Below, one piece after another: positions 1 to 48,677 of a stretch of DNA of 48,677 nucleotides; position 1 is the stretch's first letter, and each line of letters opens with the position of its first letter. The notes below the pieces were generated by a model. The model saw only the letters and a list, made by a program, of their open reading frames with translations. It was not told the DNA's origin and searched no databases. The DNA comes from Bacteroidia bacterium. GTDB taxonomy: Bacteria; Bacteroidota; Bacteroidia; Flavobacteriales; Flavobacteriaceae. Both the position numbers and the translations under genes were made by a program. The stretch covers positions 1 to 48,677 of the forward strand of contig JAUIFC010000007.1 in the NCBI GenBank assembly GCA_030429455.1, in the 5' to 3' direction.

Positions 1-1
1 A

Positions 2-157
2 ATATTTAATACCTTTAAAAAATTAAATAATAATTCGGATTCCTTAGGTATCGGTCTTTCGGTGGTCAAGAGAATTGTAAATATGTATCATGGCGATATA
101 TGGATTGACAGCGAAGTCGGAAAAGGAACAACATTTTATTTCACTCTAAAAAAATGA
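2..157 (+). CDS. Sensor histidine kinase, 3' end only (HATPase_c domain)
   Basis: Only the last 51 codons are in the window; the gene begins upstream. The fragment contains the G2 box of a histidine-kinase ATPase domain (LGIGLSVVKRIV, from about codon 15) and ends with the G3-like GKGTTFYF segment, so the ATP-binding domain is the C-terminus and no receiver domain follows it. The family autophosphorylates a histidine and passes the phosphoryl group to receiver domains. Its stop overlaps the start of the HPt gene (ATGA at 154-157), so the two are probably co-translated. Input domains, membrane segments and the phospho-accepting His lie outside the window. Confidence 0.9.
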   Translation: MFNTFKKLNNNSDSLGIGLSVVKRIVNMYHGDIWIDSEVGKGTTFYFTLKK

Positions 158-486
158 AAATTATGGAAAAACCAAATCTAAATTATGTAAAAGAAATGTC
201 AGGAGGTGATGCCGAGTTTGAAAAAACAATTGTTGGTATTCTTAAAATGGAGTACCCTCAGGAGAAGGCAATTTATTACAAAAGTGTAGAAGAAAATGAT
301 TTAAAAAAAATTGCCGATATTGTACATAAACTTAAGCATAAAATTAGTATTTTAGGCCTTTTAAAAAGTTACGAACTCGCAATAGGATACGAGAAGAGTC
401 TTCTTAGTGGAAGTATGGAAGGAAAAGAAGATTTTGAAGAAATCCTGCAAAACATGACCGATTATTTGGAAAACTTAGAAGTATAA
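154..486 (+). CDS. Stand-alone histidine phosphotransfer (HPt) protein
   Basis: 110-residue, probably all-helical protein. The segment VHKLKHKISILGL (from residue 57) matches the HPt consensus around the phospho-accepting histidine (H-x-L-K), giving H58 as the likely phosphorylation site. HPt proteins shuttle phosphoryl groups between receiver domains in multistep phosphorelays. It overlaps the preceding kinase gene by 4 nt and ends 3 nt before a LytTR response regulator, so the three form a compact signalling operon. An internal ATG at 163 is an alternative start. A separate HPt implies a hybrid kinase or another receiver as donor; the visible kinase C-terminus has none, so the donor may be encoded elsewhere or lie earlier in the same kinase. 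Confidence 0.85.
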   Translation: MKIMEKPNLNYVKEMSGGDAEFEKTIVGILKMEYPQEKAIYYKSVEENDLKKIADIVHKLKHKISILGLLKSYELAIGYEKSLLSGSMEGKEDFEEILQNMTDYLENLEV

Positions 487-489
487 TTA

Positions 490-1203
490 ATGAATTGCAT
501 AATCATAGATGACGAAATAACGGCAAGGGTAGTAATAGCTCAATTATGCAGAACTCATGACAATCTCCATGTAGTTGAAGAATTCCCTAATGCTATTCAA
601 GCTCTTAAGTATCTCAACCAAAACGAAGTTGATCTTATATTTTTGGATATCCATATGCCAGACTTTACAGGGTTTGATTTGATTGAAACCCTTAAGAATC
701 CACCAAAAGTTATTTTAACCACTTCGGATGCCAACTTTGCTATTCAAGCCTTTGAATACAAGTGTATAATAGACTATCTTGTTAAACCCATAACTGCTGA
801 GCGTTTCGATAAAGCTGTGCAAAAAGCAGAAAGTCTAATAGTACAAGATATAGAACCAGTAGCACCATTAAGAAAAAGGGGTGAAACATCTGGAAAAGAT
901 TTGTATGTCAACATAGACAGAAGATTGATTAAGATCGATATGTCAAGTGTATATTTGGTTGAAGCCAAAGGCGATTACATACAAATTAAAACGGATAACA
1001 AAAATTATACCGTTCATTCTACACTCAAGAAAATCGAAGAAAAGCTTCCAGACCATACTTTCCTTAAAGTTCATCGGTCGTATATAATTAACATTAAGAA
1101 AATTATTGATATAGAGGATAATAGCGTATTGATTAAAAAGGATGTTATTCCAGTTAGTCGTTCTAACAGATCAGAATTAATGAAAAGGTTAAACCTATTG
1201 TGA
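490..1203 (+). CDS. LytTR-family response regulator transcription factor
   Basis: 237 residues. The receiver domain is at about 1-120, with the acidic pair D7/D8, phospho-acceptor D53 (FLDIHMPDFTG), T78 and K99 (LVKP). The LytTR DNA-binding domain is at about 137-237, with the typical features VEAKGDYIQI and FLKVHRSYIIN. This family binds short direct repeats upstream of target promoters; in many bacteria it controls exopolysaccharide and virulence genes. It is the last gene of the kinase-HPt-regulator group and lies just upstream of the polysaccharide cluster, so regulation of that cluster is a reasonable inference. All receiver residues needed for phosphorylation are present. Confidence 0.93.
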   Translation: MNCIIIDDEITARVVIAQLCRTHDNLHVVEEFPNAIQALKYLNQNEVDLIFLDIHMPDFTGFDLIETLKNPPKVILTTSDANFAIQAFEYKCIIDYLVKPITAERFDKAVQKAESLIVQDIEPVAPLRKRGETSGKDLYVNIDRRLIKIDMSSVYLVEAKGDYIQIKTDNKNYTVHSTLKKIEEKLPDHTFLKVHRSYIINIKKIIDIEDNSVLIKKDVIPVSRSNRSELMKRLNLL

Positions 1204-1541
1204 GTCTTTAAACTTCGATTCAAAAACGATTTAATTAATAAGTTTTAAGGTATATCAAAATTTAGTTTAATAGAATCTTGTTTTTGTTATCACTTTAGCC
1301 TTGTAAAGACATTAAATATTTTTATGACATTAATTTAAAGTTATTAGAAAATTAACTAAATGTTTTTTTAGCATTTCATCCAATTTTTTTTTAATTTTTT
1401 CTTTAGTTTTAAACTGTATTATTGAATTGAAGTGTTATGTTACCATTCAACGACACTTAATTTTTAAAGAATGAAATTTTTTAGTGTAAGAGTCTATTAA
1501 CAACTTTTTTTTTCATAAATTTATAATAAAAATAATTTACC
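1204..1541 (+). other. Non-coding leader region before the polysaccharide operon
   Basis: 338 bp without a gene, extremely AT-rich. I see no convincing TAnnTTTG element. A short inverted repeat, AAGTGT (1430-1435) and ACACTT (1453-1458), is followed by AATTTTTAAA and could be a weak terminator or attenuator. About 80 nt lies between it and the ugd start. LytTR binding repeats would be expected here if the upstream regulator controls the cluster, but I cannot point to a clear pair. Confidence 0.5.
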
Positions 1542-2870
1542 ATGAAAATAGCAATTGTTGGAAGCGGTTACGTAGGATTAGTAACTGGCGCTTGTTTTTC
1601 CGAAGTAGGTATTGATGTCGTTTGTGTCGATATTGACGAAAAGAAAATCGAAAATTTAAAAAACGGGATCATACCAATTTATGAGCCTGGATTAGAGGAC
1701 ATGATTAAAAGAAATATGTCCAAAAATAGATTAGATTTTTCAACAAGTCTTTCAGATGTTTTACCAGATTCAGACGCTGTATTTATTAGTGTGGGAACTC
1801 CACCAGATGAAGATGGAAGTGCAGATTTAAAGCATGTCATCGCTGTAGCAAGAGAATGTGGAAAACACATGGAGGATTACAAGCTTATCATTACAAAAAG
1901 TACAGTTCCAGTTGGTACCTCGATCAAAGTAAAAAATGCGGTACAAGAAGAATTGGATAAAAGAGGAGCAAATATCGAATTTGATGTAGCCTCTAATCCG
2001 GAATTCCTTAAAGAAGGAGCTGCCATAAATGATTTCTTAAAACCAGATCGAATCGTTGTGGGTACGGAAAGTGCAAAAGCTGAAAAATTGCTCAATAGAT
2101 TGTACAAACCTTTTACCTTAAATGGACATCCTATTTTATTTATGGATATTGTCTCTGCAGAGATGACTAAGTATGCTGCCAATTCCATGCTAGCTACTAA
2201 GATTAGTTTTATAAATGATATTGCGAATTTGTGCGAAATTGTTGGTGCAAATGTAAATAACGTTCGAAGAGGTATAGGTTCGGACTCCAGAATTGGTCCG
2301 AAATTTATCTATCCTGGTATAGGTTATGGAGGATCTTGCTTCCCAAAAGATGTAAAGGCGCTTATTAAAACTGCCGATAATAGTGGTTACGAACTCAAAG
2401 TTTTAAAAGCTGTAGAAGATGTAAATGAACATCAAAAAAGTGTATTGTACGACAAAATACATCAACATTTTAATGGCGATTTAGAAGGTAAAACTATTGG
2501 AGTTTGGGGCCTTTCATTTAAACCTAAAACAGACGATATGCGTGAGGCACCTGCACTGCAAATTATCAATCGCTTATTAGATGCTGGAGCAATTGTCAAA
2601 GCTTACGATCCTGTAGCCATGGAAGAAGCAAAACACCATTTTGGTGAAAAAATAGCTTATTGCCCAGATCAATATGAAACATTGATAGACGCAGATTGTT
2701 TAGCAGTATTAACAGAATGGTCAGAATTTAGAATTCCTAACTTCAAAATAATGAAGCGTTTAATGACTGGAAATACCATATTTGACGGAAGAAATATTTT
2801 TGACAAAGAAGAAATGACAGATTTAGGATTTAACTATTACTGTATAGGAATAACACCACATCTCATTTAA
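1542..2870 (+). CDS. ugd: UDP-glucose 6-dehydrogenase
   Basis: 442 residues, a usual length for the family. Oxidises UDP-glucose to UDP-glucuronate with two NAD+ in the cytoplasm. The N-terminal Rossmann motif is GSGYVGLVTG (7-16). STVPVG (120-125), NPEFLKEG (152-159, with E156) and the catalytic cysteine C266 in GYGGSCFPKD are all present, and K210 lies in the central helix (TKYAANSMLATK). It is the first gene of the polysaccharide cluster and is followed after 48 bp by UDP-glucuronate decarboxylase, so its product probably feeds both UDP-GlcA and UDP-xylose pools. A 7-bp AT-rich inverted repeat (2880-2897) lies in the gap. Confidence 0.97.
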   Translation: MKIAIVGSGYVGLVTGACFSEVGIDVVCVDIDEKKIENLKNGIIPIYEPGLEDMIKRNMSKNRLDFSTSLSDVLPDSDAVFISVGTPPDEDGSADLKHVIAVARECGKHMEDYKLIITKSTVPVGTSIKVKNAVQEELDKRGANIEFDVASNPEFLKEGAAINDFLKPDRIVVGTESAKAEKLLNRLYKPFTLNGHPILFMDIVSAEMTKYAANSMLATKISFINDIANLCEIVGANVNNVRRGIGSDSRIGPKFIYPGIGYGGSCFPKDVKALIKTADNSGYELKVLKAVEDVNEHQKSVLYDKIHQHFNGDLEGKTIGVWGLSFKPKTDDMREAPALQIINRLLDAGAIVKAYDPVAMEEAKHHFGEKIAYCPDQYETLIDADCLAVLTEWSEFRIPNFKIMKRLMTGNTIFDGRNIFDKEEMTDLGFNYYCIGITPHLI

Positions 2871-2918
2871 TATGGACTATAAACATCTAAATGTTTATTC
2901 GATAACAAATTTTAAAAC

Positions 2919-3866
2919 ATGAAAGATAATAAAAGAATACTAGTCACTGGAGGTGCTGGGTTTGTTGGCTCACATTTGTGTGAAAGACTATTAAACGATG
3001 GCCATGAGGTTATCTGCTTAGACAACCTTTTTACAGGACGTAAGCAGAATATAGTTCACTTACTTCCTCATCCATATTTTGAATTTATCCGACACGACAT
3101 TATCAATCCAATTTTAGTTGAGGTAGACGAAATATATAACTTAGCTTGCCCTGCATCACCAATACATTACCAATACAATCCTATAAAAACCATCAAAACA
3201 TCTGTTATGGGAGCGGTTAATATGTTGGGTATGGCAAAACGACTTAATGCAACAATTCTTCAAGCTTCCACGAGCGAAGTTTATGGAAATCCTTTGGTGC
3301 ATCCTCAGCCAGAATCTTATTGGGGTAATGTCAATCCAATAGGTACACGTTCTTGTTACGACGAAGGTAAAAGAGCTGCGGAAACACTATTTAGAGATTA
3401 CAATTACCAGAATAATGTAAATACCAAGATCATTAGAATATTTAATACTTATGGTCCAAGAATGCATCCCAATGACGGTCGAGTGGTTTCAAATTTCATT
3501 ATCCAAGCGCTTCAAAATCATGACATTACTGTATATGGAGATGGAGGACAAACAAGAAGTTTTCAATATGTTGACGACCTGATTGAGGGAATGATAAGAT
3601 TAATGAACACTCCGGAGTCGTTTAGAGGACCTGTCAATGTTGGAAACCCAGGGGAATTTAAGATCATAGAATTAGCAGAAAAAGTCATCGCAATGACAAA
3701 TTCTAAATCAAAAATTATTTATAAGGATTTACCTTCTGACGACCCGATGATGAGAAAACCAGATATTTCTCTAGCAAAAGAAGCATTAGATTGGGAACCA
3801 AAAGTTATGTTGGATGAAGGTCTTGCCAAAACCATAAAGTATTTTCAAGAATTAATTAATGAATAA
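2919..3866 (+). CDS. UDP-glucuronate decarboxylase (UDP-xylose synthase)
   Basis: 315-residue extended-SDR enzyme that converts UDP-glucuronate to UDP-xylose through a bound UDP-4-keto intermediate. Seen in the sequence: NAD-binding [10 protein letters not shown] (11-20), the LACPASP segment typical of UXS enzymes (75-81), STSEVYG (117-123) and the catalytic YxxxK with Y147 and K151 (CYDEGKR). [14 protein letters not shown] towards the C-terminal half is also family-typical. It follows ugd and is separated by only 9 bp from the receiver-only gene. The pair predicts glucuronate and/or xylose residues in the polymer. Distinguishing it from a 4,6-dehydratase rests on the LACPASP signature, so confidence is high. 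Confidence 0.93.
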
Positions 3867-3875
3867 ATTAAAGAT

Positions 3876-4262
3876 ATGAAGAAAAAGATATTGGTGATAG
3901 ATGATGAATTGACTATGACAACCCTTCTGGAATTTTTTCTTTCAAAAAAGTACGATGTTATGGCCGTCAACTCTGCTGAGGAAGCAGAAGTTTGGCTTGA
4001 AAAGAATTTACCAGATTTGATAATAAGTGATATTCAAATGGGTGAAGTAGATGGGTTTGAATTGTTACAAAGGATAAGATTAAGAGGATATACAAAACAT
4101 ACCCCGATTATAATGTTATCAGGACGATCGGAGAGTAAGGAAGGTGTGAAGTCCTATAAATTAGGTGCTCAAGATTATTTGACCAAACCGTTTAATCCAG
4201 AAGAACTTGAAGAAGTTGTAAAAAAGAATTTGTACCCTATTCATTACACTAATAACTGGTAA
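3876..4262 (+). CDS. Receiver-only (single-domain) response regulator
   Basis: 128 residues made of a single CheY-like receiver domain with no output domain. The acidic pair D9/D10, phospho-acceptor D52 (ISDIQMGEVDG), S82 in the Thr/Ser position and K104 (LTKPF) are all present, so it should be phosphorylatable. Single-domain receivers act by protein-protein contact or as phosphate shuttles. It lies inside the polysaccharide operon, 9 bp after the UDP-xylose synthase gene and 34 bp before a gene whose N-terminus is itself receiver-like. Together with the HPt encoded 3.4 kb upstream, this suggests a phosphorelay wired into polymer synthesis; the partners are inference. Confidence 0.93.
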   Translation: MKKKILVIDDELTMTTLLEFFLSKKYDVMAVNSAEEAEVWLEKNLPDLIISDIQMGEVDGFELLQRIRLRGYTKHTPIIMLSGRSESKEGVKSYKLGAQDYLTKPFNPEELEEVVKKNLYPIHYTNNW

Positions 4263-4296
4263 ATAATAATTTAAAATTATTAGAAACCTGATTCAT

Positions 4297-5490
4297 ATGA
4301 AAACACTTTATATAGGAAATCAAACTGACACTATAGAATCATTTCAACAAAACGAAAATGTTTCTGTAGTGTTTTCCGATAATGGTCTAGAAGCAATAAA
4401 TATTCTTAACAATCAGCGTGATATAGATGCCATAGTTTGCGAATATAATCTTGCAGGTAATAATGGTATTTATTTGTACAAAAAATTAAATAACGAATTA
4501 GGGTTATCCGATATTCCATTTATTTTGCTTGTCGAAGAACATAACCCAAAACTGTATAAAGAGGCATTTGATAATGAAATCGATGATTATTTCGTTTTAG
4601 GGACAATTGATTCCGAACGAATTTTAATGAGGGTTAATCAACTCGTTAGAATATATAAGAGTACAATTACTGTAAAAACTGTTCCGGAACAAGAAAAAAT
4701 TAGCTATAAGTTCCCGTTGTCTAAACGGCTTTTTGACATTTTTGTAGCTTCTGCTGTTTTATTAGTGCTATCTCCACTGTTGCTTATCGTCATTTTGGCT
4801 ATTCGCCTAGAATCTAAAGGAAAAGTGTATTACATCGCAAAACGTGTTGGCAGAAAGCAATTTGACTTCTACAAATTAAGATCTATGAAGGTAGGAGCAG
4901 ATAAACTATTGAAAGAACTTGCAAAAAAGAATAATCAATATAATGCGGTAAAGCCAAAAGTTGAAACAGAAAAAGAAATCAAACCCTGTCCTAAGTGTAA
5001 TCAACTCACTCAAGGAGAGCAATGTACGTCTTTTAAGTATGATGGGCAGAATGTCATATGTGAGCATTTATATTTAATGAATAAAGAAATGAGCGCAAAA
5101 GAAAGCTCAAGTTTCATTAAAATTGTAGATGACCCACGAATAACCAAAGTTGGTAAATTTATTAGAAATACAAGTATAGACGAATTGCCACAATTAATTA
5201 ACGTTTTAAAGGGAGATATGTCTCTTGTAGGAAATAGACCTCTTCCCGTTTATGAGGCTGAACTACTTACTGGCGATCAATTGTCTAAACGGTTTTTGGC
5301 TCCAGCTGGTATCACAGGTTTATGGCAGGTGGAATTGCGTGGAAAAGGAGGAGATATGTCCGAAGAAGAAAGAATGTCTTTGGATAATCACTATGCAGAT
5401 CATTTCGTCGGCAATAAATACTCGCTTTGGTATGATATAAAAATCCTTCTAAGAACAGTTCCAGCATTATTTCAAAAAAGCACTGTTTAA
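4297..5490 (+). CDS. Pseudo-receiver / sugar-transferase fusion (initiating phosphoglycosyltransferase)
   Basis: 397 residues. About 1-122 resembles a receiver domain (CEYNLAGNNGIYLYKKL aligns with the D52 region of the gene before) but has E49 in place of the phospho-acceptor Asp, no N-terminal acidic pair and no active-site Lys, so it should not be phosphorylated. Residues 140-397 form a bacterial sugar transferase (PF02397, PglC/WcaJ type): membrane helix about 147-170, KLRSM (193-197), DPRITKVGKFIR (279-290), IDELPQLINVLKGDMSLVG (294-312) and ITGLWQV (339-345). This family transfers a sugar phosphate to undecaprenyl phosphate, starting repeat-unit synthesis. An insert between KLRSM and DPRIT (about 198-275) carries C231, C234, C243 and C255, a possible zinc site. 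Both the fusion and the insert are unusual. Confidence 0.9.
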   Translation: MKTLYIGNQTDTIESFQQNENVSVVFSDNGLEAINILNNQRDIDAIVCEYNLAGNNGIYLYKKLNNELGLSDIPFILLVEEHNPKLYKEAFDNEIDDYFVLGTIDSERILMRVNQLVRIYKSTITVKTVPEQEKISYKFPLSKRLFDIFVASAVLLVLSPLLLIVILAIRLESKGKVYYIAKRVGRKQFDFYKLRSMKVGADKLLKELAKKNNQYNAVKPKVETEKEIKPCPKCNQLTQGEQCTSFKYDGQNVICEHLYLMNKEMSAKESSSFIKIVDDPRITKVGKFIRNTSIDELPQLINVLKGDMSLVGNRPLPVYEAELLTGDQLSKRFLAPAGITGLWQVELRGKGGDMSEEERMSLDNHYADHFVGNKYSLWYDIKILLRTVPALFQKSTV

Positions 5491-5572
5491 TTATTTTTTT
5501 AAAAATAATTGTCTATTCGTTCAGTTAAAGCATATAAGGTTAAAATACTTTATGGTATATACTTATATCATC

Positions 5573-5580
5573 TATATTTG
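5573..5580 (+). promoter_or_regulatory. Candidate -7 promoter element (TATATTTG)
   Basis: Perfect match to the Bacteroidota TAnnTTTG element in the 161-bp gap before the TolC-like gene, about 70 nt upstream of its start. No clear TTG at -33 was found. It may give the export and polymerisation genes their own promoter inside the cluster. Confidence 0.4.
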
Positions 5581-5651
5581 ATTTAAATTTACCAAATCAT
5601 AGACGATTGTTTTTATGCCAATAATATTTATATTTTAATAATATCTTTAAC

Positions 5652-6398
5652 ATGTTTCAAATTGTATTCTCCTTTACACGAAAAACAATTTTTTGTCTCT
5701 TGATGTTATTGTTTTTTTCGTCGTTAGTTGCACAAGACAGTATAAGCAATGTAAATTCGGCAAATTCATTTAGACTTATACTACCAAAGCTAGATGTACT
5801 CGTAGAAGCTGCGTGGGCAAAACATGGTATGGTAAAATCAAGGCAGTCCGAAATAGATGCCAAACAAGCTAATCTAATATCCTTAAAAAGGCAATGGTCA
5901 AAAAACATAGGTTTTCAAGGCGATTATAGATATGGCAATGTTGTCAATTTTTCAGAAAATGTATCAGCTGCAAATACAATAAACCTTGCGAGCAATACCA
6001 CTCAAGTCAATTTTGCAGTAGGCTTCTTTTTAAAATTTCCATTATTTGATTTTTATAGTCGTCAAGCCCAAATTAAGCAAGCTCAAGCTGAAATAGAACA
6101 ATCAGAAAATGTTCTAGAGTTTCAAAAATTTGAAGTAAAAGAGCTTGTAATTAGGCAATACGAGGATTTGATATTAAGGCAAAATCTTTTAGAATTAAGA
6201 ATTAAGAACATGGCTAATGCAGTAACAAGCAAGCAGATGGCAGAAATTGAGTACAGAAATGGCCTAATACCCATAAACGAGTATGTAAGAGTTATAGATA
6301 TCACAGCAAGAATGGAAGCGGATTTCGAAACATCTAAATCCGATTTCCTTATCTCAAAAAAAGTATTAGAGAATCTAACAGGTTTAACATTTAATTAG
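5652..6398 (+). CDS. TolC-like outer-membrane efflux protein, half-size
   Basis: 248 residues with a signal peptide (hydrophobic about 13-27, cleavage near LVAQ). The rest has the long-helix and short beta-strand pattern of outer-membrane efflux proteins: a heptad-rich helix around 160-200, a strand segment near VNFAVGFFLKFPLFDF (114-129), and a conserved-type turn NGLIPINEYV near 212. Normal TolC-family proteins are about 420-480 residues with two such repeats; this has only one. It lies 12 bp before the Wzc-like gene, so it may be the outer-membrane or periplasmic partner for polymer export, substituting for a Wza-type channel. That role is inferred from position. The start gives a good signal peptide. 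Confidence 0.72.
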   Translation: MFQIVFSFTRKTIFCLLMLLFFSSLVAQDSISNVNSANSFRLILPKLDVLVEAAWAKHGMVKSRQSEIDAKQANLISLKRQWSKNIGFQGDYRYGNVVNFSENVSAANTINLASNTTQVNFAVGFFLKFPLFDFYSRQAQIKQAQAEIEQSENVLEFQKFEVKELVIRQYEDLILRQNLLELRIKNMANAVTSKQMAEIEYRNGLIPINEYVRVIDITARMEADFETSKSDFLISKKVLENLTGLTFN

Positions 6399-6410
6399 AT
6401 TGAATAGCAA

Positions 6411-8765
6411 ATGACACTGATAGGTATAATTAAACTTATTCTAAAACACAAAGTGTTACTAATAGTTATACCAATTATTATGTGTTCTTTGGCAATTGTG
6501 CTTACCAAGAATCCAAAATTGGAGTACGAAACACAAGCCTCTGTATACACGGGCATCGCCTCTGGTTCTTCCATCGAAATGAACAAAAAGTTTGATAGAA
6601 ATGCAATTTTTACAGCCTTTGACAACTTAATAAGCATAATAACTTCAAGAGAAACCATAGAGGAGGTTGGAGTACGATTACTAGCCCAGCATTTGTTGAT
6701 GGATAATCCTGAAATGGAATATATCTCCTCTGAATATCTAAACGAATTGAAGGAATTTGCTCCAGATTCAATTTATGATTATGTTGTCAAATCAGATACA
6801 GAACAGAATCAAGATAGACCAGGATACATCCCGCCAGGTGTTTCAATTGAAGATTATGAAAAAACTGTTGCCAATCTAATTAAAGTTAAGAACAGTAGTA
6901 GTGATAATTTTGTTTATGAATTGCTTAACTATGAACATCCTGTATATTCGTTTAAAGCTCTTTCCGAAGTATCAGTTGCGCGCGTAAGTTCTAGTGATGT
7001 TGTGGAGTTAAAATTTAAAGCTGGAGACCCAGGTATTTGTAAACAAACTCTTCTATTATTAATCGATGTTTGTTCCAAGAAGTATAAGATTTTTAAGGAG
7101 AGTAGCTCAGATGTAGTTGTAAAGTATTTTGAAGGACAACTTGCAAATTCTGAACGAAAGCTAAAACAAGCAGAAAATGAACTTTTAAAATACAAACAAG
7201 AGAACAATATCATAAACTATTATGAGCAAAGTAAGGCTGTTGCTGTTGTTAGAGAAGATATGGAAGTTGCCTATAAAAATAAAATTGCAGCACTTGCCGG
7301 ATCAAAAGCCTCTAAACGAAAGCTAAGAAAGGAGTTAGAAGTTAATGGCAAAATATTGGAATTAAACGACCAAGTTTTAAAAGATAAAGATATACTTGCA
7401 AATATTCGATACCAATTGGTGTTAGCAGAATCAAAGTCTGATGGCTCTGATGAAAGCATTGCAAATATCGATTCCCTTCAGAATAGCATTAATGAAATAC
7501 AGTCCAAAATAGACGATAAGGTTAAAAAATTATATGCTGCCAGCAATTCTATAGACGGAATCCCTATGACTAAAATGATGCCGAATTGGATCACAAATAT
7601 GGTGAATACCGAGAACCTAGAAGCCGAGGTGGATTTGATGACTAAGCATACCAACGAATTCCTAGATGAAGTAAAAAAATATGCGCCGTTTGGAGCAAAT
7701 ATCAAACGATTAGAACGGAAAATAAGAGTAATTGAAGAAGAATATTTGGAAATTTTATATGGGTTAAACACAGCAAAGATAAAACTTCAAGATACCCAGA
7801 TTGCTGGAAATTTGGTTACGATAGATCCTCCGTTTTTTCCAATTAAGGCAATACCATCAAAACGCAAAATAGTTATTGTAGCAGCTGGATTTGTGAGTTT
7901 TGTACTTGTTTTAGGGATAATATTAGTGATGGAGTTTTTTGACAGTACCTTGAAAAATGAAAAAGTTGCGTCCGCAAAAATTAATTTACAGTCTTTAGGA
8001 ATGCTCTCTAAGATTACCAAATATAATAATGTACTTAATTTTATTCAAACTCAAGATCGCTTGATGGATTTTGTAATGCAAAATTTTGTACGTTCTTATG
8101 ATAATACTAAGGTTATAGATCACCCAAAAGTAATTATTGTATTTAGTACACAATCTGATGAAGGTAAGACTGTAATAGCCGGTAATCTCGCTAGAAAACT
8201 GAAGAGTTATGGTAAAAAGGTATTGTTTTTAAACCATAGTGATGTAGAAAAGCAAAAAGAGTTAGTTCATTCAAATAGTTGGTACTATCGGCTTTTAGGG
8301 TACCAAGACCCAAGAGTGGATTATTCCCACCCTTTTTTGGATGATATTAGAAATTATTTGGAGAGACATGAGTATTTAAAATACGAGGTAAATGATTTCT
8401 ATACCCATGCAAGGTCCTATCAAGATTTGGCATTTAATCCTTATACTTTAATTTTTGAGGACTTAGATTTCGTTATTGTAGAATTGCCAAGTGTTCTTAA
8501 ACAAAATTATCCAGCAGGACTACTTAGTAGCTCCGACCTTGCCGTGCTAGTTTGTAGATCAAATAGGGTTTGGTCAAAAGCAGATCAGAATATCATTGAT
8601 AATATTAATGCTTTGGTTAAGACTGATATAAAATTTGTTTGCAATGGAGTGGAATTGGAAGAAACGGAGACAGTACTGGGAGAAATACCTAAGAAAAGAT
8701 CAATCTTAAGGAAAAAAGTTAAAAGCTTTTTTAAGCTGCAATTCCTAACAAAAAAAACTATTTAA
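6411..8765 (+). CDS. Wzc/ExoP-like polysaccharide co-polymerase with degenerate BY-kinase domain
   Basis: 784 residues. Inner-membrane chain-length regulator: TM1 about 13-31, a long periplasmic Wzz region with coiled coil about 235-450, a PxxxxxP stretch before TM2 (about 477-482), TM2 about 486-507, then a cytoplasmic P-loop ATPase. The Walker A is STQSDEGKT (579-587). Walker A' is altered (VLFLNHSDVEK, lacking the usual Asp-x-Asp), the Walker B-like segment reads VIVELPSV (Glu for Asp), and the C-terminus (about 755-784) has no tyrosine cluster. Family members with intact kinases control length by cycles of tyrosine phosphorylation; this one probably cannot autophosphorylate in the usual way. 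It is tightly linked to the TolC-like gene (12 bp) and the flippase (5 bp). Confidence 0.9.
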   Translation: MTLIGIIKLILKHKVLLIVIPIIMCSLAIVLTKNPKLEYETQASVYTGIASGSSIEMNKKFDRNAIFTAFDNLISIITSRETIEEVGVRLLAQHLLMDNPEMEYISSEYLNELKEFAPDSIYDYVVKSDTEQNQDRPGYIPPGVSIEDYEKTVANLIKVKNSSSDNFVYELLNYEHPVYSFKALSEVSVARVSSSDVVELKFKAGDPGICKQTLLLLIDVCSKKYKIFKESSSDVVVKYFEGQLANSERKLKQAENELLKYKQENNIINYYEQSKAVAVVREDMEVAYKNKIAALAGSKASKRKLRKELEVNGKILELNDQVLKDKDILANIRYQLVLAESKSDGSDESIANIDSLQNSINEIQSKIDDKVKKLYAASNSIDGIPMTKMMPNWITNMVNTENLEAEVDLMTKHTNEFLDEVKKYAPFGANIKRLERKIRVIEEEYLEILYGLNTAKIKLQDTQIAGNLVTIDPPFFPIKAIPSKRKIVIVAAGFVSFVLVLGIILVMEFFDSTLKNEKVASAKINLQSLGMLSKITKYNNVLNFIQTQDRLMDFVMQNFVRSYDNTKVIDHPKVIIVFSTQSDEGKTVIAGNLARKLKSYGKKVLFLNHSDVEKQKELVHSNSWYYRLLGYQDPRVDYSHPFLDDIRNYLERHEYLKYEVNDFYTHARSYQDLAFNPYTLIFEDLDFVIVELPSVLKQNYPAGLLSSSDLAVLVCRSNRVWSKADQNIIDNINALVKTDIKFVCNGVELEETETVLGEIPKKRSILRKKVKSFFKLQFLTKKTI

Positions 8766-8770
8766 GGATT

Positions 8771-10126
8771 ATGCTTATTGGACTCATAAAAAAGATTGTA
8801 AAAGAAGATAATTTTCTATCTCTAACCGGAAATGTAGTCATCGCGGTTTTCGGATTTGCTGGTTTCGCCTTATTAGCCAGAAGTCTGGCACCAAATGATT
8901 TTGCACAATGGGTATTATTTATTTCTGGTGGTTCTCTAGTCGAAATGGTTCGCCATGGCATAACTAGTAATGGTTTAGTAAGATTTTTGTCCGGTGCAAC
9001 GGAGGGCGAAAGAGATCATTTAATAGGAGCAAATGTTGTGGTTAGTCTTGTAGCAACAGCGATTATATCACTCCTGCTCATTTTTGTTTATTCCTTTAAT
9101 CAAGTAGTAATTGACGAAGCAGGATATGGTCTGTTTTTTAAATGGTATCCTATTGTGGCTTTTATTAATTTGCCTTTTAATAATGCATTGGTTATTCTTC
9201 AAGCAAAAATGGATTATGGCAAAATCTTATTAGTGAGGTCCATAAGCTCGGTCTTTTTCTTTGGGTTTTTAGTTTTCAATTTTTTCAGCCAGCGCTATTC
9301 CATAAATGAGATTGTTATTGCTTTTGTAATATTCAATGCAGCAACCTCGATTTATTGTATTATAAAAACATGGGATGGCATTATATTAATAAGAAAAGCT
9401 AATAAAAAGGCAATAAACACATTGCTTAATTTTGGTAAATACTCAACATTTACCCTTATTGGCACAAATTTGCTTAGAAATGCAGATGTTTTTATAATAA
9501 GTGTAAGTCCATTTGGAAGTGCAGCAGTGGCCTTATTTAGTATACCCTTAAAACTTACAGAATTACAACAAATTCCTTTGCGTAGTTTTGTAGCTACAGC
9601 ATATCCTAAAATGTCCAAAGCAAGTATAGAAGGTAGAATAGACGATTTAAGAGATTTGTTCAATACTTACTCTGGAGTCTTGACTTATCTTTTCTTTTTT
9701 GTTTCAATTGGAACATTCTTGTTTGCCAAGCAGTTTGTTATTTTAGTTTCTGGCGATCAATATCTTGATGTAGAATTACACGGAATAGATGTAGTAATGA
9801 TAGTTCAAATTTTTTCGATATACGGTTTGTTATTGCCGATAGATCGAATGACTGGAATAGGATTAGATAGTGTAAACAAACCTGGTATAAATGCTTTTAA
9901 GGTCATGATTATGTTGACCGCAAATGTCATCGGAGATTTGGTGGCAATCTACGTATTCGAATCCATAGAAATGGTGGCCGTGGCAACACTTGTGTTTACA
10001 ACCACGGGTATATTTGTTGGTATGTATTACTTAGATAAATCATTTAAAATTTCGTTTATGGGTATTTTTAAAAGCGGCAATGAATTTTATCGAGAAATGT
10101 TACTTAAATTTTCCAAAAGGCAATAA
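8771..10126 (+). CDS. Wzx-type flippase (oligosaccharide/polysaccharide translocase)
   Basis: 451-residue polytopic membrane protein with about 12-14 hydrophobic segments and the MOP/MATE-superfamily layout. Typical elements are the N-terminal GNVVIAVFGFAGFALLARSL helix, a cytoplasmic FGKYSTFTLIGTNLLRNADVF segment near the middle and a PLKLTELQQIPLRS stretch (about 257-270). Wzx proteins flip undecaprenyl-linked repeat units to the outer face of the inner membrane. It starts 5 bp after the Wzc-like gene. Assignment rests on the hydrophobicity pattern and the cluster context; substrate specificity cannot be read from sequence. Confidence 0.88.
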   Translation: MLIGLIKKIVKEDNFLSLTGNVVIAVFGFAGFALLARSLAPNDFAQWVLFISGGSLVEMVRHGITSNGLVRFLSGATEGERDHLIGANVVVSLVATAIISLLLIFVYSFNQVVIDEAGYGLFFKWYPIVAFINLPFNNALVILQAKMDYGKILLVRSISSVFFFGFLVFNFFSQRYSINEIVIAFVIFNAATSIYCIIKTWDGIILIRKANKKAINTLLNFGKYSTFTLIGTNLLRNADVFIISVSPFGSAAVALFSIPLKLTELQQIPLRSFVATAYPKMSKASIEGRIDDLRDLFNTYSGVLTYLFFFVSIGTFLFAKQFVILVSGDQYLDVELHGIDVVMIVQIFSIYGLLLPIDRMTGIGLDSVNKPGINAFKVMIMLTANVIGDLVAIYVFESIEMVAVATLVFTTTGIFVGMYYLDKSFKISFMGIFKSGNEFYREMLLKFSKRQ

Positions 10127-10321
10127 TTTCTTTTTTAGTAGTATGCATCAAAAGAGAGTCTTTGCTCGACATTTTTATTTCTAGCCAGTAGAGCCTTTCA
10201 TATTTTTTTTGTTTTCAGTGTAGACCTCTGCTCTTTTGAATTTTTTTTATAATAATGCCAAGATTATTAATATTTTTTATTTTATTATTAAGTTCAATGT
10301 TTTCCTAACCTGTTTTTTTAG

Positions 10322-10329
10322 TATCTTTA
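10322..10329 (+). promoter_or_regulatory. Possible -7 element in the 247-bp gap before the polymerase gene
   Basis: TATCTTTA is a one-base variant of TAnnTTTG, about 45 nt before the TTG start. The whole gap 10127-10373 is AT-rich and holds no gene; no clear -33 element is seen. Its length suggests a separate promoter or leader for the downstream polymerase and glycosyltransferase genes. Confidence 0.3.
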
Positions 10330-10373
10330 ATATATCAAATGTTTTATAAAAAAATTATAAAAGTCAATCAAGT

Positions 10374-11867
10374 TTGAGTTTTTTAGAAAAATATAAAAAC
10401 CCTTTTGGTAGTACCACAGCATCAATGAAATTGTCTAGTCCAGTTTTTTTGATACTACTAGTTGGTTCAATATTGTTTGCAACTTTGATAATTGTAAGAT
10501 CAGAGATAATGGGAATAGCACTTGTTCTGGGCTTGGTTTTTGTTTCGATTTTACTTTATAAATTATTTACTAATCCAAGATTAGGAATTATCTTACTTAT
10601 AATCCAAGGCTTTGCGGTTATCGGCTTATCAAGATATATCCCTGCACCGCTAGGTTTAAGTCTAGATGGAGTTATGATGCTGTTGTATTTGGCATTGTTT
10701 TTTAAAGCTTTCTCTCAAAAAGTAGAATGGACCAAGGCAAAATCGCAACTCACCATTTTGACGACTATGTGGATGGGCTACATTGTTTTGCAAATAGCCA
10801 ATCCAGAAGCTCGAAGTATAGCAGCTTGGTTTTATGCAATGAGAGGTTACGCATTATACCCATTTTTAACTGTTCCTTTAGCCTTCATACTCTTTAGTAA
10901 ACCCAAAGACATAAAGACCTTTTTTATAGTTTGGGGTATTATGTCTGTTATTGGAACTTTAAAAGGAATAATGCAAAAGACCATGGGCGTAGATCCATTT
11001 GAACAAGCTTGGTTGGATGCCGGCTCATACAAAACCCATATTTTATTCGGTAAATTAAGGGTTTTTTCTTTCTATTCCGATGCTGGTCAATTTGGGGCTT
11101 CTCAAGGACATGCTGGTGTGGTGTTCGGAATACTAGCTCTTTTTAGAACGAAAGCAAGTCTACAGCTTAGAGCATTTTATCTGTTTGTATGTTTCATGGG
11201 ATTATTCGGAATGCTGATTTCAGGAACTAGAGGCGCAATTTCTGTTCCTGGAATGGGAGGAATTATTTACTTGGTGTTAAGTAAAAATATAAAAATGTTG
11301 ACGCTAGGAGCAATTATGGGTTTAGGCGTGTATATCTTCTTTGCACATACAACATTAATGCAGTCTAACCCTGAGGTTCGTAGAATGCGTACGGCTTTTG
11401 ATCCTAATGATGCTTCTTTACAAGTGCGCCTTGCAAATCAGAGAAAGTTAAAATCGTATCTAGCATCACGTCCTCTAGGTGGTGGTGTAGGTGCAACAGG
11501 CAATTGGGGGCAACGCTTTACACCACACACCTTTTTAGCCAATACAGCTACTGACAGTTGGTATGTCGCCATATGGGCAGATACTGGTGTAGTAGGTTTA
11601 TGGCTTCATTTATTTTCATTATTTTTTATGCTCATTACTGGAGGGTATAATGCAATGTTTAGGTTAACAAACCAAGACCATCGGATTATGATTACCGCAG
11701 TAACATGTGGATTTGCTGGTATCATGATGGCATCCTATGGAAATGGTGTATTGGGCCAAATGCCAACAGGAATACTTATGTACTTAACGATGGTATTTAT
11801 GTTCGCATCTAAAAGATGGGAAGAGGAAGAACAAAATGAAAAATCAGCCGAACTCGTAAATATTTAA
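10374..11867 (+). CDS. O-antigen polymerase/ligase family membrane protein (Wzy-like)
   Basis: 497 residues with about 11-12 membrane segments and a long outer loop containing the Wzy_C/O-antigen ligase region (LGGGVGATGNWG, then PHTFLANTATDSWYVAIW and DTGVVGLWLHL). In a Wzx/Wzy pathway it polymerises repeat units in the periplasm; ligase activity is the alternative. The longest frame opens with TTG at 10374, because an in-frame TAA at 10347 blocks further extension. An ATG at 10425 (residue 18) just before the first membrane helix is a plausible alternative start. It lies 247 bp downstream of the flippase, the largest gap in the cluster. Confidence 0.87.
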   Translation: MSFLEKYKNPFGSTTASMKLSSPVFLILLVGSILFATLIIVRSEIMGIALVLGLVFVSILLYKLFTNPRLGIILLIIQGFAVIGLSRYIPAPLGLSLDGVMMLLYLALFFKAFSQKVEWTKAKSQLTILTTMWMGYIVLQIANPEARSIAAWFYAMRGYALYPFLTVPLAFILFSKPKDIKTFFIVWGIMSVIGTLKGIMQKTMGVDPFEQAWLDAGSYKTHILFGKLRVFSFYSDAGQFGASQGHAGVVFGILALFRTKASLQLRAFYLFVCFMGLFGMLISGTRGAISVPGMGGIIYLVLSKNIKMLTLGAIMGLGVYIFFAHTTLMQSNPEVRRMRTAFDPNDASLQVRLANQRKLKSYLASRPLGGGVGATGNWGQRFTPHTFLANTATDSWYVAIWADTGVVGLWLHLFSLFFMLITGGYNAMFRLTNQDHRIMITAVTCGFAGIMMASYGNGVLGQMPTGILMYLTMVFMFASKRWEEEEQNEKSAELVNI

Positions 11868-11888
11868 TATAATTAAACATACATAATT

Positions 11889-12830
11889 ATGAATTTTAGA
11901 AATATAACCAACTTAAACCAAACGATTCTCAAGGAAATTTATAAAATCCCTAGAGATTTTGATCTTATTGTAGGTGTACCAAGAAGTGGGATGTTACCTG
12001 CAAACTTGATGGCCTTGTACTTAAATTTGCCATATACAGATTTGCATTCTTTCATAAATGGTCACATTTATAAAGCAGGAGCACGTGGACAATATTTTGA
12101 TATAAAACAATTTAAAAATGTTCTTGTTGTCGATGATAGCGTTGGCTCTGGTTCAGCGATGAAAAAGTGTAAAGATAGCTTAGCCGATTTGGAATCTAAA
12201 TTTAATCTAAAATACTGTGCAATCTATATGATGCCAGGAAAACAAAGCACCGTTGATTATTATTTTGAAGTTGTTGGGATTCCTAGATATTTTCAATGGA
12301 ATATTTTTAATCATAGTACATTGGACAAAGCTGGTTTTGATATAGATGGCGTTCTATGTGTGGACCCAACTCCCGAACAAAATGATGACGGACCAAAATA
12401 CCGAGAATTTATTCTAAATGCAGCACCACTTTACCTACCAAAGGCAAAAGTTGGCAGTTTGGTCACATCAAGGTTAGAAAAATATAGAAAAGAAACTGAA
12501 ACTTGGTTGGAAAAGCACGGTGTTAAATATGATAAACTTGTTATGTTGGATTTGCCAAACGCCAAAGCAAGACAAAAAGCGAACAATCATGGTGCACATA
12601 AGGCTAATGAATATAAGAAAAGTCACTACAATTTGTTTTTTGAAAGCGAACTGCATCAAGCTTTAGAGATAAACAGAATTACTCAGAAACCAGTTTTTTG
12701 TACTGCAAATTTTGAAATGATCTTCAATTCTCAATCTTTTGCCTACAATATTAAATCAGGAAAGTATTTTCCTTTCCTAAGAAAAGTAGCATTAAAAATT
12801 AGAGACAAATTGAAAAGTCTTAAAAAATAA
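11889..12830 (+). CDS. Phosphoribosyltransferase-HAD hydrolase fusion
   Basis: 313 residues with two recognisable enzyme halves. Residues about 20-135 form a type I PRTase: VGVPRSGMLPANL (28-40) and the PRPP loop VLVVDDSVGSGSAM (78-91). Residues about 148-265 look like a HAD fold: motif I FDIDGVLC (150-157, D151/D153), motif II around T193 in LVTSRLEKY, Lys-rich motif III around 238-244, and an acidic motif IV FFESELHQA (250-258). Both sets of catalytic residues look intact, so a coupled PRPP-dependent transfer and dephosphorylation is possible, for example making a ribosyl donor or salvaging a by-product. The substrate is unknown. It lies between the polymerase and GT genes, 21 and 43 bp away. 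Confidence 0.82.
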   Translation: MNFRNITNLNQTILKEIYKIPRDFDLIVGVPRSGMLPANLMALYLNLPYTDLHSFINGHIYKAGARGQYFDIKQFKNVLVVDDSVGSGSAMKKCKDSLADLESKFNLKYCAIYMMPGKQSTVDYYFEVVGIPRYFQWNIFNHSTLDKAGFDIDGVLCVDPTPEQNDDGPKYREFILNAAPLYLPKAKVGSLVTSRLEKYRKETETWLEKHGVKYDKLVMLDLPNAKARQKANNHGAHKANEYKKSHYNLFFESELHQALEINRITQKPVFCTANFEMIFNSQSFAYNIKSGKYFPFLRKVALKIRDKLKSLKK

Positions 12831-12873
12831 TCGGATGCTGTAAAGCCTAAATATTAATTTTAATTTAAAAGCT

Positions 12874-14091
12874 ATGGAAGTCTTCAATCAAACAATCCAA
12901 ATAGTAATTAGCATCATAGAGTATGTCCTCTTGGTATACTTTTTTTTGTCGGTAATGTATGTCTTTATTTTTTCGGCAGGTGGATATTTTTACAAAAAAC
13001 GATCAAAGCTAAAAGATGCTAACCTTAATAGTATGGCTGTTTTTATTCCAGCGTACAAAGAAGATGCCGTAATAGTCGATGTCGCTAAAAACGCACTTAA
13101 ACAGGACTATCCCGCTAGCGAATTCGATGTTGTGGTCATAGCAGATTCTATGAAGGATGAGACCATCTCTAAACTCAAAGAATTACCTATACAAGTTGTT
13201 GTCGTGAGCTTTGAGAATAGTACCAAAACAAAAGCGTTGAATAAGGCGATGAGCACGTTAAAAAGGGAATACGACATTGCACTAATCCTTGATGCGGATA
13301 ACATCATGGAATATGAATTTTTAACAAAAATAAATGAATCCTTCCAAAAAGGCTATCAAATAGTTCAAGGACATAGAAAGGCAAAAAATTTAAATACATC
13401 TTTTGCAATTTTGGATGCAGCAAGTGAGGAGATTAACAATCATATCTATAGAAAAGGACATAGAGCCCTAGGTCTTTCTTCAGGATTGATAGGTTCAGGA
13501 ATGGCGTTCGATTATAAGCTTTTTCAATCCACAATGGCCAACATAAAAGCAATTGGAGGATTTGATAAAGAGTTGGAATTTGAAATGGCCAAAAAACGAA
13601 TTATTATCGAATACTTACAAGATGCTTATGTTGAGGATGAGAAGATTCAAAAATCATCAGATTTTTCTAAACAAAGAAAACGCTGGTTGTCTACACAGGT
13701 CGTTTACTTGAAGAAGTACTTTTGGATGGGTTGGGTTCAACTATTCAAATATGGAAATTTCAATTTTTTTGACAAGTTACTTCAAATGATAGTTCCACCA
13801 AGAGTTTTACTGCTTGGGCTAACAGCTATTTTTACCTTATTCTACGTTTTAAATGAGTATTGGTTTGGGTTAAGTACAACTGTACCAATGCTTTATTGGG
13901 CAGTCACTGCTATTTTCCTTTTTTTCGCGTTTGTCTTGGCATTGCCAAAATCGTTTTACAACCAGAAAACCTTGAAGGCATTAATATCCCTACCAGGAGC
14001 ATTCTTCAGAATGTTTATGCTGTTGTTTAAGTTAAAGGGTGCGAACAAGAAGTTTATTCATACAACAAAAGATTATTCACAAAGCAAATAA
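12874..14091 (+). CDS. Family 2 glycosyltransferase, membrane-bound processive type
   Basis: 405 residues: N-terminal membrane helix (about 10-35), a GT-A domain with FIPAYKEDAV (57-66), the DxD motif LDADN (139-143), and QRKRW as a (Q/R)xxRW motif (around 269-273), then about three C-terminal membrane helices. This arrangement is typical of cellulose- or hyaluronan-synthase-like GT2 enzymes that use nucleotide sugars at the cytoplasmic face. The gap to the next gene is 10 bp. In this Wzx/Wzy-type cluster it most likely adds one sugar to the lipid-linked repeat unit; a processive role is possible because the QxxRW motif is kept. Sugar specificity cannot be read. Confidence 0.88.
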   Translation: MEVFNQTIQIVISIIEYVLLVYFFLSVMYVFIFSAGGYFYKKRSKLKDANLNSMAVFIPAYKEDAVIVDVAKNALKQDYPASEFDVVVIADSMKDETISKLKELPIQVVVVSFENSTKTKALNKAMSTLKREYDIALILDADNIMEYEFLTKINESFQKGYQIVQGHRKAKNLNTSFAILDAASEEINNHIYRKGHRALGLSSGLIGSGMAFDYKLFQSTMANIKAIGGFDKELEFEMAKKRIIIEYLQDAYVEDEKIQKSSDFSKQRKRWLSTQVVYLKKYFWMGWVQLFKYGNFNFFDKLLQMIVPPRVLLLGLTAIFTLFYVLNEYWFGLSTTVPMLYWAVTAIFLFFAFVLALPKSFYNQKTLKALISLPGAFFRMFMLLFKLKGANKKFIHTTKDYSQSK

Positions 14092-14101
14092 AACAATAGC
14101 C

Positions 14102-15259
14102 ATGAAAATAGGTATCGAAGGACAACGATTATTTAGGGTAAAAAAGCACGGCATGGATATGGTAGCTTTAGAACTGATTAATAATTTACAAGAAATAGAT
14201 AAAGAAAATGAGTATGTTATTTTCGTAAAACCAGACGAAGATTCTTCTGCATTAAAAGAAACTGACAATTTTAAAATTGTTGAACTAAGCGGTGGTATTT
14301 ATCCTGTTTGGGAACAATTCGCCTTGCCAAAAGCAGCCAAAGCGCATGGATGTGATATGCTTCACTGTACAAGTAATACAGCACCAATTTTTACCGATAT
14401 GCCAATAGTAACTACATTGCATGATATCATTTACTTAGAAAAATCCTATCTCCAAATTCTTAAAAGTAGAGGAACCCTTTATCAAAATATTGGAAACGTT
14501 TATAGAAAAATGATTGTACCTAGTGTAATGCAAAGGAGCAAGATTGTAATTACAGTATCCAAGTATGAAAAAAATCGAATTGCCGAATTCTTTGCATTAA
14601 AAGATGATAAAAAATTATCTGCTGTTTATAATGGTGTTGGCAGTCATTTCGAGCCAATATCCGACTCATCAGTACTTAGTAAGGTAAAAGAAAAGTACAA
14701 ATTGCCAGACAGATTCTTCTTCTTTTTAGGCAATACTGCTCCAAAGAAGAATACGAGGGGAACATTAAAAGCATATTCAGATTTTCTTAAAAATTCGAGT
14801 TCAGATTGTAAATTGGTTATGCTAGATTACGATATGGCTGAATTAAAGAAAATTCTTGAAGACATAGGAGATCCAGAATTAATTAATCACATCATTTTAA
14901 CAGGATATGTAAAAAATACAGATTTGCCTGCCATTTATTCGTTATGCGAAATTTTCTTATACCCATCTTTACGCGAAAGTTTTGGTATTCCAATCTTGGA
15001 AGCCATGTCCTGTGGTGTTCCTGTCATCACGGCAAATACGTCTTCTATGCCAGAAGTGTCTGGAAATGCAGCCCATCTTGTGGACCCGTTTAAACCAGAA
15101 GAAATCACTCAAGGCATAGAAAAAATTCTTGAAAACAAGGACTATAAAGAGGAGTTGGTAGAAAAAGGCTTAGTCCAAGCAAAGAAGTTCTCATGGCATG
15201 CAATGGCAGAGCAAGTATTGGAATTGTACAAAGGCTTATATAAAGAACTTAAAAGTTAG
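14102..15259 (+). CDS. Family 4 glycosyltransferase (GT-B fold)
   Basis: 385 residues from ATG at 14102. The frame could open earlier at a GTG (14039), but that would run into the end of the preceding glycosyltransferase gene, and MKIGIEGQRLF is the usual N-terminus of this family. The C-terminal Rossmann domain has LRESFGIPILEAMSCGVPV, with the E-x7-E catalytic/donor motif in ESFGIPILE, preceded by FFFLGNTAPKKN. GT4 enzymes are retaining and use nucleotide sugars in the cytoplasm. It lies 10 bp after one GT gene and 5 bp before the next, so it probably adds one sugar of the repeat unit. Confidence 0.92.
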   Translation: MKIGIEGQRLFRVKKHGMDMVALELINNLQEIDKENEYVIFVKPDEDSSALKETDNFKIVELSGGIYPVWEQFALPKAAKAHGCDMLHCTSNTAPIFTDMPIVTTLHDIIYLEKSYLQILKSRGTLYQNIGNVYRKMIVPSVMQRSKIVITVSKYEKNRIAEFFALKDDKKLSAVYNGVGSHFEPISDSSVLSKVKEKYKLPDRFFFFLGNTAPKKNTRGTLKAYSDFLKNSSSDCKLVMLDYDMAELKKILEDIGDPELINHIILTGYVKNTDLPAIYSLCEIFLYPSLRESFGIPILEAMSCGVPVITANTSSMPEVSGNAAHLVDPFKPEEITQGIEKILENKDYKEELVEKGLVQAKKFSWHAMAEQVLELYKGLYKELKS

Positions 15260-15264
15260 GTCTT

Positions 15265-16458
15265 ATGCTTAAAGATAAAAACATCATTTGTATATCATAT
15301 ACAACTTGGGAAGGCGAGTATACCAAATCAACAGTTCAATTATTGTCTTTGTTAGCTTTTCATAACAATGTTGTGTTTATTGAATACCCACGAACATATA
15401 AAGACTTAATAAATGGCATTCTTGGGAAAAATAATAGTCCTGTAAAACGAATGTTAGGTTTGGACAAAAGAGTAAAAACCATTACATCAGATTTGGGGTC
15501 GAAGGTCAAACATGTAGTCACGCCTCCTATGTTACCTACTGGATCGGTTAAAAATGAAAGTTTACTCAATCGGTTTTACAAGTGGAATACGAATACTTAC
15601 AGGCGAATGGTAAGGAAAATTCAGAAAAGATATAAGCTTAAGGATTCCATTATTTTAACGGCATTCAACCCAGTGTATGGTTTGGCCATGATAGGGAAAT
15701 TAGATGAACATACCAACATATACTATTGTTATGACGGAATGGATTTAAACCGAAACAATGCAAGAACGATCGAACTTGAAAAAGAGTTTTGCAAAAAAGT
15801 TGATGGGATAATTACAACCTCAGATTATCTCAATGATGATAAAAAGCAATACAATCAAAATTCTGTAGTTGTCAAAAATGGTGTTGACTACGATTTATTC
15901 GTTCCTCATGCTAAAAAAACCGTAAATACAGGAACTAAAAAAGTTGTAGGATATACCGGATCGCTAGATTACAGATTTGATATAGATCTTATAGAATATG
16001 CAGCACAACAATTGCCGGATTACAATTTTGAATTTACTGGAGGCATACTAAATCAAAAAGTTGTAGACCGACTTGCCAAATATGAAAATATTATTTTTCA
16101 TCCCGCTGTTCATGCATCGGAAGTGCCAGCATTAGTAGCCAAGTTTGACGTGGGTATTATTCCTTATGTATTATCAGAAATTAATAAAAATATTTATCCT
16201 TTAAAAATAAATGAGTATTTAGCCATTGGTGTGCCAGTCGTGATGACAGAATTTGCTGTTTTGAAAGATTTTGAAAGTATTGCCAACGTTACTCAATCTA
16301 AAGAGGCATTTGTCGATCAAATTAGAAATCAAGTAGAAAATGATAATGAGGAATTGATTAAAGAGCGAATTGCATTTGCAAAATCAAATTCGTGGGATAG
16401 CCGGGCTGAATTATTCGGCAATTATATAAATGAGTTTTTTAATAACCGTGAGGCTTAA
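15265..16458 (+). CDS. GT-B glycosyltransferase (TuaH-like)
   Basis: 397 residues. The N-terminus (IICISYTTWEGEYTKS) and centre (YYCYDGMDLN, then VVKNGVDYDLFVP) match the group of GT-B transferases exemplified by TuaH of teichuronic-acid synthesis. The donor-binding half ends with YPLKINEYLAIGVPVVMTEF, the degenerate counterpart of the E-x7-E motif. It is cytoplasmic with no membrane segment. It starts 5 bp after the GT4 gene. Its stop codon lies inside a short hairpin (16450-16465). It is probably another repeat-unit transferase; the sugar is unknown. Confidence 0.85.
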   Translation: MLKDKNIICISYTTWEGEYTKSTVQLLSLLAFHNNVVFIEYPRTYKDLINGILGKNNSPVKRMLGLDKRVKTITSDLGSKVKHVVTPPMLPTGSVKNESLLNRFYKWNTNTYRRMVRKIQKRYKLKDSIILTAFNPVYGLAMIGKLDEHTNIYYCYDGMDLNRNNARTIELEKEFCKKVDGIITTSDYLNDDKKQYNQNSVVVKNGVDYDLFVPHAKKTVNTGTKKVVGYTGSLDYRFDIDLIEYAAQQLPDYNFEFTGGILNQKVVDRLAKYENIIFHPAVHASEVPALVAKFDVGIIPYVLSEINKNIYPLKINEYLAIGVPVVMTEFAVLKDFESIANVTQSKEAFVDQIRNQVENDNEELIKERIAFAKSNSWDSRAELFGNYINEFFNNREA

Positions 16459-16465
16459 AAGCCTC
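16450..16465 (+). terminator. Small intercistronic hairpin over a stop codon
   Basis: GAGGCTT and AAGCCTC pair perfectly over 7 bp with a 2-nt loop, and TTTAAAC follows. The stem overlaps the stop codon of the TuaH-like gene and lies 17 nt before the last GT2 gene. It could be a weak terminator or an RNA-processing or stabilising element inside the operon. The T-run is too short for a strong terminator. Confidence 0.4.
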
Positions 16466-16482
16466 TTTAAACAATAGCTGTC

Positions 16483-17667
16483 ATGAAATTTTTAGAAGTT
16501 TTCTTTTGGGTCTTAATTGGAATTATTTTCTACACGTATTTGGGTTATGGAATTGTATTGTTTTTAATGGTTAAAGTTAAACGTATGTTTAAGAAAAAAC
16601 CGATAATAACTGATGAAGAATTGCCTGAAGTTACATTGCTAATACCAGCGTACAACGAAAAAGATTATGTAAATAAAAAAAATGAAAATTCGCTGAATTT
16701 AAATTATCCAAAAGACAAATTGAAAATTGCTTGGGTGACAGACGGTTCAAATGATGGGACTAATAAACTGGTTGAGGCATATGAAGGAGTAGGTGTTTTT
16801 CACAAAGATGAGCGTAAAGGTAAAATTAATGCAATGAACCGCGTTATGCCATTTGTAGATACACCGATAGTTGTATTTAGCGATGCCAATACAAATTTAG
16901 GAGTGGATTCGATCATGCATATAGCAAACTGCTTTAAAGATCCAAAAGTAGGTTGTGTATCTGGAGAAAAACGAATTATTGATAAAGAAGCCGATGCAGC
17001 CGCTGGAGCAGGGGAAGGCTTGTATTGGAAATACGAATCAACTCTGAAAAAATGGGATGCGGAGCTTTATTCTGCTGTTGGAGCAGCAGGCGAACTCTTC
17101 GCTATACGAACAGAGTTGTACAATGAAGTAGAACCAGATACTCTTCTGGACGACTTTATCATCTCTTTACGTGTTGCCCAAAAAGGGTATACCATACAGT
17201 ACAATCCAGAAGCATACGCCATAGAAACTGCTTCGGCAAATGTTGAAGAAGAATTGAAACGAAAAATACGAATTTCTGCTGGAGGCATTCAATCTGTCAT
17301 AAGAATGAGAGCATTACTTAATATCTTTAAATATGGCATTTTATCTTTTCAGTATATCTCTCATCGTGTTTTAAGATGGACTTTAACACCTCTTTGCTTA
17401 ATTATACTTATACCCGTAGCTACAATTCTTGCCATCAACGAAGGTATCTTAGGTTTTGGATTGTATTCAACAATTTTCTGGTTGCAGGTTTTGTTTTATG
17501 CTTCTGCACTTTTGGGCTGGTTATTGGAAAACAGATCGTTAAAAGTTAAAGTGCTCTTTGTGCCCTATTACTTTTTTATCATGAACTTGTCTGTTGTCCT
17601 TGGTTTTTTTAGATATATAAATAAAACCCAATCCGTAAACTGGGAAAGAGCAAAAAGAGCGGCATAA
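16483..17667 (+). CDS. Family 2 glycosyltransferase with membrane helices
   Basis: 394 residues: N-terminal helix about 5-30, a GT-A domain with LIPAYNEKDYV (53-63), TDGSNDGT (86-93), a variant DxD reading SDAN (133-136), an acidic LLDDFI (221-226) and RKIRISAGG (260-268) where QxxRW would be, and three C-terminal helices. The missing canonical QxxRW argues against a processive synthase, so single-sugar transfer to the lipid-linked unit is more likely. It is the last glycosyltransferase gene of the cluster and is followed by a probable terminator. Confidence 0.87.
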   Translation: MKFLEVFFWVLIGIIFYTYLGYGIVLFLMVKVKRMFKKKPIITDEELPEVTLLIPAYNEKDYVNKKNENSLNLNYPKDKLKIAWVTDGSNDGTNKLVEAYEGVGVFHKDERKGKINAMNRVMPFVDTPIVVFSDANTNLGVDSIMHIANCFKDPKVGCVSGEKRIIDKEADAAAGAGEGLYWKYESTLKKWDAELYSAVGAAGELFAIRTELYNEVEPDTLLDDFIISLRVAQKGYTIQYNPEAYAIETASANVEEELKRKIRISAGGIQSVIRMRALLNIFKYGILSFQYISHRVLRWTLTPLCLIILIPVATILAINEGILGFGLYSTIFWLQVLFYASALLGWLLENRSLKVKVLFVPYYFFIMNLSVVLGFFRYINKTQSVNWERAKRAA

Positions 17668-17714
17668 TTACTCAAAGGAAGTATATGTTTATAAAATCAA
17701 AGGAATAAAGGACT

Positions 17715-17742
17715 ACCGAGAGTATAGTCGGTTTTATTTATT
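17715..17742 (+). terminator. Probable terminator of the polysaccharide cluster
   Basis: ACCGA (17715-17719) pairs with TCGGT (17728-17732), followed by a T-rich run TTTATTTATTTT. The overlapping pair GACTA/TAGTC gives an alternative fold. The stem is short, so termination may be partial. It lies 48 bp after the last glycosyltransferase gene. Confidence 0.5.
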
Positions 17743-17827
17743 TTGCACTACATCGATAGTTTATGCCAATTGGTCTAATAGAAATGATATAAGATAGAAT
17801 AAATATTTAGTCTATTAATATATAGTA

Positions 17828-17835
17828 TAAATTTG
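17828..17835 (+). promoter_or_regulatory. Candidate -7 element (TAAATTTG) before the small orphan gene
   Basis: Perfect TAnnTTTG match in the 354-bp non-coding stretch 17668-18021. It is about 190 nt upstream of the ATG at 18022, and no -33 TTG is visible. Apart from this and the terminator at 17715, I see nothing in the stretch. Confidence 0.3.
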
Positions 17836-18021
17836 TTTACGTACATTAAGAGAGGTACTTTGATGGATTAATGGTCATAGACAGCTAATAATTAATCTGG
17901 CATCAATAGTTTTTGATTTTTACTTTTTGTAATCGTATAATAGAATTAAATACTATTGTACTTACATGTAGTCATTTTAACTAGATGTTTTTCCTCGAAG
18001 TATCTAATAAAAAGATATATT

Positions 18022-18522
18022 ATGGATAATGGAATTATTGTTGTTTTAGACTCATTCGACTCTTCAAAGCTAAAAAAGGATTATATTTCTTCTTTAAAGG
18101 AAATGAAAGAAGTAAGGATTTGTTTTGTGTGTAATAGTAGTGAAGAAGAGCTTTTAGAATCACTTACAGATATTGCTTACACTTGTGAAAATGCAGATGT
18201 TGTTAATGCGAATAGAAAAAAGTTAAATACTTCTTCTGTTAGATATGGGGCAAGGTTTATGTATAAAAACTACAATCTTAAATATTTGGGCTTCATTGTT
18301 GGTAAAGTGGATTTTCAAGTATTAGAATTATTGAAAGATTATGCAATGTACAAACAACAAATTATTGAATTACAAGAAAAAATAAAGCGAAACAAGGGAA
18401 TAAAGTTAACTTATTACCAAAGTCTTTTTTCAGTAGTGGAATACTTAGAAAACATAATGACTAATTCGTTAGAAGATAAGCTTAAAGTCGATTCTCCTTA
18501 TAATTATAATTATAATTTATAA
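18022..18522 (+). CDS. Small protein of unknown function, weakly GT2-like
   Basis: 166 residues from ATG at 18022; the frame is open back to a TTG at 17956, but the sequence from MDNGIIVVLDSF looks like a natural start. No signal peptide or membrane segment. The pattern of an N-terminal hydrophobic strand, a second strand RICFVCNS, then VNANRKKLNTSSVRYGARFM and LKYLGFIVG recalls the nucleotide-binding half of GT-A (GT2) transferases, but there is no DxD and the protein is half length. The C-terminal third is helical and charged. It could be a truncated or regulatory GT relative tied to the polysaccharide cluster, or something unrelated. I do not recognise it. Confidence 0.7.
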   Translation: MDNGIIVVLDSFDSSKLKKDYISSLKEMKEVRICFVCNSSEEELLESLTDIAYTCENADVVNANRKKLNTSSVRYGARFMYKNYNLKYLGFIVGKVDFQVLELLKDYAMYKQQIIELQEKIKRNKGIKLTYYQSLFSVVEYLENIMTNSLEDKLKVDSPYNYNYNL

Positions 18523-18618
18523 CAACACAATTATCCAACTTCGTCGTTGCAAGTTGTTCATTGATATTCAATTAATTGTAAATGATGGATTATTAAAAAA
18601 AATATGTCTGTTTTAGCA

Positions 18619-18626
18619 TAACTTTG
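18619..18626 (+). promoter_or_regulatory. -7 promoter element of the LruC lipoprotein gene (TAACTTTG)
   Basis: Perfect TAnnTTTG match 35 nt upstream of the ATG at 18662, a typical leader distance. No clear -33 TTG at the expected spacing. Confidence 0.55.
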
Positions 18627-18661
18627 TATTATACTTTATAACCCACTTAAATATTATCAAA

Positions 18662-20668
18662 ATGAAAACCATAACTAGTTTTTTGACGCTTCTGTCTTTG
18701 TTGATATTAGTTTCATGTGTTGAAAATAATGTCGATGACCCCGTATCAAATGATCCTAACAATCCTGATAATGGCGATATAGTGCCTATCGACATCCCAG
18801 AAGGTTTTGATTACAAAACACATCAGGAAGTAAAAGTCACTATAAATGACGATGATAATGCTATCTACGAAGTGTTTGTTACCTCAGACGACCCTATTTT
18901 TCAAGGGACACAAACATTTTTAAATCAAGTTGACGAAACGATAACAGAAGATGTATATAGAGATGATGTTATCGATAAACAAGTTTTTAAAGGTATAATA
19001 AATAATGGTACACTTGAGCAAACAGTCACGATTCCAACCTACTGTACAAAATTATATATTAAAAGAAACAATAATCTTCAAACAAGAGGTGAACTTGTAG
19101 ATATTGTTAACAATGAAGTAAATTATACTTATCAAGAGTCAGAACAAAGAGGTTTTCAAATAGAAAAGAAAAACGGCGTTATTGATTATCTCTTCTGCGT
19201 AAATGGTAATGGAGATTTGTTTCAAGTGGATCCAACAGATGGTTCCTATACTTATCTGTCACAAATGCCAATGGGCAGTTATACAGCAGCCATAGACCAA
19301 CAAAACTTAGTCTCCTATTCTATAGGAAGATCTAGCCCACACCCATTGATGAAATATGATATTCAAACAGGTGTCTGGACAACAGTGGCCAATATGGGTT
19401 TTGGTGGTCCTAGGTTAGATTATAATATCCAAGATAATCTCCTCTATTTTAGTAATCAAGACTACATAAGAACGATAGATCCAAATACAGGCCAGGTGTT
19501 AAACCAATGGGCTGTGAATGGCTTACACAATAAAAGTGGAGGAGACTTAAAATTTGATGAGACAAATGGAACATTGTATTTAGCCTCGTTTTCAGGCTTG
19601 TATAGATGTGATTTTAACGGCACAAGTTATGATGCAACAAGGATAAGCGCAGACAATTTACCCTATACGCCAACGTCTATGACTATAGATTCCAACGGCG
19701 ATCTCTGGCTGGCCGATAATAATGGTGATGGAAACCTTATAATAATGGATACAGTTACTGGAGGTTGGCAGTATGTATGGGGTGCAAACGCTAACAACGG
19801 AACTAATTTTGGTAGAAAAATCAATGATTTAACAACACTTAGAATTTTTCCAGATACTCCAGACACCACAGACACAGATGGAGATGGCATCGTAGATTCT
19901 GAGGATGCTTTTCCAGATGAAGCCGATAAAGCTTTCGAGATATTTACACCTAGCAAATTTGGTACTGGAACCATAGCTTTCGAGGATTTGTGGCCTTCTT
20001 ATGGCGATTATGATTTTAATGATATGGCTTTAAATTATCAAGCTATAGCAATTTTAAATTCTAATAATTTGGCCGTTCAGCTAGATATAATCTGTAGAGT
20101 AAAAGCAAATGGCGCTGGATTTACCAATGGAGTAGGCATCGAAATCGAAGGATTAAATACCAACCAAGTGCAAAGTGTTTCAGGGCCAGTTTATTCAGAA
20201 AATTACATTAGTCTAAATCCAAATGGAACTGAGGCGAATCAGAGCAATGCAGTTATTATTTTAACGGATAATGCAGATAATTTGACAGACGAAACGACAA
20301 TTTCCATAGTTTTCACTCAGCCAATTGCGACAGATGTGCTAGGTACTGCGCCTTTTAACCCATTTATCATTGCTAATATGATAAGAGATAAAGAAATTCA
20401 CTTGCCATACAGAAATCCAACAGATTTAGGAAATACTTCAGGTAACTTCTCTGGCATTAATAGAGATCCAAACGGCAACTATATCTCCGATATTGGATAT
20501 CCTTGGGGAATTAGTATTATCCACGATTTTAAAGTGCCAAAAGAAAAAGTAAAAGTATTCGACGCTTACAATAACTTTACGAATTGGGCAACTTCAGGTG
20601 GACTACAATTTACAGATTGGTATAAAGACAATCCTGGTAATAGAAATTCAAACTTGTTAATCGACTAG
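18662..20668 (+). CDS. LruC-domain surface lipoprotein (DUF4842)
   Basis: 668 residues. Lipoprotein signal with lipobox LVSC (C19), followed by an acidic Asp/Asn/Pro-rich linker. The region about 170-395 has repeated short motifs such as DLFQVDPTDGSYTYL and IDSNGDLWLADNNGDG, suggesting a beta-propeller. A calcium-binding thrombospondin-3-like DTDGDGIVDSEDAFPD lies at 404-419. The C-terminal LruC/DUF4842 domain (about 427-668) begins LWPSYGDYDFNDMALNY and ends near YPWGISIIHDFKVP. LruC proteins are exported and often surface-associated in Bacteroidota. Monocistronic, with its own promoter and a long hairpin after the stop. It may help hold the adjacent cluster's polymer at the surface, but only position supports this. 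Confidence 0.87.
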   Translation: MKTITSFLTLLSLLILVSCVENNVDDPVSNDPNNPDNGDIVPIDIPEGFDYKTHQEVKVTINDDDNAIYEVFVTSDDPIFQGTQTFLNQVDETITEDVYRDDVIDKQVFKGIINNGTLEQTVTIPTYCTKLYIKRNNNLQTRGELVDIVNNEVNYTYQESEQRGFQIEKKNGVIDYLFCVNGNGDLFQVDPTDGSYTYLSQMPMGSYTAAIDQQNLVSYSIGRSSPHPLMKYDIQTGVWTTVANMGFGGPRLDYNIQDNLLYFSNQDYIRTIDPNTGQVLNQWAVNGLHNKSGGDLKFDETNGTLYLASFSGLYRCDFNGTSYDATRISADNLPYTPTSMTIDSNGDLWLADNNGDGNLIIMDTVTGGWQYVWGANANNGTNFGRKINDLTTLRIFPDTPDTTDTDGDGIVDSEDAFPDEADKAFEIFTPSKFGTGTIAFEDLWPSYGDYDFNDMALNYQAIAILNSNNLAVQLDIICRVKANGAGFTNGVGIEIEGLNTNQVQSVSGPVYSENYISLNPNGTEANQSNAVIILTDNADNLTDETTISIVFTQPIATDVLGTAPFNPFIIANMIRDKEIHLPYRNPTDLGNTSGNFSGINRDPNGNYISDIGYPWGISIIHDFKVPKEKVKVFDAYNNFTNWATSGGLQFTDWYKDNPGNRNSNLLID

Positions 20669-20693
20669 GTTTTTAATTTTATAGATATATCAA

Positions 20694-20734
20694 AGAGAGG
20701 AAATAACGATTTACAAATCAGTTATTTCCTCTCT
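20694..20734. terminator. Long near-perfect hairpin between convergent genes
   Basis: AGAGAGGAAATAAC (20694-20707) pairs perfectly with GTTATTTCCTCTCT (20721-20734). Inside it GATTT (20708-20712) pairs with AAATC (20715-20719), leaving one unpaired A at 20720 and a 2-nt loop. The total is a 19-bp stem. It separates the LruC gene (+) from lipB (-) and probably terminates both, although neither side has a long T-run. Confidence 0.75.
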
Positions 20735-20801
20735 AAAGTTTTAGGGTATATGGTTGAAAACTTTTTTTGCAATGCCTAAACAAGAACTAATTCGTTAAAA
20801 T

Positions 20802-21503
20802 TTATACCACAAGTTCGCATTCAAAACAGTTTTGAAAATGTGCTTTGAGTTTCGATTTTACCTCGTTTATGTCAACAGTCTTCTGACCTAATTCAACATT
20901 AAGTGATGTAACGGCTTTGTCGCGAATCCCGCATGGAATAATATTATCAAAATAGCCTAAATCGGCATTTATATTAAAGGCGAAACCATGCATGGTTACC
21001 CATCTTGATGCTCTAACGCCCATGGCACAGATTTTTCGTGCAAAAGGTGTGCCTACATCTAACCAAACTCCAGTTTCTCCTTTACTGCGTTCAGCTTTTA
21101 AGCCATAGTCTTTAAGGGTTAAGATAATAACTTCTTCCAAAGTTCGAAGGTAACGATGGATATCTGTAAAAAAATTGTCCAAATCTAGAATGGGATAGCC
21201 TACTATTTGACCTGGCCCATGATAGGTAATATCTCCACCTCTGTTTATTTTATAATAAGATGCATTCTTGGCTTTCAACTGAGCTTCATTAAGCAGTAAG
21301 TTATCAATATCCCCACTTTTGCCTAAAGTATATACATGAGGATGTTCTACAAATAGTAAAAAATTAGGGGTATGAAGGTTTAAATTTTGTCTTCTGTTTT
21401 TTATTTTAAGAGCTAATATGTGATCAAAAAGTTGTTCCTGATAATCCCAACAATCTTTATAATCTTTAAGGCCTAAATCCTTAAAATTTACTTTTTTATT
21501 CAT
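20802..21503 (-). CDS. lipB: Lipoyl(octanoyl) transferase LipB
   Basis: 233 residues, usual length. Transfers octanoate from acyl carrier protein to lipoyl domains of 2-oxoacid dehydrogenases and the glycine cleavage system, in the cytoplasm. Seen: HPHVYTLGKSGD (54-65), RGGDITYHGPGQIVGYP (88-104), catalytic K157 in RKICAMG and catalytic C191 in IIPCGI, with HGFAFNIN (172-179) between. The Lys-Cys pair is intact. It is divergent from the Big_5 lipoprotein gene (92-bp gap) and convergent with the LruC gene. Confidence 0.96.
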   Translation of the reverse strand: MNKKVNFKDLGLKDYKDCWDYQEQLFDHILALKIKNRRQNLNLHTPNFLLFVEHPHVYTLGKSGDIDNLLLNEAQLKAKNASYYKINRGGDITYHGPGQIVGYPILDLDNFFTDIHRYLRTLEEVIILTLKDYGLKAERSKGETGVWLDVGTPFARKICAMGVRASRWVTMHGFAFNINADLGYFDNIIPCGIRDKAVTSLNVELGQKTVDINEVKSKLKAHFQNCFECELVV

Positions 21504-21507
21504 CCTA

Positions 21508-21515
21508 CAAATTTA
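21508..21515 (-). promoter_or_regulatory. Possible -7 element of lipB (TAAATTTG on the minus strand)
   Basis: Perfect TAnnTTTG on the minus strand, ending only 4 nt before the lipB ATG. If used, transcription would start at or near the start codon, giving a nearly leaderless mRNA. The shortness of the leader makes this uncertain; no -33 TTG is seen. Confidence 0.3.
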
Positions 21516-21595
21516 TGAAAATAAAAGAACCTTGATATTTTAATAATTTCAAAATATAACTAGTAGAAAATTGTTTCTTTGTAAAAAAAAAGCAG

Positions 21596-23209
21596 TTGAA
21601 GACCTTAAGACAATTCTTTTCACTTATTTTTTTATGCCTAATAATTTACAGTTGTGCGCAAATTGGTAGTATTGGTGGTGGTCCAAAAGATGAGCTTCCT
21701 CCTGAATTTGTGAGTTCAAGACCTGAAAATTTTTCCATCAATTTTGATAAAGACGAAATCAGAATTTTATTTAATGAGTACGTTAAATTGAAGAACCCGC
21801 AGCAACAAATAATTTTTTCTCCGCCTATAACCCCAAAGCCGATCATATCTCCAATGGGCTTGGCATCAAAGGAAGTAAAGATAGAACTTGAAAGTGACTC
21901 TTTGAAAGCAAACACGACATACACCATAAATTTTGGACAAAGTATAGAAGATAATAATGAAGGTAACCCTTTGCCATTTTTTAAATATGTATTTTCAACA
22001 GGAACATATTTGGATTCGTTAAAACTTGAAGGAACTGTAAATGACGTGTTTTATAGAGAGAATCCTGAATTAGTAAGTGTTATGCTTTATGAAAAAGATA
22101 GTCTTTATTCGGATTCGGTAGTTTACAAAAAAGCACCTACTTACATTGCCTACGCTAAGGATTCGACCAATACATTTACACTTGAAAATATGCGAGCAGG
22201 GACTTATAGGCTTATTGCTTTGGAAGACAAGAATAACAATTACAAGTTTGATCAAGGACGAGAAAAAATAGGATTTGCAGATAGTCTAGTCGAACTACCA
22301 ACAACTCAAACGTATGATATTAATTTGTTTGAGACCACAAGAGACTTTAAACCAAAACGACCCAAGCAAATTACCAATAATCAGTTAATATTTGGTTATG
22401 AAGGTGTTTTAGATAGTACAGATTTTCAAATTACACTTTTATCTAAGGCTCCTGATACATTGGAAACATCGATAACTAAAAGCAGAAAAACAGATACCTT
22501 GAATTACTACTTTAAACCGTATTTTGAAAATGATAGCCTTCTGTTTTTATTTTCGTATAAAGATGTTAAGGATACCTTGACAGTTAAAACCAGAGAGCTT
22601 CCAAAAGATTCCTTAGTTGTTGAAGTTTATCCTAAAAGCAAAATTGAATTTAACCAATCGGTTTATATTAGGCCTAATCTTCCGATTATAAGTTTTGATG
22701 AAAAGAAAATTGAATTGATGGATGCAGATTCAACTGAAATTCCGTTTCAGACGAAGCTTGACAGTTTTAACAATCAGATTGAAATAACTTTTGAAAAGAA
22801 AGATAAAACAAGGTACGATTTTACGTTTTATCCCAATACTTTGACCGATTTTTTTGGAAATACAAACGATACCATCTCGGCAAAGTTTAATACCAAACAA
22901 GCATCCGATTACAGCACTTTAGATTTGACAATTAACAATTTAGATCGTTATCCTGCCATTGTTCAGTTAATTGACGATAAAGATAAGGTTGACAAAACCA
23001 TAATCCTTACCGATGCAAACAAACACTTTTTTGATTACATCAATCCTGGTGAATACCATGTTAAAGTGATTTATGATGATAATAACAATGGCAAATGGGA
23101 CGCTGGAGATTATCTAAAACATATTCAGCCTGAAGAGGTTAAATTTGTTAAAATTGACGAGCCTTTGCGCGCCAATTGGGATGTAATCAAAACAATTAGT
23201 TTACCGTAA
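21596..23209 (+). CDS. Big_5 (SbsA Ig-like) domain lipoprotein
   Basis: 537 residues beginning with TTG. This start gives an ideal lipoprotein signal (K/R, hydrophobic core, lipobox IYSC with C20), and no ATG lies nearby, so TTG is well supported. Residues about 35-118 form a Big_5/SbsA Ig-like domain (PPEFVSSRPENFSINFDKDE, then ANTTYTINFG). Two Asp/Asn loops, DKNNNYKFDQG (about 210) and YDDNNNGKWDAGDY (about 500), look like calcium-binding or carboxypeptidase-regulatory-type turns. This Bacteroidota family is envelope-located with unknown function. Its 3' end overlaps the convergent nitrilase gene by 14 bp. Confidence 0.86.
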   Translation: MKTLRQFFSLIFLCLIIYSCAQIGSIGGGPKDELPPEFVSSRPENFSINFDKDEIRILFNEYVKLKNPQQQIIFSPPITPKPIISPMGLASKEVKIELESDSLKANTTYTINFGQSIEDNNEGNPLPFFKYVFSTGTYLDSLKLEGTVNDVFYRENPELVSVMLYEKDSLYSDSVVYKKAPTYIAYAKDSTNTFTLENMRAGTYRLIALEDKNNNYKFDQGREKIGFADSLVELPTTQTYDINLFETTRDFKPKRPKQITNNQLIFGYEGVLDSTDFQITLLSKAPDTLETSITKSRKTDTLNYYFKPYFENDSLLFLFSYKDVKDTLTVKTRELPKDSLVVEVYPKSKIEFNQSVYIRPNLPIISFDEKKIELMDADSTEIPFQTKLDSFNNQIEITFEKKDKTRYDFTFYPNTLTDFFGNTNDTISAKFNTKQASDYSTLDLTINNLDRYPAIVQLIDDKDKVDKTIILTDANKHFFDYINPGEYHVKVIYDDNNNGKWDAGDYLKHIQPEEVKFVKIDEPLRANWDVIKTISLP

Positions 23210-23978
23210 AGCTATCCCTGTCGTCCAAAAAACCTAGTTTTTCTCTTATAGAATTGAGTTTGTCAAAAGACAATCGTTGAGTTTCAACAAATGCTTTGTC
23301 GTAATCAAATGTCGAAATATGTTCGCCTAAAACATCATAGATGGCGGAATGGCCTACATAAGGATAATTATTACCATCTGTACCAACTCGATTGACACCA
23401 ATGCAATAACACATGTTTTCGATAGCTCTTGCTTGTAGAAGGGTGTCCCAGGCTTTTATTCGACGTTCCGGCCAGTTGGCCACATAAATTAAAAGGTCAT
23501 AATCATCTTGGTATCTAGCCCATACAGGGAATCTTAAGTCATAGCAAATTAATGGACATATTTTCCAACCTTTATAGTCAACAATGAGGCGTTCACGTCC
23601 TGCAGTGTAATTTTCATGCTCTCCTGCCAAAGTGAACAAATGTTTTTTATCGTAAGTGTGATAACTGCCGTCTGGTTTTACAAAAAATAATCTGTTGTAA
23701 AATTGTTCGTTTTCTTTTATGATAATACTACCTATAATAGCGCCAGATTTATGTTCAGCTGTCTTTTTTAACCAATCTAATGTCCTGCCTTCGGGTTTTT
23801 CAAAGAGACTTTTAGGATTCATGCTAAACCCTGTTGTAAACATTTCTGGTAATACAATGATATCAGTTTCATTTTCAATAGATTGGATGAGCGTTTCAAT
23901 CTTATTTAGATTTGCGCTTGGATTTTCCCAGACTAAATCGGTTTGAATAATCGTTACAGAAAGATCACTTGATGCCAT
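23196..23978 (-). CDS. Carbon-nitrogen hydrolase, omega-amidase type (nitrilase superfamily)
   Basis: 260 residues. The Glu-Lys-Cys triad is E45 (VLPEMFTTGF), K111 (YDKKHLF) and C145 (ICYDLRFPVWAR). The YafV/Nit2-like layout, including FTLAGEHENYTAG after the Lys, points to an omega-amidase that hydrolyses alpha-ketoglutaramate or ketosuccinamate, products of glutamine/asparagine transamination. Cytoplasmic. It is the third gene of a reverse-strand operon behind the M3 peptidase (6-bp gap), and its end overlaps the convergent lipoprotein gene. Exact substrate is inference from subfamily motifs. Confidence 0.92.
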   Translation of the reverse strand: MASSDLSVTIIQTDLVWENPSANLNKIETLIQSIENETDIIVLPEMFTTGFSMNPKSLFEKPEGRTLDWLKKTAEHKSGAIIGSIIIKENEQFYNRLFFVKPDGSYHTYDKKHLFTLAGEHENYTAGRERLIVDYKGWKICPLICYDLRFPVWARYQDDYDLLIYVANWPERRIKAWDTLLQARAIENMCYCIGVNRVGTDGNNYPYVGHSAIYDVLGEHISTFDYDKAFVETQRLSFDKLNSIREKLGFLDDRDSFTVN

Positions 23979-23984
23979 AGGTAA

Positions 23985-26222
23985 TTATTTTTTTACTAAA
24001 CCTGCTCTTTTTAACAGGGCTTCTGGGTTCGGTTCTTTTCCTCTAAATCTTTTGTAAAGCGTCATAGGATCTTCGGAGCCACCTTTGGAGAGGACATGTG
24101 TTTTGAAAGCTTGGGCAACCTCTTTGTTAAAAATTCCATGTTCTTTAAAAGCTTCAAAAGCATCTGCGTCAAGAACTTCTGCCCATTTATAGGAATAGTA
24201 GCCTGATGAATAACCACCTTGAAAAATATGAGAAAATGCTGTACTCATGCAGTTTTCTTCTACATCTTCCATTAATGCAGTTTTTTGAAAAGCTTCTTTC
24301 TCAAAGGATTTAATACTTTTTATGTTTTCTAGTTGAGCGGTATGCCAAGCCATATCTAGAAATCCAAAACTTAATTGTCTTAAGGTTTGCATGCCTTCAT
24401 TGAAATTGGCTGCGACTTTGATTTGTTCAATATAATCTTGAGGTATCGATTCTCCTGTTTGATAGTGTTTTGCAAAACCATCTAAGGCTTCTTTTTCAAA
24501 GCACCAATTTTCTAGTATTTGGCTTGGTAATTCCACAAAATCCCAATAGACTGAAGTGCCTGAGAGCGAACGATAGGTCGTGTCTGCTAAAATTCCATGA
24601 AGCGCATGACCAAACTCGTGAAAGAGCGTTGTAACCTCATTGAAGGTTAATAAGGCCGGTGCATCTTTACCGGGTTTGGAAAAATTGCAAACTATAGATA
24701 TTTGTGGTCTTTCATTAGAATCTTTGGTTTTAAATTGACTTTTGTAACTGGTCATCCATGCACCACCTCGTTTGCCTTCTCGAGGATGAAAATCTGCATA
24801 AAATGTAGCTTGGAAATTGCCCTGTTCATCAAAAATCTCGTAGGTCATGACATCCTCATGATACACGTCTATTTGGTTATTTTCTTTGAATGTTAAACCA
24901 AATAAGCGGTGAGCTACTTCAAAAACGCCTTCAATAACTTGGTTTAGAGGAAAATAAGGCTTTAAAATATTGTCATCAAGATTAAACTTCTTTTGTTTTA
25001 GTTTTTCAGTGTAATAAGCCAAATCCCATTTTTGAAGATCTTCCAAGCCATCGGTATCTTTTGCAAAAGCCTTGAGCTCTTCTAACTCTTTTTCAGCAAA
25101 AGGTTTCGCTTTCTCCAATAATTCTTCCAGAAACTTGATGACATTTTTAGGATGTTTTGCCATTCGTTCTTCAAGTGTGTAATGCGAATGTGTTTGATAT
25201 CCCAATAGTTTAGCTCGTTTATCTCTAAGGCTTACAATAGATTTAATGATGTCCTCGTTGTTATTTTCGTTTTTTTGAAATCCTCTTTTGCCAAAGGCTA
25301 AAGCCAATTCTTTCCTCAAATTTCTGTTCTGGCAAAACTTCATAAATGGGATATAGCTTGGATATTGAAGCGTGAATATGAACCCTTTTTTGTCATTGTG
25401 TTTGGCAAGCATTGCCGCTTCTTCCAGTTGTTGTTCAGGTATTCCGCTTAAGTCGCTTTTATCTTCGACATGCAGTTGATAGGCATTTGTTTCGGCAAGA
25501 ACGTGTTGTCCAAATTTTAATGAAAGCGTAGATAATTCGCTATCAATTTCTCTAAGAGATTTCTGTTCTTCATCCGTTAGAAGAGCTCCGTTTCGTACAA
25601 AACTTTTATAATGCTTGTCTATAAGAGAGAGTTGCTCAGGTGAATATGCAAAAGAGCCAGGATTGAGCGAAAAGCTTTTCGGATCCAAACCAAATGTAGC
25701 AGGATTGAGCGATAGAAGTAATGGATCTAAGCTAAGATTTTGTGGGTTTAGTCCAATGACTGCGGGGTTGAGGCTAAAATTTGAAGGATTTAAACTTATC
25801 AGGTTTGGATCGAGACCAAAGGCTGAAGGGTCTAAACCAAATTGCTCTGGTTTAAAGCTAAGTTTTTCTTTTAAATCGTAGACCTTTTTTACATTTTCAA
25901 AAAGAGCTTTGTTGGTCATGATGTCATTTTGAAAGTTGCTTAACAATGGTGAAACTTCTTGTGCAAGGCTTTGGATGTCTTCGTTGGTCTCTGCAGAATT
26001 AAGATTAAATAGTATTTGTGTAATACGCTCCAATTGATAGCCCGCTTGTTCCAAAGCTTCTATCGTGTTACTAAAGTTTGGACTGTCTTCTTTTGTGATA
26101 CTGTCAATTTCAGCTTTAGCTAAATTTATGGCTTGATGGATGGCTGGTTTAAAATGCTCAACTTTAATCAATGAAAATTGAGGTAGATCAAATTTCTGCA
26201 AAAGTGGATTAGTATTACTCAT
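23985..26222 (-). CDS. M3-family oligopeptidase (Dcp/OpdA type) with heptad-repeat insert
   Basis: 745 residues. Zinc metallopeptidase with HEFGH (535-539) and third ligand E564 in DFVELPSQ; cleaves short peptides, usually in the cytoplasm. Other family marks are ADFHPREGKRGGAW (476-489) and the C-terminal SYKWAEVLDAD. No signal peptide. The protein is about 70 residues longer than usual because residues 121-197 are replaced by about eleven in-phase 7-residue units such as FGLDPSA, FSLNPAV and FGLDPKS. After the insert the normal family sequence resumes (IDKHYKSFVRNGALL). The gene lies 4 bp behind the CarboxypepD_reg gene and 6 bp before the nitrilase. The catalytic domain looks intact. Confidence 0.95.
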   Translation of the reverse strand: MSNTNPLLQKFDLPQFSLIKVEHFKPAIHQAINLAKAEIDSITKEDSPNFSNTIEALEQAGYQLERITQILFNLNSAETNEDIQSLAQEVSPLLSNFQNDIMTNKALFENVKKVYDLKEKLSFKPEQFGLDPSAFGLDPNLISLNPSNFSLNPAVIGLNPQNLSLDPLLLSLNPATFGLDPKSFSLNPGSFAYSPEQLSLIDKHYKSFVRNGALLTDEEQKSLREIDSELSTLSLKFGQHVLAETNAYQLHVEDKSDLSGIPEQQLEEAAMLAKHNDKKGFIFTLQYPSYIPFMKFCQNRNLRKELALAFGKRGFQKNENNNEDIIKSIVSLRDKRAKLLGYQTHSHYTLEERMAKHPKNVIKFLEELLEKAKPFAEKELEELKAFAKDTDGLEDLQKWDLAYYTEKLKQKKFNLDDNILKPYFPLNQVIEGVFEVAHRLFGLTFKENNQIDVYHEDVMTYEIFDEQGNFQATFYADFHPREGKRGGAWMTSYKSQFKTKDSNERPQISIVCNFSKPGKDAPALLTFNEVTTLFHEFGHALHGILADTTYRSLSGTSVYWDFVELPSQILENWCFEKEALDGFAKHYQTGESIPQDYIEQIKVAANFNEGMQTLRQLSFGFLDMAWHTAQLENIKSIKSFEKEAFQKTALMEDVEENCMSTAFSHIFQGGYSSGYYSYKWAEVLDADAFEAFKEHGIFNKEVAQAFKTHVLSKGGSEDPMTLYKRFRGKEPNPEALLKRAGLVKK
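25632..25862 (-). repeat. In-frame 21-bp tandem repeat (7-residue units, about 11 copies)
   Basis: On the minus strand the repeat encodes units of pattern [F/I/L]-[G/S]-L-[D/N]-P-x-x. On the plus strand successive 21-bp units begin GGATTGAGC, GGATCCAAA, GGATTGAGC, GGATCTAAG, GGGTTTAGT, GGGTTGAGG and so on. All copies are in phase with no indels but have diverged at the DNA level, so the array is old. First unit LSFKPEQ and last unit FAYSPEQ resemble each other and the family's normal x-PEQ segment, which suggests that the array grew from this sequence. Confidence 0.93.
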
Positions 26223-26226
26223 AATT

Positions 26227-27699
26227 CTATTTGTATTCTTTTATTTCTTTTGTGGCTTGGATGACATCATATTCTTCCCAAATCAAAGGGTCGTATCGAT
26301 CTATTTTTTCTAAAAATATGTAATCTTCTACACTAAAACCAAACTCTTTATCTGGATTTATTTCAGAAGTATCCAGGACTACATATTCCTCTTCAGATAA
26401 GGAATTGCTTTCAACCAATAACGATAATTTGAATTTAATGCGTTCATCTCTATTGTCATTATTTTCTTTAAAAACAAAACTTCTAGAAAAATATATATAA
26501 TTGTAAGCACTGGATTTGTAGATATAAGGATAATACTTTCCTTCTTCATTTTTTCTAAACAGATATTGAAATTTAGTGTTATCCACTCTAAATTTGAAAC
26601 CTAATAAAAATTTCAGGTTTATGCCTGCTTCTTTTTCGCCATCTAGGAGTTCGTAATCCAACTTTAATAGCCCAAAGTCTTCTGCATTTACATAGGCGAT
26701 TCCAGAATATTTTGCAGAGCCTTTTAAAGGTTTAAAACTGATGACATAAACAATTTCTCCATTAAAGAAACTTGTGTTTTCCAGTGTAAACTCATATTTC
26801 TTGCTGTTTTCAAAAAAATGTAAACCTGCCAGGTCTTGAGATTTGCCAATGATTGACGCGTACGAATAGGTGTAAAATCTGTTTTTTAGCGTATCTTTTT
26901 TCTCATCATCTTTTTCGTCTGTGATAAAATCTTTTGTACTCAGTGAATCTTGTAAAGGGATAATTCCTGTTCGCACTTTGAATGATGTTTTTGTGTCTAA
27001 AACATCGAAGAGTTCTTTAAAAACATCATTTTGAATTTTTTCCATGGAAGTATCTTCTTCTTCATTGATAAGAAGTGTAGATTTTATCCTATCGATACCA
27101 ACAGAATCTTTAAGGTAATAAGCGTTATACAATTCGTCCCTAAAACTCGAGGAATTTTTGCCTTGAATTCTTGTAAAATAGTCTTCAACTTTTTGATTGA
27201 ATTGTTTTCGTTTGGATTTGGTCATAAACGACGACCTGTCAAGTTCGATTGAAGTTTTTTCAGGTCTGTAGGTTTCTTTTCGTCTTGAGAATATTTTTAA
27301 CTTACTAGTATTGATAGTATGATTGGACTCTAAATTTTCTTTTAGTTTTTCAATTATCTGCTTTGCAGACAAATTGTCGTTAGAGACGACCACTTCATCA
27401 AGCATTTCTTGTTGAACGTTTAAGAAAATAGTGTCTGTTTTTTGAGCAGTTTCTACTGTAATGGATTGTTCTTGATACCCTAAGCTAGCAATGTAGATGG
27501 AATCTGAACGTTTCAAATTCGTAATATTGAGTTTAAAAATACCTTCTTGGTTTGTAATAGCGCCTTTGTTCGTATCCGTATAAATACTGGCAAAAACTAC
27601 TGGCAGATTATTTTCTTTATCGTAAACTACTTTTTCTATATATTGGCTATGAGCAATATAGCTTATAAATAAAAAAAATATAATATTTCCTTTTAGCAT
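26227..27699 (-). CDS. Exported CarboxypepD_reg-like domain protein
   Basis: 490 residues. A signal peptide (hydrophobic about 5-17, cleavage near AHSQ) is followed by a carboxypeptidase-regulatory-like beta-sandwich (about 20-105: IEKVVYDKENNLPVVFASI, GAITNQEGIFKLNI, IASLGYQEQSI), as found at the N-terminus of SusC proteins, then MLDEVVVS. The remaining 380 residues have no TonB-dependent receptor features; they contain alternating strands (TFTL-, YVISFKP-like) that could form a beta-rich domain. Probably periplasmic or outer-membrane associated. First gene of a three-gene reverse operon with the M3 peptidase and nitrilase, with a plausible promoter at 27724-27751. Function unknown. Confidence 0.8.
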   Translation of the reverse strand: MLKGNIIFFLFISYIAHSQYIEKVVYDKENNLPVVFASIYTDTNKGAITNQEGIFKLNITNLKRSDSIYIASLGYQEQSITVETAQKTDTIFLNVQQEMLDEVVVSNDNLSAKQIIEKLKENLESNHTINTSKLKIFSRRKETYRPEKTSIELDRSSFMTKSKRKQFNQKVEDYFTRIQGKNSSSFRDELYNAYYLKDSVGIDRIKSTLLINEEEDTSMEKIQNDVFKELFDVLDTKTSFKVRTGIIPLQDSLSTKDFITDEKDDEKKDTLKNRFYTYSYASIIGKSQDLAGLHFFENSKKYEFTLENTSFFNGEIVYVISFKPLKGSAKYSGIAYVNAEDFGLLKLDYELLDGEKEAGINLKFLLGFKFRVDNTKFQYLFRKNEEGKYYPYIYKSSAYNYIYFSRSFVFKENNDNRDERIKFKLSLLVESNSLSEEEYVVLDTSEINPDKEFGFSVEDYIFLEKIDRYDPLIWEEYDVIQATKEIKEYK

Positions 27700-27723
27700 T
27701 TATTTTTGACCTTTAGTGAAAGA

Positions 27724-27751
27724 CAAATTTAATTTATAAAGTTAGAGCAAA
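27724..27751 (-). promoter_or_regulatory. Promoter of the CarboxypepD_reg-M3-nitrilase operon
   Basis: On the minus strand, TTTG (27751-27748) lies 16 bp before TAAATTTG (27731-27724), which lies 24 bp upstream of the ATG at 27699. This is a plausible Bacteroidota -33/-7 pair, divergent from the promoter at 27791. Confidence 0.55.
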
Positions 27752-27790
27752 ACGTATATTAATCTAAAGTTAATAAAATTATAATCGAAC

Positions 27791-27822
27791 TTTGCGGTTT
27801 CTCTTAAAATAGTCTATATTTG
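27791..27822 (+). promoter_or_regulatory. Promoter of the small secreted protein gene
   Basis: TTTG (27791-27794), a 20-bp spacer and TATATTTG (27815-27822), followed 21 bp later by the ATG at 27844. This is one of the best consensus -33/-7 pairs in the window. Confidence 0.7.
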
Positions 27823-27843
27823 GCAAACTTAATTCAATAAAAC

Positions 27844-28182
27844 ATGAAATATTTATACATTTTATTATTCTTTGTGTTTTCGACCATTGGTGTTTCTGCA
27901 CAAAGTTTTGCTGAAGAATTAAATGACTCCGCAAAGGTTTTAGCAGAAATGATAAGTACCGAGTTAAATATTGATGATACTCAACAGCTTTATTTGCAAA
28001 GAGCTATTTATTCAACAAAATTGTCTGAAAAAAGAGCTAACGATCAGTTTTCGAGCAATCCTGAAATGTTAGAATCTTCTACTATAAAAATACAAGAGGC
28101 ATTTGATAAAATGCTTGAGCTTAAATTTGATGCAAATCAGATAACAGCTATTAAAGGTCTTATATCTGCGGAGGCGGAGTAA
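27844..28182 (+). CDS. Small secreted helical protein of unknown function
   Basis: 112 residues with a clear signal peptide (about 1-19, cleavage at VSAQ). The mature part, about 90 residues, is predicted helical and charged (AEMISTELNIDDTQQLYLQRAI, split by a short turn, then IQEAFDKMLELKFDANQ). The pattern of helices with x-L-x-L-x-x-x-Q resembles small periplasmic chaperone-like proteins (Spy/CpxP-like in size and helicity), but I cannot assign a family. Single-gene unit: a consensus promoter upstream and a strong terminator 26 bp downstream suggest strong independent expression. Confidence 0.82.
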   Translation: MKYLYILLFFVFSTIGVSAQSFAEELNDSAKVLAEMISTELNIDDTQQLYLQRAIYSTKLSEKRANDQFSSNPEMLESSTIKIQEAFDKMLELKFDANQITAIKGLISAEAE

Positions 28183-28207
28183 GTTAGGTTAGTTTTTCAT
28201 AATAAGG

Positions 28208-28236
28208 ACTTACCCCATTCGGGGTAAGTTTTTTTT
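28208..28236 (+). terminator. Strong rho-independent terminator
   Basis: ACTTACCCC (28208-28216), loop ATTC, GGGGTAAGT (28221-28229), then a run of eight T. Terminates the small secreted protein gene and touches the 3' end of the convergent fructosamine kinase gene. Confidence 0.93.
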
Positions 28237-29083
28237 ATGTGGTATAGGCATTAATAATCTCTTGTGCAGAGTTGTAATAATGTCCACCAAACAAATTGAC
28301 ATGTACAAGAATGTAGTACAACTGCCAAAGCTTTATCCTCTCTTTCCAACCCGATTTTAAGGGGAATATTTCGTTATAAATGGCGATGATATCATGTGGA
28401 AAACCACCAAATAATTGCATCATGGCAATGTCCATTTCCCTTGGTGCATAGGCAATTGCGGGGTCTATAAGACACACTCTATTTTCGGAAGTTGTGAGAT
28501 AATTGCCTGCCCATAAATCGCCATGAATTAAGGATGGTTTTTCATTGGGCACAATATCTTTTACTACACTGTACAGCTTATTAATAGTTTTAAATCGATA
28601 GCCTTTTGCTTCTGCCAGTTTTATTTGTGGCTCTAATCTAAGATGGATATAAAAAGAACTTGCATCTGGATATGTTTGGGTGTTTTTTTGAGGTAAACTT
28701 CCGATGTAGTTATCAAAGTTTAAACCAAATTTTGGAGCGCTATGTTTATGAAGTTTTGCTAAAGAAATAGCAAATTCGTTTGAAAAATGTTTAAGACTTA
28801 CAGGCTCTATAAATTCCAATATCAAATATTTAAAGGCTTTGTATTCGCCTTGTGCAATGACCTCAGGAATTATAAAACTATCAGATTTTGATAGTATCTC
28901 TAAAGATTTTGCTTCGATCAAAAACATGTCTGGATAAGGATGAAGCGAATTTAGCTTTAGCACATAAGTGGAATTGTAAGAAACAATTTTGTACACCTCA
29001 TTGATGTCTCCTCCTGCCAAACGCTCTGCATTTTGAACCGGAATTTCATGTAAGTTGCATATTGTTCTTAATATTTCTATCAC
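28235..29083 (-). CDS. Fructosamine kinase family protein
   Basis: 282 residues. Protein-kinase-like fold of the FN3K/APH superfamily: Gly-rich loop LAGGDINEVYKI (22-33), Lys in VLKLN (41-45), catalytic loop IHGDLWAGN (186-194, D189 and N194) and metal-binding D207 in LIDPA. HGDLWxGN is the hallmark of fructosamine kinases, which phosphorylate ketoamine-glycated amino groups so that they fall off (deglycation). Cytoplasmic. Start overlaps the end of folA by 4 bp, so the pair forms an operon. Substrate (protein or small-molecule ketoamine) is not readable. Confidence 0.92.
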   Translation of the reverse strand: MIEILRTICNLHEIPVQNAERLAGGDINEVYKIVSYNSTYVLKLNSLHPYPDMFLIEAKSLEILSKSDSFIIPEVIAQGEYKAFKYLILEFIEPVSLKHFSNEFAISLAKLHKHSAPKFGLNFDNYIGSLPQKNTQTYPDASSFYIHLRLEPQIKLAEAKGYRFKTINKLYSVVKDIVPNEKPSLIHGDLWAGNYLTTSENRVCLIDPAIAYAPREMDIAMMQLFGGFPHDIIAIYNEIFPLKSGWKERIKLWQLYYILVHVNLFGGHYYNSAQEIINAYTT

Positions 29084-29574
29084 TTTTCTTGTTTTCTTCT
29101 ATAGGTTTCGAATGTGTATTTGTATCTATGTTTTTCGTCTGTCTCGTGTGCTTCTTGGAAACAGATTTCCCATTCATCTAAATTAATTTCTGGAAAAAAA
29201 GTATCCGCATCAAAGGTGCCATAAACTCGGGTTAATTCGATTTCGTCGATGTATGGCATAAATTGTTTATAGATTTCACCGCCACCAATAACATAGGCTT
29301 TTTCTTGTTCTTTTACGATCTTGATCGCTTCTTGAATACTTGAAACCACGATACAATTTTTAGCTGTGTAGTCTTTCTGATTAGTGATTATAATATGAAC
29401 TCTATTAGGCAAAAGCTTCGGAAAAGACTCGAAAGTCTTTCTACCCATGATAATATGGTGATGACTGGTAAGTGTTTTGAACCTTTTGAAATCTATTGGT
29501 AAATGCCATAAGAGGTCATTGTCTTTTCCAAGTTCATTTCGCATTCCTGCGGCGGCTATCGAGATAAGTTTCAA
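29080..29574 (-). CDS. folA: Dihydrofolate reductase
   Basis: 164 residues. Reduces dihydrofolate to tetrahydrofolate with NADPH. Seen: N-terminal strand ISIAAAG, LLWHLPIDFKRFK (21-33, with catalytic acid D28), IIMGRKTFESFP (41-52) and the NADPH-binding YVIGGGEIYKQF (94-105). The first loop reads GMRNELGKDNDLLWHLP rather than the more usual N-x-x-I-G-x-x-G/N, a mild variation. The downstream fructosamine kinase gene overlaps by 4 bp. No clear TAnnTTTG is found upstream. Confidence 0.96.
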   Translation of the reverse strand: MKLISIAAAGMRNELGKDNDLLWHLPIDFKRFKTLTSHHHIIMGRKTFESFPKLLPNRVHIIITNQKDYTAKNCIVVSSIQEAIKIVKEQEKAYVIGGGEIYKQFMPYIDEIELTRVYGTFDADTFFPEINLDEWEICFQEAHETDEKHRYKYTFETYRRKQEK

Positions 29575-29758
29575 TTGTATTTAGTTTAATTTTTATTCTT
29601 CAGTTTTCCGTGGAAATATTTCACCTTTAGAATATACGAATAAGTTTCTTCTTTTGACGGATTCTTCTATTGGTATTTTTAAATAAATCTTTTTGATCTA
29701 TGTCTATATTATCAAAAGGCATGTATTAATTTTATAATTCAAAATTAAGTTAAAACAT

Positions 29759-30835
29759 ATGAATATAAAATCATATTTCCCAATAACTGCAAATACCACT
29801 TATCTTGACACTGCGGCATTTGGTTTAATTTCAAAAAATGTTTACGAGTCTAAATTAAACGACACCCATGCTCAATATAATGAAACATTTAGCTATTTGC
29901 AAGATGAAATCAAAATTTTAAAAGACACGAAGTTATTAGTTTCCAAAATATTCAATGTTCATTTAAACAATATTGCCATTGCACCGAACTTCTCTTTGGC
30001 ATTCAACATTATTCTAGATGGCCTAGACAATAAGTTAAGTGTTTTAATGCTTGAAAATGATTATCCATCCATTGTTTTACCGATTAAGAACAGAAAATTC
30101 AATCATCACCTTCTACCTATTTCCGCAGATATTGAAGATCGAATTTACGATTATGTAAAGAATAATCGTCCAGGTATTTTTGTTTTGAGCATTACTCAGT
30201 TTTTAAATGGTCTTCATATTAAGCCTTCTTTTTTAGCAAAACTTAAGTCAGATTTTCCACAACTCTTAATTCTAGCCGATGCCACGCAATATTTAGGAGT
30301 TGAAGATTTTGACTTCAAAAAATCCAAAATAGACCTAATGATTTCAAGTTGCTACAAATGGTTAAATGCCGGTTTTGGAAGTGCGCTCGTTTTTGCTTCC
30401 GACCAACTCAAGGACCAATTGAAATCTAAGTTTGTTGGCACAAACAGTTTAATTGACAAAACAAAAATGGATTTAAAACCTATGGGATTTCTGGAGCCTG
30501 GACATTACGAGATAAACAGCATAAAGTCCTTGCAAACAGCACTTAATCTGCATTATAATTTGATAGGAATCGATTATATCGCCAAACACCTTGATGAGCT
30601 TAGTACCACAGCATTCGAGATTTTTCAATCTGAAAAACTTCTAGACAATGTCGTAAAACATCGAAATAGTCATTCCAGTATTTTTAATTTAAATATCAAT
30701 CAAGATGACCTGAAAAACTTTAATGACGAAAAAATATACTTATCCATAAGAGGAAACGGAATAAGATTGAGCCTTCATTATTACAATACTCAAGAAGATT
30801 TGGAACATTTTATGAATGTTTTTAAGAGCATTTGA
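29759..30835 (+). CDS. Class V aminotransferase family PLP enzyme
   Basis: 358 residues. Fold-type I PLP enzyme of the cysteine desulfurase/class V group. The segment LADATQYLGV (172-181) has the PLP-ring Asp D174 and Q177, and K200 in SSCYKWLNAGFG is the Schiff-base lysine. The N-terminal YLDTAAFGLISKNV is typical of this class. There is no Cys-containing active loop near the C-terminus as in IscS/SufS, so sulfur transfer is unlikely. It may be an isopenicillin-epimerase-like or kynureninase-like enzyme. A single gene, flanked by 184 bp and 190 bp of non-coding DNA. Confidence 0.88.
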   Translation: MNIKSYFPITANTTYLDTAAFGLISKNVYESKLNDTHAQYNETFSYLQDEIKILKDTKLLVSKIFNVHLNNIAIAPNFSLAFNIILDGLDNKLSVLMLENDYPSIVLPIKNRKFNHHLLPISADIEDRIYDYVKNNRPGIFVLSITQFLNGLHIKPSFLAKLKSDFPQLLILADATQYLGVEDFDFKKSKIDLMISSCYKWLNAGFGSALVFASDQLKDQLKSKFVGTNSLIDKTKMDLKPMGFLEPGHYEINSIKSLQTALNLHYNLIGIDYIAKHLDELSTTAFEIFQSEKLLDNVVKHRNSHSSIFNLNINQDDLKNFNDEKIYLSIRGNGIRLSLHYYNTQEDLEHFMNVFKSI

Positions 30836-30980
30836 CCTGATTTGTTGAATTTTCACCATATTTTTTTTAGAAAAAAACTATTAAATTGAAATCAGACAAC
30901 GTTTTCGTATTACAATATTTCAAAAATTTTTAAAATTAATAAGATATAATCATAAAAATGAATTCACTTTTTGTAACTAA

Positions 30981-31010
30981 TTGAATGTTAGTGGATTTAT
31001 TTTAATTTTG
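30981..31010 (+). promoter_or_regulatory. Promoter of the CBM48 protein gene
   Basis: TTG (30981-30983), a 19-bp spacer and TAATTTTG (31003-31010), 15 bp before the ATG at 31026. Good match to the Bacteroidota -33/-7 consensus with a short leader. Confidence 0.65.
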
Positions 31011-31025
31011 TAAAAAAATTTTATT

Positions 31026-31322
31026 ATGGCAATTAAAAAACAATTTTTAAAATCAAAGCCAGTTTGTAAAGTCACATTTACTGTTGAAGCAACAGATGCA
31101 GAGAACGTTTTTGTATGTGGAGATTTTAATAACTGGGACGAGAGCAAGCACGAATTAAAAAAGCTTAAAAACGGAAACTTTAAAGGTACTATCGATTTAG
31201 ATAAAGATAATACTTATGAATTTAAGTACCTAGTAGACGGTAATTGGATTAACGAAGAGCAGGCAGATAGCTTTAAGTGGAATGAGTTTGCTGCGGCAGA
31301 AAATAGTGTATTAGAAGTATAA
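31026..31322 (+). CDS. Stand-alone CBM48/AMPK-beta-like glycogen-binding domain protein
   Basis: 98 residues, one domain only. VFVCGDFNNWDES (from about residue 28) and YEFKYLVDGNW (63-73) are the two hallmark segments of the isoamylase N-terminal / AMPK-beta CBM48 fold, including the Trp residues that stack on alpha-glucans. No signal peptide, so probably cytoplasmic. Such free-standing domains occur in Flavobacteriia without an assigned function; binding of glycogen is inference. It has its own promoter and a strong terminator, so it is an independent and probably highly expressed transcript. Confidence 0.9.
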   Translation: MAIKKQFLKSKPVCKVTFTVEATDAENVFVCGDFNNWDESKHELKKLKNGNFKGTIDLDKDNTYEFKYLVDGNWINEEQADSFKWNEFAAAENSVLEV

Positions 31323-31638
31323 CTGACCTAATTACTTTTATTTTACAACCTGCCTCACTTTTTTAGTGAGGTTTTTTTTTGGCTTATTTTAAAATTTGAA
31401 TTTTCCTTAAAACCTCAGATAGTCATGCCATTGGAGGTGATTTTTTTTATGATAACAGCCAAAGTTTTTATCTAAAAATAAATACCTAAGTATTCTTTTC
31501 ATAAGTAACAGCGTGAAAATTTAATTTTTTCAATTGAAGTCAAAACAGCTAAAAGAAATTTTAATCAAAATAAATTCTTTATAAAGGTGTTTTCAATAGT
31601 TAACAATCCTGTAATTTTGATGTTTTAATTCAATTCTT
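31323..31638 (+). other. Non-coding stretch between CBM48 and Cof genes
   Basis: 316 bp. It holds the CBM48 terminator (31353-31380) and a candidate -7 element TAATTTTG (31612-31619) 19 bp before the ATG of the Cof phosphatase. I see no other structure and no small reading frame with a recognisable start. Confidence 0.5.
31353..31380 (+). terminator. Strong rho-independent terminator after the CBM48 gene
   Basis: CCTCACT (31353-31359), loop of five T, AGTGAGG (31365-31371), then nine T. Confidence 0.93.
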
Positions 31639-32442
31639 ATGAATCTTTCTTCGGTTAAGCTTATTGTTTTTGATATGGACGGCACACTGCTTAATGACCA
31701 ACATAAAGCCAGTGAGCGATTTTTTAAACAATATAAGTTGTTAAAAGACAAAGGAATACACTTTGCCGCAGCAAGTGGAAGGCAACACCAAAGCATTAGA
31801 CATGCTCTAGAGCCAATAAAAGACGAAATAAATATTATTGGAGAGAATGGCGGAGTATTACAATATAATAAACAAACCTCTACCATGTTAAAACTTGATG
31901 ATCAAATTATCAAGCAATCCTTGGATATCATACGACGCCTAGAAGACGCTTACATCGTACTATGTGGAAGAAAATCTGCATATGTTGAACACTCAAAGCC
32001 AGAGTTTTTAAGCACCATTAGGAACTATTACCAGGAAGTGAAGCAAGTAGAAGATTTAAAAACCATAGCAGATGACGATATTCTGAAAATAGCGGTTTAT
32101 CATTTTGTGTCCTCAGAGCAATATGTCTTACCTTATGTTCAAGAACTGCAAGGTTTGGTTAAATATATTGTATCTGCTCAGAATTGGTTAGATATCTCTC
32201 CAATGGCCTCAAATAAAGGATATGCGTTGAAAATTCTTCAAAACAAACTAGGAATCTCACAAGAGGAAACCATGGTTTTTGGCGATTACAACAACGATTT
32301 GGAAATGCTACAACTTGGAGATCATAGCTTTGCCATGCAAAATGCTCATCCAGAGGTGAAAAAAATAGCCAAATACACCACAAAATCAAATAATGAAGAA
32401 GGTGTAGAACATGTGTTAGACATGCTGATAGCCACACTATAG
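31639..32442 (+). CDS. Cof-type HAD phosphatase
   Basis: 267 residues. HAD superfamily class IIB (Cof): motif I VFDMDGTLL (10-18, D12/D14), ASGR-like motif AAASGRQH (44-51, motif II Ser), motif III Lys in the MASNKGYAL segment (about 190-198), and motif IV GDYNNDLEML (about 215-224). Family members dephosphorylate sugar phosphates, FMN or pyridoxal phosphate; the actual substrate cannot be read. Cytoplasmic. A candidate promoter lies at 31612. The LRR gene follows 20 bp after its stop. Confidence 0.93.
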   Translation: MNLSSVKLIVFDMDGTLLNDQHKASERFFKQYKLLKDKGIHFAAASGRQHQSIRHALEPIKDEINIIGENGGVLQYNKQTSTMLKLDDQIIKQSLDIIRRLEDAYIVLCGRKSAYVEHSKPEFLSTIRNYYQEVKQVEDLKTIADDDILKIAVYHFVSSEQYVLPYVQELQGLVKYIVSAQNWLDISPMASNKGYALKILQNKLGISQEETMVFGDYNNDLEMLQLGDHSFAMQNAHPEVKKIAKYTTKSNNEEGVEHVLDMLIATL

Positions 32443-32462
32443 CATTGCTTTTTTGTTTTAAA

Positions 32463-33029
32463 ATGATTTTTACTAAAAAATATGGAGACCTAAAGCAGGC
32501 AATTTTAAAGCCCACAAGCGTAAAAAGAATAGATTTAGTTTACCCTGACGAAGATCTAAGTACAATAGATTTTTCGCAGTTTAAAAATTTAAGGGAGTTG
32601 TCTATTCAATTAAAGGTAGATCAAGACCTTGGAATTAGTAACTCGATAGGAAGGTTAGAAAAATTAGAAAAACTAAGCTTTTTGAATGTTAATTTTAAAA
32701 GATTTCCTGAATGGCTATTTGATATGAAAAGGCTTAAATATGTAATGGTCAGAGGATGTGACATGACCGAAATACCAAAAGGATTTTCAAGTCTTATGTT
32801 TTTAAAAAAGCTACGCTTAGAGAATATGCATATCAAGTCCATTCCGAGGGATTTTTCAAAAATGAAGAATTTGGAACAGTTGTCATTATCAGCCAATTTT
32901 AAACTAAAGACTATTGAAACAAAAGAGTTGCCTCCAAATTTGAAAGAATTGAATTTGGCTGCAACGGCAATTAGCGAATATGAAAAAGATAGATTAAGGC
33001 AACAAAATAAATCCTTAAAAATATATTGA
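32463..33029 (+). CDS. Leucine-rich-repeat protein
   Basis: 188 residues from ATG at 32463 (the frame also has a TTG at 32445). It contains about five LRR units of 22-24 residues, with phases visible as LRELSIQL, LEKLSFLNVNFKRFP, LKYVMVRGCDMTEIP, LKKLRLENMHIKSIP and LEQLSLSANFKLKTI. No signal peptide or membrane segment, so probably a cytoplasmic interaction module. It lies 20 bp after the Cof phosphatase gene and may be co-transcribed. Function unknown; conserved IP at unit ends resembles bacterial and plant-type short LRRs. Confidence 0.85.
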   Translation: MIFTKKYGDLKQAILKPTSVKRIDLVYPDEDLSTIDFSQFKNLRELSIQLKVDQDLGISNSIGRLEKLEKLSFLNVNFKRFPEWLFDMKRLKYVMVRGCDMTEIPKGFSSLMFLKKLRLENMHIKSIPRDFSKMKNLEQLSLSANFKLKTIETKELPPNLKELNLAATAISEYEKDRLRQQNKSLKIY

Positions 33030-33162
33030 GTATAACCTCAATCATAGCTAAATGCTAGGATATATATTTTCTAAGCCTTCCGTTTAATAATTGTCTGTGT
33101 TCAAGCCTAAAGCGTTTCTTTTTTTAGTATTTTTAACCACCTAAAATCTAAATACTTAAATC

Positions 33163-35064
33163 ATGAAATCAAAAATTCTTGGAATAGCATTTGTGTTAAT
33201 TCTCTTTTCTTGTAAAAAGGAGGAAAAAGTCTCTTCAGTCGAAGTTGGATCTTACAGCATAGAACAATTTATGGATAACGAATCGGTTTCTGGAGGAAGT
33301 TTTTCTTCAGATAATTCAAAAATGCTTGTTTCTAGTAATCGAACAGGAATTTTTAATGCCTATACGCTGCCAGCACAAGGTGGTGAGCTAACCCCGGTTA
33401 CGGCATCTGATAGTACTTCTTACTTTTCTATTTCATTTTTTCCAAAAGACGACAGAATATTAATGAGTGCAGATGGCAACGGCGATGAAATTAATCATTT
33501 ATACGTCAAAGAATTAAACGGAGAAATCAAAGACATTACACCAGACGAAGGTGCGAAAGCTGGTTTTTATGGTTGGTCTAAAGACAAAACGGCGATGTAT
33601 TATGGTTCTAACAAAAGAGATCCGAGATTTTTTGATGTCTATAAACTTTCGATTGAAGATTACACAAGCGAAATGATATATCAAAACAATACAGGAATGG
33701 AACTTAGCGATATTTCGGACGACGAAAATTATTTTGCATTGGTACAAACCATTAATACCAACGATAGTGATTTGTACATCTTTAATGTAAAAACCAACGA
33801 AACGATAAAGGTAAATGAGAATTTAAGTAGAAACTCTGCACAAGACTTTACCAGTGACAATTCTAAGTTTTATTACACCACCGATGATGGCAGTGAGTTT
33901 ACTTATCTCATGTCGATGGATCTTAACACAAATGAAAAAACCAAAGTTCTGGAAAAGGATTGGGATATCAGTAGCGCACGTTTTTCGCCAAATTATACTT
34001 ACATGACCATTTTTGTAAACGAGGACGCCAAAAATGCGATAGAGGTTTTGGATGCTAAAACGATGCAACCTGTTGAGCTTCCAGATTTTGAAAACAAAAG
34101 CATTACTAGTGTTGGCTTTAGTATGGACGAGAAATGGATGCGAATGTATATTGGAGGATCTCATACACCTTCGAATTTGTACAGCTATTCTCTTGAGGAC
34201 AAAACCATACATCAACTTACGGATGTTTTGAACAAAGAAATAAAAGCCGAAGATTTGGTTGAAGCAAAAGTCATTAGATATCCCTCCTTTGATGGTGTAG
34301 AAATTCCAGCAATTTACTACTTGCCAAAACAAGCTTCAGTGGAAGACAAAGTTCCTGCAATGGTTTGGGTACACGGTGGCCCAGGTGGTCAAAGCAGACA
34401 AGGTTTCAGTTCCTTTATTCAGTATATGGTAAATAATGGTTATGCTATCCTCGCTGTAAACAATAGAGGAAGTAGCGGTTATGGTAAGACATTTTTTCAA
34501 ATGGATGATCAAAACCATGGCGATAAAGATTTAAAAGACTGTATCGAAGGTAAAAATTGGTTAGCAAAACAACCTGAAATCGACCCAGAAAAGATTGGAA
34601 TCATTGGCGGTTCGTATGGTGGTTTTATGACGATGGCAGCTTTAACCAATGCGCCTGAAGAATTTGACGTGGGAGTCAATTTATTTGGAGTTACCAATTG
34701 GTTAAGAACATTAAAAAGTATTCCTCCATATTGGGAAGCATTCAGAGAAGCTTTGTACAAAGAGATGGGTGATCCTTTTACCCAAGACTCTATAAGATTA
34801 AGACAGATTTCTCCGCTTTTCCATACTGAAAAAGTGACAAAACCACTTATTGTACTTCAAGGTTCTCAAGACCCGAGAGTGCTACAAGTTGAGTCTGACG
34901 AAATTGTCGAAGGTGTAAAAGCCAATGGAGTTCCAGTTGAATATGTGTTATTTGAAGACGAAGGCCATGGCTTTGTTAAGAAAAAGAACCAAATTGAAGC
35001 TTACAGCAGTATTGTAGATTTTCTAGACAAATACCTTAAGGAAGAGGTGAAGTTAAAGCCTTAG
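33163..35064 (+). CDS. S9-family prolyl oligopeptidase-like lipoprotein
   Basis: 633 residues. Lipoprotein signal with lipobox LFSC (C17). An N-terminal beta-propeller (about 40-360, WD/TolB-like blades) is followed by an alpha/beta-hydrolase domain with oxyanion region WVHGGPGGQ (402-410), nucleophile S484 in GGSYGG (482-487), D570 in QGSQDPRV and H602 in EGHGF. Family members cleave di-/tripeptides or acyl-amino acids from short peptides; the propeller restricts access. Probably anchored to the outer or inner membrane facing the periplasm. First of five plus-strand genes with short gaps (55, 28, 36 and 141 bp). Confidence 0.94.
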   Translation: MKSKILGIAFVLILFSCKKEEKVSSVEVGSYSIEQFMDNESVSGGSFSSDNSKMLVSSNRTGIFNAYTLPAQGGELTPVTASDSTSYFSISFFPKDDRILMSADGNGDEINHLYVKELNGEIKDITPDEGAKAGFYGWSKDKTAMYYGSNKRDPRFFDVYKLSIEDYTSEMIYQNNTGMELSDISDDENYFALVQTINTNDSDLYIFNVKTNETIKVNENLSRNSAQDFTSDNSKFYYTTDDGSEFTYLMSMDLNTNEKTKVLEKDWDISSARFSPNYTYMTIFVNEDAKNAIEVLDAKTMQPVELPDFENKSITSVGFSMDEKWMRMYIGGSHTPSNLYSYSLEDKTIHQLTDVLNKEIKAEDLVEAKVIRYPSFDGVEIPAIYYLPKQASVEDKVPAMVWVHGGPGGQSRQGFSSFIQYMVNNGYAILAVNNRGSSGYGKTFFQMDDQNHGDKDLKDCIEGKNWLAKQPEIDPEKIGIIGGSYGGFMTMAALTNAPEEFDVGVNLFGVTNWLRTLKSIPPYWEAFREALYKEMGDPFTQDSIRLRQISPLFHTEKVTKPLIVLQGSQDPRVLQVESDEIVEGVKANGVPVEYVLFEDEGHGFVKKKNQIEAYSSIVDFLDKYLKEEVKLKP

Positions 35065-35119
35065 TCTTAGGGTCTTTTTTACAAAACAAATAGAACAAAC
35101 CAATGTTATTACACTAAAA

Positions 35120-35797
35120 ATGAAGTCATTCTGTTTTGTAGTATCATTAGTGTTTTTTCAGTCCATGTTTTGCCAAGTGGCGACCATAGTGGACAAAGAT
35201 GGTTATACTAATTTGCGAAAAGAACCTAATCCTCAATCGGAAATTATAGGTACAATAAAGCAGAATAGGGTATTTTGGTACAGCGAAGATTATTATCTTG
35301 ATGACAGCGAATGGATAGGTGTTTTTGTGTCAAAAAACCAGTTTTCACTAGGTTGTGGTTATAACAACTTTGTAAAAGGATATATTCACAGAAGCAGGAT
35401 TTTGGCTTTTGAAGACTTAGAAACTCACGAACAGAATAATATAATTTTCAATTATTCTACAAAGCCTTTTACAGCTAAAGGCAAAATAATTGAGGTTTCA
35501 GATGAAGGTTTCTTAACATCCATCAACGGATTGTTTGCCTGGGGAACAGATGGAGAAATTCCTACACTTGAAATAGACAAGTTAGAGCTAATAATTGATG
35601 ATGTAGATGTCAAAATCCCAGACATTTTAAAGACCGATTTATACCAAAAATTGAATGAGTATAGTTTGAATTATTACAAAATTGGGGATACCTATTTTAT
35701 TCAACATTTTAGTAGTGACGGAGCAGGAGCTTATGAAGTTGTTTGGGTTGTTGAAAATTATGAATTAAAACAAAGATTGGTAGGTAATATTTACTAA
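35120..35797 (+). CDS. Exported protein with a bacterial SH3 domain
   Basis: 225 residues. Signal peptide about 1-18 (cleavage near MFCQ; a C at 18 makes a lipoprotein conceivable but the context is not a good lipobox). Residues about 24-95 form an SH3b domain: DGYTNLRKEPNPQSEIIGTI, then a Trp-rich region and VKGYIHRSRI. The C-terminal half has no family I recognise. SH3b domains in exported proteins often bind peptidoglycan or peptides. It lies 55 bp after an S9 peptidase and 28 bp before a VOC-domain gene. Confidence 0.82.
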   Translation: MKSFCFVVSLVFFQSMFCQVATIVDKDGYTNLRKEPNPQSEIIGTIKQNRVFWYSEDYYLDDSEWIGVFVSKNQFSLGCGYNNFVKGYIHRSRILAFEDLETHEQNNIIFNYSTKPFTAKGKIIEVSDEGFLTSINGLFAWGTDGEIPTLEIDKLELIIDDVDVKIPDILKTDLYQKLNEYSLNYYKIGDTYFIQHFSSDGAGAYEVVWVVENYELKQRLVGNIY

Positions 35798-35825
35798 CAA
35801 CACGATTGACTGATTTGATAATAAT

Positions 35826-36491
35826 ATGAAAATCCAAGAACTCAGGCTATATACAAGAAATTTATCGAAACAGACTACCTTTTACGCTGATAGTTTAGGC
35901 CTGCAAGTCGTTGAATCTTCAAATACCTTCTCCGTATTTCAGATAGGAAAGACGAGATTGATTTTGGAACAGAATGAAAATTCTACACCTTATCATTTCG
36001 CCATAAATATTTCTTGTAACAAAGAAAATGAAGCCTTGGTTTGGTTAAAACAACGCGTTGATATTCTAACCTATAATGGAAATGAAATACAAGATTTTTT
36101 CAATTGGAATGCCAAAGCCATCTACTTCTACGATAAAGACAAAAATATTGTTGAATTCATTGCAAGGAAAAATTTAAATAACGGAAGTAAAGGTGAATTT
36201 AATGCAAATGATCTTTTAGAAATCTCTGAAATTGGTTTGCCTGTAAATAAAATCGAGTCGTCTTATCAAACATTAAGAAACACTGTACCACTTCAGATTT
36301 TTGATGGTGGTTTTGAAAAATTTTGTGCCATAGGCGACGAGCATGGTTTATTTATTTGTATTAATAAAAATGAAAAAGATTGGTTTCCAACAGGAGACAA
36401 AGCCTATTCTTCAGACTTTGAAGTTAGATTTTTTGAACAGAGCAAAGAATATTCTGTTAAATTTAAAGATGGTGCGATAAATATAATTTAG
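35826..36491 (+). CDS. VOC-superfamily (glyoxalase-like) protein
   Basis: 221 residues with two VOC half-units. The first (about 1-115) is clear: ELRLYTRNLSKQTTFYADSLG, then FQIGKTRLILEQ, YHFAINI and FYDKDKNIVEFIA, including the metal-site-type His (about 59) and Glu (about 112). The second unit (about 125-220) is more degenerate. Such proteins bind a divalent metal and act in dioxygenase, isomerase or resistance reactions; no substrate is evident. Cytoplasmic. Lies between SH3b and S9 peptidase genes with 28- and 36-bp gaps. Confidence 0.87.
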   Translation: MKIQELRLYTRNLSKQTTFYADSLGLQVVESSNTFSVFQIGKTRLILEQNENSTPYHFAINISCNKENEALVWLKQRVDILTYNGNEIQDFFNWNAKAIYFYDKDKNIVEFIARKNLNNGSKGEFNANDLLEISEIGLPVNKIESSYQTLRNTVPLQIFDGGFEKFCAIGDEHGLFICINKNEKDWFPTGDKAYSSDFEVRFFEQSKEYSVKFKDGAINII

Positions 36492-36527
36492 CTTTAAATC
36501 CAAATTTGTAAACGCTAAATTCTCATC

Positions 36528-38564
36528 ATGAAAAAACGCATTTTATTCTATTCGGCTATTGCTTTATTCTTTTTTTCAAACATATCAAAGGCTCAATCCA
36601 ATTTTGAGATGGAAGACATCTTTTCATTGCAATATGCCACAGACATTCAACTATCGCCTGACGGAAAGCACATTGTTTATAGAAAAATGGGGTTTGACAT
36701 TATGGAAGACAAGTCCTATGGAAACCTATGGATTGTAAATCCCGATGGAGTAGATCACCAAAAATTAACCACATTGGATCAAAGTGAATCTAGTCCTGTT
36801 TGGTCTCCAGATGGAAGTCAGATTGCCTTTACATCTCAAGGTCAAAATGGCACAGAGATTTTTATCTACTGGGTCAAGACAGGCAAGTATGCCCGATTGA
36901 CGCAATTGCCAAAATCGCCATCCTCGTTGACTTGGTCAAACAATGGTCAGTATTTGGCATTTAGCATGTTCGTGCCTTCTCCAGCACCTGTTTTAGCCAA
37001 AATTCCGAACAAACCAAAAGGCGCAAAATGGGCGCCAAAACCAAGAATAACGGATAGATTAAATCACGAATCAGACGGAAGAGGTTACATTCCAACAGGC
37101 TTTTCACATTTGTTTGTCATGTCCAAAAATGGAGGTGTTATTCGTCAAATCACTTCTGGAAATTTTCAACATCGAGGGCCAATTAGTTGGTCACAAAACG
37201 ATGATAAACTTTATTTTTCAGCAAATCGAAATGAGAATTGGGAATACGATTTTAGAAATTCCGAAGTTTATGCAGTAAGTGTTTCAACTGGAAAAATCGA
37301 TGCTCTTACCGACCGTGATGGACCTGACCGCTCTCCAAAAGTTTCACCAAATGGAAATCATATTGCATTTTTAGGTTTCGACGATAAACGACAGGCTTAT
37401 CAAAATACATTGCTGTATATCATGAATCCCGATGGGACGCAAAAACAAGCCATTAGTACAGATTTAGATTTCAGTATTTCTTCCATCCAATGGGCGCCAA
37501 ACTCCAAAGGACTTTATTTTCGATACGATAAACATGGTAATGGTAAAATTGGGTATATCGATTTAAAAGGCAATTTTAAGCCTATTGCTGATAATGTTGG
37601 CGGAACAACCTTGGGTCGGCCTTACAGTAGTGGAATGTATAGTGTTTCCGACAATGGGGATATTGCTTATACCTATTCGACGCCTGGTCATCCCTCAGAT
37701 ATTGCGGTAATTTCAGATAATGGAAAAGATTTTAAACGCTTGACAAACTTAAACAAGGACTTGTTTGAGTATAAAGCTTTAGGAAAAGTTGAGGAGATTT
37801 GGTACAAATCTTCCATAGATAAGCGTGATGTTCAAGGTTGGGTGGTATATCCTCCAAATTATGACCCAAATAAAAAATATCCTTTTTTGGTAGAGAACCA
37901 TGGTGGTCCAATATTAAATTATGGAAATCGATTTTCTATTGAAATTCAATTATACGCGTCAGCTGGTTATATAGTCTTTTATCCAAATCCAAGAGGCAGC
38001 ACAAGCTATGGTGAAGAGTTTGCCAATTTGTTAACCAACAACTATCCTGGTGAAGATTATAACGATGTCATGGATGGTGTGGATGCTTGTATCCAAAAAG
38101 GTATTGCTCATGAAAATCAATTGTATGTTACTGGAGGAAGTGCTGGTGGCATCATGTCCGCATGGATGATAGGCAAAAACAATCGTTTTGAAGCAGCAGT
38201 TGTTGTCAAGCCAGTCATGAATTGGATTTCAAAGCTTTTGGTAGCAGATAATTATTATGGTTATGCCAATTCGAGATATCCTGGGCAAGTTTGGGAAAAT
38301 CCAATGAATTACTGGAAATTCTCGCCAATTTCGTTAGTTGGTAATGTCGAAACCCCAACCATGGTCATGGTAGGCATGAATGATTTGAGAACTCCGCCGA
38401 GTGAAGCTAAGCAGTTATATCATGCTTTAAAACTCAGAAAAGTACCAACAGTTTTAGTCGAAATTCCAGAAGCGAGTCACGGAATTGCACGAAGGCCGAG
38501 TAATCTTATGACTAAAGTGGCAAATACGATAGCTTGGTTCGAAAAGTATAGATTTAAAGACTAG
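36528..38564 (+). CDS. S9-family exported peptidase (dipeptidyl-aminopeptidase type)
   Basis: 678 residues. Signal peptide about 1-22 (SKAQ). TolB/WD-type beta-propeller about 35-410, with repeated SPDG/SPNG turns (43-46, 93-96, 273-276). The C-terminal hydrolase has ENHGGP (456-461), nucleophile S538 in GGSAGG (536-541), D619 in GMNDLR and H651 in EASHG. The nucleophile elbow GGSAGG is a variant of the usual GxSYGG. Periplasmic or secreted; removes short peptides. Second S9 peptidase of this stretch, but the two differ too much to be a recent tandem copy. Confidence 0.93.
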   Translation: MKKRILFYSAIALFFFSNISKAQSNFEMEDIFSLQYATDIQLSPDGKHIVYRKMGFDIMEDKSYGNLWIVNPDGVDHQKLTTLDQSESSPVWSPDGSQIAFTSQGQNGTEIFIYWVKTGKYARLTQLPKSPSSLTWSNNGQYLAFSMFVPSPAPVLAKIPNKPKGAKWAPKPRITDRLNHESDGRGYIPTGFSHLFVMSKNGGVIRQITSGNFQHRGPISWSQNDDKLYFSANRNENWEYDFRNSEVYAVSVSTGKIDALTDRDGPDRSPKVSPNGNHIAFLGFDDKRQAYQNTLLYIMNPDGTQKQAISTDLDFSISSIQWAPNSKGLYFRYDKHGNGKIGYIDLKGNFKPIADNVGGTTLGRPYSSGMYSVSDNGDIAYTYSTPGHPSDIAVISDNGKDFKRLTNLNKDLFEYKALGKVEEIWYKSSIDKRDVQGWVVYPPNYDPNKKYPFLVENHGGPILNYGNRFSIEIQLYASAGYIVFYPNPRGSTSYGEEFANLLTNNYPGEDYNDVMDGVDACIQKGIAHENQLYVTGGSAGGIMSAWMIGKNNRFEAAVVVKPVMNWISKLLVADNYYGYANSRYPGQVWENPMNYWKFSPISLVGNVETPTMVMVGMNDLRTPPSEAKQLYHALKLRKVPTVLVEIPEASHGIARRPSNLMTKVANTIAWFEKYRFKD

Positions 38565-38705
38565 AGTTAGTTAGTTGAAACACTTTAATCGAATTAAATT
38601 TCAGCTAAACTTTAAAATAAGGTTGGCTTTTTAATCTACTATGTCTCAATAATGGTCAATAAATGGTATAGCTTTTGTGTGTAAAGGAACATGATTTGTT
38701 CAGTC

Positions 38706-39659
38706 ATGAAGGCCACTTTGCTTCTTTCATTTTTCTTCATTACAATAGGTTATGGAAATGCTCAAAATGAGCACATAATGGCATTAGTTGACAGAACCAA
38801 AGGCCAGAGCCTTGAAATTTGGGAGTTGTCCGAATATGCACTTAAGCATTTAAACATGAAGGAAAATTTAGCTAGATTTTTCTATTACTGGATTACAGAT
38901 AATATCCAGTATGACCATGGTTTGGTTGAAGAATTTAGCCAAGGGCGCGTTACCTTAAGAGAGTACTCAAAACGACAAGACGAGTTTGAGGTTTATGACA
39001 ATAGAAAAGCAATCTGTTCTGGTTATGCATCGCTTTACCAATGGTTTATGGAAGATGTTGGGATTACATCCGAAATCGTGAGTGGTTATATTCGAGATGA
39101 AAGAAATAATTACATAGATATTGAAAGTGACGAGTTTAGGCATGCTTGGAACGTTATACAAATAGAGGGAAAATGGGTGCTTGTAGATACAACTTGGGGA
39201 ACATCAAAGCATTATGGAACATCCGAGTATTATTTCAATATGAATCCCAAATTGGCAATTCTAACCCATTTTCCAGAAGAAGAAAAATGGCAGTTATTAG
39301 ACAAGCCATTGTCATTAGATGCGTTTAATAATTCAAAATATGTAAACAAAATCTGGTTTTTAGTTGGTTTTTCAGATGTGCCCCGATTAAAGTCGGATGG
39401 AGACTACTTTTATTTTGTATTTAAAAGCAATCCTAACCCAGATTGGCATGTGAATCTGTTTTATAGCCAAGATAATTTAAACTTTAAAGAAATTACAGAC
39501 GTCAGTTTTATCAAACAAGACGGAATGACTTATGGTCGTTTTTTTAAAAAACAAGTTTTTGGAAGTCGGTTTTTTAAAGTCAATATTTATGAGAAAACTG
39601 TAGAAGGTCATAAAACACAGACCAAAACTTTTAAAGACGTGATTAGCTTTAAAATTTGA
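38706..39659 (+). CDS. Exported transglutaminase-like cysteine protease-fold protein
   Basis: 317 residues from ATG 38706, which gives a tidy signal peptide (MKATLLLSFFFITIGYGNAQ); an ATG 15 bp upstream (38691) is possible. The transglutaminase-like core has Cys in KAICSGYASLY, His in FRHAWNVIQIEGKW and Asp in VLVDTTWG (C109, H151, D166 counted from 38691), the Cyk3-like type. In bacteria such proteins are often peptidases or peptide cross-linkers of the envelope. The C-terminal 140 residues are beta-rich and unassigned. It ends 43 bp from the convergent M14 gene. Confidence 0.88.
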   Translation: MKATLLLSFFFITIGYGNAQNEHIMALVDRTKGQSLEIWELSEYALKHLNMKENLARFFYYWITDNIQYDHGLVEEFSQGRVTLREYSKRQDEFEVYDNRKAICSGYASLYQWFMEDVGITSEIVSGYIRDERNNYIDIESDEFRHAWNVIQIEGKWVLVDTTWGTSKHYGTSEYYFNMNPKLAILTHFPEEEKWQLLDKPLSLDAFNNSKYVNKIWFLVGFSDVPRLKSDGDYFYFVFKSNPNPDWHVNLFYSQDNLNFKEITDVSFIKQDGMTYGRFFKKQVFGSRFFKVNIYEKTVEGHKTQTKTFKDVISFKI

Positions 39660-39702
39660 ACGAATAATTTACAATAACCCAAGCCTAATAAATATTCCTT
39701 TA

Positions 39703-42210
39703 CTACATCAAATCGGAAAAGAAAATACTGTTAATAAAGAGTTTCATACTTCCTAACCAAAACGCTCTAAAGTTTGTATTGTCCGTAAACACAATCACTT
39801 GTCCACTGCCTAGACCGTTAGTTTGAAATGGGACGGAGCCTTTGAGCAATTTCAGATTATCTTTATTTATGTAGCCGCTTAACAACGGGTCATCAGTGTA
39901 TTGTATGGGATTGTTAAAACTCAGTTTATCAGGTTTTACAAAAGTTCTAGTATTTCTGAACAAGGCAATTTCGTCAGAAGTATAACCATAATTTATAGGA
40001 TGAGTCCGGTCTAGTTTAGCCTTAAATATTGCACCACCAATTTGTTTGCCTCCATAGAAATCTCTTTTGTTTTGGTAATTGATGTTTTTTGCAATTGTTG
40101 TATCCGATTTAGTTTCAAAATTGATAAACTTCTTACTTTTTAACCAATTTATACTGTTTCTAAAGCCTATGATAGTTCCACCTTGGCGCACCCATTTTTT
40201 AAGATTTTCGGTTGAAGTTTTGTCTAAAAAAGAAGCACTTGAACTTGGAAGAACCAAGTGCGTGTATCTATTCAGGTTTGTTCTGCCAAAATTCCTTGTA
40301 TCAATTTTGGTAACAGGAATCCCTAAACGCGCATCTAATAAATGCCAAATTTCACCAGCATCGTATGAGCGAACACCTTCTCCAACGAGTAATGCAATTT
40401 TTGGTAGCTTTACATTGCGCATGTTTGGACTGCCGAGGTTTATACCAGATGTCAGACCTGTAGATAATGCAGAAATAAAGACATCTTTACCTTTACTTAC
40501 GGTTTTAAGCAAGTTGTATATTTGATCTGCATTTAATCTTTGGTTTTGAACAGGCAAAAGGATAGTTCCATAATCATAGGTGTTATTTCCATCGCCAAAC
40601 TGACGTTGAGCAACCTTTAATCGTAATCCTTTATCTAGAAGTTTATGAGTAATGGCCGACGCATTAAAATCGCTCCATCTTATGGCATAGGCATAATTGC
40701 TTTTTTCAAGCTGTTTGTCTTCAATTGGGATGATGGTTTCAAACTTATCGCCAATGCTTATTTTTTTAGTTTTTTCGATATCAACGCCAAAAGCATGATT
40801 CAAATCCCAGGCAGAAACATCGTAAAAAATACTGTCTTTAAAGGTTGTTCTAGATTCGAACATCACTCTTATCAACTTGGATTGTAACTGTTTTAAGGGT
40901 ATCACTACGCTTTTTCCAGCTTTAAAAGTATTGTCATTTAATGAAATATCTTCATTCAATTCGTAAGTTTCAATTTTATGTTGAAGAAGTATGCTGTGAA
41001 GTTCCTTTAAGGTATAAGGATCTTCATCTTTGGAAAGCACATAATACTCATCCTTGCTTTTTGCATAAGCCTCAGCATAGAAATTGTCTTGTAGTGTTAA
41101 GAGATCTATCTTTATTTCGTTAGCAGCTTTAAGTGTAGATAACGCAGTGGTAAATTGATTTCTAATGGTAAATTTGAATTCGAGTACGCCATTTACAGTA
41201 TTTTGTGCGCTACCTCTGGAACTGCCTTGTTCAAAAAGAATTCCTACACCTCCATTTATATCTGGAAAGGCTGAAGCTTTTCCGTAGAAAAAATCGTCAA
41301 AACTTTCTTTGGCATAATATAAACTGCCTATGTCATCCAGCGCTTTGGCATGGTAAGTTCCAATTTTTTCTGTAAGTTCTTGATTTAATTCTGATGTAAA
41401 AGGATGGGTACGTTGAGGTATTCCAGGTTGAAAGAAAAATGTCGAGTTACTTCCCATTTCATGATGATCTGTAAGAACATTAGGTCTCCAGTCGTAAAAG
41501 GTTTTAATTCTCACTTTGCTTTCTGGCAATTGGACGGTCAGCCAATCTCGGTTTAAATCAAACCAATAATGATTAGTCCTCCCACCAGGCCATGTCTCGT
41601 CAAATTCTCTATCCTGGTTATCAGGATTAACGTGTAAACTTCGGTTGCTATTTGTCCAATTAGCAAAACGTTGTATACCGTCAGGATTACAACTGGGGTC
41701 TAGTAATATGATGGTATTGTCCAGTGTTTTTTCAATTTGCGTTCCTTCCGCGGCAGCCAGATAATAGGCATAAACCAAGGCAGCATTTGCACCACTCGGC
41801 TCGTTGCCATGTACAGAAAATGTTTGATTGATTACAACAGGAAGTTTATTATAATCTGCATTATTTTTTGATAGGTCTATCAAGGTTTTTCTCTGCTCTA
41901 AAATACCATCTATATTTTTATGGTTTTCTGGAGATGTGATTTTTAATAGGATTAATGGTCTTCTTTCATAGGTATAGCCTCTGTTTTCTATTTCAATTCT
42001 GTCAGTGCTTCTGGCCAATAAACTTAAATATTGAACAATTTGATCATGGGAAGCATGCCAGTCTCCAGGAACAAAGCCTAATACGTCACTAGGTTTAGGT
42101 ATTTCTGGATTGTAGGCTATATTTTGAGGTAAATAGTAATTTAAATCATGCTCTTGCGCATATGAATAGTTTAAAAAACAGATGACAATTAAAAGAAGTA
42201 GCTTCTTCAT
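39703..42210 (-). CDS. M14-family zinc carboxypeptidase, exported
   Basis: 835 residues. Signal peptide about 1-18 (SYAQ). The M14 catalytic domain spans about 45-380 with zinc ligands H134 and E137 (HGNEPSG), the third His in DHHEMG (249/250) and general base E327 (GILFEQGSSRG); RDW at 221-223 and DPSCNPDG (171-178) are also typical. The C-terminal part (about 570-710) has a Rossmann-like region resembling a class I glutamine-amidotransferase fold (IALLVGEG, VRQGGTIIGF), common in this subfamily. Periplasmic or secreted, acting on peptides. Single gene on the reverse strand. Confidence 0.94.
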   Translation of the reverse strand: MKKLLLLIVICFLNYSYAQEHDLNYYLPQNIAYNPEIPKPSDVLGFVPGDWHASHDQIVQYLSLLARSTDRIEIENRGYTYERRPLILLKITSPENHKNIDGILEQRKTLIDLSKNNADYNKLPVVINQTFSVHGNEPSGANAALVYAYYLAAAEGTQIEKTLDNTIILLDPSCNPDGIQRFANWTNSNRSLHVNPDNQDREFDETWPGGRTNHYWFDLNRDWLTVQLPESKVRIKTFYDWRPNVLTDHHEMGSNSTFFFQPGIPQRTHPFTSELNQELTEKIGTYHAKALDDIGSLYYAKESFDDFFYGKASAFPDINGGVGILFEQGSSRGSAQNTVNGVLEFKFTIRNQFTTALSTLKAANEIKIDLLTLQDNFYAEAYAKSKDEYYVLSKDEDPYTLKELHSILLQHKIETYELNEDISLNDNTFKAGKSVVIPLKQLQSKLIRVMFESRTTFKDSIFYDVSAWDLNHAFGVDIEKTKKISIGDKFETIIPIEDKQLEKSNYAYAIRWSDFNASAITHKLLDKGLRLKVAQRQFGDGNNTYDYGTILLPVQNQRLNADQIYNLLKTVSKGKDVFISALSTGLTSGINLGSPNMRNVKLPKIALLVGEGVRSYDAGEIWHLLDARLGIPVTKIDTRNFGRTNLNRYTHLVLPSSSASFLDKTSTENLKKWVRQGGTIIGFRNSINWLKSKKFINFETKSDTTIAKNINYQNKRDFYGGKQIGGAIFKAKLDRTHPINYGYTSDEIALFRNTRTFVKPDKLSFNNPIQYTDDPLLSGYINKDNLKLLKGSVPFQTNGLGSGQVIVFTDNTNFRAFWLGSMKLFINSIFFSDLM

Positions 42211-42349
42211 AGGATAAGAATTTTTGTAAAAATTTGAATATTCAGCAATATAATGGCTTAATTAAATGCTAAAAAACAAGGAATAAAACTGAAAGTAACA
42301 AAAATTAAAGAGTATTAAGGGATTAACCTTTAGTTAGGAAGCTAACTTC

Positions 42350-42688
42350 TTAATCCTCTATAATATTTACAATGGATTGAAACAGGCTTTGTTCCTTACT
42401 CGAATACTTCCGATCTACCAAAAAGAGTTCACGCATGATGTCAAAAAAATCCTCCTTTTCATGTGCGCTATAATCGTTATTTTCAAATGCTTCTTTAATT
42501 TTTTGAATTCTGGTAAAAGGATTGTCTTTTTCAAATTCGGCTTTAAGGATGTTGTAATTGCTATGTTGAATTTTGGATTTTATAAAATTGGTTTCAACCA
42601 TACTTTCATTGTGATCCGCATTTGCGCAGTATATCAAAGTATAAATCAAAAGTTCTTCTTTAGTCCAATGAGATGCATAACTGTTCAT
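42350..42688 (-). CDS. Small TerB-like helical protein, paralogue B
   Basis: 112 residues, predicted all-helical, no signal peptide. It shares with the gene upstream WxKEExxIYTLIYCANAD near the N-terminus, then FIKSKI, LKAEF, IQKI and a C-terminal ELFLVDxKY motif. The size, helical nature, the early acidic AD and the later (D/S)D-K-Y are reminiscent of TerB-family tellurite-resistance proteins, but the match is weak. Separated from its paralogue by 18 bp. The close tandem pair indicates a local duplication followed by divergence. Function unknown. Confidence 0.8.
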   Translation of the reverse strand: MNSYASHWTKEELLIYTLIYCANADHNESMVETNFIKSKIQHSNYNILKAEFEKDNPFTRIQKIKEAFENNDYSAHEKEDFFDIMRELFLVDRKYSSKEQSLFQSIVNIIED

Positions 42689-42706
42689 AAATACTCTTTT
42701 TTGTAA

Positions 42707-43042
42707 CTATCGTAAAATTTTCTTCAGCCCTAACATTAAGTTGTGTTCCATCGTTTGGTATTTTCCATCACTCATAAACAGTTCTTTGATATCTTCAAGC
42801 AACTTTTGTTTGTCTTCTTGGCTATAGTTATGCTCTTCGATAAATGCATAGATTTTTTGAATACTGGCGTAGTCATTATCATTGCTAAATTCTGCTTTTA
42901 GGTTTTCTAGATTACTTGAGTTTATCTTGGATTTTATAAAATCAAGCTCCAATTTTTCTTCTACATAATCTGCATTTGCACAATAAATTAAGGTGTAAAT
43001 AATGAAATCTTCTTTTGACCAATTGGTTTTTTCGGTAGACAT
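42707..43042 (-). CDS. Small TerB-like helical protein, paralogue A
   Basis: 111 residues. Helical, cytoplasmic, with NWSKEDFIIYTLIYCANADY at the start and KELFMSDGKYQTME near the end; SDGKYQ is close to the D-G-x-(Y/F) pattern of TerB-type domains. Roughly 40% identical to the next gene by eye. It is probably the first gene of a two-gene unit, with a candidate -7 element on the minus strand (43081-43074), and is divergent from the DUF2007 gene. Confidence 0.82.
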   Translation of the reverse strand: MSTEKTNWSKEDFIIYTLIYCANADYVEEKLELDFIKSKINSSNLENLKAEFSNDNDYASIQKIYAFIEEHNYSQEDKQKLLEDIKELFMSDGKYQTMEHNLMLGLKKILR

Positions 43043-43073
43043 GATTTTGTAGATTTATGGTAGACGTTCCTAG

Positions 43074-43081
43074 CAAATATA
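43074..43081 (-). promoter_or_regulatory. Candidate -7 element for the TerB-like pair (TATATTTG, minus strand)
   Basis: Perfect TAnnTTTG on the minus strand, 31 bp upstream of the ATG at 43042. No -33 TTG seen at the expected distance. Confidence 0.42.
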
Positions 43082-43181
43082 TATAAAAAATTGTTTTGAC
43101 TCATTTTCGGTTTCTAATCCCTTAAAAATTTCAGCTACAATTTGTACAAAAAATCTTACTTTAGTCTTAAAACTACGCCAA

Positions 43182-43400
43182 ATGAAAAATGTTAGGATTT
43201 TTAAAACAAAATCTAATATTGAAGCAATGGGCATTGAAAACATGCTTCTTGAAAATTCTATTCCCTGCAAGGTGATAAATAAAATGGATTCTTCTTATGC
43301 CAACACCTTTGGAACAATAGATATTTACGTGGAAAAAACAAATATTATGATGGCGAAACACTTGCTTACACAATATTTTAATCAATCTTTAGATGATTAA
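43182..43400 (+). CDS. DUF2007-family small protein
   Basis: 72 residues. The ferredoxin-like DUF2007 pattern is visible: VRIFKTKSNIEAMGIENML, then a strand ending IPCKVINK, and IDIYVEKTNIMMAKHLL. These proteins are thought to act as small sensor or binding modules, but no role is known. The last 8 bp overlap the following oxidoreductase gene (ATG at 43393), so translation is probably coupled. Confidence 0.9.
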   Translation: MKNVRIFKTKSNIEAMGIENMLLENSIPCKVINKMDSSYANTFGTIDIYVEKTNIMMAKHLLTQYFNQSLDD

Positions 43401-44517
43401 GAATTTATCATATTGGGAAAGGAAATCTTGGTTTAGCCAGATAGACTATTGTATCGTTGGTAGTGGAATAGTAGGTTTAAATTGTGCATTGCATCTAAAG
43501 CTAAAGCATCCAAAGGCAAAAATATTAATAATTGAAAAAGGAATATTACCTCAAGGCGCCAGTACCAAAAACGCTGGATTTGCATGTTTTGGAAGTTTAA
43601 GTGAAATACTATCAGATCTTGAAAGCCACTCGGAAAAAGAGGTGTTCAATCTCGTTGAAAAAAGGATTAAAGGGTTGGATTTGCTCATAAAGACCTTGGG
43701 CAAACAAGCCATTTCTTATAAAAATTTTGGAGGATTTGAATTGTTTTTTAATGAAGACCAATCTCTATATGAAAAATGTCATTCAAAAATAAAAGAAGTC
43801 AATACCTTATTATGTAATATCTATAATGCAGATATTTTTTCAATAAAAGAGCATGGTTTGGAATTTAACGGAATGTTGCCTCAATATATCTCAAATCCTT
43901 TAGAAGCACAAATCGATACTGGACAAATGATGTTTAATCTGCTTCAAAAAGTATTAGGTATGGGCGTTTTTATAATCAACTCATCGGAATTAGAGTCTTA
44001 TTCTGAGGACAACACCAAGGTAAGCTTACAATTAAAAGGTGGTATCCAAACATCTACAAAGCATCTTTTCATAGCAACAAATGCATTTTCAAGGCAACTA
44101 TTAAATTTGGATGTTACGCCAGTGCGAAATCAAGTCCTTATTACCAAACCGATAAAGAATTTACACATCAAAGGAACATATCACCTCGATCGAGGTTATT
44201 TTTATTTCAGGAATATAGATGACAGGCTCCTTTTAGGAGGAGGAAGACACTTGGACGCCATTAATGAAACAACCTCAGATTTTGGACTTACAAATAGTAT
44301 TCAAGAAAAATTGGAGTACATATTATTAAATAATATAATTCCAAATCAAAATGTGGAGGTCGATATGCGTTGGAGCGGAATACTCGGTGTAGGCTCTAAG
44401 AAAGAACCTATCGTAAAATCCATTTCAAACAGAGTACATTGCGCTGTTCGCCTTGGAGGAATGGGAGTGGCCATTGGCAGTACTTTAGGAAAAGAACTTT
44501 CCGAATTAATTCTTTGA
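43393..44517 (+). CDS. FAD-dependent oxidoreductase, D-amino-acid/glycine oxidase family
   Basis: 374 residues. N-terminal FAD-binding GSGIVGLNCALHL (22-34) with IIEKG acidic end, and the DAO-type segment GASTKNAGFACFGS (about 54-67). The C-terminal WSGILGVGSKKEPIV and LGGMGVAIGSTLGKELSEL match the end of the DAO fold. Family members oxidise secondary or primary amines such as glycine, sarcosine or D-amino acids. The substrate cannot be read. Cytoplasmic. Start overlaps the DUF2007 gene by 8 bp; 142 bp separates it from exbB. Confidence 0.92.
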   Translation: MIKNLSYWERKSWFSQIDYCIVGSGIVGLNCALHLKLKHPKAKILIIEKGILPQGASTKNAGFACFGSLSEILSDLESHSEKEVFNLVEKRIKGLDLLIKTLGKQAISYKNFGGFELFFNEDQSLYEKCHSKIKEVNTLLCNIYNADIFSIKEHGLEFNGMLPQYISNPLEAQIDTGQMMFNLLQKVLGMGVFIINSSELESYSEDNTKVSLQLKGGIQTSTKHLFIATNAFSRQLLNLDVTPVRNQVLITKPIKNLHIKGTYHLDRGYFYFRNIDDRLLLGGGRHLDAINETTSDFGLTNSIQEKLEYILLNNIIPNQNVEVDMRWSGILGVGSKKEPIVKSISNRVHCAVRLGGMGVAIGSTLGKELSELIL

Positions 44518-44585
44518 AAACTATAAAGCTTTGGACGAATTATAAGATTGAAGGAATAAGTTAATGCAACATATTTCATTTTTTT

Positions 44586-44615
44586 TTTGAAAGAGTTATA
44601 TTTTTTCTATATTTA
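44586..44615 (+). promoter_or_regulatory. Probable promoter of the exbB operon
   Basis: TTTG (44586-44589), an 18-bp spacer and TATATTTA (44608-44615, one-base variant of TAnnTTTG), 44 bp before the ATG at 44660. Confidence 0.5.
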
Positions 44616-44659
44616 GCGAAAATTTTAAACAAACACATATTAACATTAAGACAAGAACA

Positions 44660-45508
44660 ATGAAAAGACAATTTTCAATTTTAGCCATGATTTGTTTTAT
44701 GGTATTTAGCATTTCAAACATCAATGCTAATACTGCATTATTTCAAGATGACACAGAGGTTGCTCAGGATTCTACAGCTGTTGAAGAACCAGTAGTAGAA
44801 GAAGTACAAGAAGTAGCACCTGTTCCAATGGAAGAAGCAGAAGAGGAAGTAGTAGAAGAAGAAGAACTAACTTTCCATCAAGAACTCAAGAAAAGATTTA
44901 TTGAAGGTGGTCCTACATTTATGGGGATTGTACTTTTATGTTTAATATTAGGTTTAGCAATTGCTATCGAAAGAATTATTTTCTTAAATGCTTCGACAAC
45001 CAATTCTAGAAAATTAGCTCAAAAAGTTGAAGATGCTTTAGAGAGTGGAGGTGTTGACGCCGCTAAAGAAGTTTGTAGAAACACTTCTGGTCCTGTGGCT
45101 TCAATTTACTACCAAGGTTTAGATAGAATGGAAGAGGGTATCGATGTGGCAGAGAAGTCTATTGTTGCTTATGGGGGTGTTCAAATGGGACAATTAGAAA
45201 AAAATGTCTCTTGGGTATCTTTATTTATAGCATTAGCGCCTATGCTTGGTTTCATGGGTACGGTAATTGGTATGATTCAGGCATTCGATAAAATTGAAGC
45301 AGCTGGAGATATGCAACCTTCATTAGTGGCTGGTGGTATTAAAGTAGCACTTCTTACTACGGTATTCGGACTTATTGTTGCGATTATTCTTCAAATATTT
45401 TATAATTACATCGTAGCAAAAATTGATAGTATTGTAAATGATATGGAAGATGCTTCTATTACATTAGTAGATATTTTAGTTGCGCATAACAACAAGCACT
45501 TAAGATAA
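44660..45508 (+). CDS. exbB: ExbB/TolQ/MotA-type proton channel protein
   Basis: 282 residues. Signal-like N-terminus (about 1-24), an acidic Pro/Val/Glu-rich periplasmic stretch (about 28-72), then three membrane helices (about 92-112, about 180-202, and about 224-250) with the channel motif SWVSLFIALAPMLGFMGTV. Together with ExbD it uses the proton gradient to drive TonB, Tol-type or other envelope machines. The long acidic N-terminal region is typical of the Bacteroidota form and not of E. coli ExbB. The next gene starts in the stop codon (1-nt overlap). Confidence 0.95.
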   Translation: MKRQFSILAMICFMVFSISNINANTALFQDDTEVAQDSTAVEEPVVEEVQEVAPVPMEEAEEEVVEEEELTFHQELKKRFIEGGPTFMGIVLLCLILGLAIAIERIIFLNASTTNSRKLAQKVEDALESGGVDAAKEVCRNTSGPVASIYYQGLDRMEEGIDVAEKSIVAYGGVQMGQLEKNVSWVSLFIALAPMLGFMGTVIGMIQAFDKIEAAGDMQPSLVAGGIKVALLTTVFGLIVAIILQIFYNYIVAKIDSIVNDMEDASITLVDILVAHNNKHLR

Positions 45509-45951
45509 TGGGAAAGATTGTTAATATTCTTAAAATCGTTATCGGTGTTCTAGCCGCGGTTCTATTCGTTAGAATCATGATAGAAGATGACGATCTTATA
45601 AAAGAACAGGTAGAATTACAGAATAGTTTAATTAGTCCAGATTTGTATCTTGCGTATATTATTTTAGCTATTTCTGTATTGCTTGCTATAGTTTTTACTT
45701 TGATTGGTGTATTTAAAGGAAATGTGAAGAAGACTCTTATTTCAGTCGGCGTATTTGTGGCGGTTGTTTTAGTTTCTTTATTTGTATTTGCTGGAGATTA
45801 TGGAACAGGTTTTTCCATAAGTGATACAGAAACGTTATCTGAAGGTGGAGCAAAATGGATAGGAGCTGGTTTATACACATTCTATATTCTTGCCCTTGGA
45901 GCAATAGGCTCAATGCTCGTTTCCACTGTTAAAAAAGCAATGTTAAATTAA
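45508..45951 (+). CDS. Four-helix membrane protein of the exbB-exbD operon
   Basis: 147 residues, about four membrane helices (about 5-22, 48-68, 77-95 and 120-140), little else. Its ATG overlaps the exbB stop by 1 nt and its stop is 6 bp before exbD, so it is translationally linked and probably part of the same complex or a regulator of it. I recognise no domain. Its place between exbB and exbD suggests an accessory subunit of a Bacteroidota-type energy-transducing complex; that is inference from position only. Confidence 0.85.
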   Translation: MGKIVNILKIVIGVLAAVLFVRIMIEDDDLIKEQVELQNSLISPDLYLAYIILAISVLLAIVFTLIGVFKGNVKKTLISVGVFVAVVLVSLFVFAGDYGTGFSISDTETLSEGGAKWIGAGLYTFYILALGAIGSMLVSTVKKAMLN

Positions 45952-45957
45952 AAAATT

Positions 45958-46566
45958 ATGGCAAGAAGAAATGCACCAGAAGTAAATGCAGGCTCGATGG
46001 CAGATATTGCCTTCCTGTTACTCATTTTCTTCTTGGTTACAACAACTATAGAAACAGATATAGGTATCAATAGAAAGTTGCCGCCTATACAAGATCAACA
46101 AGATCCACCGCCTCTAAAAGAGCGTAATATATTTATTGTTCTGATCAACTCTAATGGTGATCTTCTAGTGGAGGATGATCCGATGGAGTTAAAGGATTTA
46201 AAACAATCTGCGATACAATTTTTAGATAATGGAGGTGGAACTGGTGACGAAAAATGTGATTATTGTCGAGGTCCAAGAGATACTTCTTCGTCTGATAATC
46301 CTATAAAGGCAGTTATTTCTCTGCAAAATAATAGATTGACAAAATATAGCGACTACATCGCCGTACAAAATGAGTTAATCGCAGCTTACAATTTCTTGAG
46401 AAATAGAGAGGCCAATAGATTATTCGGGGTAGATTTTACTGAAATGGAAAAGGCTTATAAAAATCCAGAGTATCAAGGTAACAAGGATAAGCTTAAAGAA
46501 AGAATTCAGGTGATAAAAGATATGTATCCTCAGAAACTATCTGAGGCAGAACCTAAACGAACTTAA
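45958..46566 (+). CDS. exbD: ExbD-type biopolymer transport protein, first copy
   Basis: 202 residues. The single membrane helix with the proton-carrying Asp is MADIAFLLLIFFLVTTT (14-30; D16), followed by a periplasmic domain. Longer than usual (about 135-150): it has a Gly/Asp-rich insert with C100 and C103 (KCDYCRG) near 90-112 and a helical tail (about 160-200). ExbD couples the proton flow through ExbB to periplasmic partners. Two ExbD genes in tandem are usual for Bacteroidota. The CxxC in the periplasmic part could form a disulfide. Confidence 0.94.
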   Translation: MARRNAPEVNAGSMADIAFLLLIFFLVTTTIETDIGINRKLPPIQDQQDPPPLKERNIFIVLINSNGDLLVEDDPMELKDLKQSAIQFLDNGGGTGDEKCDYCRGPRDTSSSDNPIKAVISLQNNRLTKYSDYIAVQNELIAAYNFLRNREANRLFGVDFTEMEKAYKNPEYQGNKDKLKERIQVIKDMYPQKLSEAEPKRT

Positions 46567-46577
46567 AAACAAGAAAT

Positions 46578-47069
46578 ATGTCAAAATTTAAAAAGAAAAA
46601 AGACGGTGGTATACCAGCTATATCTACTGCATCTTTACCAGATATTGTTTTTATGCTTTTATTTTTCTTTATGGTTGTAACCGTAATGAGAGATACTTCG
46701 ATCAAGGTTAAGAATACGCTTCCTTTTGCAGATCAAGTTGAGAAATTAGAGAAAAAGGATTTAATAATGTACATCTATGCAGGAGAACCTTCTGATAGAT
46801 ATAAGGAAGTTGCAGGTACCGAAGCTCGAATCCAATTAAACGATAAGTTTGCAAGTCTAAAAGACATCAAGCAGTTTGTTTTTGAAGAAAGAGAAAGTAC
46901 AAGAGATGAGTTAAGACAAGCTATGATTGCCGGACTTAAAGTTGATATGGAAACTAATATGGGTTTAGTTTCTGACATAAAAACAGAGTTAAGGGAGGCC
47001 GAAGCACTCAAGATAACTTATATCACACGTCCTGGAGAAGCAGCTAGAAATCTGCAAAGAAGATACTAG
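46578..47069 (+). CDS. exbD: ExbD-type biopolymer transport protein, second copy
   Basis: 163 residues. Membrane helix with the Asp in SLPDIVFMLLFFFMVV (19-34; D22), Lys-rich cytoplasmic start (KFKKKKDGG) and a periplasmic domain ending RPGEAARNLQRRY. It is clearly diverged from the first copy, so it probably has a distinct subunit role in a heteromeric complex. Last gene of the operon: 11 bp after the first ExbD and 19 bp before a strong terminator. Confidence 0.94.
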   Translation: MSKFKKKKDGGIPAISTASLPDIVFMLLFFFMVVTVMRDTSIKVKNTLPFADQVEKLEKKDLIMYIYAGEPSDRYKEVAGTEARIQLNDKFASLKDIKQFVFEERESTRDELRQAMIAGLKVDMETNMGLVSDIKTELREAEALKITYITRPGEAARNLQRRY

Positions 47070-47088
47070 TTGATATAATATTTTTAAG

Positions 47089-47121
47089 CAAAAGCACCAT
47101 TTTTGGTGCTTTTGTTGTTTT
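47089..47121 (+). terminator. Terminator of the exbB-exbD operon
   Basis: CAAAAGCACCA (47089-47099), loop TTTT, TGGTGCTTTTG (47104-47114): 11-bp stem followed by TTGTTTT. Confidence 0.85.
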
Positions 47122-47243
47122 AGGCTTTTGTATATCTTTAAGCCATCTTATTTCTTCTACCTTTGGTGTGATTTCAAGATGCAGTCTATTTACAATACAA
47201 ATTCCTAGTTTGTAAAACTCAATTTAATTACTGATCGTATTGT

Positions 47244-47948
47244 ATGTCAAGGTTTTTCCTTTTATTTTTTAGTCTATTTTCAATAGTTTTATACAGTCAA
47301 GAGGACTTATTAGATAAACATTTTAAGCATATAGACAGTTTATATAGAGAAGATCAGTTTTACATTGGTTTAGGAATAAATATTTTAAGTGATATGCCAA
47401 ACGGCATGAATCAATCTGGTCTTTCCGGAGGATTTCATTCAGGTTATATAAGAGATATGCCTATTAATCAAAGACGGAATATAAGCATTGGCATGGGTCT
47501 AGGTTTCGCATACAATACATATTCACAAAATCTGTTTATCGGTGAAGATACAAGTGGGAAAACACTTTTTAATGTGATAGGTAATAATATTGATTATTCT
47601 ACAAACAGATTTATAACACAAGAAATGGAAGTGCCATTTCAATTCAGGTGGCGAACATCAAATATTAACGATAATACGTCGTTTTGGCGAATTTATGCAG
47701 GTGTAAATTTAGGATATATATTTTATTTCAAATCAAGATTTGAGCAATCCAATAATACAGTTACTCAGACCAATTTGGATGAATTAAACAGGTTAAGATG
47801 GTCTCTTTATTTTGCTTTTGGAAAAAGCAAAATAAACTTTTATTTCAAGTATACTTTAAATCCTATATTTAGTGGTAACCTAACAGACAATGCTAGCCCT
47901 GTAAATGTTAGAGTAATTCAAACAGGAATTGTGTTTTACATTTTATAG
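47244..47948 (+). CDS. PorT-like outer-membrane beta-barrel protein
   Basis: 234 residues with a signal peptide (about 1-18, LYSQ). Alternating amphipathic strands with aromatic ends (FYIGLGINIL, ISIGMGLGFAYNTYSQ, EVPFQFRWRT, IYAGVNLGYIFYF, INFYFKYTLNPIFSG, VIQTGIVFYIL) and a hydrophobic C-terminal Tyr-Ile-Leu indicate an 8-stranded barrel of the PorT/OMP_b-brl_2 group. PorT in Porphyromonas and SprT in Flavobacterium are needed for type IX secretion; whether this is that orthologue is uncertain. It lies 174 bp after the ExbD genes and ends 1 bp from the convergent PAP2-like gene. Confidence 0.82.
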   Translation: MSRFFLLFFSLFSIVLYSQEDLLDKHFKHIDSLYREDQFYIGLGINILSDMPNGMNQSGLSGGFHSGYIRDMPINQRRNISIGMGLGFAYNTYSQNLFIGEDTSGKTLFNVIGNNIDYSTNRFITQEMEVPFQFRWRTSNINDNTSFWRIYAGVNLGYIFYFKSRFEQSNNTVTQTNLDELNRLRWSLYFAFGKSKINFYFKYTLNPIFSGNLTDNASPVNVRVIQTGIVFYIL

Positions 47949-47949
47949 A

Positions 47950-48561
47950 TTAATAGACCCAAAATTGCATAAATATAATCTGTGTAATACAACCCATAAA
48001 GGTTCCTGAAATAAGTTCATAGATGTTGTGAGCTCCCATGTATAGCCTAGAAGTTAACACTAGACCTACGCAAATTATACAAACAGACATAAAAGTAAAA
48101 AGTTCCAAATTAAAAACTATATTAAAGCCAATAACAAATGTTGTAAAGCTTGAAATACCTATCGCATGCAAGCTGATTTTATGATTAATAAAAGTGAATA
48201 CAAAGCTAACAATGCCGCACACAAAAGCAGATGAGAAGAAGTAAAATGGTATCCTATAGTCTATAGGGTCAAAAATATAGTTAGTTATAATTGCGCTAAT
48301 GGTTGTAAAAAAAAGTAAAGGTATTTTCCTTTGATGTATTTTATCAATGTGCAGCGAATCTATAAGCTTCAATGGTTTTAATAAAATAAGAAATAATAAA
48401 GGAGCAACAGCAGTCAATAAAATAACGGCTAAGATTTTGGCCAATATCCTTTCATAGGTATACATAAAATTTACTTGAGAAAAGTAATATAACATGGCAT
48501 AGGTAGAAAGCCACAAAGGATGAAATAAAAAGGAAGGTAGTTTTAATAAATAGGACTTCAT
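47950..48561 (-). CDS. PAP2-like membrane protein
   Basis: 203 residues with about six membrane helices. Near the C-terminus SRLYMGAHNIYELISGTFMG resembles the last catalytic block of PAP2 phosphatases (SR...GAH...D), including Ser-Arg and the His. The earlier Lys-Arg part of the active site (KxxxxxxRP) is not clear; only IHQRKIPL appears near 77-84. So it may be an inactive relative or a divergent lipid phosphatase. Its start overlaps the stop of rpoN by 4 bp (ATGA at 48558-48561), so both are probably in one operon. Confidence 0.75.
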   Translation of the reverse strand: MKSYLLKLPSFLFHPLWLSTYAMLYYFSQVNFMYTYERILAKILAVILLTAVAPLLFLILLKPLKLIDSLHIDKIHQRKIPLLFFTTISAIITNYIFDPIDYRIPFYFFSSAFVCGIVSFVFTFINHKISLHAIGISSFTTFVIGFNIVFNLELFTFMSVCIICVGLVLTSRLYMGAHNIYELISGTFMGCITQIIFMQFWVY

Positions 48562-48677
48562 ATTTCTTTTCGAAGTCTAGCAACTGGGATACCTAAAACT
48601 TCTCTGTACTTTGCTACAGTACGTCTGGCAATAGCATAACCTTTGGCCTTTAAGGATTCTACGAGTTTCGTGTCAGT
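48558..48677 (-). CDS. rpoN: RNA polymerase sigma-54 factor, 3' end
   Basis: Only the last 39 codons are in the window; the gene starts beyond 48677. The fragment contains the RpoN box, the sigma-54 hallmark (ARRTVAKYRE, codons 17-26 of the fragment), followed by VLGIPVARLRKEI and a TGA stop. This part contacts the -24 promoter element. No frame track entry covers it; it was found by translating the reverse strand. The stop overlaps the start of the PAP2-like gene, so the two are translationally coupled. Confidence 0.93.
   Translation of the reverse strand, partial: TDTKLVESLKAKGYAIARRTVAKYREVLGIPVARLRKEI

Follow-up and report, generated by a model that had tools for sequence, protein, structure and literature searches.

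How did a peptidase of family M3 come to carry an array of eleven heptads between two of its helices, and what has kept that array recognizable? The gene in question (positions 23985–26222, reverse strand) is located in the window, by which we mean the whole stretch of 48,677 nucleotides analyzed here, and it encodes a protein of 745 amino acids (aa) with an ATG start. We identified the product as an M3 zinc oligopeptidase from its open reading frame (ORF), its Pfam match, and its fold matches. Specifically, the protein scores 495.2 bits against the Pfam peptidase family M3 (PF01432; cut-off of 27). Its scores fall below the NCBIfam cut-offs of both the oligopeptidase A equivalog (NF008159; 583.9 versus 927) and the peptidyl-dipeptidase Dcp equivalog (NF007624; 540.2 versus 944), and we therefore assign it to family M3 only. 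The zinc motif HEFGH (residues 535–539; 24606–24620, reverse strand) is intact, and Glu564 (24531–24533, reverse strand), the third zinc ligand by position, is situated 28 residues past Glu536; both features are invariant in 14 of the 14 rows of alignment A1. The same spacing separates Glu464 and Glu492 of K-26-DCP (PMC5157764), the one enzyme with which we compared it.

The AlphaFold2 model has a confident core (whole-model mean pLDDT of 83.8), and its 15 best PDB fold matches are all M3 enzymes. It shares its fold with K-26-DCP, Escherichia coli Dcp, and the plant organellar oligopeptidase (TM of 0.81–0.85 by query length), but the array has no counterpart in the three phmmer alignments printed for these enzymes. 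In M3 enzymes, two subdomains flank the catalytic channel, and closure of these enzymes is believed to involve a hinge motion (PMC5157764; PMC9266445).

The array occupies residues 121–197 (25632–25862, reverse strand). Translation confirms the eleven in-phase heptads of the preliminary description, with no insertions or deletions between them: LSFKPEQ, FGLDPSA, FGLDPNL, ISLNPSN, FSLNPAV, IGLNPQN, LSLDPLL, LSLNPAT, FGLDPKS, FSLNPGS, and FAYSPEQ. The motif proposed there, [FIL]-[GS]-L-[DN]-P-x-x, stands with a qualification, as its phase is kept in 11 of 11 units, and its residues match exactly in nine. These nine are units 2–10 (25653–25841, reverse strand), and the partial matches are the two end units, both of which carry P-E-Q. 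In unit 1 (LSFKPEQ; 25842–25862, reverse strand), F-K replaces L-[DN], and in unit 11 (FAYSPEQ; 25632–25652, reverse strand), A-Y-S deviates from the motif. The protein identity at a lag of seven residues is 0.41 (calculated for residues 123–199, two residues off the register used above), a value equaled in none of 100,000 residue shuffles.

At the DNA level, the array has a period of 21 bp (lag identities of 0.42 at 21, 0.53 at 42, and 0.49 at 63), which bears out the earlier claim that diverged 21-bp units encode the heptads. A period of 7 bp is absent (0.27 at lag 7 and 0.28 at lag 14, with most other lags at 0.17–0.30), and we rejected a heptanucleotide origin on this ground. Tandem Repeats Finder at a score of 30 did not report the array, and the repeat is therefore visible mainly at the protein level.

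Relative to the M3 family, the array is an insertion, as had been proposed from the sequence. We searched 27 genomes of the genus, including that of the window, and obtained matches in 26; the exception, G018, is 52 per cent complete. In an alignment of 25 congeneric sequences, from which a paralog (L002/L003) and the ortholog of G020 were left out, the loop at the insertion site is 12 aa long in 23 sequences, 18 aa long in L004 (from G024), and 82 aa long in the window protein. The difference between 82 and 12, 70 aa, is exactly ten heptads. The G020 ortholog (L007; G020:C1, about 2114689–2116711) is split between two frames, with pieces matching residues 1–128 and 194–276 followed by one matching residues 265–744, and was left out for this reason; the first two pieces overlap in DNA, so that they leave no space for an array.

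Beyond the genus, 228 of 249 genomes of the family matched the protein at E-values up to 1e-190 (own genome included), and among the matches listed all open frames are at most 719 aa long except that of the window (751 aa). When the insert and its flanks were compared to 299 genomes of the family, 16 matched, including the genome of the window, and by matched range or inspection none of the other 15 has the array. One locus that seemed to span the insert (L062, from G083) proved on inspection to have no array, and another (L070, from G164) was rejected as an intergenic 7-bp repeat. Eight named genomes were also searched, and six matched; the best orthologs from Aquimarina, two Allomuricauda, Aequorivita, and a Chryseobacterium metagenome-assembled genome (MAG) are open frames of 678–708 aa, and those of Aquimarina, Allomuricauda, and Aequorivita are 63–64 per cent identical to the window protein, a level of identity that makes Flavobacteriaceae the likely family of the host. 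Only one of the genomes searched, which is 86.48 per cent complete, carries the array. Neither a relative of the same length lacking the pattern nor an indication that the segment is normal family sequence emerged among the matches listed for the relatives searched. The repeat is thus real, protein-level, situated within a known enzyme family, and, among the genomes searched, lineage-specific.

A candidate for the sequence from which the array grew is found in its close relatives. Two orthologs from the sister clade, L005 and L006, have a 12-aa loop without an array, and at the insertion site they carry a single heptad of the array pattern, F-N-L-N-P-E-Q, with which unit 11 aligns. Their M3 cores are 72 and 71 per cent identical to that of the window protein, respectively, and their gene neighborhoods resemble that of the window. 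Specifically, one neighboring ORF of 490 aa (26227–27699, reverse strand) has relatives in the M3 flanks of L005, L006, L007, L021, L022, L023, and L027, and another of 260 aa (23196–23978, reverse strand), whose product we take to be omega-amidase-like, has relatives in those of L005, L006, and L007. In a tree reconstructed with the loop masked, the window protein (L001) and L004 are sisters (support of 0.999), and L005 and L006 join them (support of 1.0). Relatives of the two neighbor genes were not found in the 1.1–1.5 kb that flank the M3 gene of L004.

The preliminary description suggested that the array arose from the host sequence. Because F-N-L-N-P-E-Q is present in two sister-clade orthologs and the length difference is exactly ten times seven residues, we favor this origin: the array most likely grew by duplication of a native heptad. 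Yet the proline of the native box is found in only four of the 23 unexpanded congeneric loops (L005, L006, L021, and L022), and the sister L004 has threonine. The 18-aa loop of L004, DDKENLMDASKRGYNTEQ, contains M-D-A and Y-N-T at a distance of seven residues, a spacing suggestive of a worn second unit, although this loop is longer than the others by six residues and not by seven.

Comparison of codons between units points to old duplications. Codons for the same amino acid are identical in 59 of 154 pairs, and 57.4 are expected from codon usage (simulated standard deviation of 8.0); between adjacent units, same-residue codons are identical in 5 of 26 cases. Since synonymous sites are randomized, we regard the duplications as old. 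The longest exact repeat within the array is 13 bp (simulated P-value = 0.17), and there is therefore no clear trace of recent duplication. A recent 42-bp duplication was likewise considered and is not claimed, with a P-value of 0.10 for the excess of identical codons at a lag of two units. Of the 503 codons that specify the same amino acid in the window gene and in L004, 216 are identical, against an expectation of 215.7. The length of the branch therefore suffices for both the birth and the decay of the array after the split, and horizontal transfer need not be invoked.

The protein motif did not decay along with the DNA. Proline is retained in 11 of 11 units, leucine in 9 of 11, and aspartate or asparagine in 9 of 11. 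Between units, the first and second positions of the proline codon are 100 per cent alike, and the second position is 82 per cent alike for leucine, 82 per cent for aspartate/asparagine, and 100 per cent for the hydrophobic residue. At third positions, the similarity is 20–35 per cent, except in the hydrophobic column (67 per cent), where TTT is common, and in heptad positions 6 and 7 it is close to random for every codon position. As judged from these codons, a motif retained over randomized third positions is the pattern that purifying selection on the protein would be predicted to leave, and the array has the appearance of a young repeat domain that selection maintains.

An alternative is that the array expanded neutrally in a disordered, length-tolerant loop and that the motif persists merely because the duplications are recent. 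The low pLDDT of the array and its presence in a single lineage among the genomes searched conform to such growth, but neutral decay would erase motif and synonymous similarity together, and proline, leucine, and aspartate/asparagine are kept despite randomized synonymous codons. We consider this explanation unlikely.

It is likewise unlikely that the array is a 21-bp minisatellite, of a kind seen in other Bacteroidota, that landed in frame and resembles the native heptad by luck. Bacterial 21-bp minisatellites and heptanucleotide repeats do resemble the window array in that one frame translates with a period of seven as x-x-[LF]-[DN]-P-x-x, and 21-bp arrays of this type are present in relatives at the level of order and class (L193 and L247, for example); moreover, in most congeners the native box has no proline. 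However, the DNA units of these repeats are near-identical, and those of the window array are diverged and lie inside a gene of 745 codons. To compare the two, we used 145 loci from DNA-pattern and protein searches plus the window (146 sources), a set chosen by pattern whose counts speak for the set only. At least 41 sources, the window included, contain an unbroken run of five or more [hydrophobic][DNS]P heptads, although these 41 loci include double views of single arrays (L193/L196 and L247/L256) and many are simple repeats of the same kind. DNA identity at lag 21 is lowest in the window (0.42; one locus follows at 0.57, and each of the remaining 39 reaches at least 0.80). When the best value among lags 21, 42, and 63 is taken instead, identity is 0.55 in the window and at least 0.84 in each of the other 40 loci; the high identity between units that defines a 21-bp minisatellite is thus not seen in the window array. 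Stop codons interrupt the array in 21 of the 41 scanned loci. Also at odds with a landed minisatellite are the gain of exactly ten units of native size, the P-E-Q in both end units, and the single match, namely the M3 array itself, that the array query found in the window's own genome.

Four of 395 genomes matched in the order-level search (E-values up to 1e-4) and ten of 395 in the class-level search (E-values up to 1e-5), both counts including the window's own genome. Of the six other order-level loci, the five inspected are all repeats, most frames of which contain stops. At 13 of the 14 other class-level loci, best-lag DNA identity over the matched stretch is 0.71–0.95, and the array string of the fourteenth (L249) reaches at least 0.90. 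In L193, L195, L247, L248, and others, 21-bp arrays translate in one frame as x-x-[LFW]-[ND]-P-x-x, and a single genome, G956, yielded 153 first-look candidates. The genome-wide pattern scan gave at least 119 stretches. An M3 relative is present in one of the 145 loci fetched by pattern or array, L171 from a Prevotellaceae MAG, in which a heptanucleotide-type repeat at 2858 is about 1.9 kb from a 683-aa M3 gene (4745–6793), and the match is outside the gene. In an archaeal MAG, the 631-aa reverse-strand ORF of L140 ends near GFDPSQMGFDPSQMGFDPS, so that a protein other than this peptidase carries a brief run of heptads.

Within the genus, the weaker matches have E-values of 0.0017–0.67, and two apparent second copies were rejected as chance. 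The first, on G015:C70, is antisense to a 14-aa repeat in a collagen-like protein; this locus (L034, 944–2980) encodes 678 aa with a collagen-like stretch and repeats of the STAWG..TEASGSR type. The second, on G017:C90, is an intergenic 7-bp repeat (L035, about 2040–2210) of CTTCACT, CTTCACC, and CTTCATC units that is open in several frames and translates to 7-residue repeats; two more of its frames are among the weaker matches. The viral pattern scan gave six stretches, of which L241 and L245 are the same stretch, with three heptads within a 348-aa ORF, and the other four are in frames of 6–58 aa. A search for viral relatives found none with the single protein as query but succeeded with the alignment as query.

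The AlphaFold2 model places the array between two helices, one at residues 105–121 (25860–25910, reverse strand) and one at residues 195–210 (25593–25640, reverse strand), the latter beginning at the proline of unit 11. In the model built with an alignment, residues 125–190 have pLDDT below 50, with means of 26–49 for blocks of the array, and a model of the array only has a mean pLDDT of 43.9. As the alignment contains no homolog of the array, the low pLDDT is not evidence of disorder; for the same low pLDDT, the short turns described next may be artifacts. In the aligned model, four-residue helices are predicted at P-x-x-F in four units (residues 125–128, 132–135, 174–177, and 181–184), and units 4–7 and 10 have none. 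In the array-only model, all seven helical segments that span at least three residues begin at a heptad proline, and there are two short strands (143–145 and 148–150). These positions recall the ASX helix N-cap with a hydrophobic patch between N' and N4, as described in PMC11101637: by our own fit, the order L-[DN]-P-x-x-[FIL] corresponds to N', Ncap, N1, N2, N3, and N4. That motif is normally single and located at a helix start, whereas in the array ten further copies follow one another and long helices are absent.

The array matches no Pfam family (E-values up to 10), no NCBIfam family (E-values up to 1), and one PDB sequence (E-value of 1.5); an arm composed only of repeated helix-start boxes would therefore be an architecture with no family match in the libraries searched. 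The likeness to solenoid repeats noted in the preliminary description is not supported by these results, and a true beta-solenoid, in which, say, three heptads would make up each coil with strands at F-S-L and turns at D/N-P, is improbable, since despite the alternating hydrophobic positions 1 and 3, the Asx-Pro turn motif that follows them, and the two short strands of the low-confidence array-only model, neither AlphaFold2 model has such a fold and the array lacks both a Pfam or NCBIfam match and any PDB sequence match better than E-value 1.5.

We consider it probable that the array originated by serial duplication of an N-cap box from the host heptad and has since been held by selection, with an arm alongside an intact enzyme as the result. 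The ancestral loop, between two helices in the N-terminal part of the M3 protein, would have contained one heptad similar to F-N-L-N-P-E-Q that started the second helix. This 21-bp helix-start box would then have been duplicated in tandem and in frame to eleven copies, along the line leading to the window species and perhaps already in common with its sister. Selection would afterwards have held the cap pattern in every copy, and the two x positions would have been left to drift. The outcome would be an arm of 70 residues, in which short helical turns, each with its cap, probably follow one another, inserted between two helices of an enzyme with the catalytic core of other M3 peptidases; the arm most likely provides a surface, for contact or spacing, that has no part in catalysis. 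We advance more tentatively, as a possibility that we would not yet bet on, a stronger version of this proposal: that the box has been copied stepwise, from one in most of the genus through a possibly worn second in the sister to eleven here, and that selection maintains the eleven units as a folded or binding arm, in which case the array would be a new repeat domain near its birth.

Short-repeat domains are thought to arise via tandem duplication. To our knowledge, it is rare for such domains that donor segment, lineage, and DNA-repeat decay can all be seen at once. Here, a fixed 12-aa loop in 23 congeners, a gain of ten heptads in one species, and a likely donor heptad in the sister clade are seen together, and, combined with decayed DNA under a retained protein pattern, they allow direct tests of how a repeat domain within an enzyme arises and is maintained. 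The titles and abstract openings of the open-access papers listed by our searches contain no report of such a repeat in M3 peptidases. Sets of short repeats are described as enriched in repeats of five and seven residues (PMC12871928).

Elsewhere in the window, a 28-bp tandem repeat is present in two copies at 14942–14997, and short, GAA-rich tandem repeats are located at 44783–44866.
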